Source: Anaerolineaceae bacterium (GTDB taxonomy: Bacteria > Chloroflexota > Anaerolineae > Aggregatilineales > Phototrophicaceae). Taken from it: a DNA stretch of 64,000 nucleotides. Made by a program: the position numbers and the translations under genes. The stretch spans positions 34,488 through 98,487 of the forward strand of contig WGMX01000005.1 in NCBI GenBank assembly GCA_016124855.1, read 5' to 3'. The notes below the pieces were generated by a model. The model ran no database searches. It saw only the letters and a list, made by a program, of their open reading frames with translations, and was not told where the DNA came from. Position 1 is the first letter of the stretch, and every line of letters begins with the position of its first letter. Below, piece after piece: positions 1-64,000 of this stretch.

Positions 1-1
1 C

Positions 2-1831
2 ATGAGCCTGTTTATACTGCCGTGTCTCGTTCTCATGACGACGGTCGCGCTCGCAATTCCCCGTGTTGAAGCAGCACCTAATGGATTTGTAACCCCCTGC
101 GGCACGAATTTTTGTTTGAACGGACAGGTCTTTAACGTTGCAGGGACGAATAACCATTATTTGGGGTTTGGAACCCGAGCCGAAGTTGACCAAGTTCTCA
201 GTGACGCAAAAGCGATGAGCGTTAATGTGGTGCGTACGATTATGCATTCGGTTCGCGGTTCGCTGGACAGCACCCAACAAAACCAAGGTGCCGTGCCATT
301 AAAGTGGAACTGGGGCAGCACCGCCGAGTCCAGCAATTTGGGCATGAATGGGGTTTATATCCTCTATTGGGATACTGCATCTAATAAGATGGCATGGAAC
401 GACAGCACCGAAAACGGTTTGGGTCGTTGGGATTATGTCATCTGGAAAGCCAAACAGCTAAACCTGAAACTGAACATTGCCCTGCTGGACTTCTGGCAGT
501 GGGCAGGTGGTGTGCAGCAGATTAACTCCAATTTTAAACGCGGCAGCTATGACGCAAAAAACGCGCCTGACCGCTACACATTCTTTTTCCAAAATGCTGA
601 CACGCAGCAGTTTTACAGGGAGTGGGTGAATCACGTTCTCAACCGTACCAATACCTTGACGGGCATCAAATATAAGGACGAGCCAACCATATTCGCATGG
701 GATTTAATGAACGAACCCGAAATGGCGGGGTCCGGTCTGGGTCGTCAATGGATTAGCGCTATGTCTGCTTACGTCAAGACTATCGACCCAAATCATATGG
801 TCGCTTCTGGCAACGAGGGATTTGCCGACGGTCACGCAGGGAGCAATCCTCAGATTGAAATGGGGATTTCGACCATCGATTTTGCAACATGGCACACCTA
901 CCCTGTTTATCATAACCTTTCAACCAATGATGTCGTCAACTTGATTAACACCAACTGCCAGATTGGCGCCAATGGCAAAAAGCCAGTGTTACTTCAAGAA
1001 TTCGGTTATCCATCATCGAAGTCTGATCAAAGCACTGCCTATGCATTGTGGCTTAATACCATTCAAAATAATCCTAACTGTGCTGGTTGGCTTTATTGGC
1101 GGCTGGTCAGTAAACAACAAAATGGTCAATATCCGGCAGATAATGGTGAACATCTCGACATATACAATAACAACAGCGCCTCGGCACAGGTATTCAAAAA
1201 TGCAGCGGCCAAGTTAATCGCCCGCAATGGGAGTGCGCCTGCCACCAATACACCTGCACCTGTTAGCACAACTATCCCGACGAGCGCACCGCTGCCAACA
1301 AACATACCCTTACCATCCAATACACCGATGCCAACAACTGCCGCACAAGGTGCTGTCGAAACCTTTGTCAAAGCCATTAACTTCAATGGTTCGGTGGTCA
1401 CGATTCAGGGAAACACGTGGCTCAGTTTCAGCAGCGCGCTGGGACAGGGCTTGAGTGTTTCGGGTGCGGCCACGGATACCAAAGCACTGCCACCCAATCC
1501 GGCGACTGATGCGGCTACCGATCAAATGTTGGATACGCTCATTTATGCATCGACTGATCCGGGAACCATTAACCTTACTCAAACCATACCCAACGGCACT
1601 TACCATATTTATCTGTGGACGATGGAGAACTACGCCGGAAACCAACGTCGTTGGAACCTCACTGCCGAAGGTATTCCAATGGCGAACAATCTGGGTGATC
1701 TAGGAATGAACCAGTGGAAGCGCTATGGTGCATATACAGTGGTTGTCGTGGATGGGAATCTTAACTTGAGTTTAATCGGCGTGGTAGGTCGCCCCATGCT
1801 TATGGGTATGGAGATTTACGCCTTCAAATAA
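2..1831 (+). CDS. Secreted GH5-family glycoside hydrolase (mannan endo-1,4-beta-mannosidase/cellulase-like) with Pro/Thr linker and C-terminal carbohydrate-binding-like domain
   Basis: Signal-peptide-like N-terminus; GH5 signatures FAWDLMNEPE and VLLQEFGYPS; TPAPVSTTIPTSAPLPTN linker. Start lies at the window edge so the true 5' end is uncertain. Confidence 0.85.
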   Translation: MSLFILPCLVLMTTVALAIPRVEAAPNGFVTPCGTNFCLNGQVFNVAGTNNHYLGFGTRAEVDQVLSDAKAMSVNVVRTIMHSVRGSLDSTQQNQGAVPLKWNWGSTAESSNLGMNGVYILYWDTASNKMAWNDSTENGLGRWDYVIWKAKQLNLKLNIALLDFWQWAGGVQQINSNFKRGSYDAKNAPDRYTFFFQNADTQQFYREWVNHVLNRTNTLTGIKYKDEPTIFAWDLMNEPEMAGSGLGRQWISAMSAYVKTIDPNHMVASGNEGFADGHAGSNPQIEMGISTIDFATWHTYPVYHNLSTNDVVNLINTNCQIGANGKKPVLLQEFGYPSSKSDQSTAYALWLNTIQNNPNCAGWLYWRLVSKQQNGQYPADNGEHLDIYNNNSASAQVFKNAAAKLIARNGSAPATNTPAPVSTTIPTSAPLPTNIPLPSNTPMPTTAAQGAVETFVKAINFNGSVVTIQGNTWLSFSSALGQGLSVSGAATDTKALPPNPATDAATDQMLDTLIYASTDPGTINLTQTIPNGTYHIYLWTMENYAGNQRRWNLTAEGIPMANNLGDLGMNQWKRYGAYTVVVVDGNLNLSLIGVVGRPMLMGMEIYAFK

Positions 1832-1946
1832 CGCCTAGGGTGTCTCCGAAAACCGCATAATATCCATAATGAGAGCGCTTAACCGAGCGCTCTCATGCTA
1901 TACTCTGCCCAATATTCTAACTATCCAACGAACGAGCAATGATTTT

Positions 1947-3962
1947 ATGCATTCTACTAGCATGGTCGGTGTAGATATTGGTGGAACGTTTACCGATTTA
2001 GTGGTTAGTGAAGAGGGACAGCTCAAAATCCATAAACTTTTGAGTACACCTGCTAATCCAGCGCAGGCTATGTTAGCTGGTCTTGAAATCATTACACCCG
2101 GTGGATTATCTGCGCTGCAACGGGTGTCGCATGGCTCAACAGTGGCGACCAACGCCATTTTGGAACGCAAAGGCGCGAAAACCGCACTCATCACGACCCA
2201 AGGTTTCCGTGACCTGCTGTTCATCGGTCGTCAAAATCGTCCGCAGCTTTACGCCTTGCAGCCTCAACTACCTCCGCCGTTGATTCCACGCCGTTGGTGC
2301 TACGAAATCCCTGAACGTCTAGATTACACCGGCGCGGTTTTAACGCCGCTCGACACAGATACGCTTGACCGTGTTCTCGATGACATCGCCGAACAAGGTA
2401 TCGAGTCGGTAGCTGTATGCCTCTTATATAGCTACGTCAATGCGGCTCACGAGCAGGCCGTGAAGCAGCGTATCCTTGAACGCAATCTGCTGCAAGAATG
2501 GCAAATAGCCCTTTCAAGTGATGTTCTGCCCGAATTCCGAGAATACGAACGGGCCAGCACCGCCGCGCTGGATGCTTATGTCCGACCCGTCATGAGCCGT
2601 TACCTGACCACACTCGAAAATCGACTAAACGCCAACAGCAATCGTGTCTCGTTACGCATTATGAAATCAGACGGCGGTGTAATGAGCGCCGGACGCGCCC
2701 GTCAACAAGCCGTACAAACCGCGCTCAGTGGGCCAGCCGCCGGTGTCATCGGCGCATTTCACATCGCAAAACTGGCAGGCTACGACCATATCATTACGCT
2801 GGATATTGGTGGCACATCAACCGATGTTGCTATTTGTCCCGGCGCACCGGTTCGCCGTCCCGAAAGTGAAATTGACGGCCTGCCGCTGCGAATCCGGCTG
2901 CTGGATATTGAAACCATTGGCGCGGGTGGCGGGTCAATTGCGCGGCTCGATGCCGGTAATGCGCTGCGTGTCGGGCCAGAAAGTGCTGGATCAACACCGG
3001 GGCCGATCTGCTACGGGCGCGGCGGCACGAGCATCACCGTCAGCGATGCCAACGCCGTACTCGGTCGGCTTGACCCTGACCATTTCCTCGGTGGCAGTAT
3101 GAGTCTCGATGTAAAAAATGCTCAGGCGGCGATCCATAAACTCGCCAGTGATATGCATCTCAGTCCATCAGCGGCAGCAGCGGGCATTATCAATATTGCG
3201 AATGTGAATATTGACCGTGCTGTTCGGCGCGTGTCGGTGGCACGGGGATACGATCCTCGCGGATTTACTTTGGTGGCATTTGGAGGTGCGGGCCCCTTAC
3301 ATGCTTGTGAAGTTGCCGCACGGCTCGATATCCCACGAGTCCTCATCCCGCGTTATCCCGGTGTGTTGTGCGCCTTCGGTTTGCTCGTCGCCGATGTCGC
3401 CCTCGATTACAGCCGTTCAGTGTTGGGCTTATACACCAACAATACCCCTACTCAATTGGACGGTCTGCTTGCTGAAATGCTCATGCAGGCCAAAACTGAA
3501 TTGGCTCAGGAAGGTATTCATGAGACAGAAATGGTTTTTCGCCCGACTATCGACATGCGTTATCAAGGTCAAGCCTATGAATTAAGCGTCAGCTTTCAAT
3601 CTGGCAGCAATGATTTAGTCGATGCTTTCCACAACTTGCATGAGCAAACGTATGGACATGCTCTGCGCGAACGGGCTGTTGAAGTGGTCAACATTCGTTT
3701 GCAAGCAGTCGGCGTTGTGGAAAAACCACAGCTCATCCCTGAAGAAATGGCTGGTGATTTGTCGCTTAATCAAGCGCATCTCGGTTATAAAACAACGATT
3801 ACAGGTGAGCAAATGGCGCTCTATGAACGGGATTTGCTGCCCATCGGCGCATCCTTCGATGGCCCTGCTCTCGCCTTCCAATTCGACAGCACCATTTACG
3901 TTGCTGAGGGCTGGCGTGCCAGAGTGGATGGCTATCGCAATTTAATTTTAGAACGTCAATAA
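1947..3962 (+). CDS. hyuA: Hydantoinase/oxoprolinase subunit A (HyuA family)
   Basis: VGVDIGGTFTDLV N-terminus, HGSTVATNAILERKGAKTALITTQGFRD, ITLDIGGTSTDVA, VAFGGAGPLHACEVA; ATG at 1947 chosen over the longer ORF start. Confidence 0.93.
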   Translation: MHSTSMVGVDIGGTFTDLVVSEEGQLKIHKLLSTPANPAQAMLAGLEIITPGGLSALQRVSHGSTVATNAILERKGAKTALITTQGFRDLLFIGRQNRPQLYALQPQLPPPLIPRRWCYEIPERLDYTGAVLTPLDTDTLDRVLDDIAEQGIESVAVCLLYSYVNAAHEQAVKQRILERNLLQEWQIALSSDVLPEFREYERASTAALDAYVRPVMSRYLTTLENRLNANSNRVSLRIMKSDGGVMSAGRARQQAVQTALSGPAAGVIGAFHIAKLAGYDHIITLDIGGTSTDVAICPGAPVRRPESEIDGLPLRIRLLDIETIGAGGGSIARLDAGNALRVGPESAGSTPGPICYGRGGTSITVSDANAVLGRLDPDHFLGGSMSLDVKNAQAAIHKLASDMHLSPSAAAAGIINIANVNIDRAVRRVSVARGYDPRGFTLVAFGGAGPLHACEVAARLDIPRVLIPRYPGVLCAFGLLVADVALDYSRSVLGLYTNNTPTQLDGLLAEMLMQAKTELAQEGIHETEMVFRPTIDMRYQGQAYELSVSFQSGSNDLVDAFHNLHEQTYGHALRERAVEVVNIRLQAVGVVEKPQLIPEEMAGDLSLNQAHLGYKTTITGEQMALYERDLLPIGASFDGPALAFQFDSTIYVAEGWRARVDGYRNLILERQ

Positions 3963-4006
3963 TTTCATCAACTTCTTTGTCCTAACATCTATTGAAAAGA
4001 GCAATC

Positions 4007-4771
4007 ATGCGTAAAAGTAAAATTCTGGCAAAAGTACGGGCAGGCCAACCGGCACGGCTGGCGATGATGGGTTACTTCATTCCGGCGTTTGTGGCTTATG
4101 CCGCCAAATTGGGTTTTGATGGCATCTGGTTGGACATGGAACACCACAACTTTGATGACCGCGAAGTCCAAGCCCTGTTGGCCTTTTTCCACCTTTACGA
4201 TATTGACTGCCTCGTTCGTCCACCGACCCGTGAAAAACCCCGTTTGTATCGTTATCTGGAAGATGGTGCGACGGGTCTAATAATTCCGCACGTCAACGAT
4301 GCTGAAACAGCGCGGGACTTGGTGCAAAGCGTCAAGTTTCCGCCGGTAGGAGATCGGGGTATTCATGGACGCGGCTTGGATGCCAACTTCGGCCTCGATA
4401 CGAAAGACGCGCTAGTCGAAAACGCCCTAAAAGAAACGTTCGTCGTCGTACAGATCGAAACCCCGCAAGCCTTAGCCCAAGCCGAACAAATGGCCGCTAT
4501 TCCCGGTTTAGATGGTTTGTATGTTGGCCCTGCCGATTTAGGACTGCGCCTTAAGCTGCAACCCGACGGCATCCACGTCAATAAGGCGATTGCTCAAATC
4601 GCTGCCATTTGTCGCCAGCATGGCAAGATGTGGGGATCGCTGGCTGCGACCGAAGAAGATTTGATTTTGCACCGTGACTTGGACGCGACCCTGCAAGTGT
4701 GGGGCGTTGACGCACGTATCCTCCAAGCTGGCCTCACCCAAGCATGGGCCGATTTGGAACGCGTATTGTAA
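4007..4771 (+). CDS. HpcH/HpaI aldolase family protein
   Basis: GFDGIWLDMEHHNFD, VQIETPQALAQAEQMAAIPGLDGLYVGPADL typical of class II HpcH/HpaI aldolases. Confidence 0.92.
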   Translation: MRKSKILAKVRAGQPARLAMMGYFIPAFVAYAAKLGFDGIWLDMEHHNFDDREVQALLAFFHLYDIDCLVRPPTREKPRLYRYLEDGATGLIIPHVNDAETARDLVQSVKFPPVGDRGIHGRGLDANFGLDTKDALVENALKETFVVVQIETPQALAQAEQMAAIPGLDGLYVGPADLGLRLKLQPDGIHVNKAIAQIAAICRQHGKMWGSLAATEEDLILHRDLDATLQVWGVDARILQAGLTQAWADLERVL

Positions 4772-4853
4772 TTGACCCTTTATGAACCCTTATGGTATCA
4801 TCTCATTAAGATGAGTATAAGGAGTATGAAAATTCGTAACAGTAATCGACTCA

Positions 4854-5900
4854 ATGACTGCTCTTAAGGCGCTTGTACGTTCGGGTGAAACCAACTGGAA
4901 ACAGTATGGCGAGGTCTACACTGCTTATTTCGATGATCTGGTATTGTTCAATTACACCGCATTGGCTCAATACACCGAACGTTGGAATTGGTTTGAACTC
5001 AACAGTCGCGGCTTAATTCTCAATCGCAAAACTGGGGAAATAGTTGCCTTACCTTTCCCTAAGTTTTTCAATTGGGGCGAAGGTGGACGCGTAACCAACG
5101 CACCGATTCAATCCATCACCGAAAAAATTGATGGCAGTCTTGGGATTCTCTATCGGGTAAATGACAAGTTCCGTATTGCCACTCGCGGTGCTTTTCAAAG
5201 CGAACAAGCCTTATGGGCAACCCAATATCTCAATAACCACTTCAATCTATCCGGTTTAGACAACGATCTCACCTTACTATTCGAGATTGTTTACCCTGAT
5301 AATCGCATTGTTGTGCATTATGGCGACCGTGAAGATTTGGTATTAATTGGTGCACGTAATCGGCTCACGGGGGAAACATTACAAATTCCAGCGCTCAAAG
5401 AATTGAGTACACGCTTCGGATTCAATCTGCCAACGGTATACGACTTTGGCAGTATAGAGGATATGTTACAAGCCGCGGCAAAATTGAAAGTCGATTATGA
5501 AGGTTGGGTCGCGACCTTTGGCGATGGCAGTATGTTCAAATTCAAAGGCGCGATGTATCAATTGGCTCATCGCTTTTTGACAGGTGTGACCTTTAATCAA
5601 GTGCTTCAAGCTGTCGCCAATGGTCAATTTGACAACCTTATTGAAGGTGTACCCGATGAATTTCTAGTCACCGTTCGGGAATACAAACGAACTATTGATG
5701 ACAAAGTGGCAGAAATAATCACTTTTGTGATAACTGAAATGCAATCGGCTCCAAAAGATTCTCGCAAGGAATTTGCACTTTGGGCGCAAACTGTGAAGGT
5801 ACGTTACGCAAGAGTCATGAAAGTGCATCCATCGTACTTTTTCGCGGCACTGGATAACAAGCCGCTTGAACCACTTATCTATAAGCATGCGTTTGAATAA
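4854..5900 (+). CDS. T4 RNA ligase 1 (RnlA)-like ATP-dependent RNA ligase
   Basis: Nucleotidyltransferase motifs: I EKIDGSLGILY, preceding RGLILNRKTGEIVALPFPKFFNWGE, III LLFEIVYPDNRIVVHY, IV DYEGWVATF, V FKFKGAMY. Confidence 0.88.
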   Translation: MTALKALVRSGETNWKQYGEVYTAYFDDLVLFNYTALAQYTERWNWFELNSRGLILNRKTGEIVALPFPKFFNWGEGGRVTNAPIQSITEKIDGSLGILYRVNDKFRIATRGAFQSEQALWATQYLNNHFNLSGLDNDLTLLFEIVYPDNRIVVHYGDREDLVLIGARNRLTGETLQIPALKELSTRFGFNLPTVYDFGSIEDMLQAAAKLKVDYEGWVATFGDGSMFKFKGAMYQLAHRFLTGVTFNQVLQAVANGQFDNLIEGVPDEFLVTVREYKRTIDDKVAEIITFVITEMQSAPKDSRKEFALWAQTVKVRYARVMKVHPSYFFAALDNKPLEPLIYKHAFE

Positions 5901-5918
5901 CAGCGCTTCATATCGGCT

Positions 5919-5995
5919 GTGAATGAAAATACCTCATCTTCCTCATCGACTTTTACGTTAGTATGAGGAATGAGGTTGTCACGCTGTTCATTCAC
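5919..5995. other. Nested inverted-repeat (stem-loop) structure in noncoding DNA downstream of the RNA ligase
   Basis: Outer arms GTGAATGAA (5919-5927)/TTCATTCAC (5987-5995); inner arms ACCTCATCTTCCTCAT (5931-5946)/ATGAGGAATGAGGT (5963-5976), one bulged base. Confidence 0.7.
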
Positions 5996-6177
5996 GCCGC
6001 AGTGAATAAGAACCAACCCATGAGCTGTAGATAATGTACCAGCCGTCTACCTTAATAAATGTCTATGGATTGTTGAGCAGGCCAAAAACTGCCCACAATC
6101 AGTGTTGAGACGCTTGCAGGCCGTCAATTTTCGAAAGCAGCCAACAGATAGCCAAGGCGGAATGTGAATGAAGCAAC

Positions 6178-7098
6178 GTGATCAAAGAAAATAGACCTAT
6201 GACTCAACCGCTAATTGCAAAGTCACCGTCTTTAGCTGAGCGTGTACGGAACATTCCCCGTGAACTGATCACACTCATCACCATCGCATTGATATTCGCG
6301 GTGGTATGGTGGCTATTAGCACTCTCTCAACGCGACGGAACCCGTTTCTTGATCTGGGATGACCAAGCCTCCACCTTTACCTCGGCACTCACCTTTCTAA
6401 GCCACCCTAACGACTCTCCGGGATTTTTCAATCCACCTTGGGCCATGATTTTGCTTATTCCCTTCGATCCACTACCATTAGAATGGGCAGCCTTCGCTCA
6501 AATATGCTTATATTACGTACTCTTAGCAGGTATCGTTTATAAATTCGGTGGGAATAAATGGTCACTGATCGTCGCACTGACATCCCTTCTGGCAGTCGAT
6601 ACCGCGCTCGAAATTAACATCGACTGGATGGTATGTATTGGTTTACTTGTGCCAGCCGTTTGGAGTGCACCGTTTCTGATGGTCAAGCCACAAGCCGCAT
6701 TCGGCTACGTATTCAGTTTTAAACGGCGTCATTTTATTCGCGCCAGCATCGTTGGATTGATCGTTATGCTCGCGGCCTTTATCATTTGGGGCAATTGGCC
6801 GCTGGCGATGTGGAATGCTATCCAAATTTACGATACAAACGTATTGGTCAACCTTGCGCCTAAAAACATTATCACGCTGCCCGTTTCAATTATCATCGGT
6901 ATTGCATTGGGTATATATGCTTTCCGCAAGCGTGATCCAATTTTGTGTACGGCGGCGGGTTTCTTTTTTGTGCCCTATACCGCCCCCAATAGCGTACTGA
7001 TTATTTTCACCTTACTGGCTTGTCGCTGGCCACGTATACTGTTGCTTGTGAGCGCGGTTTGCTGGTTTATTGTCATAGGTTTACTGCTCGCCAAATAA
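6178..7098 (+). CDS. Multi-pass membrane protein (GT87/DUF2029-like)
   Basis: Many hydrophobic segments; ORF with good coding character; alternative ATG at 6199. Confidence 0.75.
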   Translation: MIKENRPMTQPLIAKSPSLAERVRNIPRELITLITIALIFAVVWWLLALSQRDGTRFLIWDDQASTFTSALTFLSHPNDSPGFFNPPWAMILLIPFDPLPLEWAAFAQICLYYVLLAGIVYKFGGNKWSLIVALTSLLAVDTALEINIDWMVCIGLLVPAVWSAPFLMVKPQAAFGYVFSFKRRHFIRASIVGLIVMLAAFIIWGNWPLAMWNAIQIYDTNVLVNLAPKNIITLPVSIIIGIALGIYAFRKRDPILCTAAGFFFVPYTAPNSVLIIFTLLACRWPRILLLVSAVCWFIVIGLLLAK

Positions 7099-7106
7099 GG
7101 ATATAA

Positions 7107-8678
7107 ATGAACACAAGCGTAGACCCCATTTCACTGGAAGTATTTAAGAACCTCTTTGCGGCGGTTGCCGAGGAAATGGGTGTGACGCTGCAACGTGCCA
7201 GCTTCAGCCCCAACATCCGTGAACGGCTGGACTTTAGCTGCGCGGTATTCGATGCCCAAGCACGAATGGTCGCGCAGGCCGCCCACATTCCGGTACACCT
7301 CGGTAGTATGCCCGCCTCAGTCGAGTCGGCACTGAGTGAGTTTGAAAGCCTCTCAGCCGGCGATGTCATCATTCTGAATGATCCCTATCACGGCGGCACA
7401 CATCTGCCCGATATCACGATGGTGTCGCCTGTTTTTGTGGACGGTGAAGTGCGCTTTTTCGTTGCCAGCCGTGCCCATCACGCTGATGTCGGTGGCATGT
7501 CACCGGGATCACTGCCGCTTAGCACCGAACTCTATCAAGAGGGCATCATTATCCCGCCCATCAAATTGATTGATGCTGGCAAGCGTAATACAGGTGTTTT
7601 AGGACTTATCACCGCCAACAGCCGCGCACCGGAAGAAAGACTTGGCGATCTCGAAGCGCAGTTGGCTTCGCAGCGAGTCGGCGAAAAACGATTACTGGCG
7701 ATGGTAGCTGAACATGGTGAAGCGCAGGTTAGTGATCATGCTGCTGCACTCCTCGATTACTCACGCCGCATGACCGAGTCGGTGATCGCCGCTATTCCGG
7801 ATGGCGAATACACTTTTGAAGATGCGATGGAAGGTGATGGGCAGCACGAATTCCGCATCCCGATTAAAGCGACTCTGAGAGTCAGCGGCTCAAAATTGAC
7901 GGTTGATTTCACAGGCAGCGCGGCACAGGTCGCAGGAAATATCAACGCGGTTGAGGCCATTGTGCGCTCCGCAACGTGGTACTGCATCCGTTTATTGGCA
8001 GAGGACGATGTGCCTGTCAATCATGGGTGTTTCGCGCCCGTAAGCGTTATTACGCCACCTCACAGCTTACTTAATCCTGTGTTTCCGGCAGCGGTCGCCG
8101 TCGGCAACACCGAAACCGGACAACGCGTAGTTGATACGGTACTCGGTGCGTTGGCCCAAGCCTTGCCCGGTCACATCCCGGCAGCCAGCCAAGGCAGTAT
8201 GAATAACTTCACCTTTGGTGGGAACCACAACGGGCGGGCATTCGTCTACTATGAAACGATTGCGGGCGGGCATGGTGCAGGCATATTAGGTGATGGCCTA
8301 AGTGGTCGCCACAGCCACATGACCAACACCCGCAATACCCCTGTCGAAGTGCTGGAATATGCCCTACCTGTGCGCGTCATGGAATATGCCCTGCGCGAAA
8401 CTTCAGGCGGCAAAGGTGAGCATCACGGTGGTAATGGCATTAAGCGCGTATATGAGTTTCTCGTGCCTGCGACCATCACCATCAACAGTGAGCGCCGTAT
8501 TTACGCGCCCTACGGCTTAGAAGGTGGCGCAGCCGGAGAAAAGGGCGAAAACAAAATTATCCGCCGTGACCAATCGATCCAAAATGCCAGCGGCAAATTC
8601 ACCGGCAGCGTCGAAGCAGGTGACTGTGTTGTGCTGGAAACGCCGGGTGGTGGCGGATGGAGAAGTTCAAAAAGCTAA
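7107..8678 (+). CDS. hyuB: Hydantoinase/oxoprolinase subunit B (HyuB family)
   Basis: SLEVFKNLFAAVAEEMGVTLQRASFSPNIRERLDFSCAVFD, DVIILNDPYHGGTHLPDITMVSPVF, ETSGGKGEHHGGNGIKRVYEF. Confidence 0.95.
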   Translation: MNTSVDPISLEVFKNLFAAVAEEMGVTLQRASFSPNIRERLDFSCAVFDAQARMVAQAAHIPVHLGSMPASVESALSEFESLSAGDVIILNDPYHGGTHLPDITMVSPVFVDGEVRFFVASRAHHADVGGMSPGSLPLSTELYQEGIIIPPIKLIDAGKRNTGVLGLITANSRAPEERLGDLEAQLASQRVGEKRLLAMVAEHGEAQVSDHAAALLDYSRRMTESVIAAIPDGEYTFEDAMEGDGQHEFRIPIKATLRVSGSKLTVDFTGSAAQVAGNINAVEAIVRSATWYCIRLLAEDDVPVNHGCFAPVSVITPPHSLLNPVFPAAVAVGNTETGQRVVDTVLGALAQALPGHIPAASQGSMNNFTFGGNHNGRAFVYYETIAGGHGAGILGDGLSGRHSHMTNTRNTPVEVLEYALPVRVMEYALRETSGGKGEHHGGNGIKRVYEFLVPATITINSERRIYAPYGLEGGAAGEKGENKIIRRDQSIQNASGKFTGSVEAGDCVVLETPGGGGWRSSKS

Positions 8679-8710
8679 TCTGACTTCATGAGCACTATCA
8701 GGAGCGATTT

Positions 8711-9697
8711 ATGGAATCAAATTTCATCATTGATATTATTCGTCGTTCCAACCGAAATCAACTGCTTGTGTGGGGCATCGGTTTGATACTGGTGCTGATT
8801 GCCATCAGTTTTAGCGTCAACCAATATTACAATCTGTTGGCAGGCCCATTTGAGGTCGATAAATCCTATATCGAAGCCATTAAAGATGTTACCCAATTAG
8901 ACAAGTTTTATGTCACTATTAAAGGGGATAAAACCGCCGACACCCAATATTATGTAACCAACACCACCAACGGTATCGAAACCAGCAAATATTACTATAA
9001 AGCGTTAGTTCTTGATAAAAACCTATTGTTGGTCAAAACAGGTGAAGTCAATAATCAAGATGGTTATACAGGCGCATTAACCCCTATTCCCTTTGATGAG
9101 CAGCGGGAAATAGTAGACCCGCTTAATTCAGAAGCGTTCTTGCCCTTCATGCTTGATGCAGGTGATTTCCGTAATACCGGTTTTGCTGGAATGGCAGCCG
9201 CCGCCATCGTCTTTCTCGTCTGTCTGTGGGGGATATTACGGACAGTCAGCCGTGTCGTCAGCCATGAACGCCATCCCATCTGGCGCGGATTGGAACGTTT
9301 TGGTGAACCCGTAAGTGTAGCAGACCAAATTACCACCGAGGTCAACAGCAGCGCTCAACAGGTTGGTAAGGCACAGTTGACATCCAATTGGCTCGTAGCC
9401 GCCCAAAAATCGACGTTAGAAACCACACAGCTCAAAGACATCATCTGGATTTACAAAAAGGTTGTGAATGGACGCGGCGGCAGGCGTTTCTCGGCGCTCA
9501 TCTATGACCGCTACGGAAAACTAACCACGGTCACCGGGAAAGAAGCACAAGTGGACGAAACCTTGCGCGGCCTCGCCCAACGAATGCCATGGATAATGGT
9601 CGGCTACAGCGCTCAAACACAAGCCGCATGGAATAAAGATCGGGCTAACTTTATCGCTGCGGTAGACCAACGCAAAAAGCAGGCATCAAACCAATGA
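8711..9697 (+). CDS. Hypothetical membrane protein, two predicted TM segments
   Basis: Hydrophobic segments LLVWGIGLILVLIAISFSV and AAAAIVFLVCLWGIL; in-line with upstream gene and ATG preceded by AGGAG. Confidence 0.75.
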   Translation: MESNFIIDIIRRSNRNQLLVWGIGLILVLIAISFSVNQYYNLLAGPFEVDKSYIEAIKDVTQLDKFYVTIKGDKTADTQYYVTNTTNGIETSKYYYKALVLDKNLLLVKTGEVNNQDGYTGALTPIPFDEQREIVDPLNSEAFLPFMLDAGDFRNTGFAGMAAAAIVFLVCLWGILRTVSRVVSHERHPIWRGLERFGEPVSVADQITTEVNSSAQQVGKAQLTSNWLVAAQKSTLETTQLKDIIWIYKKVVNGRGGRRFSALIYDRYGKLTTVTGKEAQVDETLRGLAQRMPWIMVGYSAQTQAAWNKDRANFIAAVDQRKKQASNQ

Positions 9698-9847
9698 TAT
9701 TGCGGAAAGTCTGGTGAGCGCGTTATAGTGCTGGTGTAACACAGTAATTCATTCACAAGACAATTGCGAACGCAGAATCGTAAAGTCTTGGCACGATTCA
9801 AATCAAAATTTCTTTGACCAGCAGCGCAATTTAAGGAGTCTATAATC

Positions 9848-10297
9848 ATGGCTGAACTTATCAAAAAAGATGTCACACCCGAAGAACTTAAAGAACATGT
9901 CGAAGATGCTGGCGGCATCTGGACAATTCGCGGCGGCGGCAAATCGCGCCAGTGGAATAACATTCAATATAAGCAAGGTATGTCCGGTAAGAATGTGAAT
10001 TCCAAAGGGCTGTCGATGAATGTAGCGACCGTGCCTGTCGGTGGCGTAGCCCTTGCCCACATCCATGACGGTTTCGAAGTCATGCTCTACATTTTGCAGG
10101 GCAAAGTACGCCACGAATACGGCGATGGATTGAAAAAAGTCCTAGAAAATGAGGCCGGTGACTTCATCTATATCGAACCCGGCATCCCGCACGAGGTTTT
10201 TAACATCGGGGATGAACCGATTATCGCTATCGTTGCCCGTTCCGCTGCTGACGAGTGGGACAAGATCATTCCCTACGACCGTAACAGCGCTTCATGA
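9848..10297 (+). CDS. Cupin domain-containing protein
   Basis: HIHDGFEVMLYILQGKVRHEYGDGLKKVLENEAGDFIYIEPGIPHEVFNIGDEP cupin motifs; AAGGAG upstream. Confidence 0.92.
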   Translation: MAELIKKDVTPEELKEHVEDAGGIWTIRGGGKSRQWNNIQYKQGMSGKNVNSKGLSMNVATVPVGGVALAHIHDGFEVMLYILQGKVRHEYGDGLKKVLENEAGDFIYIEPGIPHEVFNIGDEPIIAIVARSAADEWDKIIPYDRNSAS

Positions 10298-10298
10298 T

Positions 10299-10320
10299 CA
10301 CCCCCAACTTTGGGGTGTTT
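10299..10320 (+). terminator. Putative weak intrinsic terminator after the cupin gene
   Basis: CACCCC-CAACTTT-GGGGTG-TTT stem-loop. Confidence 0.45.
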
Positions 10321-10497
10321 AAGTCACTTTTTTGCTCGCAGCGTCGGCTATCGGCGCTGTTTTGTTTACACTCCGTACCAACGGTACGATAATACGGTGG
10401 TACGATCTGCAAGGATGATTTATAGTTGAATGAATATTACGGTTTGGGCATATCACATTGCACCTCATACAGGCTATACGTATAGAAAGATCGGGCT

Positions 10498-13400
10498 GTG
10501 TCGACAGTAACTTATGCACTCGAACATTTTTATTACGGTCAATCACCAGAACAACCTGCTTCAGAGTTGCAGGTGCTGGCTAAATCGCAAGGTATCGAAA
10601 CCCAGCACGTAGAGGAAGCCATCGAAAACGCGCTTATTCCTGCGGCAGATACCCCTACGGGTTCGTGGGCTTTGATACGGGGCAAACAGGCGCTGCCTTT
10701 TGTGATGGTGCAAGCACAAAATACACCGACCAATAACACCATGTGGCATTTCATCGTCATGCCTACGGATGTCTTGCGGGCGATTGGTGGTAATCTCAAA
10801 GCCATCATCAGTTTGGCTCAAGTACAAATGCCCGCTTTCCCAAAACCGGTCAGCAAACTACAACAGCTCCTTGTCGATCATCCTCAACCCATCTCCACCG
10901 AGGAACAAATTGATGACATCCTTGAGTTGATGAATGATACGCACAACCAAATTGACATCATCGAGTCGCTGTTAGCAGGCATCGTCCAAGGTGTGCCGGT
11001 CGTGGTACAGGGTGCCCCCAACGATCTGGAAACCCGTGTACAGTTCATTCAAGGCTTGCTGGCACTACTGCCGCCATCCGCGCGTTTCGGTGTCACCTTC
11101 GCTACCCATACGCTCGAAAATACGAAAATAGATACCCAGATTCGCTTCTTCGGCGGCGAAAAACTCAACCGGCAAACTCTCGTTTATGGTTGGCAAAAGG
11201 GCAAGCTAGGCGGCAATATCGTCACCGATGACTACAGCCATTTTGTTGCCAGCCAACTCCGCTTGGATGCTGAACTCGTCAGTCAACAAACCCGTAATCT
11301 CACGGCTGTAGCGGCGTGGCGCATCAAACGCGGTGAAGGCTTGGCGGATGCCCTTGGATACGCCTCGTACCGCCTCAAACTCGATGATGCGCTCATCAAC
11401 AATCAGCCTGTCGAAACGGCTGATGTTTCCAAAGTTCTAGCCGAAGACCCCACCCTGACCGATGAACTTAAAATCGCTTATACCCATCATCTGCTGGCTT
11501 TTGCGCTGGCGCTGGGTGATATGCAGCATGCCGATCCCATCGCCCCAATGCTCAGGCAAAACCGCGATTTGGAATGGGCTATACAGTCCCAGTTTGATGA
11601 AGCGATAAAAGAGGGAAAGTCACTGCTGGTTTACGATGCCCTTTCTCGTTGGATGGCAAACCCCTTAGGCCCTACCGGCTCACATTGGGTCGAGTTAACC
11701 CATCGTGCCATCAAATCACACATGCAAACTCTCGTGCAAAAGCGTGACCTCAAAGCCATCAATGCTTTCCTTGAACATATCCATCACGCCAGTCCGGGTT
11801 TGGAAATCGGCAAAATCATTCCGCAGCTCATCGAAATGGTTCTGCCACTTTCGGTGCTTGATCGTGATTTGAACTTGACCGTTTTCTTGATCGCCGTCAA
11901 TTATCTAGAAAGTGATGTCCTGCGCCGGCTCATTAGCGCTCAGAAATTCACGGCGCAGTTACCGCCTACCTTGAGCCGCCTTGCACCCTACCTCACGGGC
12001 GAGGATGCGGGCATGGCTCCATCAGGCTTACTGCTGAGTGCGGCTACCGATTTTGGTGATGAATGGCGTGACCCTGTGCTCATTCGCCTTGCCGAGTCAG
12101 CCATCCGCGCCAAGCGTCCCGATATTGTCGATGCTCAAGCGCTGGGCGGTATGGTCGGGTTAATCGGCACGACATGGGGTGTACAGTACAGCCAGACGCT
12201 CAACTGGATTGCCATCATGCTCTGCCGCGACGAAACACTAACGCGGCTTGAACTACCCGGGCCGACTTCCTTGCTGCGGCTGCTGCTGGCATCCGGCGGT
12301 TATAAAGATGCCGCTAACGAAATGATTCATCAAGCGCGCGTGCTGTATCCCGGTGAAGCACAGGCTGATTATGTGGCGATGGTTCAGCACCTCTTCGCCG
12401 AAACGCCGATCCCGATCCAGCAAATGCCCAATGTCCTCAAAGCCTTGAATGAAGCAGGCGTAAAGTCATTACCGCTGTTAATGGCCTATATCGGCATCTT
12501 GGAAGCCCATTCGTGGTCATCCGCGCTTGACCGTATCGCCCAGCAAGCGACTTCCATGCTGCTCGAAAGCCCCGGCATGGGCAAAGTCATTCCGGCCTCA
12601 GCCATCATTGCCCTGCTCAAGTTCCACATCAACCGCAAAGATATTGACCAGACGATCCGGGTCGCCAGCGTCATGCCACAGGTCGCCATTCGTGAAGGTA
12701 CGCGTGGCATCAATCTTATCGGACGTATGTACAAGCTGATGGATTGGGATGACAAGGTTCGAATCGCCGCTTTAGAGCTGCTGCGTCGCTACGTTCGCAT
12801 TGCGCCCGATGCTGAGGCACGTAAAGCTGTTACGGCCTTTGGACGTGAATTTGGAGCAGGTATCCAACAGGCTACTGAAACCAGCTACGCCATGCGCCGC
12901 ATGTTCGATAACCTTGACCTGATTGAATATGCCGACTTCTTGCACGTTACAGCAGAATATTTATACGATACCGCCGTAACTTATGCGGATAAGTCGAAAA
13001 TACCCACTGTGGGCGCTCTCATGAACAGCCTTGATAGTCTCGGTGGAAACCTGAGCAGCAATGACCGTATCGTACTTGCCAATGAACTCAACGCGGTTGG
13101 CAAAACACTGCTCGAACTCGGCAAACCGTGGCAAGCGCGCAGTCGTGAACTTGACCAACACATCGAAAACCTGTTACAGGGTCGTAAAGACCCTACCAGC
13201 GCCCTTGATGTTTTCTGGATTATTGCCGGCTATCTCGCACGTGGCAAACGCCAGCCGCTTAAACTCCAGCGTATCCTCAGCCAGCATATTTTTGGAGACC
13301 GCACCGCACCGCATGTCTTGGACGAAACTCGCATCACCAGTGCTGTTCTGCAAAGTGCGCTGACAGCTTTCCCGCCAAACCACAAATTGACACTCAGCGC

Positions 13401-13653
13401 GGAATCCATCCGCGAAGAAATGGATAGTTTGTGGGGCGATATTCCGCTAGAAAAACAACGGGAAATAGTACGCGACTTCATGAGCGATCTTCAGCGCGTC
13501 GGTGAACTTGCTTATCTCATTGCATCATCCGGTAATCCGAAAGCGATGGAAGACGGTGGTTTCGCCCGTAAGCTGGAAGAAGCATCGCAGCAGCCCAAGA
13601 GCACCATTGAAATGTACCGCTTTGTCAGCGGTTATTTCCGCGCCCGTTCCTAG
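10498..13653 (+). CDS. Large helical protein; N-terminus resembles GTPase-associated protein 1 (GAP1-N) domain
   Basis: GTG start; long uninterrupted ORF; N-terminal layout (YGQSPE...LAKSQGI...WALIRGKQALPFVMVQAQ...WHFIVMP) recalls GAP1-N-type domains; remainder apparently alpha-helical. Confidence 0.55.
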   Translation: MSTVTYALEHFYYGQSPEQPASELQVLAKSQGIETQHVEEAIENALIPAADTPTGSWALIRGKQALPFVMVQAQNTPTNNTMWHFIVMPTDVLRAIGGNLKAIISLAQVQMPAFPKPVSKLQQLLVDHPQPISTEEQIDDILELMNDTHNQIDIIESLLAGIVQGVPVVVQGAPNDLETRVQFIQGLLALLPPSARFGVTFATHTLENTKIDTQIRFFGGEKLNRQTLVYGWQKGKLGGNIVTDDYSHFVASQLRLDAELVSQQTRNLTAVAAWRIKRGEGLADALGYASYRLKLDDALINNQPVETADVSKVLAEDPTLTDELKIAYTHHLLAFALALGDMQHADPIAPMLRQNRDLEWAIQSQFDEAIKEGKSLLVYDALSRWMANPLGPTGSHWVELTHRAIKSHMQTLVQKRDLKAINAFLEHIHHASPGLEIGKIIPQLIEMVLPLSVLDRDLNLTVFLIAVNYLESDVLRRLISAQKFTAQLPPTLSRLAPYLTGEDAGMAPSGLLLSAATDFGDEWRDPVLIRLAESAIRAKRPDIVDAQALGGMVGLIGTTWGVQYSQTLNWIAIMLCRDETLTRLELPGPTSLLRLLLASGGYKDAANEMIHQARVLYPGEAQADYVAMVQHLFAETPIPIQQMPNVLKALNEAGVKSLPLLMAYIGILEAHSWSSALDRIAQQATSMLLESPGMGKVIPASAIIALLKFHINRKDIDQTIRVASVMPQVAIREGTRGINLIGRMYKLMDWDDKVRIAALELLRRYVRIAPDAEARKAVTAFGREFGAGIQQATETSYAMRRMFDNLDLIEYADFLHVTAEYLYDTAVTYADKSKIPTVGALMNSLDSLGGNLSSNDRIVLANELNAVGKTLLELGKPWQARSRELDQHIENLLQGRKDPTSALDVFWIIAGYLARGKRQPLKLQRILSQHIFGDRTAPHVLDETRITSAVLQSALTAFPPNHKLTLSAESIREEMDSLWGDIPLEKQREIVRDFMSDLQRVGELAYLIASSGNPKAMEDGGFARKLEEASQQPKSTIEMYRFVSGYFRARS

Positions 13654-13659
13654 TTATAA

Positions 13660-14283
13660 ATGAAAGAGTCTGGCTTGAACTTTGCAACCGACGCAGCACC
13701 TGAATACGAGCAGCAAACCTTCAAGAAAATCGAACTGTCCGGGCAGAAAATTAAACAGAAAATCTTTCAGGAGTGCATTTTCATACAATGCACGCTCACT
13801 GAAGTCTCGTTTGACAACTGCAAATTCTTCAAATGTACCTTCAAAGAATGTGACCTCAACTTGCTGAAGGTCAAGAACTGCATATTTTCAGAGGTCGATT
13901 TTGAAAATAGCAGGGTCGTCGGGGTGAATTGGATGGAAGCCATGTGGGGCAAACATAACCTACTTGGCTCGATTAACTTCACCGGCTGCACCATAAATTA
14001 TTCAACCTTCATCGGCCTAACACTCCGAAAAATGAAATTGAGTCGTTGCATCGCCAAAGATGTGGATTTTGCCGAAGCGGATTTGACCCAAGCCATTTGC
14101 AGCGGAACTGATTTCACCGACAGCCGTTTCAATCATACCAATCTCACTGAAGCCGACTTCACTGACGCGACTCACTATAATATTTCAGCCACCGACAATA
14201 CGCTTAAGAAAACACGCTTCTCGCTACCTGAAGCCGTTTCCCTGCTCCACAGCCTCGATATTATCCTGAATGAGCAAGGTTGA
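13660..14283 (+). CDS. Pentapeptide-repeat protein
   Basis: Repeated A(D/N)LxX-type quintets: CTLTEVSFDNCKFFKCTFKECDLN, AEADLTQAICSGTDFTDSRFNHTNLTEADFTDA. Confidence 0.9.
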   Translation: MKESGLNFATDAAPEYEQQTFKKIELSGQKIKQKIFQECIFIQCTLTEVSFDNCKFFKCTFKECDLNLLKVKNCIFSEVDFENSRVVGVNWMEAMWGKHNLLGSINFTGCTINYSTFIGLTLRKMKLSRCIAKDVDFAEADLTQAICSGTDFTDSRFNHTNLTEADFTDATHYNISATDNTLKKTRFSLPEAVSLLHSLDIILNEQG

Positions 14284-14310
14284 TAAGTTTTCGCTGCCTA
14301 TCAACCTTTT
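14276..14310 (+). terminator. Intrinsic terminator overlapping the 3' end of the pentapeptide gene
   Basis: AAGGTTGATA / TATCAACCTT perfect 10-bp arms followed by TT. Confidence 0.65.
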
Positions 14311-14328
14311 GTAGCGGACTTGGTGTAA

Positions 14329-15699
14329 CTATCCCGCCACCTTAATCGCATCGGGATTTCTCTTCTGATCGCTAACCGTAGATACACTCGTGCTTCTTGG
14401 CGGAAAATCATACTGATGAGCTTCAACAACTTGTTTGCGCTTGATCCAGATTGTTGCGGCAATAGCTGCTACCGTAGCCCAAATCTGATAAGGAGAAAGA
14501 ATTCTCATGATATAGCTGTCATTGACCGACGGTTGCGCATAGCTAAGGTTGCTTATAATGTCGCGTGGCATAGACAATACAATGATGACCACCGCAAGGA
14601 AAATGATCCAGTTACGCTTTGCCGCTCCCGACGGCAGCTGCTTTATATGCAAATACACACAAATGAGTGCTGGAAATAACAGAAATAGGTCATAATTGCG
14701 GTGATAGATTCCCATCAGCGAGATTGCTGACACCAAAGAAAAATTAATCCAGCTATCTGCCCCTCCTGTATCGCGTGTTTTCCAAATCAGATACCCAACA
14801 TACACCGATACCAATAAAATCGTTCCCCATGTAACGGCGGTGGGAAACAATCCTTCTGTATTGAGGAGGCGATTGACCAAAGGCTGTAAATGGATCATCA
14901 AAGCGCTTCCGGGAATAAACGGCGACAAATCATTGACATCTCCCGGCACATTAAGCTGCGACATTTTTTGCGCCATCTGCTTAAGAGATTCTACAATAGG
15001 CCGACCGGTCAATACCAAGGGGATTATCGTGATCACACCAATCGTAATCATACACACAATAATCAAACGGAATTTGCGGCGCAAGAAATAGTACACAAGG
15101 TACCAAGGCGCAAATGTGGGCTTCACTGAAGTCAGCGCAAGGAGGAACCCTGCCAACCCCGGCCTCTGCTTGCGAACAAGGATATACATTGGGAAAATAC
15201 AAAGCCCGATCAGAATGCCTAAATTTGCTGCCCTGACATTGCCTCGTCCGAAACTAGTATTGGCAAGCAAAAAAATCAAGAACGTAACTTCGAGCAGTCC
15301 CACAGGGATATACCACGACATAATATAGGCCAGCACAAAGAAAACCAATACTAATGCCAGAATATAGCCAGCTAGGATAAGCGGATAAGCGGAGTCAATT
15401 GAAGCCCGAGCGTAAAGTGAAAAAATAATACTTGCGGAAGGTGGGTAAGCATAACCGTTTTGATATAACTTGGCATTTTCTTCACCACCAAGGCTTGTTA
15501 AGCGGGTTCGGAAGATTTCCGTCTCATAGGGATTACTGCCTTCGTTCCACAATTGCCCAGCAGCGAAATAATAGTAAACATCTGGCGCTATTTCGAGTCC
15601 CCGTATAACAGCTGTATATAAGAATGAACCCAGCGAAAATAAAAGGATACCAGCACAAATAATTTTCACCATAAACGGGCGAAATTTTTGATTTATCAT
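14329..15699 (-). CDS. GT87/DUF2029-like polytopic membrane glycosyltransferase
   Basis: APDVYYYFAAGQLWNEGSNPYE, about 10 hydrophobic segments, YPPSASIIF. Confidence 0.8.
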   Translation of the reverse strand: MINQKFRPFMVKIICAGILLFSLGSFLYTAVIRGLEIAPDVYYYFAAGQLWNEGSNPYETEIFRTRLTSLGGEENAKLYQNGYAYPPSASIIFSLYARASIDSAYPLILAGYILALVLVFFVLAYIMSWYIPVGLLEVTFLIFLLANTSFGRGNVRAANLGILIGLCIFPMYILVRKQRPGLAGFLLALTSVKPTFAPWYLVYYFLRRKFRLIIVCMITIGVITIIPLVLTGRPIVESLKQMAQKMSQLNVPGDVNDLSPFIPGSALMIHLQPLVNRLLNTEGLFPTAVTWGTILLVSVYVGYLIWKTRDTGGADSWINFSLVSAISLMGIYHRNYDLFLLFPALICVYLHIKQLPSGAAKRNWIIFLAVVIIVLSMPRDIISNLSYAQPSVNDSYIMRILSPYQIWATVAAIAATIWIKRKQVVEAHQYDFPPRSTSVSTVSDQKRNPDAIKVAG

Positions 15700-15936
15700 C
15701 CTTGACAGTACCTTTCAATAGCCGGCAGTTTGCCTCCAGCCTCTTACACAATAGATTTACAAGTTTACGGAAGATTACATTGTAACGACTAATACATAAA
15801 GCATCAAATATAATTCATGAAAAATACTTCACGAGTTATATCGTTAACAAAGAATACCATCATGGATAGCAAGCAGCGTTATCGACTGTTCTGCCGCTCG
15901 AACAGCAGTTTGTAAGGTGAAAGTTACGGGGTTTTC

Positions 15937-17325
15937 TTACCAGCGCTCCCATGTGTGCTGGTCAGTGCGCTCGTCGCGCTCGCCTTGGCGTGGGTATTGG
16001 CGTTGAACCGCTTTCTCAGCAACCTTTAATACATGATGGTCACTTTCTTCAAAGCGCACATCACGGGTAATCACCCGCCGCTGCGCCGAAGCAAACAACG
16101 TTACATCCGACTCGATCATACGCCCGGGGAAAATAATCATCCCTGAACCAATGCGGCAGTTATGTCCTACCGCGCCACCTAAAACAACCTGCCCGACATC
16201 TTCTAGGTCGCCCCGAATATTAGCCGCCTTAACCGTACGCGGTATTACCCCACCACGCCCATCAGCTTCACCCACCAGATTAAAATCGGTGAAGGTATTA
16301 CCTGCCCCAACAAAGCTGTCGCGCCCGATAACACACATTTGCAAACAGGTGTTTTGCGCGATAATTGTCCCGCTCATCAGGCTCGTCATGAACAACGACG
16401 CCCGAAACGGCAAGAAGCAGTTATTCGCCACAGTACTCAACATCAATTGGCAGCCCTGAGAAACCGTCACGTCATCACCAATAGTACAGTTGTCGATCAC
16501 GACACCGGGGCCGATGCTGCAGCGTGCGCCAATCGTCGTCGGACCAGTAATAATCGCTGAAGGATCAATCACCGAATCTTTGCCGACCTTAACCGCTTCC
16601 GATGTTGTCAAGACTTGTCGCTGCTCAACAATGCCGCGCCACAAAAGTTTCAGGGACAAAAAGTTATGGTGTTTAACCCGTTCCTCAAAGCGATAGCCGC
16701 GCGTAAAGACTCCAAATATCACACTGGCATAGAAAATATGAACCCAACTTTCAATCGCGAGTAACCCATATTTGGGCAGGTAATGGGTAAGCTGCTCGAC
16801 TTTATCTTGCGCCATAAAATCTGGCACGCTGTAAAACCCGCGTGGTTCGGCCTCGCTGTCGATGGCAATCGGCAGAATTTCTTTGGAGTAGCCTTTGGGG
16901 AAATACCACATATCGACCATCGCAATTGGTCGCCCCGACTCGGCATCTGTTCCACCGAGTTCAAAAGACGTGGTCAATGGCAAGGTATAAGCGGTAAAAG
17001 CGCGTTCTTTTGCGTCGCAAAAAATTGCCGCCCGACAAGCTTTGCCAGATGCCCGCGCACGGTCAATGAAGGTTGTTAAAAACTCTTTATCAAACCACAA
17101 ATTATCGCGGTAAACAAACGCCGGTTCATCGTCACGGATATTGTGCATCTGTCCGGCAAGCTGAAACGTATCCCCCAGTTTAATCGCCACTTTATCGCGG
17201 CTAAAAACTTGCGTCAAAACTTCATCGTGGTGAAACGTCAGCGTCGATGTGCCAATAATCAATTTGCTGGCTGGCTCATTGAAGGGCAGCACATGGCGTG
17301 TGTCTTCGAGGATGTAACGATACAT
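15937..17325 (-). CDS. Left-handed beta-helix (hexapeptide) acyl/nucleotidyltransferase-like protein
   Basis: Hexapeptide runs VIDPSAIITGPTTIGARCSIGPGVVIDNCTIGDDVTVSQGC. Confidence 0.78.
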   Translation of the reverse strand: MYRYILEDTRHVLPFNEPASKLIIGTSTLTFHHDEVLTQVFSRDKVAIKLGDTFQLAGQMHNIRDDEPAFVYRDNLWFDKEFLTTFIDRARASGKACRAAIFCDAKERAFTAYTLPLTTSFELGGTDAESGRPIAMVDMWYFPKGYSKEILPIAIDSEAEPRGFYSVPDFMAQDKVEQLTHYLPKYGLLAIESWVHIFYASVIFGVFTRGYRFEERVKHHNFLSLKLLWRGIVEQRQVLTTSEAVKVGKDSVIDPSAIITGPTTIGARCSIGPGVVIDNCTIGDDVTVSQGCQLMLSTVANNCFLPFRASLFMTSLMSGTIIAQNTCLQMCVIGRDSFVGAGNTFTDFNLVGEADGRGGVIPRTVKAANIRGDLEDVGQVVLGGAVGHNCRIGSGMIIFPGRMIESDVTLFASAQRRVITRDVRFEESDHHVLKVAEKAVQRQYPRQGERDERTDQHTWERW

Positions 17326-17461
17326 GTCCGTGCCTTTAATCGTGAATAACGTTTAACCGAAGTATAGCATGGTTTGAGGCCGCGAAAATGCAGACCGACT
17401 CCGCGATAGAGTATGAAGGCGTCTTGAAATTTTTCTACACCTGTCAACTGTCTAGGGTGTT

Positions 17462-18271
17462 TCATCCGCTGTTCAAGAAATCGCGCACAGTCTGGTGGAA
17501 ACGTTCGGGGTTATCCAACATTGGGAAGTGTCCAGCATCAGGGAACATCACAATTTTGCTGTGCGGAGCATACTGCTTCAACACCTGCGCCTGATTAGGA
17601 TGGACAATCAAATCCTTCTTGCCATAGATGCCGAGGGTTGGCACTTTGACTTCGCCCATACGTGGACGCAAATCAGTTGTTCTCAGCGTAGCGATACTTT
17701 CAAAGAACGGCCCCATCGTCAGCTTTGAGAGATCGTTGGCGAACATGTTCCCCAATGCTTTGCCATCTTTAGCCAGCAAATACGAATAGCCACGCAGCGA
17801 TACCCGCAAGCCTGACATAAACACATCGAATAACGCGGGGGAGGTTTCGGCCAAGTCCATCCATGTGCGCCGTCCCGCCAGCTTAATCAGAGGACGTAAC
17901 GAACTACCCACAATCGGGGAACCGATGACAATGACTTTGACAACTTTTTCGGGATAACGGATCGCGGTGCCGAGAGAAACAGTGCCGCCCATCGAATGTC
18001 CGACTAACGGCGCTTTGACGATTCCCAGCCGATCCATGAATTGGTTGACGAGGAGAATAAAATTATCAACCGAAAAATCCACAGCCTGATCGCCCGACTC
18101 ACCAAATCCCCAGAAGTCGATAGCGTAGGTGCGGAATTCCTTGCCTAACTCTTCAATCGTTTTGCGCCACAGCGCCCATGAACCGAGCCAACCATGCAGT
18201 AACAGAACCGGGCGACCACGTCCGTAGGTTTCGTAATGAACGACCCCTTGCTCTGTTACCAGTAATGCCAC
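17462..18271 (-). CDS. Alpha/beta-hydrolase fold protein
   Basis: VLLLHGWLGSW, PLVGHSMGGTVSLG nucleophile elbow, FPDAGHFPMLDNPERF. Confidence 0.92.
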   Translation of the reverse strand: MALLVTEQGVVHYETYGRGRPVLLLHGWLGSWALWRKTIEELGKEFRTYAIDFWGFGESGDQAVDFSVDNFILLVNQFMDRLGIVKAPLVGHSMGGTVSLGTAIRYPEKVVKVIVIGSPIVGSSLRPLIKLAGRRTWMDLAETSPALFDVFMSGLRVSLRGYSYLLAKDGKALGNMFANDLSKLTMGPFFESIATLRTTDLRPRMGEVKVPTLGIYGKKDLIVHPNQAQVLKQYAPHSKIVMFPDAGHFPMLDNPERFHQTVRDFLNSG

Positions 18272-18307
18272 AATGCTATATCCCTTACATGTCCCAGCGC
18301 AAAGGCA

Positions 18308-18847
18308 TTACTGCTGCCGATCCATTTCCTCCAAAATTGAGTAAAGCAGTTCCAGCAGCACGTTCTTGACGCTCTCTTTGTCTTTCGCCACGCACGGCAG
18401 TAGCTTTACCCCTTCTTCGATACGCAGCGCGATTCGCAGATCATCAGCCGCCCATGCGTCCGGATGATCTTGCTTATTCGCCGCTACCACGTAGGGTGTC
18501 GGGGCATAAGCACGAAACGTTTCAAGGATGCTCTTGGCCTCGCGGAAGGTTTCCGGCTTGGCGCTGTCCACCATCACTACAAAACCCAGCATACCCTCTG
18601 CCAGAATTTCCCACATGAAGTCGAAGCGGCGCTGACCCGGTGTACCGAACAGATACAGTACCAGATCATCATCCACGGTGATACGACCAAAGTCCATCGC
18701 CACTGTGGTTGCCGACTTCACTTCTTTTTCTGCCGCCGAGGTAATCGCCTGATCGGTAGAAACCACTTCGATTTCGCTGATTGAACGAATAAACTCGGTT
18801 TTACCGGCGCTAAACGGGCCTGTGATAACCATCTTTACAGTTTGCAT
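18308..18847 (-). CDS. Small Ras-like/MglA-type GTPase
   Basis: Walker A GPFSAGKT, FGTPGQRRF, VAANKQDHPDA. Confidence 0.9.
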   Translation of the reverse strand: MQTVKMVITGPFSAGKTEFIRSISEIEVVSTDQAITSAAEKEVKSATTVAMDFGRITVDDDLVLYLFGTPGQRRFDFMWEILAEGMLGFVVMVDSAKPETFREAKSILETFRAYAPTPYVVAANKQDHPDAWAADDLRIALRIEEGVKLLPCVAKDKESVKNVLLELLYSILEEMDRQQ

Positions 18848-18906
18848 AAGGTGCGCTCACTCTTCCCGGTATTGAAAGTCCATCATAGACTAGCGATTGC
18901 GAATTG

Positions 18907-19791
18907 TTAAATAGACCGAATTCTATCGATCAAACGGTTAACGACATCTGCCTTAACCTGCGGCTTCTGCGGTTGTGCGCGTCGGCGCTGCATCGTATTG
19001 GCAGGTTGTTCCATTCCCGGCGGCTTGACCAATTCAACCAAACCCGCCTGCTCCAATCCATAAACGACCCGCCGTATTTCGATTTCCGACATGTTGTTGG
19101 CGCGTGCAATCTGGCGGATCGAGTTCTTCGGGTTCACATACTGTACCACACGCCACTCGGCTACGCTCAGGTGAATCCCTTTTAACTTCTCGCGGGGATT
19201 ACCGGGGAAGCGCAGCGCAAAATCCAAATTCGGCAAATGCTGGTTGAGTTCTTCAACCTCTTTCATTCGCCGCGAGCCCTCGATGATAATATTTTCGAGG
19301 TCAATTGGAACTTGAATACGATCATTTGGCGGAACGACGTTATCATCAAACCGGAATGGCTCGGCGTTCCAGCTCATCATGCTGTAGATAACATCTTGCA
19401 TGTGCTGCTGGATACTCCCAACTATGTCATTTTGGGTGATGTAATTGGCATTCATCAGCAGCATCGCCAGCGCTTTATCGCTCTTGTCACGCGCTCGTTC
19501 ACGGATGACCCGTGCCTGTTCATCAGTCAGCTTCCCAACCTTGTTCAACACAGCGACAAGATTGCCTTCCTGACCTTTCATGGTGGCGAACACCAGCTTA
19601 CCACCCTTGAACGAAACTTGAGCACGTTCCGGTCCGGCTTCGATCCGTTCGCGCTTCGATCCGTTCACCTGTTCCATTTGTCCCGTCTTGTTCGCCTGAA
19701 AAACCGTCAGCGTGCCAGTTTTGCCCGCTAAGTTAATCAAGTTCAACAATTGGGTAACACTAAAATCCCGAAGTTCGCCTTTAAGCGGCAT
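18907..19791 (-). CDS. DUF4388 (PATAN) domain protein
   Basis: MPLKGELRDFSVTQLLNLINLAGKTGTLTV N-terminus, RAQVSFKGGKLVFA. Confidence 0.88.
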   Translation of the reverse strand: MPLKGELRDFSVTQLLNLINLAGKTGTLTVFQANKTGQMEQVNGSKRERIEAGPERAQVSFKGGKLVFATMKGQEGNLVAVLNKVGKLTDEQARVIRERARDKSDKALAMLLMNANYITQNDIVGSIQQHMQDVIYSMMSWNAEPFRFDDNVVPPNDRIQVPIDLENIIIEGSRRMKEVEELNQHLPNLDFALRFPGNPREKLKGIHLSVAEWRVVQYVNPKNSIRQIARANNMSEIEIRRVVYGLEQAGLVELVKPPGMEQPANTMQRRRAQPQKPQVKADVVNRLIDRIRSI

Positions 19792-19978
19792 TTAGGCCCC
19801 CTCACAAAAGGTTCAATGCAAGGCCACACGATATTCTAATCATACAGGAAATCTAAATTTGGGTATAAACCGAACCTGAAAGTCATTATAGCTTGCGCCT
19901 ATAGTCGCGTCAACCAAACCTCGTGGGTGTACTATAATGCAGTTCATCGTCGTCCAATAGGCACGTTCAGGAGTGCTT

Positions 19979-21097
19979 ATGAAATCCCAATTCCGATTAA
20001 TAATAATCATAATCTTTGCCAATATCCTCTCAGGATGTATCGTCCCACTGGCACAAGATTTACAATCATTACCAACTGTACCCACTCATCTTACAACTGA
20101 AACCCCTGTAGCGAAAATTGAGACTGCAACACCAGCGGAGAATTTTCCTGCTGATGTGAATCCTTTAACCGGTTTAAAGGTCGCAGACCCTTCCATACTA
20201 GATCGGCGTCCACAGGTTGTTAAGATTTCGAATGCTCCTGTTCTTGTACGCCCACAGGCCGGAATTGGCGCGGCAGACATCGTTTTCGAACATTACGCCG
20301 AAGGTGGACTCACCCGCTTTTCCGCTATTTTCTACGGTCAAGCGCCAGATCGTGTCGGCTCGATTCGCAGCGCCCGCCTGATTGACACCGAACTTATCCC
20401 TATGTTCGGCGGTTTGCTCATTTTTTCTGGCGCGAGTACAGGTGTCGAAACCTTGCTCAACAATGCTGACTATGCCAACCGCCTGTTCAAAGGAGTGCTG
20501 TTCGGGCAGCCTTATTTCTGGCGTGACGAAACCATCGAAGTGCCGCACAACATGTTTATGAATCCCAATGCCGTCTGGAAAAAAGCCTCGGAGGAAGGCA
20601 TTAACCAGCGCCCTGACCTTCGCGGTTTATCCTTTGATCCAAATATCCCCGGCAGCAATACAGCCGTCGTCAATAAGATTGATATTCGTTACCGCGCCAC
20701 CCGCGTCATCTGGAAATATGATCCTGCACTCGGGCTTTACCGCCGCAGCGCCGATGGTCAAGGCCATTTCGATGCCAACACGATGGAACAAATTACGGCT
20801 GCCAATGTGGTCGTCATTTTTGCCGACCACCAATTCACCGATATTGTCGAAAGTGAATTTCAGGGTGCGAAAAGTTATAGCATTCAAATCAACCTCATGG
20901 GCCAAGGCGATGCAATACTCTTCCGCGATGATCAGGAATATAAAGGGAAATGGGTACGTGACGACAAGAACACCATCATCGGTCTACGTACCGCCAATGG
21001 GGATATTCTCCCGCTCAAACCCGGTCAGACATGGTTTCAAGTGGTTCAACTGCCCGACCAGCAAAATCCACAGGAAGAATGGGTTAAAGTGGAGTAA
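19979..21097 (+). CDS. DUF3048 domain-containing lipoprotein (YerB-like)
   Basis: Lipobox ILSGC; PLTGLKVADPSILDRRPQVVKISNAPVLVRPQAGIGAADIVFEHYAEGGLTRFSAIFYGQ. Confidence 0.92.
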   Translation: MKSQFRLIIIIIFANILSGCIVPLAQDLQSLPTVPTHLTTETPVAKIETATPAENFPADVNPLTGLKVADPSILDRRPQVVKISNAPVLVRPQAGIGAADIVFEHYAEGGLTRFSAIFYGQAPDRVGSIRSARLIDTELIPMFGGLLIFSGASTGVETLLNNADYANRLFKGVLFGQPYFWRDETIEVPHNMFMNPNAVWKKASEEGINQRPDLRGLSFDPNIPGSNTAVVNKIDIRYRATRVIWKYDPALGLYRRSADGQGHFDANTMEQITAANVVVIFADHQFTDIVESEFQGAKSYSIQINLMGQGDAILFRDDQEYKGKWVRDDKNTIIGLRTANGDILPLKPGQTWFQVVQLPDQQNPQEEWVKVE

Positions 21098-21203
21098 ACA
21101 CAAAGGTTTAGACGCTTGCCTATTTTTGGACAAATCTTTATTTGCTACAAAATGGGAACTGTACTACAGTGTTAAAAGCGTTTAATTTAGAAAGGCTTGT
21201 GCC

Positions 21204-21710
21204 ATGAACGATCTACTTAAACAACTTGATACTTTATTAAAACCTATCAATGATGCAATGAGGAATGTCGCTCCAGCTCAGTTAATCCGTTATGTCGCCA
21301 TCTATATGTTGATCTCTGGGGTCATCAATCTATGCGGCAGTGTCGCCCTCATTACTGCGGGAGCATTAGGCGGAGCAGCAACCGCTTTGGGCAGTGTCGC
21401 AGGTACAACTGCCGAAGGTCAGCAAGCAGTCGCAGCTTTAGGTACAGTCAGCGGCCTCGCTCTCGTTTCGGGCATACTATACTTTATCGCTGCCCCGGCC
21501 TTGATTGTCGTCGCCCTTGGTCTTTTCCGCCGGATGGGTTGGTCACGGATGGGTGCAGTTGTTGTATTAGCTGCCAGTGCCATCTTATCCCTCATTGGCT
21601 TGGTTGGTGGTGGTGGCATTCTGAACCTCATCTGGATACTAGCCGGCCTTTACGTCGCCTACTTCTTCTACACGGACGCCGGTATCAAACGCGAATTTGG
21701 TCAAGCCTAA
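21204..21710 (+). CDS. Hypothetical small membrane protein
   Basis: Four hydrophobic segments; ATG with upstream AAAGG. Confidence 0.75.
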   Translation: MNDLLKQLDTLLKPINDAMRNVAPAQLIRYVAIYMLISGVINLCGSVALITAGALGGAATALGSVAGTTAEGQQAVAALGTVSGLALVSGILYFIAAPALIVVALGLFRRMGWSRMGAVVVLAASAILSLIGLVGGGGILNLIWILAGLYVAYFFYTDAGIKREFGQA

Positions 21711-21733
21711 AAAAATATACTTTATCCAAAACC

Positions 21734-21771
21734 AAAAGGCGCGGTCATCTTGTCGATACAGCGCCTTTTTT
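21734..21771 (+). terminator. Intrinsic terminator
   Basis: AAAAGGCGC ... GCGCCTTTTTT. Confidence 0.75.
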
Positions 21772-21802
21772 ATTCCCGCGTATAATATATCAAAAATAAA
21801 AT

Positions 21803-23152
21803 ATGGGTACTGCTATGACCACCCTCAGCCTTAGGCATTTGCAGCGTATCTTAAGAGAACAGGGCCCCGCAGGTTCTATTTCCATATCCGCTGAGATTGG
21901 TGCATCGGGCGTTGGCGAAATGCGTGTCCCTTTCATCATGCGTGTTTTCTATCTGATGAAACCCGAAGATATACATGCCCTGCTGGTGCAGCATAATGAC
22001 GAAGCCGGAAAAGTAGAACTGATCGCCCGTATTGCCCGCACAACCTTTGGCAATGGCATTCTCTTTAGCAACGGAGCAATGTGGAAACGCCAGCGCAAAT
22101 TGATGCAGCCTGTTTTTCATCATGCTCACGTCAAAGCCTACGGCGAACGCATGGTCAATATTGCCAAACAACACATCGCTCAGTGGAAACCCAATAACGT
22201 TCTCGATCTCGCCAACGAAATGCACGCCATAACCTTACGAATTGTGGTCGACACACTCTTTTCGGGGGATGCAACCGGCGAGATTGATGAAATCCGCGAA
22301 GCCATTCATGATATTGGCGCGGGCTTCTCGGCGCAGGCGCAATCGGTTTTTCTGGCACTCATGCCGGATTGGTTTCCTGCCCCCGCTTTACGACAGAAAA
22401 ATCGCGGTGCGAAGAAATTCAATCGTATCCTTGAGCGCCTTATTGCTGAACGACGCAAATTAGGAGAAGCCAACAGTCCACAAGATTTGCTCACATCACT
22501 TATGTTCACCAAAGACTCCGATACAGGTGAAACGATGAGCAATGAACAACTACGAGGCGAACTGTTGACCCTGTATGTCGCGGGACATGAAACGACAGCC
22601 AACTTATTAGCATGGTCACTTCACTTTATATCAAAATACCCTGAAGTCGCGCAAAAACTCTTGGTCGAGGTCGATCTCTTAGAAGGCAAACCACCAACCA
22701 CTGAAGATTTGGCGCGTTTGCCTTACAGCAAAATGATCCTCCAAGAAACCTTACGGATGCGCCCTCCAGTATGGTTTATGCAGCGTCAATCCGCAGTACC
22801 CTTGACCATCAATGGGCGCAGCTATCCCAAGAACGCCATGTTCTTTATCTTGGTCTATGCCAACCACCATAACCCTGCCGTCTTTACTGAACCGAATATC
22901 TTCAGGCCGGAGCGATGGGCAAACGATGCCGAAAAAAATCTACCCAAAGGTGCTTATACGCCTTTTTCAACCGGCGCACGGATTTGTATTGGCAACGGTT
23001 TCGCCATGATGGAGGCCCAACTGCTGCTAACCCTCATCATGCAGCGATTTCAAATCACACTCTTAGATGAGGCTCAGATTCCCAAAGGCACACCCATTAC
23101 CTTGAGCTTCGCTAAACCTGTACGAATGCAAATTTCGCCTATCAATGCCTAA
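21803..23152 (+). CDS. Cytochrome P450
   Basis: I-helix AGHETTANLL, K-helix ETLRMRP, heme-binding FSTGARICIGNGFAMMEA. Confidence 0.96.
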   Translation: MGTAMTTLSLRHLQRILREQGPAGSISISAEIGASGVGEMRVPFIMRVFYLMKPEDIHALLVQHNDEAGKVELIARIARTTFGNGILFSNGAMWKRQRKLMQPVFHHAHVKAYGERMVNIAKQHIAQWKPNNVLDLANEMHAITLRIVVDTLFSGDATGEIDEIREAIHDIGAGFSAQAQSVFLALMPDWFPAPALRQKNRGAKKFNRILERLIAERRKLGEANSPQDLLTSLMFTKDSDTGETMSNEQLRGELLTLYVAGHETTANLLAWSLHFISKYPEVAQKLLVEVDLLEGKPPTTEDLARLPYSKMILQETLRMRPPVWFMQRQSAVPLTINGRSYPKNAMFFILVYANHHNPAVFTEPNIFRPERWANDAEKNLPKGAYTPFSTGARICIGNGFAMMEAQLLLTLIMQRFQITLLDEAQIPKGTPITLSFAKPVRMQISPINA

Positions 23153-23218
23153 TCTGATTTTGTCACTTTGTATTCCGATTTATAATGCAAAACACATCGT
23201 CTATAGAGGAACACGTTG

Positions 23219-23641
23219 ATGACTAACTTCACCGCACGCATTCAAAATGCCGAAAATCAACATCAGGTTACACTGACAACAGGTAACCATGAGCATTCCA
23301 TTGTCATTCCACCAAAATCAACTGGATTTGGTTCAAGCATGAACGGCGGTGAAGCCATACTTCTAGCTCTAGCAACCTGTTATTGCAACGATATTTATCG
23401 TGAGGCCAAAAAGCTAGGCATCGCCGTTCGGAATGTAACCGTTGACGTCAACGCCGATCAAGACGGACAAGATGGTCACGTGATGGAAAACATTGTTTAT
23501 AACGTCACTGTTGATGCTGATGCGCCACAGGAACAAATCGAAAACCTGATCAAACACACCGATACCGTAGCCGAAATTCAAAACACGCTGCGTCAGGGAG
23601 CAGCTGTCAAACTCGGCACGATCACAGCCAAATCAAGTTAA
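23219..23641 (+). CDS. OsmC family peroxiredoxin-like protein
   Basis: GGEAILLALATCYCNDIYREAKKLGI OsmC motif. Confidence 0.88.
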   Translation: MTNFTARIQNAENQHQVTLTTGNHEHSIVIPPKSTGFGSSMNGGEAILLALATCYCNDIYREAKKLGIAVRNVTVDVNADQDGQDGHVMENIVYNVTVDADAPQEQIENLIKHTDTVAEIQNTLRQGAAVKLGTITAKSS

Positions 23642-24528
23642 TCATCAATCACCGTCACAATCCGAAATCCGATGTGATAATCTTGGTAGGTCGGCGGGTC
23701 TTCAAAGTGCTTATAGGCCGACCGTGCCACATAAGCATTGCTGCCCCACCAGCCGCCTTTTTCGACCTTCTTGGTTCCAGTTTCAGCACCCGTTGGATCA
23801 TCTTTCGGACTATTTTTATAATATTGGCTGCTCAACCAATCCTGTACCCATTCCATCGCGTTGCCAGCCATATCATAAGCCCCGACCCAACTCACGCCAT
23901 CAGCATATGAACCCACCGCTGTTAAACCTTTGCTATCGAGCACATTTGCCTTTGCTGCATCCCATTCATCGCCCCATGGGAAAATATGTGATTCGGTTCC
24001 ACGTGCTGCAAATTCCCACTGCGCTTCGGTGGGTAAACTTCCGCCGCGCCAAGCCGCATAAGCCTGCGCCCCATACCACGTCACACAGGTTCGCGGATGA
24101 TCCGGTTCATTATCTTCACAGGCCACAGGCAGCTTATTCACATCCTGCTTCTCCAGCCACGCCGCCCCTTCCTTCGACCAATATTCTGCGGTCGTATACC
24201 CGCCATCTTTAACAAACGCATCAAATGCCGCATTTGTCACTTCATATTGGTCTATCCAATAGCCTTTCGTCAGGCAGACTTCATGCTGCGGCTTTTCATA
24301 GATGGCCGTAGCTTTTACCCACGCTGGCGGATTTAACGCCTGCGCGGCCTCAATCTGTTCATCGCTGCTGCCCATCATGAAGCATCCGGCAGGCACATAA
24401 ACTTGCGAAATTCCCTTGTCATCCGTCCGGGTATCACCTGCCTTTGGTTCGGGGGTCGTCTCTTGTGCCAAGGCTGTACCACCAATCAAAAATAACAGAC
24501 CGAGTAAAAATACTATTTTAGCGATCAT
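23638..24528 (-). CDS. Formylglycine-generating enzyme (SUMF1) family protein, secreted
   Basis: VPAGCFMMGSSD, WYGAQAYAAWRGGSLPTEAQWEFAARG, GNAMEWVQDW, HIGFRIV. Confidence 0.93.
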   Translation of the reverse strand: MIAKIVFLLGLLFLIGGTALAQETTPEPKAGDTRTDDKGISQVYVPAGCFMMGSSDEQIEAAQALNPPAWVKATAIYEKPQHEVCLTKGYWIDQYEVTNAAFDAFVKDGGYTTAEYWSKEGAAWLEKQDVNKLPVACEDNEPDHPRTCVTWYGAQAYAAWRGGSLPTEAQWEFAARGTESHIFPWGDEWDAAKANVLDSKGLTAVGSYADGVSWVGAYDMAGNAMEWVQDWLSSQYYKNSPKDDPTGAETGTKKVEKGGWWGSNAYVARSAYKHFEDPPTYQDYHIGFRIVTVIDD

Positions 24529-24757
24529 CTTTTCCTCACAGGTCATACGAATGTTGCTAAATTACCCACAACTTGCGTATTTTGTTCACTATTCTCTTTG
24601 CGTCCTTGCGACTTAGCGCCCTTGCGTTAAATTCTTCTCGGTGTCTCTGGGTCTTTGAGTCTCGGTGTTAAAATCTTGGCGATTTAATCCTACTTGGGGC
24701 TATAATCAACTCTATTCCATAATATCGATCATCAAGCGATTTCAAGGTGAGTCCAGC

Positions 24758-25924
24758 ATGTCGTTTCAAGCAGTCGAACAAGGCATAGGCGCCATTCAAG
24801 CAGGCAACCGTGATGAAGGTGTTCGGCTGCTCAAAATTGCCCTCAAAAATCCTGAATTGGCTGGCGCGCTGCGAGCTGTAGCCAACTTGTGGCTAGGCGA
24901 AGTGAGCACCGATAATAATGAAAAACGTAATTATTATAAGGAGGCGCTCGCTGCCGATCCGGCGAATGAGGCGGTCAGGCAGCGCGTAGAAACCTTCCTC
25001 GCACAAAGTTTTATGCCGCCCGCTGCCAGTACACAAACCTCCGCCCAGACAGCGCCGCCCATGCCTAACAGCCTGCCCGGTGTTTCGAACGTCCCTAACC
25101 CTTATCAACCCATCCAGCCGACTCTGCCCAAAACAGGAAACCTCAACCCGAATTTTTCGCAGCCCAATGCATCCGTCGTCGCCATCACAGGTGGCGCGAA
25201 CGGCCCTGCCTCGGCCTTCTTCGTCGCGCGGGAAGGCTTACTCGCAACGACCCGTTATGCCGTCGGCGGAGTAGATCAAGTCACGGTCGAACTGCCCAAT
25301 CGCAAAGCGCAAGGATACGTCCTACGCTCTTATCCTGAACTCGATTTAGCGTTTATTTATGTCGAACAAACGACCGGCGAACTTATCCCACCAAGTCCCA
25401 TTGCCAACGTAGTTGATGACACGCGCTTAACCATCATTTGTGCCAATGGAAACGTCTTACAAGGCAAACGCCGTGCGACAAAGCGCCTTGTCGCGCCTCA
25501 GTGGTTTCCAACTGACATTGTTGATTTACCGGATGCCGGTGGCGCGCCGATCTTGGACGAAAACCGCTACCTCATTGGCATGATCACCCGTAACACCGCC
25601 AGCACATCAGCCTATATTTATGGACTGCACATCAACACCATCCGCACACAGGTCGATTTGTTTCGCCAAGAAACCACTGAAGGCACGAAAGCCTACTGCC
25701 GCCATTGTGGCTATTACAGCCGTGCCTTAGCAGCGGGCGGTTACTACTGCGAACGGTGTGGCGGCTTGCATCCCCAAGCAGAAGGTTTAGTGCGCTTTCC
25801 GCAGCCACAGACCCAGATTTTCTATTACGAACATAACGGAATGACCTGCCCGAATTGTAATGCCAACGTCGGTTTCCATCGCGGCAATTGTTTACGCTGT
25901 GGTCAACCCGCCAGCCGCACCTAA
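24758..25924 (+). CDS. Trypsin-like-fold protein (probably inactive) with TPR-like N-terminus and C-terminal zinc ribbons
   Basis: DLAFIYVE and DAGGAPILDENRYLIGM resemble trypsin-like positions; C-terminal YCRHCG...YYCERCG and CPNCNANVGFHRGNCLRCG. Confidence 0.7.
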   Translation: MSFQAVEQGIGAIQAGNRDEGVRLLKIALKNPELAGALRAVANLWLGEVSTDNNEKRNYYKEALAADPANEAVRQRVETFLAQSFMPPAASTQTSAQTAPPMPNSLPGVSNVPNPYQPIQPTLPKTGNLNPNFSQPNASVVAITGGANGPASAFFVAREGLLATTRYAVGGVDQVTVELPNRKAQGYVLRSYPELDLAFIYVEQTTGELIPPSPIANVVDDTRLTIICANGNVLQGKRRATKRLVAPQWFPTDIVDLPDAGGAPILDENRYLIGMITRNTASTSAYIYGLHINTIRTQVDLFRQETTEGTKAYCRHCGYYSRALAAGGYYCERCGGLHPQAEGLVRFPQPQTQIFYYEHNGMTCPNCNANVGFHRGNCLRCGQPASRT

Positions 25925-26000
25925 TATGTGTCAACGGGTCTTTGTTTTAGTTGAAGACTGGCGACTGATGACTGACGACTATAAACTAAGGACTATAAAC

Positions 26001-26468
26001 ATGCTCAACTTTAGAGGCCGTAACCGTGCCACCAGCGAAGTCGCGCTTGAATCCTATGCCGCGACCATCGAACAAATCTTAGCCAGCGTCGGGGTTGACC
26101 CCGTCAAAGCGCGGATGCGCACCGAAACCGGATTCGGTTGGAGCTTTCAGCGCAATTCAGCCGTTATTGAAATTTTTGTCTCGCAGCAAGATGGAGTCGG
26201 TTACTTTCAAGTGCTGTCACCGATTATTCACCTGCCGATTAACGCCCTGCTGCCATTGTATCGCCGCCTGTTAGAACTCAACCTGCAACTGACCAACGCC
26301 GCACTCGGAGTCTATCTCGATGTCGTTTATGTCTTTAGTGAACGCCCCTTAGAGGGCATGGACGGCAACGAAGCCAACACCATCATCAACCTCGTCGCCA
26401 GCTACGCTGATGACCTCGATGACAAGCTCGTGGCAGAGTTTGGCGGTCGCCTCTATTCGAAAGTGTAG
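26001..26468 (+). CDS. YbjN/type III secretion chaperone-like domain protein
   Basis: Size and pattern (FEVLSPI..LP.....LYRRLLELN...TNAALGVYLDVVYVFSERPLEGMD) typical of YbjN-like folds. Confidence 0.65.
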   Translation: MLNFRGRNRATSEVALESYAATIEQILASVGVDPVKARMRTETGFGWSFQRNSAVIEIFVSQQDGVGYFQVLSPIIHLPINALLPLYRRLLELNLQLTNAALGVYLDVVYVFSERPLEGMDGNEANTIINLVASYADDLDDKLVAEFGGRLYSKV

Positions 26469-26493
26469 GGGTTTACAGCTGTAAACCCTTTTT
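26469..26493 (+). terminator. Intrinsic terminator, perfect 20-bp palindrome plus T5
   Basis: GGGTTTACAGCTGTAAACCC-TTTTT. Confidence 0.85.
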
Positions 26494-26529
26494 GCTTGCT
26501 TAGTGCCTTTGTGTTAAGTGTGATGTTGA

Positions 26530-28932
26530 TTATGCCGCCCGTTTCGTCCGCAGCCACGTCCACAAGCTGCGCAAATCCGCCAACACGCCGGAGAAATGCG
26601 CTCCCAGTGCGATCAGCAGCACAATTGGAATACCCAGCGTAAAAATTTGCTCGGGATAATCGTAATAGAGAATTGCCACAGGATTAAAAAGCACATCGTT
26701 CGATAGCGGCAGCGGCGGCTGTGTTCCGTTAAAGTAGAACTGGAACATCAAGTAGAGCGGGATATAAGTCGCGACCGCTGTAATCAAGAAAGACACCCAA
26801 CCACGCAGTCCAAACATGGCGGATAACACAAATCCTAACGCCGTCCCGATTCCGGCATAAGCCATCACTTCCCACACCGGAGGATACGTCAGGAAGAACC
26901 ACGTAAACGCGCCCCACGCCAGTGTTCCCCAGACAAATCCCGCTGCCGCTGAAAAAGCCAACCGCGCCCACTCCGGCCAGAACCCGCGCAGTCGCAGCGG
27001 AAGTTCGCCCGCGATCAACGTCAAAATCGCGATCATCATGCCGAAGGTCAAGCCAATCGAAATGGTCTTACCCCAGCGATCAGCATTAAATATCGCCTCA
27101 GAACGGAAAGTGACAAACACATGAAACGCCATTGCCAGCGTCCCGCCCAGAAAGGCAAACACGAACCGCCAGACATTTTTCAAGGGGTCATCCGTTAACC
27201 GCCGCCACGTATTGGCGAACCATGCATACATCCGTCCTTGTGGACTCACCACTGATGGCAGCGAAGGTGCTTCATCACGCACCAATGCCAGCGCCAGCAG
27301 CGCCCCTTTTGAACCGTTGCGCTGTGCATCAGCAATCATCTTGACCGCCGCCAATGACCGGATACGGCCTACGGTGCGTGCCGCTTGTTCAGCAATCTCC
27401 TCAGTGCTGCGCGGATCAAGCGCAATCTTCGCCAGCAGCTCATCAATATCTTCATTGTATACAGTCGGTCGCCACTCCAGCGGGTTACGCAGTTGAATGT
27501 CTGCTCGCGTGCGTGTTGTCAGCAGTCGTCCGGTTAACCCTTGTGGCACAGCCTTGTAATTGCCGCTGGGATAAATACGTTTTGCGCGTGTTCCTAACAC
27601 ATTGATGGCGGCCATTTTCGCCTCATCATTGGTTTCTAGCGCCAATGCTTGCGCCACCAATGTCGGAATGCGTGGTGGATCACCATCGGGAATCGTCTCT
27701 AGTCGATAAAAAGCACGCGCCCGCGCCGGAGCACTCTCACTGCGAATGGTATGCAGCGCCACCCAGCGGCGGTTGTCTTTATCAAGTTTTTCCCACCAAT
27801 AATCAATCTCATGGTCATATTCCAATGCTCCGCGCAGCAGCAGTTGTAAACCAGCCTCATCAATTTCCAACCCGTTTTCTTCCGCCTTCATGTAAACATC
27901 GTTCATCACCATGAAGTGCGTCACACCCAGTAAGAAGCGCCCTTGCCCATGCGCCCATGCTTTGCGCGCCCGATTGTAAATATCCTGCGCCTCACGCCGT
28001 ACCATCGCCCCTTGGTCGGCAATCGTCATGACACCGCTCAGGTCAATCGTAATCAGCCCGACGCCATCTTCGTCGTCAAAATCACCGCGCGGTGCATTAA
28101 CCACTGCACCTTGAACTTTACCCAGCGCTTCTTCCAGTTCATTGACGAGTTCCGTCAGTGTATCAGGGCGATCATCAGGACTCAGTGCCGTACCCCGTCG
28201 CAGCACAGGGGTCAGCACTTCTGCCAGTTCACTGCCCATTTTCTCGGCTTCCGGCAAATCTTCTTGCCACTGCAACTGCTTCAGTGCCAATGACGTTGTG
28301 GCATCAAACGGCAGTTCGCCCGTCAACATCTGGAAAACCAGAATTGCGAAACTGTAAATATCGGCGCGGTGGTCAAGCTCACCCGCAGTTAGTTGTTCAG
28401 GAGCCATATACAGCAGCGTGCCATAACCCGGATTAGCCGCCCGTCCTTCCGGCCCCAGCACCGTCGCCAGACCAAAGTCCGCTAAATACGGCGACTCGTT
28501 ACTGTCCATGAGAATATTGGAAGGCTTCAAATCAAGGTGAATCACATGGTTAGTATGAGCATAATCGAGTGCGCTGGCGATGTTTCGTGCTTGCCGCACC
28601 ACCATATCGGTAGACATCGGCCCGTCCGCAAGCATATGCTCCAGCGAACCGCCAGTTACATAACGCATCGCGATATAAAGCTGTCCCTCATATTCCCCAA
28701 AGTCATAGATCGGAAGGATATGTGGGTGTTCCAGTTGGGCAATCGTCTGTGCCTCACGCTCGAATAGTTTAATCGGGTCTGCGCCGTTGTCCTGCGACAA
28801 ATCCCGCGCAATCGTCTTGATAGCGACCGTCCGGTTCAGCCGCTTATCACGTGCTGACCAAACATCCGCCATACCCCCACGACCGATATGCTCCACAACC
28901 TTGTAATGCGAAAACTCGCTGCCAATATCCAT
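26530..28932 (-). CDS. Serine/threonine protein kinase with C-terminal multi-TM domain
   Basis: GRGGMADVWSARD, VAIKTI, VIHLDLKPSNILMD, ADFGLAT, MAPEQL; C-terminal hydrophobic segments. Confidence 0.95.
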   Translation of the reverse strand: MDIGSEFSHYKVVEHIGRGGMADVWSARDKRLNRTVAIKTIARDLSQDNGADPIKLFEREAQTIAQLEHPHILPIYDFGEYEGQLYIAMRYVTGGSLEHMLADGPMSTDMVVRQARNIASALDYAHTNHVIHLDLKPSNILMDSNESPYLADFGLATVLGPEGRAANPGYGTLLYMAPEQLTAGELDHRADIYSFAILVFQMLTGELPFDATTSLALKQLQWQEDLPEAEKMGSELAEVLTPVLRRGTALSPDDRPDTLTELVNELEEALGKVQGAVVNAPRGDFDDEDGVGLITIDLSGVMTIADQGAMVRREAQDIYNRARKAWAHGQGRFLLGVTHFMVMNDVYMKAEENGLEIDEAGLQLLLRGALEYDHEIDYWWEKLDKDNRRWVALHTIRSESAPARARAFYRLETIPDGDPPRIPTLVAQALALETNDEAKMAAINVLGTRAKRIYPSGNYKAVPQGLTGRLLTTRTRADIQLRNPLEWRPTVYNEDIDELLAKIALDPRSTEEIAEQAARTVGRIRSLAAVKMIADAQRNGSKGALLALALVRDEAPSLPSVVSPQGRMYAWFANTWRRLTDDPLKNVWRFVFAFLGGTLAMAFHVFVTFRSEAIFNADRWGKTISIGLTFGMMIAILTLIAGELPLRLRGFWPEWARLAFSAAAGFVWGTLAWGAFTWFFLTYPPVWEVMAYAGIGTALGFVLSAMFGLRGWVSFLITAVATYIPLYLMFQFYFNGTQPPLPLSNDVLFNPVAILYYDYPEQIFTLGIPIVLLIALGAHFSGVLADLRSLWTWLRTKRAA

Positions 28933-29282
28933 GAATTATTCCTATGCGGACTGACTTGCCCATATCCTGATTATAATTTCAGGCAACACTTGCCACAAGC
29001 TAACGAACGGACTTAGCCGTAAATGAGAAAATTTTCCTCAATTACCATCCGCATCTACACTGATACAAAAAATGGCAACACTGTATAATTTGAACTTTTG
29101 AAATGGGTATTCAAATCCCCTTATCATGAAATTTCAGATGATGACACTTTTTGTAAGGCTGTTATCTTCCGCTCTCAGAATTTGCATTTGCTCCCCTCTG
29201 CCATAAAATGGCTATCAGCGAATGAGCCTGCGAAGGTAGCTGATGTGGGGCTGGGGGTGAGGATTATTTCAAGGGCAATCCA

Positions 29283-31574
29283 ATGACCAAATACAAACAT
29301 TTGTGGGCACGTTTGACAATCCTCTTTCTGCTCGTCCTGCTCGCTGTTCCACTTCACGCGCAGGACGCGACTGCCCGCGACCCCGAAGCAATGGCACAGC
29401 GTTGGCTGGGTTGGACGGGCGGGCCAGATTTAGCGCCGCCGCTGCCAGCCTATAAAGTCGGCACGACCACCCAATTTTGGGTGACTAAAGCAGGACATGC
29501 ATCGCCCACGCAAATCACCGCCACACTCGGCGCATCCCTAGCCTTTATTGACCTCTGGATTGAAGACGGATTGGACTACAAAGCCGATTCGCTGGATACC
29601 ATCGCCAATCGCATTCAAAACGTCTTCATCGATTTTCAACTTCGAGAAAATCAAGGCGGCTTTACGACCTTTCCCAGAACGCTTGATGGAATTGATAATA
29701 AAGACCGCTTGCCCTTTCCCGATGTAGATGGCGACCAGCGCTATGCCGTACTGTTTGCCAAAGACCTGAATACCACCCGTAACATAATCTACAATCCGGT
29801 TAATAACCAGACCACCGCCTTTGTCGCCAACGGCTGGACAAATCAGCAGGGTATGTTCGTCATCAACACATCGGCTGCCCCATCGCTTGCCATCAATGAC
29901 CTAACCTATGTGACCATCTTCGCCCGTGCCTTTTACAGCATGATTATGGAACACAACAATCCTGCGCAGTCCCCTTGGATGCGCGAAGCCCAAAGCTGGT
30001 ACATGCTGCTCAACTATCAAGGTAGGGGCATCACCCCGGACGACTTCAGGACATTTTTCCAAACACCGGATTTACCGCTCACCAGCAGCGATACTGAACG
30101 CAACGCTATCACCGCTGTCGGGCAAATGTTCCTCAACTACATTCAACAGCGTTTCGGTCCTGAAGTACTGCAAGAACTCTTCACCACCCCCGGCTCTGGT
30201 TTTGACCAGTTGACCAACGTACTCGCTGCCCACGGCATGACCGATATGGTCACCGATAACCCCATCACCGGACAAGATGTCTTTGCCGATTTCGCCATGA
30301 CCAACGCCATCAATTTGCCCATCGGTGATACCCGTTTCGCCTACGTGACCCCCGCCGCCAATAATTTGCGGGCGCGTGCCTTCAATGCGCAGGATAATTT
30401 TGACTTTCAAAACGAGCAGTTTCTAGTGCAGCAGTACGGCACAAACGCCTTAGCGTTGGTTTCGACCAAAGCCGTTGACTTTCAACTGTCCTTTAACGGA
30501 TTGCCCGCCATCCCGCGTCTACCGATGCCCGAGCAGCCCAATAACCATTTTTATTGGTCAGGGAATGGACTCTATCAAAACACATCCTTGACTCGCACGG
30601 TCGATCTCAGCGCCGTTCAATCAGCCACCCTGACCTTTGATGTCTGGCATCAACTCTCTGAGGGCTGGAATTATGCCTATGTCAGTACCAGTGATGACGG
30701 TGGCAAAACCTTTAAGCCGTTGGTCAGCAGTGGCACAACCACCACCAACCCCAACGGACTCGCCTATGGCGCAGGCTTCACCGGCATCAGTAATCCACAG
30801 CCCTCACGTCCCTTCCCCTATCTCGGCATCGGTTTGGAATCCAACGGCATCACCATCAGCAGCATTGCCGATAACAGCCCACTCCAAGGTTTGGATGTTC
30901 AAGTTGGGGATACTATCGCCGGACACGATGGTCAATTGTGGCAGGGTAAAGCCGATATTACCGCGTATCTCAGCCAGTTTAAACCCGGCGACGTAATCAG
31001 CCTCTACCTTCAACGCGACGAAAAACTCTTTAGTGTCGATGTGGTTCTGGCTAAGCATCCAAGTCGTGTGATTCCGTCTAATCCCATCTGGACTCAGCAA
31101 GAAATCAATCTCAATGCCTACGCGGGTAAGCAAATCATACTGCGCTTCGATTACGTCAGCGCTGACGACAAACCCGATAACGGCATCGCCATTGATAACA
31201 TCGCCATTCCCGAAATTGGCTTCAAAGATGATGCCGAAGCGGGTGTTCAAGGATGGTCACTCAACGGCTGGCAGCTCATTGACAACGTCGTCCCGCAGCA
31301 CTACGTTGTCCAATATGCCCTGCTTAGCGGAACCGACTCGCCTACAGTCAGCCGCGTTGTCCGGCTCATCGGCCCGCACGACACCGCCACCTCTGGCGCA
31401 TGGACGTTTTCGCTCAATGCCAATGACATACTCATGCTCGTCGTCTCCGGCATAAACGACGCGACCGATTTACCAACGACCTACACGCTCAGTTCACAGT
31501 CTTTGACAGCTCAACAAGCGCAGCCACCAGAGTCAACTGCCGAGGCCACAGCCGAAAGCACGGCTGCCCAATAA
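29283..31574 (+). CDS. Secreted immune-inhibitor-A-like/PDZ domain protein
   Basis: Signal peptide; repeated beta-rich MAM/VPP-like segments (SATLTFDVWHQLSEGWNYAYVSTSDDGGKTF); PDZ-like ITISSIADNSPLQGLDVQVGDTIAGHDG. Confidence 0.72.
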   Translation: MTKYKHLWARLTILFLLVLLAVPLHAQDATARDPEAMAQRWLGWTGGPDLAPPLPAYKVGTTTQFWVTKAGHASPTQITATLGASLAFIDLWIEDGLDYKADSLDTIANRIQNVFIDFQLRENQGGFTTFPRTLDGIDNKDRLPFPDVDGDQRYAVLFAKDLNTTRNIIYNPVNNQTTAFVANGWTNQQGMFVINTSAAPSLAINDLTYVTIFARAFYSMIMEHNNPAQSPWMREAQSWYMLLNYQGRGITPDDFRTFFQTPDLPLTSSDTERNAITAVGQMFLNYIQQRFGPEVLQELFTTPGSGFDQLTNVLAAHGMTDMVTDNPITGQDVFADFAMTNAINLPIGDTRFAYVTPAANNLRARAFNAQDNFDFQNEQFLVQQYGTNALALVSTKAVDFQLSFNGLPAIPRLPMPEQPNNHFYWSGNGLYQNTSLTRTVDLSAVQSATLTFDVWHQLSEGWNYAYVSTSDDGGKTFKPLVSSGTTTTNPNGLAYGAGFTGISNPQPSRPFPYLGIGLESNGITISSIADNSPLQGLDVQVGDTIAGHDGQLWQGKADITAYLSQFKPGDVISLYLQRDEKLFSVDVVLAKHPSRVIPSNPIWTQQEINLNAYAGKQIILRFDYVSADDKPDNGIAIDNIAIPEIGFKDDAEAGVQGWSLNGWQLIDNVVPQHYVVQYALLSGTDSPTVSRVVRLIGPHDTATSGAWTFSLNANDILMLVVSGINDATDLPTTYTLSSQSLTAQQAQPPESTAEATAESTAAQ

Positions 31575-31662
31575 AGCGCCAGTAGAGGAGCACCTGTGTG
31601 TGCTCTGTACGGGTTTGCCGCTGGCAAACCCTGGCCACATTGATATTAACTAAGGCTCATCT

Positions 31663-32373
31663 ATGCCCGAACTACCTATGAATTTTCATCGCCTCATTGA
31701 GGCATTTCCCGAACCGGGATGCGTTGTCTGCAACCTCACGGAACGTGATGTCAATCGCTTCCTCGACTCACATCTTTACGAGTACGTCAACACGCCCGAA
31801 ACCCATGCCAACATCCGTGCCTCGCGCGGCTTATGCGCCACTCACAGCGGACATCTCGTCGAGTTCGGCGCGAGTGTTCTCGGCATCACCATCCTTCACG
31901 CTGTAATTATGGACGAACTGCTCAAAACAGCGGCTGAACCCAACCGCGCCACCTCCACCTTCGGTCGGCTCATTGGATCAAATGGTAACAGCCTCGCCAA
32001 TCGACTCGAACCCACCGGAGAATGTATGGCCTGTCAGGCGCTCGAACGCGCCGAATCCCAGCACGTCAACTCGATTGCTGAACATATCAATGAACAAGAA
32101 ATGTACGACGCCTACGCCGCATCAAACGGACTCTGTCTGCCTCATTTTCGTAGGGCCTTACGTGCCGCACCAAATGGCAAAACGGCTGACGTACTGACCA
32201 AACTTCAACTGCCCAAATGGCGTGCGCTCAAAGCCGAACTCGATATGCTTGCCGATAAATATGATGTCAATCACAATGATGAAGCTGTTGGCGCAGAAGC
32301 CGATAGCTGGCGTCGCGCACTCATTATGGTTTCCGGCAATCGCGATGTCTTTGGTGTCCGCCGCAAGCACTGA
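31663..32373 (+). CDS. DUF6062-like Cys-rich protein with two CxxC...LCxxH modules
   Basis: CVVCNLTERDVNRFL...SRGLCATH and CMACQALERAESQHV...SNGLCLPH. Confidence 0.75.
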   Translation: MPELPMNFHRLIEAFPEPGCVVCNLTERDVNRFLDSHLYEYVNTPETHANIRASRGLCATHSGHLVEFGASVLGITILHAVIMDELLKTAAEPNRATSTFGRLIGSNGNSLANRLEPTGECMACQALERAESQHVNSIAEHINEQEMYDAYAASNGLCLPHFRRALRAAPNGKTADVLTKLQLPKWRALKAELDMLADKYDVNHNDEAVGAEADSWRRALIMVSGNRDVFGVRRKH

Positions 32374-32471
32374 ATGAGTAACCACACCAAGTAGAGAAAT
32401 TCTATTGGACTTTAGACAGCCTTAAAGCCCCTCCCCATAACACAGGGAGGGGTTTGGGGTGGGGTACGCCG

Positions 32472-32882
32472 CTATCCACTAACATTCACCCGCAGCGGTC
32501 GAATCTTGTACAGTAACCGTTCCAAAACCTCACGCGCTGGTGCTTCAATGCCATATCGTTTCGGCTTGCCCGTGTACTTCAGCGACAGTTCATTCATGGA
32601 TTCCCCGCCACCCTCAGCCGTAATCACTTCAACAATTCCCCGTATCTCCATATAGCGAAACTGATTATCAGGATCGAACAGCATCAGGGTGACATGAGGC
32701 CGTTCCACCATGTTTTTATGCTTCTGACGGTCTGCCGTCGCGTTGACTATCACATAACTGCAGTCATAACTGCACCAAACCGGCGTAACCTGTATCTGAC
32801 CATCCGGCATCAACGTCGCCAACGACGCTAACACCGCGCTATCCAATAGATCGCGATGTGACTCCGGGATTTCTGATCCCAT
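32472..32882 (-). CDS. PPOX-class (pyridoxamine 5'-phosphate oxidase-like, possibly F420-dependent) protein
   Basis: AVLASLATLMPDGQIQVTPVWCSYD, KHKNMVERPHVTLML, RYMEIRGIVEVI. Confidence 0.88.
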   Translation of the reverse strand: MGSEIPESHRDLLDSAVLASLATLMPDGQIQVTPVWCSYDCSYVIVNATADRQKHKNMVERPHVTLMLFDPDNQFRYMEIRGIVEVITAEGGGESMNELSLKYTGKPKRYGIEAPAREVLERLLYKIRPLRVNVSG

Positions 32883-32929
32883 CTATTTTTCCTTCTATCT
32901 CTGTGTCTCTGTGGTGAATTCCTCGTATT

Positions 32930-33787
32930 TCACGAATTCGCCAGCGCATCCGAATCCGTTGGGAATTCCGGCGCATTCGCAGGCCGAGTTCCATCGCGGT
33001 CAATCGGCACGACCATCACCGTCGTCGTTTCCGGCACATGGAATTCGTCCGTGTTCAACGTACACAAGTCGCCCTTACCGTTTAGACTGTACCATCCAAC
33101 CGGCGCGCTGATCACAATGCCGCTGTACGGCTTCAAATCAAATTTCAAATCACCGAAGGTCGCACCTTTAATCGTGCAAAACGACGGATTAATCAGCATC
33201 ACAGTACGCGTATCAACATCGTTGATGATGCCTTCCACTTCATCCATCACGTCCGTCGCCGTATCGAGTTTACCAAGCGTTTTGAGGGCAATTTTCTTAT
33301 TGGACTGCACCACTTTATTCGACCACAGCGTCAACGTAAAGTGTCCACCGGTCTCATCCCCATTTTCAGTAAACCAATTCGTCACCTTAATCGAATAAAC
33401 ACCATCCGTTTTCAGCTCGACATACCGCAAAAATGAATTGGTCAGCACCGCATCGACAATATCATCGTTGTAAGCAATCACTTGATTAGTGGGATCGTAA
33501 ACCACCAGCACAGTATCCAATAACCGGTTCTGTTGGCGCGTCTCGTTATCGGTGTTGTTCGCTGGATTTTCAGCCGCCGCCATCAAGGTCAGCACTTCAC
33601 CCGCTTTACCGTTGTACTTCCAGATGTTCGCGCCGCCTTCATCAAATCCACCGCGATTTTCGCCAACAACCGCCTCACCCTTCGCCACCGGCTTCACATC
33701 CCCAATCGGAGGTTGCGCCTTCACCAACCCGCCGCCGATCACACCCAATAACAACCCTACTGCCGCCAGACGCGCCACTCGCTTCAT
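32930..33787 (-). CDS. Secreted protein with PPC-like beta domain
   Basis: Signal peptide MKRVARLAAVGLLLGVIGGG; DTVLVVYDPTNQVIAYNDDIVDAVLTNSFLRYVELKTDGVYSIKVTN. Confidence 0.7.
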   Translation of the reverse strand: MKRVARLAAVGLLLGVIGGGLVKAQPPIGDVKPVAKGEAVVGENRGGFDEGGANIWKYNGKAGEVLTLMAAAENPANNTDNETRQQNRLLDTVLVVYDPTNQVIAYNDDIVDAVLTNSFLRYVELKTDGVYSIKVTNWFTENGDETGGHFTLTLWSNKVVQSNKKIALKTLGKLDTATDVMDEVEGIINDVDTRTVMLINPSFCTIKGATFGDLKFDLKPYSGIVISAPVGWYSLNGKGDLCTLNTDEFHVPETTTVMVVPIDRDGTRPANAPEFPTDSDALANS

Positions 33788-33938
33788 ATTCACCCACTCC
33801 TTATTGAACTGCTGCATATAGTTATAAGGAGTTTTCCTATCCTCCACAACCAACCTTCTCTCTGATTCTCCGTGCCCTCTGTGTCTCTGTGGTGAAAAAT
33901 CTCTTCGTATTTCTCTGCGTTCTTGGCGTCTTGGCGGT

Positions 33939-35021
33939 TCAATTTCTTTTCCGTAACCACTCCATTGCCGCTCCCGTCAACTTTTGCGGCAGTGATGCAG
34001 GCGCATTCGCCGCCAGCGTCTTTTCAAAGTGCGCTTGTAACGCCGCCGCATCCACACCATCGTGCGTCCCGATCACCACAATCTGCGTGAATGGTGCTTG
34101 CTCTCCCCACACCTCACCCATCGTCAGTGTCACCCGTCGGCCAACCACTTGCAACACCGCCCGACGTTCTGGCACATCCGCCAGATAAGCAAACCCCTTC
34201 GCGCGGAAAATGGTCACAGGCAGCGTCTCTATCGCTTTCCGCAGTGTTTTCAGCAGCAGCGGTTGATCAGTCGTCCAGCTCCACGTATCGAACACTAGGC
34301 TATGATCAGTGTGTTCGTGTTCAGGGTCGTGATGCTCCGCTTCACCACTTTCATGCACATGCACATCATGACCCTGCCGTTTTGCCAACCGCACCGGATC
34401 ATATGCCCCCACGCCGAACACAAACTCCGGCGGCACAGCCCCGTGATCGGCCTCCAAAATCCGTGCCGAAGGCGTTATCTCCCGTATCCACGCCTCCAGT
34501 CGTGACTTCTCCTCACTCGTCACCAGATCCACTTTGTTGATGACCACAATATCCGCCACGCCGATTTGTGCGAACGACAAAATTTCGTACTCGCGCTGCT
34601 GCAAATTGCGCGCGTTCTCCGCATCCACCACAGTGATAATCGAATCCACCCGCACTCGATGTTGAAGCTGCGGCACGGTAAATGTCAGCGCTACCTCCAA
34701 CGGATCAGACACGCCGCTGGTTTCCACCACGATATACTCCGGCGCTTCGACTCTATTCAACAAATCCGTCGTCGCCTTCAGCAAATCCCCGCGTATCGTG
34801 CAGCAGATACAGCCGTTGGATAAACTTACCGTATCGCCATCCACCGCTGTAATCAATTGGCTGTCGATGTTGATCGCCCCGAAATCATTCACCAGCACCG
34901 CGATCTTTAGCCCATGATCGGAATGCAGCAAATGGTTGAGCAGTGTCGTTTTACCCGCTCCCAAAAATCCCGTCAAAATCGTCAGCGGCACAATCGGTCG
35001 TACCGGGTTAGATGTCGTCAT
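33939..35021 (-). CDS. CobW/G3E-family GTP-binding metallochaperone
   Basis: TGFLGAGKTTLLNHLL, NGCICCTIRGDL, VVETSGVSDP, INKVDLV, His-rich linker. Confidence 0.95.
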   Translation of the reverse strand: MTTSNPVRPIVPLTILTGFLGAGKTTLLNHLLHSDHGLKIAVLVNDFGAINIDSQLITAVDGDTVSLSNGCICCTIRGDLLKATTDLLNRVEAPEYIVVETSGVSDPLEVALTFTVPQLQHRVRVDSIITVVDAENARNLQQREYEILSFAQIGVADIVVINKVDLVTSEEKSRLEAWIREITPSARILEADHGAVPPEFVFGVGAYDPVRLAKRQGHDVHVHESGEAEHHDPEHEHTDHSLVFDTWSWTTDQPLLLKTLRKAIETLPVTIFRAKGFAYLADVPERRAVLQVVGRRVTLTMGEVWGEQAPFTQIVVIGTHDGVDAAALQAHFEKTLAANAPASLPQKLTGAAMEWLRKRN

Positions 35022-35253
35022 CGTTTAGAACTCCTCGCTAATCAGACGCGCTCCATATTACTCCCACGCGTCCAATCTCTGACACACCCGCCGCCAACTT
35101 CTTACATGGCTCTCAGTAAGCGATAGTTTACTTCGCCGTCATCCTCCACCCAAGATAGCACCCTCGTTGTGGTCGGCAACGCCCTCCGCCGGCTGGCCTA
35201 TCGTTAGAAGACTTAAGTGGGATCAGCTAGGTGAATGTGGAAGTTGTAGAATT

Positions 35254-36906
35254 TTAGAAGGGAATATCACCAATATTTGGCGGCGGTTCTTCATTTACTT
35301 CTTCACCAAGTTTTTGAATTGCAACTATTATTTGCTCGATAAAATGAGGGATAATATCTTGCTCAACCAGTCTTTGAGCAATGTATTTTGCCTCCAAATC
35401 CTTACCTATATCACCCAATTCAGTGCGCGCGTCCTGCTTCAACTCACTATAATATTTGGTACCTATGGCACTCCCAAATTCATCTTCAAAATTACTGTCA
35501 AGAATGGCATAAGATTTGGCGACAATCCCGTCAGGCATTTGTTGAACTGGCTGGGAGAGCATTGTTAATAAGATTTCATTCCATCTTATATCATCTGGCT
35601 TACTATTCCTTCGATCATTATCAAATATCACATAGATCGGAAGGCCAAATGAACTGTAGAGATGATAAAATAAATCAATTGAAGTTTTGCCACGGCAATT
35701 TACAATCGAAATTCCATACGCGTCAAAATCGTAGTCCAATTTACTTGCATATATTGGCAAGGAATTCTCTTCCGTATCGCCTTCAACAAGAACAATTTTT
35801 CGAGCGAAGAAGGCCTCCGCATGTTTTGAGCTACAGTTCTTTCTATATTTCTCCTTTACGCTCTGAATCGTCATCGTCTTATCAGGATATAAAGTTTGAC
35901 GTGTCGCTAACAACTCTCTCCCATTCACTTGCTTTATTTGGGTACATACGTCCTCTTCTTCATCTACGCGACGTTCAACCAAACATATGTGCTCAAAATG
36001 TTCCGCATTAATAAAATTACCGGAATGAGTTGAATAAAAAATTTGGCTTCCTTGTGAGGACAATGTTTGAAAGAGGGAGGATAAGCTTCTTTGAGCGTGA
36101 GGATGTAGATAAATCTCCGGTTCTTCAATTGCAATAATTCCGTCTCCCTTAAAAACTTTTGCATATGCTCTAAACATTGCTAATAGAGCAAAGTTTCTCA
36201 TTCCTTGTCCGGCTTCGGATAAGTGGACTTCCTCTGAACTAATTCCGCGAGTCAAAAACAAATTCAATGATCGATAGTAACTTAAAGGGTCAAACGCTCT
36301 AAATTTTAGTTCCAGTTGATGATCTAGCCGTTTTACCTGTCCAGTAAACGCGTTTCGCAGTTCAGTTTCAAAGGCATTAAAACTCTCGGTTCGTAACAGC
36401 TCTTCAACATGGTTGAATCGGGCAAATAAATCATCTCTATAACTTTCGGGAAACTGTATATCAAACTGACGAATAATACGTCCGAGTAACGTCCAACTTG
36501 AATATCCCATCTGCCTATCAATTTCACGTTCAGCACTAAGGTAAACCAGAGCACTTTTGGCTTTAACATCGTTTGATAAGCTGTATGGTTTAGTATTATT
36601 GAAGTAGGAATAGCCTGCCTGATATTTATCGCGGCTTTCATCAAACCAAATCTTATGAATATTCTCTGGATTAGGTTCGTACTCAACGCCTATCAGAACA
36701 TGCCGTTTTTCATCATGCTTGTAATGATCAGAACTCAATAACCCTCTACTTGTAGGGTACTTTTCACCAAGTAAAAAATCCAAAGCGGCAAGAATATTGG
36801 TTTTACCCGATCCGTTTTCCCCCACTAAGGCGCAAATATCTGAAGGATAAAACTCAAGATTCTTAATTGATCTGAAATTCTGTATTTTTATTCTTGAAAT
36901 CTTCAT
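35254..36906 (-). CDS. OLD-family AAA ATPase with TOPRIM nuclease domain
   Basis: IQNFRSIKNLEF, Walker A GENGSGKTN, IAIEEPEIYLHPHAQ, TOPRIM IVLVEGDTEENSLPIYA. Confidence 0.9.
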   Translation of the reverse strand: MKISRIKIQNFRSIKNLEFYPSDICALVGENGSGKTNILAALDFLLGEKYPTSRGLLSSDHYKHDEKRHVLIGVEYEPNPENIHKIWFDESRDKYQAGYSYFNNTKPYSLSNDVKAKSALVYLSAEREIDRQMGYSSWTLLGRIIRQFDIQFPESYRDDLFARFNHVEELLRTESFNAFETELRNAFTGQVKRLDHQLELKFRAFDPLSYYRSLNLFLTRGISSEEVHLSEAGQGMRNFALLAMFRAYAKVFKGDGIIAIEEPEIYLHPHAQRSLSSLFQTLSSQGSQIFYSTHSGNFINAEHFEHICLVERRVDEEEDVCTQIKQVNGRELLATRQTLYPDKTMTIQSVKEKYRKNCSSKHAEAFFARKIVLVEGDTEENSLPIYASKLDYDFDAYGISIVNCRGKTSIDLFYHLYSSFGLPIYVIFDNDRRNSKPDDIRWNEILLTMLSQPVQQMPDGIVAKSYAILDSNFEDEFGSAIGTKYYSELKQDARTELGDIGKDLEAKYIAQRLVEQDIIPHFIEQIIVAIQKLGEEVNEEPPPNIGDIPF

Positions 36907-37520
36907 TTATTAGCTCACAACATGATTAGACTCTAATTTAACAATAAATAAGATTATATTGGTAGGCTAATTCTCTCACAACCACTATTCTTCAGTCCTT
37001 TCAGTGGACTTGTCTTTCACCTAGCCGCACGGTTTTAACCTGCGGCGACGCAACCACCCAAACGCGCCTTACCTCAAACCCTCACCTGCCCACTTTCAAA
37101 CCAAACGCAAACTTGACATTTTAGCCCTTTTGTTCTACGCTTATCCTGTATGCTTCTCTTAATACTCTGTGTCTCTATGGTTAATTGCATTGACGCTTAC
37201 GTTCCAAATGTTAGAGTGACATTTGGAGAAAAATTGACCGATTCTCAACTGCAACAACAGCATCAACAGCAACATATAGCCGAGAAGATTCGCAACATTC
37301 GAGAAAATGACTTCTGAATCCGAAGAATTTGCAGAATTTTCCGAATTATTCGTAATACTCCGTAATACTATCAAAGTTCTCCGCATTGATCTCTGTGTTC
37401 TTTGTGTCTTTGTGGTTAAATTTCTTCTCTTTTCTATTGACTAAAGACTATAGACTACCGACCTCCAATCCGATGTATAGTAGTTAAGGAGCTTCGTAAC
37501 AAACCAATCGGGAGCCGTTC

Positions 37521-38636
37521 ATGGAACAGGATACCTTCGCTTTCATCATCCATCCCATCCAAATCAAGCGCGATGTCGCCCGTAAATATCCCTTCCTCGG
37601 CAAAATCCTAACCGAACCGCAGATCAATTTTTTCTCGCGCTTTTTCCCGCCCGTTTATCTCTCCGAGGTCAACGGCATCATCTCTCAATCCACCGGACGC
37701 GAACTCAAAGGCTGGCTCATTGCCTGCCCCTTCACCCCACCCACCATGATGAGCGTTCCCGTCGAAGTCGCCTATAAAAAGATCGTCGCCTGTGGTCACA
37801 TGGCTGAAGAACTCGGCGCGAAACTGCTCGGACTCGGCGCCTATACCTCGGTCGTCGGGGATGCCGGACAAACCATCGCCGACCGCCTCCAACTTCCCGT
37901 CACCACTGGAGATAGCTACACCATCCTCATGGCCGTCGAAGCCATTAAAGAAGCCGCTCGCGTCATGGATATTTCGATGAAAGAGGCCACTGTTGCCGTC
38001 GTCGGAGCTACCGGAGCTATCGGTAAGACCTGTGCCCTTATGCTTGCCCGTTCCTGTACTAAACTTATCCTCGTTGGTCGCCGTGAGGATGCCGTCGAAC
38101 AGGTTCGTGAACAGTGTCAGGGTCGCGGAGCCGAAGTCATTGCCAGCACCGATATGAATTCGATTTATCAGGCTGATCTCATCCTCACAGTGACCAGCGC
38201 GGTTCACGCTGTTATTTATCCCCAACATCTCAAACCCGGTTCGGTTGTCTGTGATGTTGCCCGCCCGCGTGATGTCTCTAAACAGGTCGCCGCCCAACGC
38301 AATGATGTGCTGGTCATCGAAGGCGGCATGATCGAAGTCCCCGGTCAGCCCGACTTCCACTTTGACTTCGGCTTTCCGCCCCGCATGGCCTATGCCTGCA
38401 TGGCTGAAACAATGGCGCTTGCCCTCGAATCCCGTTACACCGATTACACCATCGGCAAAGACATCTCCGAACATCAGGCCAATGAAATCGGTGCAATTGC
38501 CTCTAAACACGGCTTCAAACTGGCTGGATTTCGCAGTTTCGAGGCCGAAGTTAGCCCGCAGGCCATCACCGCCGTCCGTGAACGCGCCTCGGTCAATCGC
38601 AAAACATGGTCGCCCGCACCCTACCCACAAACCTGA
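37521..38636 (+). CDS. Long-chain acyl-ACP reductase-like/NAD(P)-binding Rossmann dehydrogenase
   Basis: AFIIHPIQIKRDVARKYP N-terminus, VAVVGATGAIGKTCALMLAR Rossmann motif, overall size like cyanobacterial AAR. Confidence 0.65.
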   Translation: MEQDTFAFIIHPIQIKRDVARKYPFLGKILTEPQINFFSRFFPPVYLSEVNGIISQSTGRELKGWLIACPFTPPTMMSVPVEVAYKKIVACGHMAEELGAKLLGLGAYTSVVGDAGQTIADRLQLPVTTGDSYTILMAVEAIKEAARVMDISMKEATVAVVGATGAIGKTCALMLARSCTKLILVGRREDAVEQVREQCQGRGAEVIASTDMNSIYQADLILTVTSAVHAVIYPQHLKPGSVVCDVARPRDVSKQVAAQRNDVLVIEGGMIEVPGQPDFHFDFGFPPRMAYACMAETMALALESRYTDYTIGKDISEHQANEIGAIASKHGFKLAGFRSFEAEVSPQAITAVRERASVNRKTWSPAPYPQT

Positions 38637-38767
38637 ACCCTCACTACAATGGGCGCATTGTCGTAAGTAATTTCAAGTTATTAACACGAAAACACCCCAT
38701 CTTTGTCTCGTTCCCTCCCTCGTTTACGGGGGAGGGCTAGGGTGGGGGTTTCCCAAGCACAAACCCT

Positions 38768-40600
38768 ATGCGCCGTCTCTCAACCCGCCAACTCTGGATC
38801 ATCACGCTCGTTCTGCTCTTTGTAGCCGCCAGTCGCGCCATCCGCATCAACGATTTTCACCTTGATAACGATGAAATTTGGTCAATCTGGCAAACGATGG
38901 GAACGCCTCAACAAATCATCAGTTGGACTTCCCCTACCGAGCATCCCACTTATTTCCTTTTACTCGACGCATGGAAACAAATCGCGGGCATAGACCCTTT
39001 TGTCCTCCGTTATTTATCCCTGCTCCTATGCTTGCCCGGTGTCGCCTTCATGTATCGCGCCCTCAACCGTCAACATGGATTTACGGCTGGACTCATCGCT
39101 GCCCTTGCCTACTACGCCTTCGCCGTCAGCCAGTTCACCAGCCTCCAAACCCGCAGCTATGTTTTCGCCCAAATCGCCCTGCCCTTATTCCTCTGGTTCA
39201 GTCTGCGCTACTTCGATCACCCTAACTGGAAACGAGCCATCCTGCTGGCCTTCAGTTTATTTCTGCTCTACGTCGGCACAATCACCATCGTACCCGCCCT
39301 CGCATTGATGGGACTTTACCTGCTCATCATGTATCGCTGGCGCATCTGGACGGGCATCTTTCCAGCCATCGTCGCTCTCATCCTCATTGCACCTGACTTT
39401 ATCTACAACAAACTCCTGCGGGTACAAGAACACAGCTCCGTATCCCGCATGTATAAGCTGCCCCCACTGCCTCAGGCATGGTTCGATTTCTTTAGTTACT
39501 TCACCAGCGTCCCACCCCTCTGGTATCTACTGGTTGTTATAGCACTTGGCACAATAATCTTTGCCTATCGGCATCAATCGCGTTTATTAGATAATCGGCA
39601 TATTCACTTTTCCACTCAATCGCTCGACCTCGTTTTCTGGCTCGGTTGGCTCATTCTGGTTCCACTCCTACTTTATATGTTTGACGCTCAACTGGGTTTC
39701 TTCGTGCCGACCCGTTACGGCTGGTGGTACGTATTCGGGGTTGCCATCTTCTTAGGGATTGCCCTCGCCCGACTGCCGAACACAGGTCGATTCATTGTCG
39801 CTTTAGCATTCATCGCTCTTGCTTTCTTCCCTTTCCGCTTGAATAACTTTGGCTTCATCGTCACCCCTCTAGGCGAAAACCTCAAATGGCTGCGGGAGCA
39901 TATGGATGCCAATGACGCACTCATGCTTGACCCCAATATCAGTTGTAACTTTCCCGAAGAATGGGATTACTACACCCGCCTCTATTTCCCTGACGGTCTG
40001 CGCTACGTCGATCATCCCGAAGGCACGCAGCGCCTGTGGTATGTCGAACCGCGTGATGAAGCCAGCCAGCAGGTCGAAAAAGAATTGACTCAAACCCGCG
40101 TACCGGGGCGCTTCGTTGGCCCTCCCGGCTGCTTCTTCCGTCTCTACGAAGCCCCGCCTGATCCAGTCGGGGTGCTTTACCCGAATGGGATGCGCTTTCA
40201 TGGTGCGGAAATCATGGACGGTGATCGACCCCTTAACGGCATACCGGTCATGCGCGAAGGTCAGCCTTTCAAAGTACGCGTCTGGTGGTCGGTGGATAAA
40301 CAGGTGCCCCTCGATTATAGTGTCAGCCTCTCCCTCTCGCGTGTCGTCATAGAATCCAATTGGGACAGCGCTCCCAATATTGTTTTCCCGGAGGGCGCAC
40401 CCCACGAAACCAGCCGCTGGCAGCCGGGGCAAATCTACGTTGAAGAACGCGACCTTCAAATACCCTATCCATATTCGCGTGGTGGGCTGGCACTCAATCT
40501 CGTTGTGTATTGGTTCGGGGATAATCAACGCCTAATAACGGACGGTGTTGCCGCAGATGGAAACCGTTTCCTTAAGCGCATTGAGGTTGTGGCATGGTGA
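38768..40600 (+). CDS. GT39/PMT-like polytopic membrane glycosyltransferase
   Basis: DNDEIWSIWQTMGTPQQIISWTSPTEHPTYFLLLDAWKQIAG plus about 9 TM segments. Confidence 0.8.
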   Translation: MRRLSTRQLWIITLVLLFVAASRAIRINDFHLDNDEIWSIWQTMGTPQQIISWTSPTEHPTYFLLLDAWKQIAGIDPFVLRYLSLLLCLPGVAFMYRALNRQHGFTAGLIAALAYYAFAVSQFTSLQTRSYVFAQIALPLFLWFSLRYFDHPNWKRAILLAFSLFLLYVGTITIVPALALMGLYLLIMYRWRIWTGIFPAIVALILIAPDFIYNKLLRVQEHSSVSRMYKLPPLPQAWFDFFSYFTSVPPLWYLLVVIALGTIIFAYRHQSRLLDNRHIHFSTQSLDLVFWLGWLILVPLLLYMFDAQLGFFVPTRYGWWYVFGVAIFLGIALARLPNTGRFIVALAFIALAFFPFRLNNFGFIVTPLGENLKWLREHMDANDALMLDPNISCNFPEEWDYYTRLYFPDGLRYVDHPEGTQRLWYVEPRDEASQQVEKELTQTRVPGRFVGPPGCFFRLYEAPPDPVGVLYPNGMRFHGAEIMDGDRPLNGIPVMREGQPFKVRVWWSVDKQVPLDYSVSLSLSRVVIESNWDSAPNIVFPEGAPHETSRWQPGQIYVEERDLQIPYPYSRGGLALNLVVYWFGDNQRLITDGVAADGNRFLKRIEVVAW

Positions 40601-40757
40601 GTCACAACCTACGCGCAATCTAAACCATCCATTAACCTATTTTCGTCGTATAGTGTATTTATATACAGCCTGATCGCTGGCAAAGGAATCGATTCGCCAG
40701 TATCATGGTTACAGAGTTGTTACAAGAATCCTACTTGAGGTATTCGCGGGGGATCGT

Positions 40758-41684
40758 ATGAGTAAAGGCCGCATTTTAGTTGTTGAAGATGATATTGATA
40801 TTTCGAACATGCTTCGTATTTATTTTGGCGGGCAGCAGTACGAGGTACAAATCGCGCCGCGCGGTGGCGACGCGCTCCAAATGACGCGTAAACAGCTTCC
40901 GAACCTCATTATTCTGGACATCATGCTGCCAGACATGAACGGTTATGATGTTTGCCGTGAACTGCGTACCACCAGCCGCACCAGCCATATCCCGATTATT
41001 TTTCTCACGCAAAAAGACGAGCGTAGTGACAAAATAGCGGGCTTAGAATTGGGCGCGGATGATTACATCACCAAACCCTTTGACATTGAAGAACTCAAAC
41101 TCCGCGTTCAGAATGCTATCGCAGCCGCCAACCGCACCACCAATACCGACTCGAAGTCTGGTTTGGCAACCGGTCGTCTCATCGAAGACCATCTGCGCGA
41201 ACTCATGCGTCAGGGGTCACAGTGGACGTATATCGACCTAAAGATCAACCAGCTTGATCCGTTTAGTGAAGTCTACGGTTTCGTCGCTGCTGATGAAGTC
41301 ATGCGCTTTATGGCTCTCATGATGGGCGATGTCGTTGATGAATATGGCACGCCGGACGATTTTCTCGGTCATCCCGGTCGCGATAACTTCGTGCTAATAA
41401 CCCACACCAATGATGTCGACAACCTAAAAACACGGCTCGTCGAAAAATTCGATGAAGATGTCAAACAGCACTATTCTTTCATCGACCGTGAGCGCGGGTA
41501 TATTCTCGTACCCGACAGCGCGCAGGGCGAACGTCAAGAACCGTTGATGTCGCTGTCCATCGGCTCGGTTTCGACAGCTACCCATCAATTCTCGGATATT
41601 CGTGAAATCACTGAACTTGCCGCCGAAGATCGCCGTCGTGGACTTGGTGGAGAAGTGCCACCGCCCATATTGACAGCATGGTAA
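40758..41684 (+). CDS. Response regulator, receiver domain plus degenerate GGDEF-like domain
   Basis: ILVVEDDIDISNML, LIILDIMLPDMNGYDVC, FLTQKDE, GADDYITKPF; C-terminal region has GGDEF-like layout with PGRDNF at the signature position. Confidence 0.9.
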   Translation: MSKGRILVVEDDIDISNMLRIYFGGQQYEVQIAPRGGDALQMTRKQLPNLIILDIMLPDMNGYDVCRELRTTSRTSHIPIIFLTQKDERSDKIAGLELGADDYITKPFDIEELKLRVQNAIAAANRTTNTDSKSGLATGRLIEDHLRELMRQGSQWTYIDLKINQLDPFSEVYGFVAADEVMRFMALMMGDVVDEYGTPDDFLGHPGRDNFVLITHTNDVDNLKTRLVEKFDEDVKQHYSFIDRERGYILVPDSAQGERQEPLMSLSIGSVSTATHQFSDIREITELAAEDRRRGLGGEVPPPILTAW

Positions 41685-41833
41685 TCGTGTCTGTTGGGCA
41701 ATCCGTTGGGGATGAATTTCCATGTCCCTGTAATTGGCTAATATAACAATAACGAGCTTTCAAATGCCAACCGCAGTGTCCGGGTTGGCAGTTCATTTTC
41801 AAATAGTGACCTGAGTGTAATAGGTAGCACCTT

Positions 41834-44800
41834 ATGGGATTAGGATTACTTCTCTTCATAGGTGGGCTGGTCATCATTGCCGGGTTGTTCGTGTGGTCAC
41901 GGCAGCGTCAGGCCTTGGGCTTTATTCCAGCCTCCGAACCCAACTCATCCATCGACTTACCCGTCGCCTCTGGTGATGATGCGGTACTCGTTTCCCGCGA
42001 ACACGGACAGCTGGTTTTCGTCAACGAGAACGCCCGCAAATGGCTGAACATGAATGGCGGTGATCCTAGCCTCGAATACATTGCGGCTATGGCGAAACCG
42101 ACGGATAGCTTCTTGGAGCTGTTCGCCGGTCAAGGGCAAGCCTCTTTCCAATTGGGCAGCCGTTGGGTCGAAGCATCTTCGCATAACATTCCCACCGGCT
42201 CTGAAACTCGCACTGTGATTGTCATGCGCGAAATTGCTGGCAGCAGCAACCACGCGGGTTCACTCGACCTCACTTTAGCGATGAACACCATCAATGAAAT
42301 TGGCGAGACCATTAACGCCAGTATGGGACTCCAGCAGGTTTATCAAGCACTGCTGACCATTGTCATGAAGGCCATTCCAGCCCACGCCGGCGAGATTTGC
42401 ATCTGGGATGACAACACCAAGCAGTTGTTGCCTTTAGGCTGGGTTGGTGACTCCAGTTATATTATTAAACTTCAGGAATCCGGGGGAAATTACAAGTTTG
42501 GTGAAGGCATTAGTGGTTGGATCGCCCAACATTACAAGCCAGCTCTAATCACTAATGTTGCCGACGCGACTGCTGTTCAACCCAAACTACCCAACTTCTA
42601 TAAAAGTTATGTGGGTGTTCCGCTGCTGCTGGGTGAACGCTTTATCGGCACATTGGAATTGGCACACAATCAGGCCAGCGCCTTTAGCCAGCCGCAGTTG
42701 GCGATGCTCCAAGCCGTCAGCAAACAGGTTGCCATCTCCATCTATAACACCGAGTTATACGGTGAACAAGCCCAGCGCATCAACGACATGGCAACCATTG
42801 GCGCGCTCACCAACCTTAATGAAACATCGGCTGATGCCAGCTCAACTTACCTCGCGCTGAATTCCCGTATCGCCAAAATTGTGGACGCAGGCGTCGCTGG
42901 CGTTCTGATCTACGATGAAAATCGTCGTGCGCTGATGCCGGAACTTCCTTTTTACGGCTTACCGGATCAATTGGCGCAAAGTTGCGTCATCCCCTTACCG
43001 CCCGATAGCCCACAGCGCGACATCTACGAACGGCAAGATTATTGGGTGACAAATGATGTTGCCGACGAATCCCTGATTGAATCGCTTGGCCTGAAGGCCA
43101 TTTTCGGCGTAGCGGGCATCAAAAGCACAGCGCTGCTTCCGCTGCAAATTGGTGACCGTCGCATCGGCATGATGCAGATTAGCAACAAAAAATCGGCCAG
43201 CGGGTTTAACGCCCAAGACATCAAAGAAATGAAACTATTGGTGGCTCAAGCGGCAGTCGTGGTTGAAAACCTGCGGTTGCGCCAGCGTGAACTCCGCCGG
43301 GATACTGAACTCACAGGCTTGCAAGAACTCACCCAAGCCATCGGTTCTCTAAGTCGTGAAGAAGAATTCTACTTAACGATCAATGCCCGAATTGCCGCTC
43401 AAATGGACGTAACTATGTGCGGCATTTTGCTTTTCGATCATGAAAAGCACCAACTGACTGCCCAACTTCCGTTTCACGGCGTGACGGACGACTTACTTAA
43501 AGACTATCGTATCCCTCTTGCCCCCGGCAGTCCGCTGGAAAACATTTGGGACGAAGTTGATTACTGGTTTACTAACCGCGCTCAAGCGGATGCTGTTGTT
43601 TATGCGGCAGGTCTTGCTGAATTTGCTGACCGTCTCAAAGTAGATAAAACCTTGCTTGCTGTCCTCTCAGTCGGCGGGCGGCGTTTAGGTGTTGTACAAG
43701 TATCCAATAAGATTGGCGGCGAGGACTTCAACGATAAAGACGGCAAGCTGCTGCTCATTTTCGCAACGCAAGTCGCGGCAATGATCGAAAATGCCCGCCT
43801 TTACCACGACATGCAGCAAAGTGCCGAACAAGCTACAAGCCTCCGTAACGTGGCTGAACTCGCGGGTTCTGTCCTCAAGCCGGATGATCCGTTCACACCC
43901 GTATTAGCGGAGATTGCCAGCCTAACACGAAGTCCGCTGGTCTATATTAACGCGCTTGACCAGCAAGCCGGCAGTCTCATCACCTATCCAAGATGGGTGT
44001 ACGGGCATGAACTGGCTGAGCCAATTGTAATAGACGTCTTTAGCCAGAACTTCGCGAAAAGCCCGGCGATGACGCGCCAGCCCTATCTCACCAATGACAT
44101 TGCGGCTGACCCCAATGTCAGCGATTCGTACAAGCAAATTGCACAGAAATTCGGCCTCCGCACCAGCGTACAGGTTCCGCTGCTGGTCGGTGATCGCAGC
44201 TTGGGTGAACTCGGAATCGCCAACCGCGAAGATGGATCTTACGACGAAACAGACATCGAAACCATGTCTGCTATCGCCGCTCAGATTGCAGCGACCATCG
44301 AACGGTTGCGCCTTTACGAAGCCGCCGGTGACAACCTAAATCGTCGTCTCCTCGAACTGGATGCCATCTCGCGTATTAGTAATACCTTGGCGGAAACCTT
44401 AGATGTCAATCAGGTACTCGATGTCATCCGTGATGAAGCCGCCCGTGCTACCCGTGCTGATGGCAGCAGCGTGGTGCTGCTAAAATCACAGGATACGTGG
44501 GCTAAAATTGATCAGCCTGAGGTTGACCGTCGCCTAGGGGATCTCAAGCGGATGTCTGGCCTTGCCAGCATCGAATTAGAAGCTGTTTCGCGCGGTGCGA
44601 GCACCGTCCTCGTGAATGACTACGTCACGGCCTCAATGATGGCAGCCCCTCCCGGCGCGCGTTCGGCTTTGGCTGCGGCTTTCTTATACGAAGACCAAGT
44701 GGTAGGTGTAATTCACCTCTTCCATGACCGTGCCAACAACTTCGATGATCGCGCTGCGGCCTTCTTGCTGACCTTAGCCGCCAAAGCCTCTCTGGGTTAT

Positions 44801-47800
44801 GGCAATTTTATTCGCTACAAAGAGCAAATTGATCAAGGTAACCGGCTTCGTCGCCGTGTTGACCAGTTGAATGAAATCTTTGAACTGGGTCAAACACTTC
44901 AAGGTAATCTTGATCAGGTCATGCTTCTGGAAACCATTCTTGAAAGTATTCAAGACGCTCTCGGTTATACGCTGGGTGTGGTTGTACTGCTGGATAATGA
45001 AACCAATATCTTGCGCCGTACTGCGCAATTCGGTATGCCGCTCGAAGACTTTGAACGCAGCAAAGCCTATACGATGACCGAAGAAGAGCTTAATACGCTG
45101 CTGCAACCTCGTTATCAAATCAGCGAGTCGTATTTCTTTCCGGCGGAACAGGTTGCCGATTGGGGCAAAGTCAGCCTCAAACCGCTGCTGATTGATTTCC
45201 CCGGCAAACGCAATTTAACCTTTAGTCCCAGCCCCAAGCACTGGCACGATGGCGACATTTTGCTTGTTCCCTTGCACGCGCCCGATGGCCGTCTGCTGGG
45301 TGCGATGAGTCTCGACCGTCCTCAAGATAATATCCGACCTGATCGCAGCGTGATGGAAGTGCTGGAAATCTTCGCCCACGAAGCAGAAGGCAGCATTGAA
45401 AACATCCGGCTGTATTTGGAAAGCATTCAAAATGCTGAACAGGAACTTCGTCTTAATCAGATGATGGAAGCGATTTCCAGTTCGTTGGATACCACCCAAA
45501 TCGTCGAGTCGATTGCTTATGGGACGCTGCGGTTGATTCCCTTTAGCCAGATCAACGTCGCCTTGAGCGATCCTGAAACGGGTACTTACAACCTGCTAAA
45601 AACCACAATCAATAACGACAGTTCCCTCCTCACAAACCGTGAACATCGCGGGCACATTGATAACACTGCCTTGATGCAGGCCGTGATTAGTGGTCAGGAT
45701 GCGCTGTACCGTGCAGGCGATGAAACCGTTTCGGAATTTGAGGATTTGCAGACATGGCATTCACAGGGCGAGCAAACGTCGCTCATCATTCCACTGATGA
45801 CCGGTGGTAAAGCACTCGGCGCAATGCATATCGGCAGCTCGCAAACGGATACGGCAGCCTTTGAAGAATTTCGTCCACTGCTCAAACGTATCGCCAACCT
45901 TGCCGCCGTCTCTATTCAAAATGCTCACCTGTTCAATCAAGCGCTCAATTTACAGAACTTCAACGAATCAGTCGTTGAATCCATTCAGCAAGGTATTATC
46001 GTTTTGGACAAATCAGGGCTTATCTTGTCCATTAACGATTTTATGATTAACCGTTACGGTTGGAGTCAGTCTGAAGCACTGCGGCAAGATTTGTTCACTT
46101 ACAGCCCCAACTTGCTCGACATCCTGAAGGAGGATGTACAGAGTGTGCTTGAAAACGGCCTCCCGCGTGAAAAAATCGGGCAATCTACCCGTTTTGATGA
46201 CGGTAAGGTGATGGTACGCAACTTCTACACTTACCCTCTCAAGAGTGCGGATAGCATTCGCGGCGCGGTGCTGTTGGTGGAAGACGTTACCGAACGCGCC
46301 ATGCTCGAAAAAGACCTCGAAGCCCGTGCTAATCAACTCGGAGTTCTCACCGAAGTTTCTAGTCGCATTACCGCTTCATTGAATCGGGAAGCTGTTATTA
46401 ATCTGGCGCTCAATGAAATCGGTCGCGTGCTCAATTACGATACGATGACACTCTGGAGTCGTCATGGTGATGACCTCGTTCTGGAAGGCAGCAGCGGTTT
46501 TACCAGCGATCTGACTCCAGAGGATACACACCTCCGTATCAGCGCCCACCAACGAATGGGCGATGTAATCGAGCTTAAAGCGCCGTTACGAATCGATCAC
46601 CTTCTCAAGTTGGATAACCTACCCGGTGATAACGATGCGCAAAGTTGGCTAGGAGTTCCGCTGGTTAATCAGGGTAACGTAGTCGGGGTTATCGCCCTTG
46701 CCAAACAGGAAGCGCGCTTTTATGACGCGCAGGCTGAACAGGCGGCTTTTGCATTTGCTAATCAGGTGGCAATTGCCCTCGACAACGCCAATCTGTACAC
46801 AGAAGCTCAATATCAAACCGAGCGCCTAAGTTTGCTCAACCGGGTATCGGTGCTGTTAGCCCAGTCGCTTGATAGTGAAAACATTCTGGAAATCGCGCTG
46901 CGTGAAATTGCCCAGACGATCAAACTAGAAGACGCACGCGCCCTCATTTTCGAGCGAGGACTCCAAATTGGTCAGGTGGTCATGCAGTACCCGCGCGGGG
47001 ACGAACCACCGGATGAAGCTATCAACTTGAACCAGTATCCTGCCTACCAGCTTGTGAGGCGCAATGCAGCCCCTGTCATCATAGATGACGTGTCGCAGCT
47101 AGACGAGGGTGACGCGCTTCGAATAGATATGGAATCGCGCGATGTTAAAGCCTACGTGATGATTCCCATGACGGTTGCAGGACAGGTCATTGGTGCGTTT
47201 GACGCCGAAGTTAAAACATCGGCGCGTCCATTTACGCCTGAACAAATCGACCTCAGCCTCATTATCGCCAATCAGGCTGCAATTGCTGTCCAAAATACCA
47301 ACCTATTGGAACAAACCCTTATTCGTACCCGGGAACTTGAAACACTGCTGGAAGCCGCACAGGCCACAGCACTCACTCTAAATTTGGAAGATGCCTTCCG
47401 CAGCGTGGTTGACCTTATGCTGCACGCGCTTGAAATGGATGACTGCGCGGTGATGATGTGGGATAACGTGGAAAACGTTCTGGAAGTGCAAATTGACAGC
47501 ACACGAACCGATGACGGGGAAACAGTATCATCCAAAGGGACACGCTATAATCTACGACAGTATCCGGCCAAATTGAAAGCGCTGCAAGAAGCCCAAATTG
47601 TTGTTATAAACGCCAATCAAGTCAATGCGGATCCGATGGAACTCGACGAACTCAAACAATACCAGCGACGGCTGCGCGTACTGATCCCACTGGTCGTGCG
47701 CGAACAAGCTATCGGCCTGATTCAAGTTCAACAAATTGCGCAACGCCGCGAATTCAGCCATCGTGAAATCCGTTTAGCCCAAGCGCTTGGTGCGCAATCA

Positions 47801-50071
47801 GCCATTGCCATTCAAAACGCGCGTCTTTCGACCGAAACCGCAGCCCTCGTGGAAGAAGGCTTCCTCATCAACAGCCTCAGCCAATCCTTTGCTGCCACAC
47901 TTAATGTGGATGACATGATTGCCGCTGTGCGCGAACAAGTGCCTCAATTGACCAAAGCCGAACAAATGTATCTGGCACTTTATGATGAAGTCACACAAAC
48001 CATTGTCTTCCCTGTGGCCATCAAGAACGGTAAGCCCATCACAATGGAACCACGCCAGCTAAATACTGACGAAGTTTCGTTCATCATCACCCATCGTCGC
48101 TCACTGTCGCTAGGTGGTGGCAACTTCAGTAGTGATGATATGCGTCACAACTTGAATATCACCAATGGCGAACCTGATGCGCGCAGTTACCTCGGTGTTC
48201 CTGTGGCATCGGGTGATCAAGTGCTCGGCGTGTTAGCTATCCGCGATACCAATAATACGCGGGCATTTGGCATCAATGACGAGCGTTTACTGACCACCGT
48301 TGGTTCGCAGTTGGGTTCCGCCATGCAGAACGCGCTGCTGTTTGAACGAATTAACAACTTTGCCGATGAGCTGAACCAGCGTGTTAAAGAACGGACTGAC
48401 GAACTTCAGCAAGAGCGCGACCGCTTGGATATGCTGTATCGCATCACGGCTGAGCTGGCACGTACATTGGATATGGATCGCGTTTTGACCCGCGCCCTCG
48501 AAACAGTAGCGACTGCCGTCAACGCGCATGAAGGCGTTATTCTCCTGATTGATCCGCTGACAGATCGTTTGATGCCGCGCGCCGCATTACATTCAGACAT
48601 CGCAAGCTTAACCGATGGTGCGCCGGAACACCCGGCTGGGATGTTGGCCCGCTGGCTATTGGAAAATGACAACCTACTCATCGCCAATGATTTACAAGAC
48701 CAACCCTATTGGGATATTTCGGCCCCCGGAGCGGAGGACTGGCATAGTGCTTTGGCTGTGTTACTCGAAAGCAATGACGATCCTCAAGGCGTGCTGGTAC
48801 TCCTCAACCACGAGACAAAAGCCTTTACCGAAACGCAGCTTAAGTTGGTCATGGCCGCTGCTAATCAGGTGGCTGCCGCTATTAACAACGCTGACCTTTA
48901 TCACCTCATTCGCGACCAAGCAGAACGCCTCGGTACACTGGTCCGTGTCGAACAAGAAGAGTCAGAAAAGAACTCGGCTATCGTTGAAGGCATCGCTGAC
49001 GGCGTTATGCTGGCGGACTCGGAAGGCGCGATTGTCTTATTCAATGGAGCCGCCGAACGTATCCTTGAACTACAGCGCGATCAAGTTATCGGGCAATCGA
49101 TGTTCCGCTTGACTCGGTTGTTCGGGCAATCAGCGACACAATGGGCCAACAATATCGAAACATGGACCAAAAATCCTGACACTTACCAACCGGGTGAATT
49201 CTTGGAGCAAACCCTTGATCTCGGTCAGAAAGTGGTACAAGTCCATCTTTCGCCAGTTTACATCAGCGAACGTTTTCTCGGAACGGTTTCGGTATTCCGC
49301 GACATCACGAAAGAAGTGGAAGCCGACCGTATTAAGAGCGAATTTGTCTCCAACGTATCACATGAGTTGCGTACACCCATGACCAGCATTAAAGGCTTCG
49401 CTGACCTCATGTTGATGGGTGTCGCGGGACAGCTCAGCGAACCTCAAAGCGGTTTCTTGACCAAAATCAAGAACAATGCTGACCGCCTGAGCAAGCTGGT
49501 TGAAGACCTGCTCGATATCTCCAAACTGGACGCCGGTGAAGCGCTCAACATTGAAGCCGTAGATTTGCGGGAAGTTATACCCAGCGCGCTAAACAGTGTG
49601 AAGAACCGTGCTGAAAATGACCAGAAGCAGCTAAAGGTCACCGTTGACATTGATAAACAGGTTCCAGTTATCGAAGCTGACCCGCTAAAACTTATGCAAA
49701 TTCTGACCAACGTGATCGGTAACTCTTACAACTACACCTATGCCGGTGGCTTAGTCAAAATCTACGCCAAGGTTGATGCTGACCAAGAACGTGTGGTGAT
49801 CGCTATTGAAGATACGGGCATTGGTATTCCCGATGAGTTCAAACCACGCATCTGGGGACGTTTTGAACGCTATGAAGATCATGCACTGGTCATGGATATT
49901 CCCGGTACGGGTCTGGGACTATCAATTGTTCGTGAACTCGTCCTGATGCATAATGGAGATATATGGTTCGACTCCGAGTTAGGCAAAGGTACGACATTCT
50001 ATATCGGGCTTCCGGTGAAGCAGCCTAAGAATTCGCAGCAAACTCAGCAAGATGTTAGCCGGGGTCAATAA
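41834..50071 (+). CDS. Giant multi-GAF/PAS sensor histidine kinase (2745 aa)
   Basis: N-terminal TM; 12 GAF-terminal signatures such as NQVAIALDNANLYTEA; PAS segments; H-box FVSNVSHELRTPMTSIKGF; HATPase DTGIGIPDEF, GTGLGLSIV. Confidence 0.97.
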   Translation: MGLGLLLFIGGLVIIAGLFVWSRQRQALGFIPASEPNSSIDLPVASGDDAVLVSREHGQLVFVNENARKWLNMNGGDPSLEYIAAMAKPTDSFLELFAGQGQASFQLGSRWVEASSHNIPTGSETRTVIVMREIAGSSNHAGSLDLTLAMNTINEIGETINASMGLQQVYQALLTIVMKAIPAHAGEICIWDDNTKQLLPLGWVGDSSYIIKLQESGGNYKFGEGISGWIAQHYKPALITNVADATAVQPKLPNFYKSYVGVPLLLGERFIGTLELAHNQASAFSQPQLAMLQAVSKQVAISIYNTELYGEQAQRINDMATIGALTNLNETSADASSTYLALNSRIAKIVDAGVAGVLIYDENRRALMPELPFYGLPDQLAQSCVIPLPPDSPQRDIYERQDYWVTNDVADESLIESLGLKAIFGVAGIKSTALLPLQIGDRRIGMMQISNKKSASGFNAQDIKEMKLLVAQAAVVVENLRLRQRELRRDTELTGLQELTQAIGSLSREEEFYLTINARIAAQMDVTMCGILLFDHEKHQLTAQLPFHGVTDDLLKDYRIPLAPGSPLENIWDEVDYWFTNRAQADAVVYAAGLAEFADRLKVDKTLLAVLSVGGRRLGVVQVSNKIGGEDFNDKDGKLLLIFATQVAAMIENARLYHDMQQSAEQATSLRNVAELAGSVLKPDDPFTPVLAEIASLTRSPLVYINALDQQAGSLITYPRWVYGHELAEPIVIDVFSQNFAKSPAMTRQPYLTNDIAADPNVSDSYKQIAQKFGLRTSVQVPLLVGDRSLGELGIANREDGSYDETDIETMSAIAAQIAATIERLRLYEAAGDNLNRRLLELDAISRISNTLAETLDVNQVLDVIRDEAARATRADGSSVVLLKSQDTWAKIDQPEVDRRLGDLKRMSGLASIELEAVSRGASTVLVNDYVTASMMAAPPGARSALAAAFLYEDQVVGVIHLFHDRANNFDDRAAAFLLTLAAKASLGYGNFIRYKEQIDQGNRLRRRVDQLNEIFELGQTLQGNLDQVMLLETILESIQDALGYTLGVVVLLDNETNILRRTAQFGMPLEDFERSKAYTMTEEELNTLLQPRYQISESYFFPAEQVADWGKVSLKPLLIDFPGKRNLTFSPSPKHWHDGDILLVPLHAPDGRLLGAMSLDRPQDNIRPDRSVMEVLEIFAHEAEGSIENIRLYLESIQNAEQELRLNQMMEAISSSLDTTQIVESIAYGTLRLIPFSQINVALSDPETGTYNLLKTTINNDSSLLTNREHRGHIDNTALMQAVISGQDALYRAGDETVSEFEDLQTWHSQGEQTSLIIPLMTGGKALGAMHIGSSQTDTAAFEEFRPLLKRIANLAAVSIQNAHLFNQALNLQNFNESVVESIQQGIIVLDKSGLILSINDFMINRYGWSQSEALRQDLFTYSPNLLDILKEDVQSVLENGLPREKIGQSTRFDDGKVMVRNFYTYPLKSADSIRGAVLLVEDVTERAMLEKDLEARANQLGVLTEVSSRITASLNREAVINLALNEIGRVLNYDTMTLWSRHGDDLVLEGSSGFTSDLTPEDTHLRISAHQRMGDVIELKAPLRIDHLLKLDNLPGDNDAQSWLGVPLVNQGNVVGVIALAKQEARFYDAQAEQAAFAFANQVAIALDNANLYTEAQYQTERLSLLNRVSVLLAQSLDSENILEIALREIAQTIKLEDARALIFERGLQIGQVVMQYPRGDEPPDEAINLNQYPAYQLVRRNAAPVIIDDVSQLDEGDALRIDMESRDVKAYVMIPMTVAGQVIGAFDAEVKTSARPFTPEQIDLSLIIANQAAIAVQNTNLLEQTLIRTRELETLLEAAQATALTLNLEDAFRSVVDLMLHALEMDDCAVMMWDNVENVLEVQIDSTRTDDGETVSSKGTRYNLRQYPAKLKALQEAQIVVINANQVNADPMELDELKQYQRRLRVLIPLVVREQAIGLIQVQQIAQRREFSHREIRLAQALGAQSAIAIQNARLSTETAALVEEGFLINSLSQSFAATLNVDDMIAAVREQVPQLTKAEQMYLALYDEVTQTIVFPVAIKNGKPITMEPRQLNTDEVSFIITHRRSLSLGGGNFSSDDMRHNLNITNGEPDARSYLGVPVASGDQVLGVLAIRDTNNTRAFGINDERLLTTVGSQLGSAMQNALLFERINNFADELNQRVKERTDELQQERDRLDMLYRITAELARTLDMDRVLTRALETVATAVNAHEGVILLIDPLTDRLMPRAALHSDIASLTDGAPEHPAGMLARWLLENDNLLIANDLQDQPYWDISAPGAEDWHSALAVLLESNDDPQGVLVLLNHETKAFTETQLKLVMAAANQVAAAINNADLYHLIRDQAERLGTLVRVEQEESEKNSAIVEGIADGVMLADSEGAIVLFNGAAERILELQRDQVIGQSMFRLTRLFGQSATQWANNIETWTKNPDTYQPGEFLEQTLDLGQKVVQVHLSPVYISERFLGTVSVFRDITKEVEADRIKSEFVSNVSHELRTPMTSIKGFADLMLMGVAGQLSEPQSGFLTKIKNNADRLSKLVEDLLDISKLDAGEALNIEAVDLREVIPSALNSVKNRAENDQKQLKVTVDIDKQVPVIEADPLKLMQILTNVIGNSYNYTYAGGLVKIYAKVDADQERVVIAIEDTGIGIPDEFKPRIWGRFERYEDHALVMDIPGTGLGLSIVRELVLMHNGDIWFDSELGKGTTFYIGLPVKQPKNSQQTQQDVSRGQ

Positions 50072-50098
50072 GGCAATTTACAGAAGGTACGTCGCATA

Positions 50099-50476
50099 AT
50101 GGCAAATATCCTAATTGCAGAAGATGAACGCGACATCCGTGACTTAATCCAGTTCACGCTGATGTTTGCCGGTCATAAAATAACAGCCGCCGCCAATGGA
50201 GCCGAGGCGCTGGAACTCGCACCAAAAGTAAAACCTGACCTCATCATGATGGATGTGCGGATGCCCAAAATGACGGGATATGAGGCTTGCCGCGAGATGA
50301 AGAAGATCGACGAAATCAAACATGTTCCCGTTATTTTCTTATCGGCTAAAGGTCAAGATGAGGAAAAACAGACCGGAATTGATGCTGGCGCAGTGGCTTA
50401 CATCCTCAAACCATTTGCACCGGATGATCTCACCCGACAAATTGCTGAAATTCTAAAAGCCAATGGGCTTTCCTAA
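50099..50476 (+). CDS. Single-domain response regulator
   Basis: ILIAEDERDIRDLI, DLIMMDVRMPKMTGYEAC, FLSAKGQDEE, AYILKPF. Confidence 0.95.
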   Translation: MANILIAEDERDIRDLIQFTLMFAGHKITAAANGAEALELAPKVKPDLIMMDVRMPKMTGYEACREMKKIDEIKHVPVIFLSAKGQDEEKQTGIDAGAVAYILKPFAPDDLTRQIAEILKANGLS

Positions 50477-50496
50477 ATGGAGACGTTAAAGACGCA

Positions 50497-51501
50497 ATGA
50501 GTGCTATTAGCATTGGCGGCGAACTCGTCCATTATGAAGTACTGGGACGTGGACGACCAGTTATTCTAATTCATAGTTGGGTTGGTTCGTGGCGATATTG
50601 GGTTCCCACAATGCAGAATCTGCAACTCAAGTACCGTGTCTACGCCATTGATTTGCACGGCTTTGGTGATTCGAGCAAGAACCCGCAGAAGTACACTATC
50701 GATAATCAGCGAAAACTCCTATCTGACTTTATGCAGGCAATGGGTATTCCGAAAGCGGCGATCATCGGACATGGTTTAGGCGCGTGGGTCGCAGCAGAAT
50801 ATGCACGTGTGTTTCCTGATCAGGCTCCCCGTGTCATGCTTATTAGTGCTCCGCTGTTCGACATGCCCAACCTCGACCGCCGAACACGACCGGGACGTGG
50901 AAACGCCCCTGTACACAGCCGCACCGCTTTTGCAGATGTGCATCCAGAAGCGACGATTATGAATTCCAATATCCGCACGGCGATGTTGGAACGGTTGCGT
51001 GCGGCAAGTGCCAGCGGTCAAGTCTCAACCGAATACATGCCGGAGATTCCACATGCTGACTCCGGAACACGTTACAATCAACTGCTCGATATTATTGGGA
51101 GCAGCAGTCCAGAAGCGCTTTTACAACGCTGCCTAAAACGCTCTGATCCCGTGTACGCAAAGCTGGAATTGGATTTGCCCAAGACTGATCCTCAAGCGCT
51201 GCGTGTAAGCGCTATTGAATACGATTGTGGACGTTTTCTGGACACGGTCTGGCAGCTGCCCATGCAGACGCTTGTACTTCACGGCGAAGAGGACGGACTT
51301 ATCGATAGGCCGAATGAGTCGGTGTGGAACTACATTACCTATGATAAGGAAGATAAACTTCTGCCTATCCCTCTGCCTAACATCAAACACTTCCCCATGC
51401 TGGAATACGACCGCTTTTACAGGTTGGTCAACGAATTCTTGGAAGTGTCCGACATCAGCAAACTGGAAGTGACAGAACGGTGGAAGCGCCGAAGCCGCTA
51501 A
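50497..51501 (+). CDS. Alpha/beta-hydrolase
   Basis: VILIHSWVGSW, AAIIGHGLGAWVAAEYAR, IKHFPMLEYDRFY. Confidence 0.9.
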   Translation: MSAISIGGELVHYEVLGRGRPVILIHSWVGSWRYWVPTMQNLQLKYRVYAIDLHGFGDSSKNPQKYTIDNQRKLLSDFMQAMGIPKAAIIGHGLGAWVAAEYARVFPDQAPRVMLISAPLFDMPNLDRRTRPGRGNAPVHSRTAFADVHPEATIMNSNIRTAMLERLRAASASGQVSTEYMPEIPHADSGTRYNQLLDIIGSSSPEALLQRCLKRSDPVYAKLELDLPKTDPQALRVSAIEYDCGRFLDTVWQLPMQTLVLHGEEDGLIDRPNESVWNYITYDKEDKLLPIPLPNIKHFPMLEYDRFYRLVNEFLEVSDISKLEVTERWKRRSR

Positions 51502-52148
51502 CAGCCTTCATTTTCGCAAACGGCACAACAGACGATGGCCCGCTGGTTCGGCGTGAGCTGGCAGCTGCTGCTGATGCATGGATCATAGCAGCCGATGGTG
51601 GAGCGCGGCAGGCACAATATTACGGACTGCCTATTCACAGCGTCGTTGGTGATTTAGACTCACTTGATGAGCTTGAAATCGCACAATTGACCGAACAGGG
51701 TGCGGATATTCAACGGTTTCCTGCTGAAAAGAATGAAACTGATCTTGAACTAGCACTCTTGCTTGCTGCCCGAAAAGACGCTCATCGCATACGGGTATTC
51801 TCAGCTTTGGGGGGACGGCTCGACCAAACGCTGAGCAACATCTATTTGTTGGCACTAGCGCCGCTCAGACATATCGATGTCCGCCTGATGGCAGGTAAAC
51901 AGCAAGCATGGATTATTTATCCCGGTAGAACGGTCATTCAAGGCGCAAAAGACGATACTATTTCACTGATTCCTATCGCCGGTGAAGCACAGGGAATACG
52001 CACCGACAATCTTTACTATCCCCTGCGTCACGAAACACTGACTTTCGGCCCTGCACGGGGCGTAAGCAACGTTATGCAATCTGAGACTGCCCATGTCCAA
52101 TTCGATTCGGGTGTTTTATTGGTTGTCCACACTTTAGGACGCGCCTAA
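51480..52148 (+). CDS. Thiamine pyrophosphokinase
   Basis: IIAADGGARQAQYYGLPIHSVVGDLDSLD, FPAEKNETDLELAL, SALGGRLDQTLSNIYLL. GTG start overlaps upstream ORF. Confidence 0.92.
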   Translation: MEAPKPLTAFIFANGTTDDGPLVRRELAAAADAWIIAADGGARQAQYYGLPIHSVVGDLDSLDELEIAQLTEQGADIQRFPAEKNETDLELALLLAARKDAHRIRVFSALGGRLDQTLSNIYLLALAPLRHIDVRLMAGKQQAWIIYPGRTVIQGAKDDTISLIPIAGEAQGIRTDNLYYPLRHETLTFGPARGVSNVMQSETAHVQFDSGVLLVVHTLGRA

Positions 52149-52259
52149 TTCCCTTATAAATTCATTGAGTTCAACTGTCGAATGCAGGTTGACGAAGCGC
52201 CGTCATGCACGTTATTATGCGTTCGCTAACGGGCTGCTTGTTCATTCATGGTCTGAAAC

Positions 52260-52730
52260 ATGACAACACTCAATATTGAAAAACACAATCATCATGGTGA
52301 ATTTGTTCTCTCCTACCCCGGCGAAATCCTTGAGCGTGGCGAAACGTGGGTTTGTTTACGGGCCGTGTTTGATCGCAAAGAAGCCAATTTAGGCTTCGTG
52401 GTCTTTCAACAGGGCGATGTCTTCTATGAATGGTTTTTCAGCGACCAATGGTACAACATCTTCCAAGTACATGTTGGCGAGACAGCAGCAATCAAGGGTT
52501 GGTATTGTAATATCACCCGTCCAGCGCATATTGATGATGAGCGAGTCTACTCCGACGATTTGGAACTCGATGTGTTTGTGATGCCCAATGGCACGATCAT
52601 CTTGTTGGACGAAGAAGAATTCGCCGCCTTGAACCTGAGTACTGATGAGCGTATGGCAGCATTACGCGCCATTCAAGATATTCGCCAACGGGTATCAGTC
52701 CGTGATGTTCCTTTTACCGCTATTGAGTGA
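52260..52730 (+). CDS. DUF402 domain-containing protein
   Basis: EWFFSDQWYNIFQVH...KGWYCNITRPA...DDLELDVFVMPNG..ILDEEEF. Confidence 0.88.
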   Translation: MTTLNIEKHNHHGEFVLSYPGEILERGETWVCLRAVFDRKEANLGFVVFQQGDVFYEWFFSDQWYNIFQVHVGETAAIKGWYCNITRPAHIDDERVYSDDLELDVFVMPNGTIILLDEEEFAALNLSTDERMAALRAIQDIRQRVSVRDVPFTAIE

Positions 52731-52732
52731 AT

Positions 52733-53194
52733 TTAGTCTTTATCCGGATGGACGAGTAGTACCGGAACCTTGACTCCTTCCATAACTTTGGCGGCCACGC
52801 TCCCAAATAAAAACCGCGCAAGACCGGTTCGACCGTGCGTACTCATAACCACCAAATCAATACCTTCATCACGCACATAGTCACAAATGGCGCTGGCAAC
52901 TCCTGCGCTTTCCAGAATTAGCGTCTGCACCTTAATCCCTTGTGGACGCAGTTCATTGGCGACACCTGTGAGCGACTGCTCAACACCTTTGCGAAGTTGA
53001 TCAATTTGTCCCTCTTGTCCGGCTAACGAAATTTGATCGGCATATTCTGTACCCGGTGGTCGGAAAACATACAATATAACCAGCACCGAATCGTTGGCGA
53101 GGGCAATATCCATTGCATGTGGAATGGCGCGCCTGCCCCAGCCCGAACCATCCCAAGGCACCAGTATTTTCTTGTAGCGGCTTTGCGTAGGCAT
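52733..53194 (-). CDS. Universal stress protein (UspA family)
   Basis: KKILVPWDGSGWGRRAIPHA, DLVVMSTHGRTGLARFLFGSVAAKVMEGVKVPVLLV. Confidence 0.95.
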   Translation of the reverse strand: MPTQSRYKKILVPWDGSGWGRRAIPHAMDIALANDSVLVILYVFRPPGTEYADQISLAGQEGQIDQLRKGVEQSLTGVANELRPQGIKVQTLILESAGVASAICDYVRDEGIDLVVMSTHGRTGLARFLFGSVAAKVMEGVKVPVLLVHPDKD

Positions 53195-53354
53195 GATCCA
53201 TATCCTCCCCTTTAATAAGTTTAAGTAGATTCTACACTATCCTTGAGTTCACCAGTATAAACTCCCTAAACATTTCGGCTTGAGGATCAAACCAAATTCG
53301 CTATAATTTCGTCAATAATTCTCAGTAAATCTACATAAATCAGGTTAAAGCGAT

Positions 53355-54761
53355 ATGGAAACGACTCCCCAAGAGAATCTGTCGATAAGGCGCAACCTTA
53401 AACTTGGCCTTTTCCACCTCGGTTCGAGCATGGCGGACATCATCATTACCGGGCTGTGGAATCGTGTGATGATAAGTGATTTGGGTTATGCGGCGACTCC
53501 CGTAAGCTTGTTGATTAGCCTTCGTTATTTCCTTGCGCCACTGGGCATCTGGGCGGGGCGCATTTCCGACCAGCGCAGCGTTGGTGGCTTTCGGCGCATG
53601 TTCTGGATCGGCACCGGGCGCGCGATGATGGCGATTGGCATTTTGATTCTGGGTGTTGCGACCACCTCACTGGCACAGGGCGGTGGCATAACCGGAATGG
53701 CCGGAAATGATACCGCGCAGTGGATTGGGATCGTTCTAGCAATTCTGTTGTTCAGTTTGGGTAACAGCATTTCAGGCGGAACCTTCTTAGCTCTGCTGTA
53801 TGACCGAACACCGGAACATCAACGCGGGCGGGCAATCGGCATCGTATGGACTTTCCTGTTAATCGGTTATGCAATTTTTGGTGTGATCTTCGGAAGATTG
53901 CTGCCGCATAATGAAGGTGTTGCAGGATTGAGTTTCGCGCCCGAAGCGCTCCAAAATGTGTTTATCATCGCGGCTGTTTCGATGGCGATTTTGTGGCTCA
54001 TTTCAATGATTTACGAAGAACGCCGCGCCAATAAAGGTGGCGAGACTTATACCAGCGGCAGCCAGCAGGAATATTCGACATCTGCGCTGGCGGATTTAAA
54101 GTTGGTGATCAACAACCGTGCAATGCGCTACTTCATGCTGTTCCTCGCACTGTCAATGTTTTCGGCTTTCTCGCAAGATCTGATCCTAGAACCTTTCGGT
54201 GGTGATGTCTTCCAGATGGATGCCGCCCATACGACACGATTTAACTCCTATTGGGGAACAACCGCGATCATCGGTATGATTCTTTTTCTATTTCTAGCGC
54301 GCCGCTACAAATCGCTGAATAATCGGGTTCTATCCTATGCGGGTGTCGCCATTCTTACGGCGGCTTTCGGCATCTTCACCATTTCTGCGCTGGCGCAAAT
54401 ACGCCCGCTGGTGACATGGGGGCTGCTGGTGTTCGGGATCGGGCAAGGCATTTGGACGGTGGGTGCAAACGGCTTGATGATGGATATGAGTCCTAATGGT
54501 CGGGCTGGCACGTTCCTCGGCTTCTGGACACTGGTTGTCACCTTCGCGCGGGGCGGCGGGCAAGGTGCTGGCGGTATCATCCATGATATTGGGATCAGCG
54601 TGTTTGGCAGCCCTTCTGCCGCTTACGGAATTTGTTTCCTTGTTGGTACAGTCGGCTTAGCCCTTTCAATCGTCATGCTGCGGCAAGCGAACATCAAAGC
54701 ATATAAGGCCGAGCATGTTCCGACCGATGCGGTTGGCGTGCTGGCTACGGCTTTGGATTAA
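53355..54761 (+). CDS. PucC/BCH-family MFS transporter
   Basis: LFHLGSSMADIIITGLWNRVMISDLGYAATPVSLLISLRYFLAPLGIWAGRISDQ; 12 TM-like segments. Confidence 0.85.
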   Translation: METTPQENLSIRRNLKLGLFHLGSSMADIIITGLWNRVMISDLGYAATPVSLLISLRYFLAPLGIWAGRISDQRSVGGFRRMFWIGTGRAMMAIGILILGVATTSLAQGGGITGMAGNDTAQWIGIVLAILLFSLGNSISGGTFLALLYDRTPEHQRGRAIGIVWTFLLIGYAIFGVIFGRLLPHNEGVAGLSFAPEALQNVFIIAAVSMAILWLISMIYEERRANKGGETYTSGSQQEYSTSALADLKLVINNRAMRYFMLFLALSMFSAFSQDLILEPFGGDVFQMDAAHTTRFNSYWGTTAIIGMILFLFLARRYKSLNNRVLSYAGVAILTAAFGIFTISALAQIRPLVTWGLLVFGIGQGIWTVGANGLMMDMSPNGRAGTFLGFWTLVVTFARGGGQGAGGIIHDIGISVFGSPSAAYGICFLVGTVGLALSIVMLRQANIKAYKAEHVPTDAVGVLATALD

Positions 54762-54782
54762 AACGAACAGTCATCAATTAGG

Positions 54783-54820
54783 CGGTCAATCATCGGTTGC
54801 GAATGGTGATTGACCGTTTT
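54783..54820 (+). terminator. Intrinsic terminator
   Basis: CGGTCAATCA ... TGATTGACCG-TTTT perfect 10-bp arms. Confidence 0.75.
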
Positions 54821-54995
54821 CGATTCCGCTGCTAGCAAGGTACTATATTGTAATTACATTCACGACTTTGGACAGTAATGATTAAGCAAAAGGCAAATGG
54901 GAGCACACGTAGCTGCTCCCCACCAAAGACGAAAATCATCTTTTAGCCCGTCATTAATAATCCTCAGGTCACGCTCAAGTATAAAGGTGTAGTGA

Positions 54996-56627
54996 TTGTC
55001 ACGTTCCGCCGTTCTCACTAACCGTCAGATCGTCCGCGCAGCGGGTGTTGCCCTATTGGGTTTCCTCGCCAGCGGTGTTCTAGGCATTATCCGCACGTCG
55101 ATTATCAACAGCACTTTTGGAGCAGGTTGGGCGCTAGATGCCTTCACCACTGCGCAGCGTATCCCGGAACTGATTTTTGTGCTGGTCGCAGGTGGCGCAT
55201 TAGGTTCGTCCTTCATTCCAGTGTTCGCGCGCTATCTGCGAAGTGACAGTGACGAACGCGCATGGCGGCTGGCGAGCGCAACCATTACCCTTTCGTCACT
55301 AGCAGCAGCGATACTCTCGGTGGTGGTGGTTATCTTTGCTCCGTGGATTGTGGCCGTAATACTCGCGCCGGGAGAACCCGCCGATGTGCAGCCACTCACC
55401 GTATCGCTCATTCGGATTATGATGCTGACGCCGTTCATCTTCAGCATAAGCGGTTTGATGATGGGCATCTTGCAAACATACGGCAACTTCGTCCTGCCGT
55501 CACTGGCTATCAGCATGAACAGCATCGGGCAGATAATCGGCGCATTGGTACTGGCACATATCCTGCCACCATTGACCGGAAGCGTTGCTCAGGTGGGCAG
55601 CGCTAATGTCTACGGGTTGGCGTGGGGCGCGGTTTTGAGTGCTGTGCTGCATCTGGCAGTACAACTGCCGGGATTAAGAGCCATACAAACGCAATCCCCC
55701 AAAATTCGGCTCATCGCAGACTGGCGAACACCGGGAATAAGAGAAGTCCTGCTGATGATGGGGCCGCGTGTATTGGGGCTTGGCGTGGCGCAGCTTAATT
55801 TCATCGTTAACACCAACTTTGCTTCGCGGATGGTGGAAGGCAGCCAAGCGGTTTTAACGACCGCTTGGACATTGATGTTTACAATCCTCGGTGTGATCGG
55901 ACAGAGCATCGGCACGGCGGTTTTCCCGACGCTTTCGGCGCTGGCGGCTGAAGGGAACATGGATGGCTATAAAGACCGTTTGGCGCGGGCATTACGCAGC
56001 GTTATCTTTTTAGCGTTACCAGCAACGGTCGGACTCATTATCTTAGGCGGGCCTTTCGTGGCGTTACTTTTCCAGCGGAATAGTTGGACAGCCGAAGATA
56101 CGGCTGGAACGGCTTGGGCGTTGGCTTTTTTCTCGTTGGGGATTACCGGACACGCCGGATTAGAAGTGCTTTCGCGGGCTTTTTATGCGTTGGGGGATAC
56201 TAAAACGCCGGTGCTTATTGGCGTGATGTCCCTAGTGGCTAACATTTTGCTGAGCATAATCTTCATCCAGTTTGTGGGCGATCCAGCGAGTTTGGCACAC
56301 GGACCGTACGCAGGGTTGGCACTGGCGAATTCATTGACGACGCTATTGGAGGCGCTAGGATTATGGAGTGTCCTGCGGCGGCGCATCGGCGATACGAGAG
56401 ACACATATCTTCTCGACGGCATATTGCGAACAGGGGCAGCAACTGCTGCTATGCTGGTGGTCATTCTCGGCTTCCGGTTGGTGCTGGCTGATCAAATCAG
56501 CATGGGATTAATGGGCATCGTGGGTGGTGGTTTGGGTGTGGCAGTGTTTTTTGGGAGCAGCACCCTGCTCAAAATGGAAGAAACGCATACCGTTCTTGGC
56601 ATGATATTAAGGCGAATAAAGCGTTAA
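54996..56627 (+). CDS. murJ: Lipid II flippase MurJ/MviN family
   Basis: GIIRTSIINSTFGAGWALDAFTTAQRIPELIFVLVAGGALGSSFIPVFARYL; 14 TM-like segments; TTG start. Confidence 0.93.
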   Translation: MSRSAVLTNRQIVRAAGVALLGFLASGVLGIIRTSIINSTFGAGWALDAFTTAQRIPELIFVLVAGGALGSSFIPVFARYLRSDSDERAWRLASATITLSSLAAAILSVVVVIFAPWIVAVILAPGEPADVQPLTVSLIRIMMLTPFIFSISGLMMGILQTYGNFVLPSLAISMNSIGQIIGALVLAHILPPLTGSVAQVGSANVYGLAWGAVLSAVLHLAVQLPGLRAIQTQSPKIRLIADWRTPGIREVLLMMGPRVLGLGVAQLNFIVNTNFASRMVEGSQAVLTTAWTLMFTILGVIGQSIGTAVFPTLSALAAEGNMDGYKDRLARALRSVIFLALPATVGLIILGGPFVALLFQRNSWTAEDTAGTAWALAFFSLGITGHAGLEVLSRAFYALGDTKTPVLIGVMSLVANILLSIIFIQFVGDPASLAHGPYAGLALANSLTTLLEALGLWSVLRRRIGDTRDTYLLDGILRTGAATAAMLVVILGFRLVLADQISMGLMGIVGGGLGVAVFFGSSTLLKMEETHTVLGMILRRIKR

Positions 56628-56807
56628 GCTCCCCTATCTCCCCAACCCTTTTTCCCCATTACATGGGGAAAGAGGGAGCAAAACAAATGCAAGATACAGG
56701 ATTAACTTAAAGGTATCCTTGCGTCAGCCGCAGGCGATGGGGGGAGAAAATAGTAACAATGGTCGTTTGTCTTGAAAATTAGATGGGTGACTCAGGAGAA
56801 TAATAAC

Positions 56808-57626
56808 ATGATTGGTGATACACATCGGTTCACGGTCGGGGATTTTGTATGCGTGGCGTTTTGCGATGCAGATCAAGTTCGGGATGGCGTTGGACTATTC
56901 GGAAAGATTGATCCAGAAGTGCTGAGACAGGGCTTTGATGAGGCCGGTTATCAAGCGGATGCGCTCAAGTTCTCGATGAATATCCTCTATATCAAAACGC
57001 CGGAACATTCGATTCTAGTAGATACCGGATTGGGCGCGGGCATGAGCAAGCTGCCGGAAAGCTTGTTGATGGCGGGCATTGAACTGAATAAGATTGACAC
57101 GATTATCATTACTCATGGACACGGCGATCATATTGGTGGGATTATCGGGACGGACGGCACGCCGACATTCCCGAAGGCCAAGTATGCGATCTGGAAGGAT
57201 GAATGGGAGCATTGGTTAGGCGAAGCAACGAAGGCTGAAAACCCAAATCCATCTGCCCAGAAAAATCTACTGCCGATAAAAGATAAAGTCATTCTAATTG
57301 AAGAAGACGGCGAAATCGTGCCGGGTGTTCAGGCCATTCACGCGCCGGGGCATACGATGGGACATATCGCGCTGCTGGTGGCATCGAAGGGTGAAAAGCT
57401 GCTGCATATTGTGGATTCGGCGCATCATCCGGTTCAACTGGCGCATCCTGAATGGTCGCCTAATTTTGATGTCGATCCAGTCCTTTCGGCAGAGACGCGT
57501 AAGCACCTGTTTGAACGGGCGGCTGACGAGAAGCTGCCAATCATGGCTTACCATTTTGCGTTTCCCGGCTTAGGACAGGTTGAGCGAGCGGGAGACTCTT
57601 TTAAGTGGGAACCGATTAGCAGCTAG
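56808..57626 (+). CDS. MBL-fold metallohydrolase
   Basis: HSILVDTGLGA, TIIITHGHGDHIGG, IHAPGHTMGHIALLV, HIVDSAHH. Confidence 0.94.
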   Translation: MIGDTHRFTVGDFVCVAFCDADQVRDGVGLFGKIDPEVLRQGFDEAGYQADALKFSMNILYIKTPEHSILVDTGLGAGMSKLPESLLMAGIELNKIDTIIITHGHGDHIGGIIGTDGTPTFPKAKYAIWKDEWEHWLGEATKAENPNPSAQKNLLPIKDKVILIEEDGEIVPGVQAIHAPGHTMGHIALLVASKGEKLLHIVDSAHHPVQLAHPEWSPNFDVDPVLSAETRKHLFERAADEKLPIMAYHFAFPGLGQVERAGDSFKWEPISS

Positions 57627-58330
57627 ATTCCAGACAGACATTACGATACATTACAAATATTTCGCAACATGCTGCAAATATTGCAAAAGCGGCGAATGCG
57701 ACAGAGTGATTGGGCGGCGGCTTTGAGGGAGCGAAGTGCCGAAGCTTCGCCCACAGGACTTCCTTCAGTCGCAAAATTCTTCAGATTCACTGTGCAGTTT
57801 TATGACGGCATTGGCGGTGCATATATTCAAAATGTTGCAAATGTTAGAAATATTGCAGTTGTGAAAAGGCATCTTTCGTAACATTTACAACGATTGGTGA
57901 TGCTAAGCTGCGCGAGTGAGAGGGCGCATAGCCATGCGTCGCTGCAATCCGGCCTGTTGATTATTGTAAAACAAAACGCGATAGAACGGGTTACATTTTG
58001 GAAGAACATTTTGTAACTCTTTCGAAGGTTTGGTGCTAACCTAATTGAGGGAGCGAGATTGTTAGGCTGGTTGTTGGATAGTTGGAGATCGGTTTGTCGG
58101 GTAAACCGAAAATAAACCTGAGTTGTAACAAGCTGCAAGGGGCAAATTAAAAGATTTAGGCTGTCAATTTGATGGTTGCGTGAATGTGTAAATTCACTTA
58201 TTAGACTATTGTAGGCGGGAAACATCCCGCCATACGAAATACGGATAAAAAGCGGCGATTTATTCTTTGAATGGCGAAGGAGTAAGAACAATCGGGGCAA
58301 TAGGTCAGTCCTGAATAGGAGACAGCCATG

Positions 58331-58570
58331 CTAAGCCTGCCCTATTGAGTTATCACCCCATTTTGGCGGAAGCACATCTGGATCGCTATGCCCCACGATA
58401 TAAACGCTGACATTCACATCCTCTTTGGTGTGCGGATCACTGTAACTACGCTGATGAATATCGACTAACGTCCAACCTGAGTCAAGGTAGGCAGTTAGCT
58501 CCGCCTTATAACGATCCTCGCGATCCGCGAATATCTCGTGAATCGCCTTTACGCCTCTCGAATCTGACAT
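58331..58570 (-). CDS. Hypothetical small protein
   Basis: 79-aa ORF of plausible composition, ATG, no overlap; GGGGAGTG upstream of the start. Confidence 0.6.
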   Translation of the reverse strand: MSDSRGVKAIHEIFADREDRYKAELTAYLDSGWTLVDIHQRSYSDPHTKEDVNVSVYIVGHSDPDVLPPKWGDNSIGQA

Positions 58571-58792
58571 ATTGAAACACTCCCCAGTATTTCACGGCGA
58601 AAATTAGATGATTCAAGATCATCTAGCAGGGATAACGGACAAGCGGCTCGGATGTTACATCAGAAAAGTAAACCCAAGTGTATGGCATGATGAGAGGTGA
58701 ATTGGTATTGTACGAGCAGATGTGTGCGAAGCGAGAAATGGGTACAATTGGCACAAACTTCAATTCATTTTTTCTACTAAAGAAGGTTGAAA

Positions 58793-59767
58793 ATGCCCTA
58801 CAACGATATGCCGCTTGAGGAATTGCAGGTTTATGTACCTGCCCGCAGTGAGGCGGCTGATTTTGACGCGTTCTGGCAATCGACATTAGCCGAGGCACAC
58901 AGCTTCCCACTGAATGCGACCTTCACGCCGGTGAATGCCAAGCTCAAGATGGTTGAAACTTTTGACGTGACGTTTAACGGTTTCGGTGGGCAGCCGATTA
59001 AAGGTTGGCTGATTCTGCCACGCGACCGCAGTGGAAAGATTCCATGCATCGTGGAGTACATCGGTTACGGCGGCGGGCGGGGATTCGCGATTGATTGGCT
59101 GCTGTGGGCGACAGCCGGTTATGCGCATTTTATCATGGATACACGCGGACAAGGGAGTTCATGGAAGCAAGGTGACACTCCAGACGTTGAACCGGCAGGT
59201 TCCAATCCGCAGCATCCGGGTTTTATGACACGCGGCATTATGAAGCCTGAAACCTATTATTACCGGCGGGTGTTTACGGACGCAGTACGCGCGGTGGAAG
59301 CGGCACGTTCGCACGAGGCGATTGACGGCAGCCGAATCGCCATTACGGGTGGCAGCCAAGGCGGTGGCATCACGCTGGCGGTGGCGGGTTTGGATTCATC
59401 GGTGACGCTGGCAATGCCGGACGTGCCGTTCCTATGTCATTATAAAGTGGCGATTGAGAAGGCTGACCGCGATCCTTATGGAGAAATCGTCCGATATTTG
59501 CATACACACCGCGATCATGTCAAAACGGTTCTCAGCAATTTGGATTATTTTGATGGCATCAACTTCTCGGCACGGGCACAGGCTAAGGCGTTGTTTTCGG
59601 TCGGTTTGATGGATGATATTTGCCCAGCACGGACGGTTTACGCGGCGTATAACCATTATGCCGGTGAGAAGGACATCGTGATTTATCCCTATAACAACCA
59701 TGAAGGTGGCGAGAGCTTCCATATGATGGAGAAGCTCAATTTTGTGACGAGCGCGTGGCCGGTGTAA
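58793..59767 (+). CDS. Acetylxylan esterase/cephalosporin-C deacetylase (AXE1) family
   Basis: MPYNDMPLEELQVYVPARSEAADFDAFWQSTLAEA, ITGGSQGGGITLAVAGL, GLMDDICPARTVYAAYNHYAGEKDIVIYPYNNHEGG. Confidence 0.95.
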   Translation: MPYNDMPLEELQVYVPARSEAADFDAFWQSTLAEAHSFPLNATFTPVNAKLKMVETFDVTFNGFGGQPIKGWLILPRDRSGKIPCIVEYIGYGGGRGFAIDWLLWATAGYAHFIMDTRGQGSSWKQGDTPDVEPAGSNPQHPGFMTRGIMKPETYYYRRVFTDAVRAVEAARSHEAIDGSRIAITGGSQGGGITLAVAGLDSSVTLAMPDVPFLCHYKVAIEKADRDPYGEIVRYLHTHRDHVKTVLSNLDYFDGINFSARAQAKALFSVGLMDDICPARTVYAAYNHYAGEKDIVIYPYNNHEGGESFHMMEKLNFVTSAWPV

Positions 59768-59773
59768 GAACCT

Positions 59774-59827
59774 AATTGCCGGATGAAAAACCCTCCGGCA
59801 AAACGAATAAAACCCCCGTAAACGGGA
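59774..59827 (+). repeat. Dispersed double-hairpin repeat, copy 1
   Basis: AATTGCCGGATGAAAAACCCTCCGGCAAAACGAATAAAACCCCCGTAAACGGG. Confidence 0.75.
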
Positions 59828-59860
59828 CTCTAATGCCAAATTAGTTACAACACTGTGACA

Positions 59861-59889
59861 CTTGGGATAAGAGACATATCCCAAGTTTT
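59861..59889. terminator. Terminator-like hairpin between convergent esterase and xseB
   Basis: CTTGGGATA-AGAGACA-TATCCCAAG-TTTT perfect 9-bp arms. Confidence 0.65.
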
Positions 59890-59948
59890 ATCGCAAATTT
59901 GGGATATGTGGGATAAACAAATCCAATTTATACCAAAAAGCAACGATC

Positions 59949-60161
59949 TTATAACGGTTCGACGCGACCATCGGCGGTGAGTTGGCTGACGCGGAGTTCG
60001 GCTTTGTCGAGCAGCGATTGGCAGTGTTCAGAAAGCAAGCGTCCACGCTCGAAAAGGCTAACTGAGTCATCTAAAGGTAGATCACCGGATTCAAGTTTGG
60101 TGATGATGGTTTCGAGTTCTTCGTAGGCGGTTTCAAAAGAGAGTTCGTTTATATCGCTCAT
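59949..60161 (-). CDS. xseB: Exodeoxyribonuclease VII small subunit
   Basis: SFETAYEELETIITKLESGDLPLDDSVSLFERGRLLSEHCQSLLDKAELRV. Confidence 0.95.
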   Translation of the reverse strand: MSDINELSFETAYEELETIITKLESGDLPLDDSVSLFERGRLLSEHCQSLLDKAELRVSQLTADGRVEPL

Positions 60162-61362
60162 GCGAGTCCTTATCTTCTACACGGGCTTTTAAGTCGCCGT
60201 CATGAAATTGGATGGTGATGCCCTCGCCCGCTTTTGTGCCAGCGGCTTGGTCAAGGCGTGAGTGATCTTCGCTGCGGTAGACGATGGCGTATCCACGTTT
60301 GAGAATGGATGTCGGGTTAGCGGCGTTGAGGGCGGCTGTTCGGGCAGAAAGTCGTTCGCGCCAACGGGCGATGGTGGCGGTTTGGAGGCTCGCTAGACGT
60401 GCGTTGTAATCATCGACCCGCTGGCGAAAGTTACGGATGCGCGTGGACGGGGCAACATGTCCAAGTGTGCGGCGGGAAGCTGCTAGGTTGGCTTTCATAC
60501 TGGCCAGTTTGTCATCAATGAGGCCGTTGAGTGTGTCGCTAAGATCACGAAGATTGAGACGAAGTTCGGCACTGTCGGGCGTGGCGAGTTCGGCTGCAGC
60601 GGAAGGTGTCGGCGCACGCAAGTCAGAGACAAAGTCGCTTATGGTGAAATCAGTTTCATGACCCACTCCGGTGATAATGGGTATGCGACTAGCGGCGATG
60701 GCACGGGCTACGCGTTCATCATTGAAAGCCCACAAATCCTCGATGCTGCCTCCACCCCGACAGACAAGAATCACATCGACTTCGGTATAAGTGTTGAGGC
60801 GTTCGATGGCGGCGACAATACGCGGGGGGGCTTCCGATCCTTGCACAAGTGATGGACTGAGGATCACTTCGGTCAATGGGAAACGGCGGCGCAAAACGTT
60901 CTGCATATCTTGAAAAGCGGCAGCTTCGGGCGAGGTAACGATGCCAATTTGACGCGGAAAGGCCGGAATCGGGCGTTTGCGGTCAGGATCGAACAAGCCT
61001 TCGGATTGCAGTTTGGCTTTCAATTGTTCGAACTGGAGGTAGAGATCACCTGCACCGACGGCACGAACGCTATCGGCATAAAGCTGATAGACACCTTGAG
61101 AGTCGTATACGCCGACATAACCATGCGCCATTATAGCATCACCATCTTGGGGAATGATGCTCTGGCGGGCAGTATTGGTGCGCCACATGACACACTTGAG
61201 CTGTGAGCCAGCGTCTTTAAGGGTGAAATACCAGTGACCTGAAGAAGCAGGCCGCATATTCGAGACTTCGCCCTGCACCCACACATCCTGCAAGTTTTCG
61301 TTGACCTCGAACATTTCGCGGATATAGGTGGTCAGTTGGCTGATGGAATAGGCATCGGACAT
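60133..61362 (-). CDS. xseA: Exodeoxyribonuclease VII large subunit
   Basis: SISQLTTYIREMFEVNENLQDVWVQGEVSN, VILVCRGGGSIEDLWAFNDERVARAI, TGVGHETDFTISDFVSDLRAPTPSAAAE. Confidence 0.96.
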   Translation of the reverse strand: MSDAYSISQLTTYIREMFEVNENLQDVWVQGEVSNMRPASSGHWYFTLKDAGSQLKCVMWRTNTARQSIIPQDGDAIMAHGYVGVYDSQGVYQLYADSVRAVGAGDLYLQFEQLKAKLQSEGLFDPDRKRPIPAFPRQIGIVTSPEAAAFQDMQNVLRRRFPLTEVILSPSLVQGSEAPPRIVAAIERLNTYTEVDVILVCRGGGSIEDLWAFNDERVARAIAASRIPIITGVGHETDFTISDFVSDLRAPTPSAAAELATPDSAELRLNLRDLSDTLNGLIDDKLASMKANLAASRRTLGHVAPSTRIRNFRQRVDDYNARLASLQTATIARWRERLSARTAALNAANPTSILKRGYAIVYRSEDHSRLDQAAGTKAGEGITIQFHDGDLKARVEDKDSHERYKRTLF

Positions 61363-61518
61363 AAAGTTTCCCTTTGGCACGATCACAATAAGATTATACA
61401 ATAGGCGGCGTAAACGCGGCAGGTAAATGTTGACCATTTGTTCGTTTCGTCGGTTTCGACTCATGTGATTTAGATTCAATGGAAAGGTTTGGACCTTTCC
61501 CTACGAGGAGAAGGTGTG

Positions 61519-61809
61519 ATGGCTTACTTGAATGCTGAACAACGGGAAAAATTAGTCAATGAACTTAAGGGGATGCCTTTCAACAAAGCGAAGGGCAAGG
61601 TTCGAGGGATGGATGAGAACAGCCGGTTGGTGTATTACCGTAATGCGCAGGGCGTTGGACGCTGGCTGACGCGGTTTGATCTGCCGTCACTGGGTACGCG
61701 GGTGACGCTGGTCGAATCGCATAAGGATGCTGATAAGAACGGCAAGATTAAGTCGGAATATCAGTTGGCAGAAGTGATTGCTGAAGCGCTGCCGGGGAAT
61801 CAGACATAG
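61519..61809 (+). CDS. Hypothetical protein
   Basis: ATG preceded by AGGAGAAGG; compact 96-aa ORF. Confidence 0.7.
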   Translation: MAYLNAEQREKLVNELKGMPFNKAKGKVRGMDENSRLVYYRNAQGVGRWLTRFDLPSLGTRVTLVESHKDADKNGKIKSEYQLAEVIAEALPGNQT

Positions 61810-61876
61810 GGAGTAGTTGCAAGTTTCAAGAGGCAGGAGACAAGTCGATAGTCTTTAGTCGGTAGTCAGTAGATTA

Positions 61877-61930
61877 AATTGCCGGAGGATAAACCCTCCG
61901 TCAAGATGAATAAAGCCCCGAAAACGGGCC
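61877..61930 (+). repeat. Dispersed double-hairpin repeat, copy 2
   Basis: AATTGCCGGAGGATAAACCCTCCGTCAAGATGAATAAAGCCCCGAAAACGGG, closely matching copy 1. Confidence 0.75.
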
Positions 61931-62039
61931 TTGAAATGCTTTTTAGTATCGGGGAATTAACATCGCACTTTTGGCAATGACGTGGTGTTCTAATTTTCGT
62001 TACAAAGAATATGAACATCATTTAGCGCAAAGGGAGATT

Positions 62040-62600
62040 ATGTTACGGACATTACATCAAACACGCGATCAAAGCTGGCTGTACCGGTTGGTGGGGATCG
62101 CGGTTTTCACAGTGTTGACCATTATTTCGGCGCGGGTGAGCATTCCGCTTGAACCGGTGCCGTTTACATTACAACCATTGGCGGTTGTACTCAGTGGAAT
62201 GGTACTCGGTTGGCGGGATGGGCTGCTAAGTCAGGCGTTGTATGTGGCGCTGATTGCAGCAGGATTGCCAGTCGATGCAAAGGGGATCGGCAGCGCGGCA
62301 CTGGTTGGGCCAACAGCGGGCTTTCTGATCGGGTTTATCGGCGCGGCGGGAGCTGCTGGTTGGCTGGCGGAACTTGGCAGCAAGCAAATGTGGCAGCGCT
62401 GGTCGGCGGGTATTGTTGGTATGATCGTGATTTATGCAGTCGGCATCGTTGTCCTCCAGAAAGTCACCGGAATGGATTGGTCGAAGGCGTGGAGTGTGGG
62501 AGTCGCGCCGTTTATTGTGCCGGATTTGGTGAAGGCACTGATCGCGGCGGCTTTGACCGAGGGTGGACGGCGATTGATGATGCGTGGTTCATCAATTTAA
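62040..62600 (+). CDS. bioY: Biotin transporter BioY
   Basis: ARVSIPLEPVPFTLQPLAVVLSGMVLGWRDGLLSQALYVALIAAGLP, GPTAGFLIGFI. Confidence 0.94.
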   Translation: MLRTLHQTRDQSWLYRLVGIAVFTVLTIISARVSIPLEPVPFTLQPLAVVLSGMVLGWRDGLLSQALYVALIAAGLPVDAKGIGSAALVGPTAGFLIGFIGAAGAAGWLAELGSKQMWQRWSAGIVGMIVIYAVGIVVLQKVTGMDWSKAWSVGVAPFIVPDLVKALIAAALTEGGRRLMMRGSSI

Positions 62601-62668
62601 TTGAGTTAATTTATTTGTGGGCGCACAGCCGTGCGCCTCTACATGAATGTGTTTAGAAAGTGACTTTT

Positions 62669-62971
62669 ATGATTTTGGAAATCGTGACCATTTATATCAA
62701 AGCGGGGCAAGAAGCCGAGTTTGAAGTGGCGTTCAAAGAAGCCTCTCAATATGTTGCGGCGGCTCATGGCTACATCAAACACGAGCTAAGGCGGTGTGTG
62801 GAAACGCCCAACAAGTACGTCAATATGATCCATTGGCAAACTGTGGATGACCATATGGTGGGGTTTCGCCAATCAGAAGCGTTTCAGAAATTTCGAGCGC
62901 TGATTTCGCCCTATTATGAAGTCCCATCCGAGATGAACCATTATGAAGTGGTGATGCAAAATCCGGCGTAG
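62669..62971 (+). CDS. Antibiotic biosynthesis monooxygenase (ABM) domain protein, copy 1
   Basis: ILEIVTIYIKAGQEAEFEVAFKEAS...GYIKHELRRCVETPNKYVNMIHWQTVDDH. Confidence 0.87.
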   Translation: MILEIVTIYIKAGQEAEFEVAFKEASQYVAAAHGYIKHELRRCVETPNKYVNMIHWQTVDDHMVGFRQSEAFQKFRALISPYYEVPSEMNHYEVVMQNPA

Positions 62972-63044
62972 GTATTTGCTCCCTATGTCTCGCCTAGAAA
63001 AATGGGACGTTCAGACAGGTTTTTAAGACCGGGTGGGTGTTGCA

Positions 63045-63335
63045 ATGATTTTAGAAGTCGCCATACTGAATGTGAAGACCGCACAAGAAGCCGGTTTTGA
63101 AGCAGCATTTATCCGTGCGTCGTCAATCATCGCCAGCATGAAGGGGTACAGGCGGCATGAACTGCGACGCTGTCTGGAAGTTGCGAACCAATACGTGTTA
63201 TTGGTGGAGTGGGATACATTAGAAGACCATACCATTAGCTTTAGGGGGTCGGATCAATATCAAGAATGGCGGCGACTGCTGCACCATTTTTACGATCCAT
63301 TCCCAACGGTCGAGCATTATGAGGCGATTGACTAA
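63045..63335 (+). CDS. ABM domain protein, copy 2
   Basis: ILEVAILNVKTAQEAGFEAAFIRAS...GYRRHELRRCLEVANQYVLLVEWDTLEDH; tandem paralogue of the preceding gene. Confidence 0.87.
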   Translation: MILEVAILNVKTAQEAGFEAAFIRASSIIASMKGYRRHELRRCLEVANQYVLLVEWDTLEDHTISFRGSDQYQEWRRLLHHFYDPFPTVEHYEAID

Positions 63336-63350
63336 AATCAAGGGGAGACC

Positions 63351-63704
63351 ATGATGAACCGATTTTTTTTGACGGGGCCTAATTTACAGAATTCGACGAC
63401 AACTATTACAGTAACATTTGACCCCCAGCAAGTTGTTACGTGGTTAATTATCGGGCTAATCGCCGGATTTTTAGCCAACGTGGTCTTACGAGGAAGTGGA
63501 CGAAGTGTGATGTCCAATATCGTCATCGGATTAATTGGCGCGGTTGTTGGCGGCTTTTTATTCACGGTGCTGGGTATTCCAACACCCGCCGCTTTGAATG
63601 AAGGAATCACACTCCGTTATATTGATATTGTGATTTCGTTCATCGGAGCATTGATTGTCATAGCCCTGTTTGGGGGATTGTGGCGGCGGCGACGGATTGA
63701 TTAG
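63351..63704 (+). CDS. GlsB/YeaQ/YmgE-like transglycosylase-associated small membrane protein
   Basis: LIIGLIAGFLANVVLRGSGRSVMSNIVIGLIGAVVGGFLF. Confidence 0.82.
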   Translation: MMNRFFLTGPNLQNSTTTITVTFDPQQVVTWLIIGLIAGFLANVVLRGSGRSVMSNIVIGLIGAVVGGFLFTVLGIPTPAALNEGITLRYIDIVISFIGALIVIALFGGLWRRRRID

Positions 63705-63856
63705 AACCTGTCTGAAAATTAATCAAATGCCGGACGCGATATATCGCGTCCCTACATTTTTTCGGTGAAATAATGATTATTTCTTCTTTCAAAACGTATT
63801 TTCGTAGGGACGGCATACATGCCGTCCGCGTATTCCAGAATATTCAGACAGGTTCT
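63703..63856. repeat. MITE/REP-like element with 14-bp terminal inverted repeats and two internal hairpins
   Basis: AGAACCTGTCTGAA (63703-63716)/TTCAGACAGGTTCT (63843-63856); internal palindromes GGACGCGATATATCGCGTCC (63732-63751) and GGACGGCAT-AC-ATGCCGTCC (63808-63827). Confidence 0.85.
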
Positions 63857-63873
63857 TAACTGGACTTTGTACA

Positions 63874-64000
63874 TTAGGCGGCATAAGCCAGTAAATCGGT
63901 GAAGCGCTCCAGCAAGGCACGGGGAACTTTTACCATGTCAGGGTCATCAAGAGACATGTGAAAAATCCAATAAGCCCATAGACGAGCGCGCACCAGAGCG
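63874..64000 (-). CDS. Partial CDS, C-terminus only, truncated by window end
   Basis: Reverse-strand frame reads ...ALVRARLWAYWIFHMSLDDPDMVKVPRALLERFTDLLAYAA-stop; absent from the ORF track because it has no start inside the window. Confidence 0.6.
   Translation of the reverse strand, partial: ALVRARLWAYWIFHMSLDDPDMVKVPRALLERFTDLLAYAA

Follow-up and report, generated by a model that had tools for sequence, protein, structure and literature searches.

Histidine kinases that carry cytosolic GAF modules upstream of a HisKA kinase core are represented by DosS and DosT, which have two GAFs, and are best known from the cyanobacteriochromes, in which a tandem GAF array is likewise joined to a kinase and the GAFs are as a rule far fewer than the twelve described here. 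Tandem GAF domains are also present in the CyaB2 adenylyl cyclase and in PDE2, PDE5 and PDE6, and a receiver is joined to a GGDEF-related domain in regulators of the PleD type. How inputs from more than two or three sensors are integrated by one kinase is an open question. The stretch of DNA analysed here (the window, 64,000 nucleotides of contig WGMX01000005.1 from an Anaerolineaceae bacterium of the Chloroflexota) encodes a GAF-array kinase that, by its domains, belongs to the known kind of GAF-containing HisKA kinases, yet is set apart from those described by its scale, its fixed module order, its conserved locus and a series of relatives that differ in module number. Unlike DosS and DosT, it is part of a family with 3 to 17 GAFs whose order and locus are conserved across much of the phylum, a bilin signature was not found in it, and its similarity to the heme kinase DevS is weak and partial; unlike the cyanobacteriochromes it has no conserved chromophore-type cysteine, and its partners differ. 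With the CyaB2 and PDE tandem GAFs, the closest folds to GAF1-7, it shares a partial NKFDE motif in GAF2 and GAF3, whereas its kinase output, its twelve modules and the incompleteness of that motif distinguish it from them. The locus probably specifies a two-component system of the Chloroflexota, at the level of the phylum, in which a membrane-tethered, dimeric rod of GAF modules combines several small-molecule signals at a single kinase. No description of the locus or system was found in the literature searched (open-licence papers only), and it is a conserved, apparently uncharacterised regulatory locus of this phylum.

The kinase gene is a single intact reading frame with an ATG start and a product of 2745 aa (Table 1). 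Pfam recognises GAF_2 in 12 distinct stretches (E 5.4e-109; 361 bits, the whole-protein cut-off being 28.6), GAF_3 in 12 and GAF in 10, with scores far over the curated cut-offs for every GAF family, and a profile built from the protein's own 12 GAF units returns 12 full-length domains, a circular result whose number nevertheless matches that of Pfam. The protein exceeds typical kinases in size. A sequence-only reading of this DNA had described a giant multi-GAF histidine kinase on one ORF, with far more sensor modules than a typical kinase, and had listed twelve short GAF-terminal signatures; all twelve are found in the order given, at residues 297-309, 471-482, 645-657, 816-828, 983-995, 1182-1194, 1355-1367, 1643-1655, 1813-1825, 1987-1999, 2158-2170 and 2344-2356, and its reservation that HMMs might recognise only a few GAF domains does not hold. 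PAS families match in two stretches, one between GAF7 and GAF8 and one ahead of HisKA (residues 2501-2568), which is followed by HATPase_c (residues 2616-2729). The two later PAS-like regions and the kinase core of that reading are matched in this way by Pfam, while the PAS-like segment that it had placed near the N-terminus has no clear Pfam PAS match. His2510, Asn2630, Asp2660, Phe2677 and Gly2693 are invariant among 107 aligned kinase sequences. At the N-terminus, where a transmembrane segment had been proposed, an uncharged hydrophobic stretch (residues 1-22) does precede positive residues (WSRQRQ), and a comparable stretch is present in all 23 inspected N-termini. The protein has one N-terminal transmembrane helix and no periplasmic domain, so sensing by the kinase is predicted to be cytosolic.

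Table 1. Features of the GAF-array kinase locus, in window coordinates, with the basis of each assignment
Feature	Position	Strand	Basis
Response regulator, 308 aa, receiver + degenerate GGDEF; the partner most constantly found with the kinase	40758..41684	+	Pfam, alignment, gene order
GAF-array histidine kinase	41834..50071	+	ORF, Pfam, full-length orthologues
N-terminal transmembrane helix, residues 1-22, periplasmic domain absent	41834..41899	+	Hydrophobic stretch + WSRQRQ
GAF1	42284..42760	+	Pfam, unit profile; exact order-wide clade, support 0.975
GAF2, sister of GAF3, NK..F..D signature	42791..43279	+	Unit profile; best own clade 12/16
GAF3, sister of GAF2, NK..F..D signature	43313..43804	+	Unit profile; best own clade 19/26
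GAF4	43835..44317	+	Unit profile, module tree
GAF5, in other members of the phylum often followed by a GAF6-type module	44360..44818	+	Unit profile, module tree
GAF6, enlarged distinctive subtype	44870..45415	+	Unit profile; best clade 21/22 labelled modules
GAF7	45449..45934	+	Unit profile, module tree
PAS between GAF7 and GAF8, limits approximate	45941..46303	+	Pfam PAS stretch; limits from sequence and inter-GAF gap; low-confidence model
GAF8	46340..46798	+	Unit profile, module tree
GAF9	46829..47308	+	Unit profile, module tree
GAF10, holds the sole conserved cysteine, C1871	47339..47830	+	Unit profile, cysteine alignment, module tree
GAF11, the best-conserved of the modules in the family	47861..48343	+	Unit profile, position HMMs, module tree
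GAF12, kinase-proximal; in nearly all class/phylum members the last module matches this one best	48428..48901	+	Unit profile, module tree
PAS ahead of kinase core	48971..49318	+	Pfam PAS, PAS_4, PAS_9 within residues 2380-2495
HisKA, phosphoacceptor His2510	49334..49537	+	Pfam; His in 107/107 aligned sequences
HATPase_c, invariant at the key positions of its N, G1, F and G2 boxes	49679..50020	+	Pfam; 107/107
CheY-like single-domain response regulator, 125 aa	50099..50476	+	Pfam; Asp52 in 101/101
Alpha/beta-hydrolase-fold protein, Gly for nucleophile Ser	50497..51501	+	Pfam, alignment, gene order

The locus consists, in order, of a regulator with a receiver and a pseudo-GGDEF domain, the GAF-array kinase, usually a CheY-like receiver, and an alpha/beta-hydrolase, with a thiamine pyrophosphokinase often behind and an acyl-ACP-reductase-like protein often ahead. 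A raw tally over 87 kinase loci gives 87 for the regulator and 87 for the CheY-like protein (both inflated by receiver-to-receiver cross-hits), 79 for the hydrolase, 53 for the thiamine pyrophosphokinase and 46 for the reductase; three of the regulator counts (L009, L011, L052) are matches to the CheY gene, on contigs truncated upstream. The regulator adjoins the kinase upstream in loci whose contig extends far enough, and nearly every locus of the order has the CheY-like gene behind the kinase, though not L003 (contig end) or L084. In the window, the long-chain acyl-ACP-reductase-like protein (present in the 46/87 loci noted above) is upstream at 37521-38636, its TIGR04058 match being below cut-off.

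The 308-aa regulator is matched by Response_reg (E 5e-29) and GGDEF (E 2e-5) in Pfam, and Asp54 of its receiver is kept in 101/101 aligned sequences. Like the PleD-type regulators it combines a receiver with a GGDEF-related domain, and PleD is its best PDB match, in the receiver only. Unlike PleD, it has G-x-DNF at the GGDEF site (GRDNF in the window, nearly always G[R/S/N/G]DNF in the aligned homologues) and a conserved family-specific motif, HYSFxDRERG, and no I-site was seen in the window's pseudo-GGDEF domain; the GG(D/E)EF sequence taken to mark an active diguanylate cyclase is lacking, and such an activity is doubtful for this neighbour. At the nucleophile position of the hydrolase-like protein, 100 aligned copies have Gly (68), Ser (15), Asp (10), Ala (6) or Thr (1), the catalytic His being kept in 99/100 and the acid in 98/100, and the window protein lacks the G-x-Nu-x-G nucleophile motif of active alpha/beta hydrolases. 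Because Gly is so frequent while the His and the acid are kept, most, not all, of these copies look like pseudoenzymes, and the neighbour of the kinase is possibly one that binds a ligand.

The distribution of the system extends well beyond the relatives of the window (for which order, family and genus are used here as kinship labels). The N-terminal 659 residues of the kinase are matched in 112/151 sampled relatives at E <= 1e-30, nearly always once. With the regulator as query, 175/396 genomes of the class match at E <= 1e-45, some of which may be paralogues, as do 59/400 of the phylum sample at E <= 1e-70. In all 20 class loci that were fetched, a non-random choice spread over families, a GAF kinase with 3 to 11 GAFs lies directly or closely downstream of the regulator; one of these kinases is cut by the contig end and two are split into several consecutive kinase genes. 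The same arrangement of a regulator and then GAF kinases, with up to 17 GAFs and 3651 aa, is found in 7/7 fetched loci of other phylum lineages. Here, the hydrolase-like gene is present in six (L136, L137, L139-L142), and the CheY-like gene in L136 and L142 only, being missing from the Chloroflexaceae-like L137 and L139-L141; L138 is truncated at the end of the locus. Two of these genomes may be those of Herpetosiphon aurantiacus and Chloroflexus aurantiacus, and the locus probably occurs in cultured Chloroflexota genera. In some members of the class and phylum (L123, L127, L138) the array is spread over several consecutive GAF kinases within the same locus. The kinase is absent from some genera of the window's own family, among them g12, g17 and g19, in which a first look with the N-terminal part of the kinase gave 0-8 candidate places, compared with roughly 30-100 for relatives; on these counts a lineage-wide loss of GAF proteins may have taken place in the three.

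The twelve GAF modules share 12-34% pairwise identity, the highest values belonging to GAF2/GAF3 (34%) and GAF8/GAF9 (27%), which are residual sister-like pairs, and Tandem Repeats Finder detected no tandem DNA repeat. Because identity is this low, the modules of the window kinase are best regarded as ancient and not as recent copies. Colinear orthologues at 60-89% identity were found by a contig scan in Anaerolineae/Chloroflexi MAGs of other projects; six full-length ones have 2731, 2737, 2738, 2738, 2739 and 2744 aa, and overall the orthologues in other assemblies span 2725-2788 aa, their 12 GAFs being placed as in the window kinase. Position HMMs derived from 27 twelve-module orthologues recover the same order, 1 to 12, for the modules of the order's other families, positions 2 and 3 being hard to distinguish there. 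The phylogeny of single GAF units was inferred with FastTree from 270 modules of 21 proteins, weakly scoring modules being left without a label; the HMMs that supplied the labels were built on the same data, so the tree is not independent of the labelling. Positions 1, 4, 5, 7, 8, 9, 10, 11 and 12 form exact clades (support 0.958-1.0), the best clade for position 6 takes in 21/22 labelled modules and misses one, and positions 2 and 3, whose best clades are 12/16 and 19/26 singly, jointly form an exact clade with support 0.97. As these position clades span the order's families, the tree implies that the twelve-module set is older than the split of those families.

Within this framework the number of modules is variable, from 3 to 17 GAFs in the kinase family with alike flanking genes. 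In the window's own family, most 11-module proteins are without position 9, and 10-module ones without 7 and 9. In other families of the order, GAF6 is followed by an additional 6-like module, and as many as four further modules, most of them 9-like, stand between GAF7 and GAF8, the largest arrays in the order reaching 17 GAFs and 3646-3666 aa. Beyond the order one-to-one mapping of modules breaks down; GAF5-, GAF6- and GAF12-type matches are the commonest there, several members being without the GAF5- and GAF6-types, and in many members of the class and phylum no GAF2/3-type module can be recognised. Of the expansion by tandem duplication that had been suggested from the sequence, module gain thus does occur in the family, but the modules of the window kinase itself are too divergent to be its recent products.

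Linker length, taken as the distance between consecutive GAF domains by HMM positions, is confined to a few values. Junctions shorter than 60 residues fall into two classes modulo 7 in 913/914 cases with the first HMM and in 1003/1004 with an independently aligned one, counts that are not independent since linker lengths are largely inherited. The lengths seen with the latter are 11, 15, 18, 22, 29, 32, 36 and 53, with one exception of 42, and a post-hoc estimate on distinct lengths alone puts the chance at roughly (2/7)^8 x 6, about 3e-4. The rule also holds in 29/29 junctions of other GAF proteins and kinases of the window's genome; it is general to the GAF kinases of the same genome and not special to the GAF-array family. 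Hydrophobic positions recur periodically in the linkers, and length steps of 4 and 7 residues are compatible with an uninterrupted coiled coil. Discrete linker lengths have been reviewed for sensor kinases, with similar signatures between consecutive sensor modules, and discrete-length coiled-coil linkers between such modules are regarded as a route to signal integration (PMC6798134). AlphaFold models of residues 140-1330 and 1375-2500 (single chains, shallow alignments of 8 sequences each; mean pLDDT 60, pTM 0.27-0.29, low inter-domain confidence) consist of GAF-like alpha/beta domains linked by long helices of 28-57 residues, mostly about 45. Their top Foldseek matches are tandem GAF domains of CyaB2, PDE2A and PDE5A, plus phytochromes. 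The models support the predicted GAF fold and helical junctions rather than any dimer geometry.

In the mechanism proposed here, twelve GAFs in fixed order would feed via a PAS domain into the HisKA/HATPase kinase. The kinase would be a parallel dimer in which the C-terminal helices of each GAF continue into the first helix of the next, forming a coiled-coil spine. Several small molecules, binding to individual GAF pockets, would cause a twist or a register shift of this spine, and the shifts would combine along it to set the balance between kinase and phosphatase. Phosphate would then move to Asp54 of the pseudo-GGDEF regulator and to Asp52 of the CheY-like protein, and lineages would adjust the system through the gain or loss of entire modules, with the linker register kept. 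Multi-ligand integration by such an array, already raised by the sequence-only reading, is plausible. A fuller version is put forward tentatively, at somewhat less than even confidence: an undescribed Chloroflexota system with a tethered rod of up to 17 GAFs, which would integrate many metabolic signals, be accompanied by a pseudo-hydrolase and a pseudo-GGDEF protein, and gain or lose modules by register-preserving indels. For such a rod the length would be of the order of 50-110 nm, estimated from helices of about 45 residues per module. The homologous series of 3 to 17 modules, with mostly constant partners and constant catalytic residues, amounts to a natural test and permits module number, module identity and linker register to be tested directly.

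The same series can also be read to mean that most GAFs are spacers, the array serving as a ruler or scaffold that fixes how far the kinase stands from the membrane while a few modules (for example GAF1, GAF5-6, GAF11 and GAF12) sense. Because the flanking genes stay the same while the GAF number varies so widely, many modules would be dispensable; conservation is among the lowest in GAF4 and GAF7, which have few invariant residues, and the widest-recurring matches are of the GAF6- and GAF12-types. This account is nonetheless rather unlikely, as each position keeps its own 14-41 invariant residues across divergent genera and its identity is held across families, which a mere spacer would not need. 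Within an integrating rod, some GAF modules could be non-binding spacers.

It is improbable that the protein is a cyclic-nucleotide sensor in which the GAF2-GAF3 pair is the real input, as in the tandem GAFs of phosphodiesterases, and the remainder accessory. A check for cNMP motifs gave a divided result: the sisters GAF2 and GAF3, the only modules in which this was seen, keep a partial signature (N-K...F...D), yet the final E of NKFDE is missing from both. The GAF2-3 profile does match PDE5 (E 3e-5) and PDE10 GAFs, but with weak scores of about 26 bits, and a PDB profile search for ligands of GAF5-6 and GAF2-3 returned weak GAF hits only, which allow no ligand assignment. CyaB2 and PDE tandem GAFs head the Foldseek matches for GAF1-7, although these reflect the general tandem-GAF fold, and the failure to recognise a GAF2/3-type module in much of the class and phylum also argues against it as the essential input.

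A bilin- or heme-based array for light or gas, of the cyanobacteriochrome or DosS kind, is very improbable, even though multi-GAF kinases are best known from the former and phytochromes are among the Foldseek matches. The near-absence of cysteine (four in 2745 aa, the sole conserved one being C1871) disfavours a bilin array; the suggested check for chromophore cysteines thus gave no bilin-type pattern, and a photoreceptor array was rejected for want of conserved chromophore-type cysteines. The similarity to DevS is weak and partial, and confined to the end of GAF3. An assembly artefact, which the sequence-only reading had named as a possible refutation, or a recent tandem duplication might be suggested by the draft state of the genome (84 contigs, contamination estimate 9.08), but has a negligible likelihood and is set aside, given modules only 12-34% identical, no DNA repeat, and orthologues with the same 12-module order in many independent assemblies.

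Other GAF proteins and neighbouring genes were encountered in the course of this work. The window's own genome has 89 GAF matches and encodes further giant GAF proteins, one of 2738 aa with 10 GAF hits (L148:2613-10829, contig C57) and one of 1846 aa with 8 (L149:2260-7800, contig C68). Downstream of the locus, at 53355-54761 of the window, is an MFS transporter with a strong Pfam PUCC score (231 bits).
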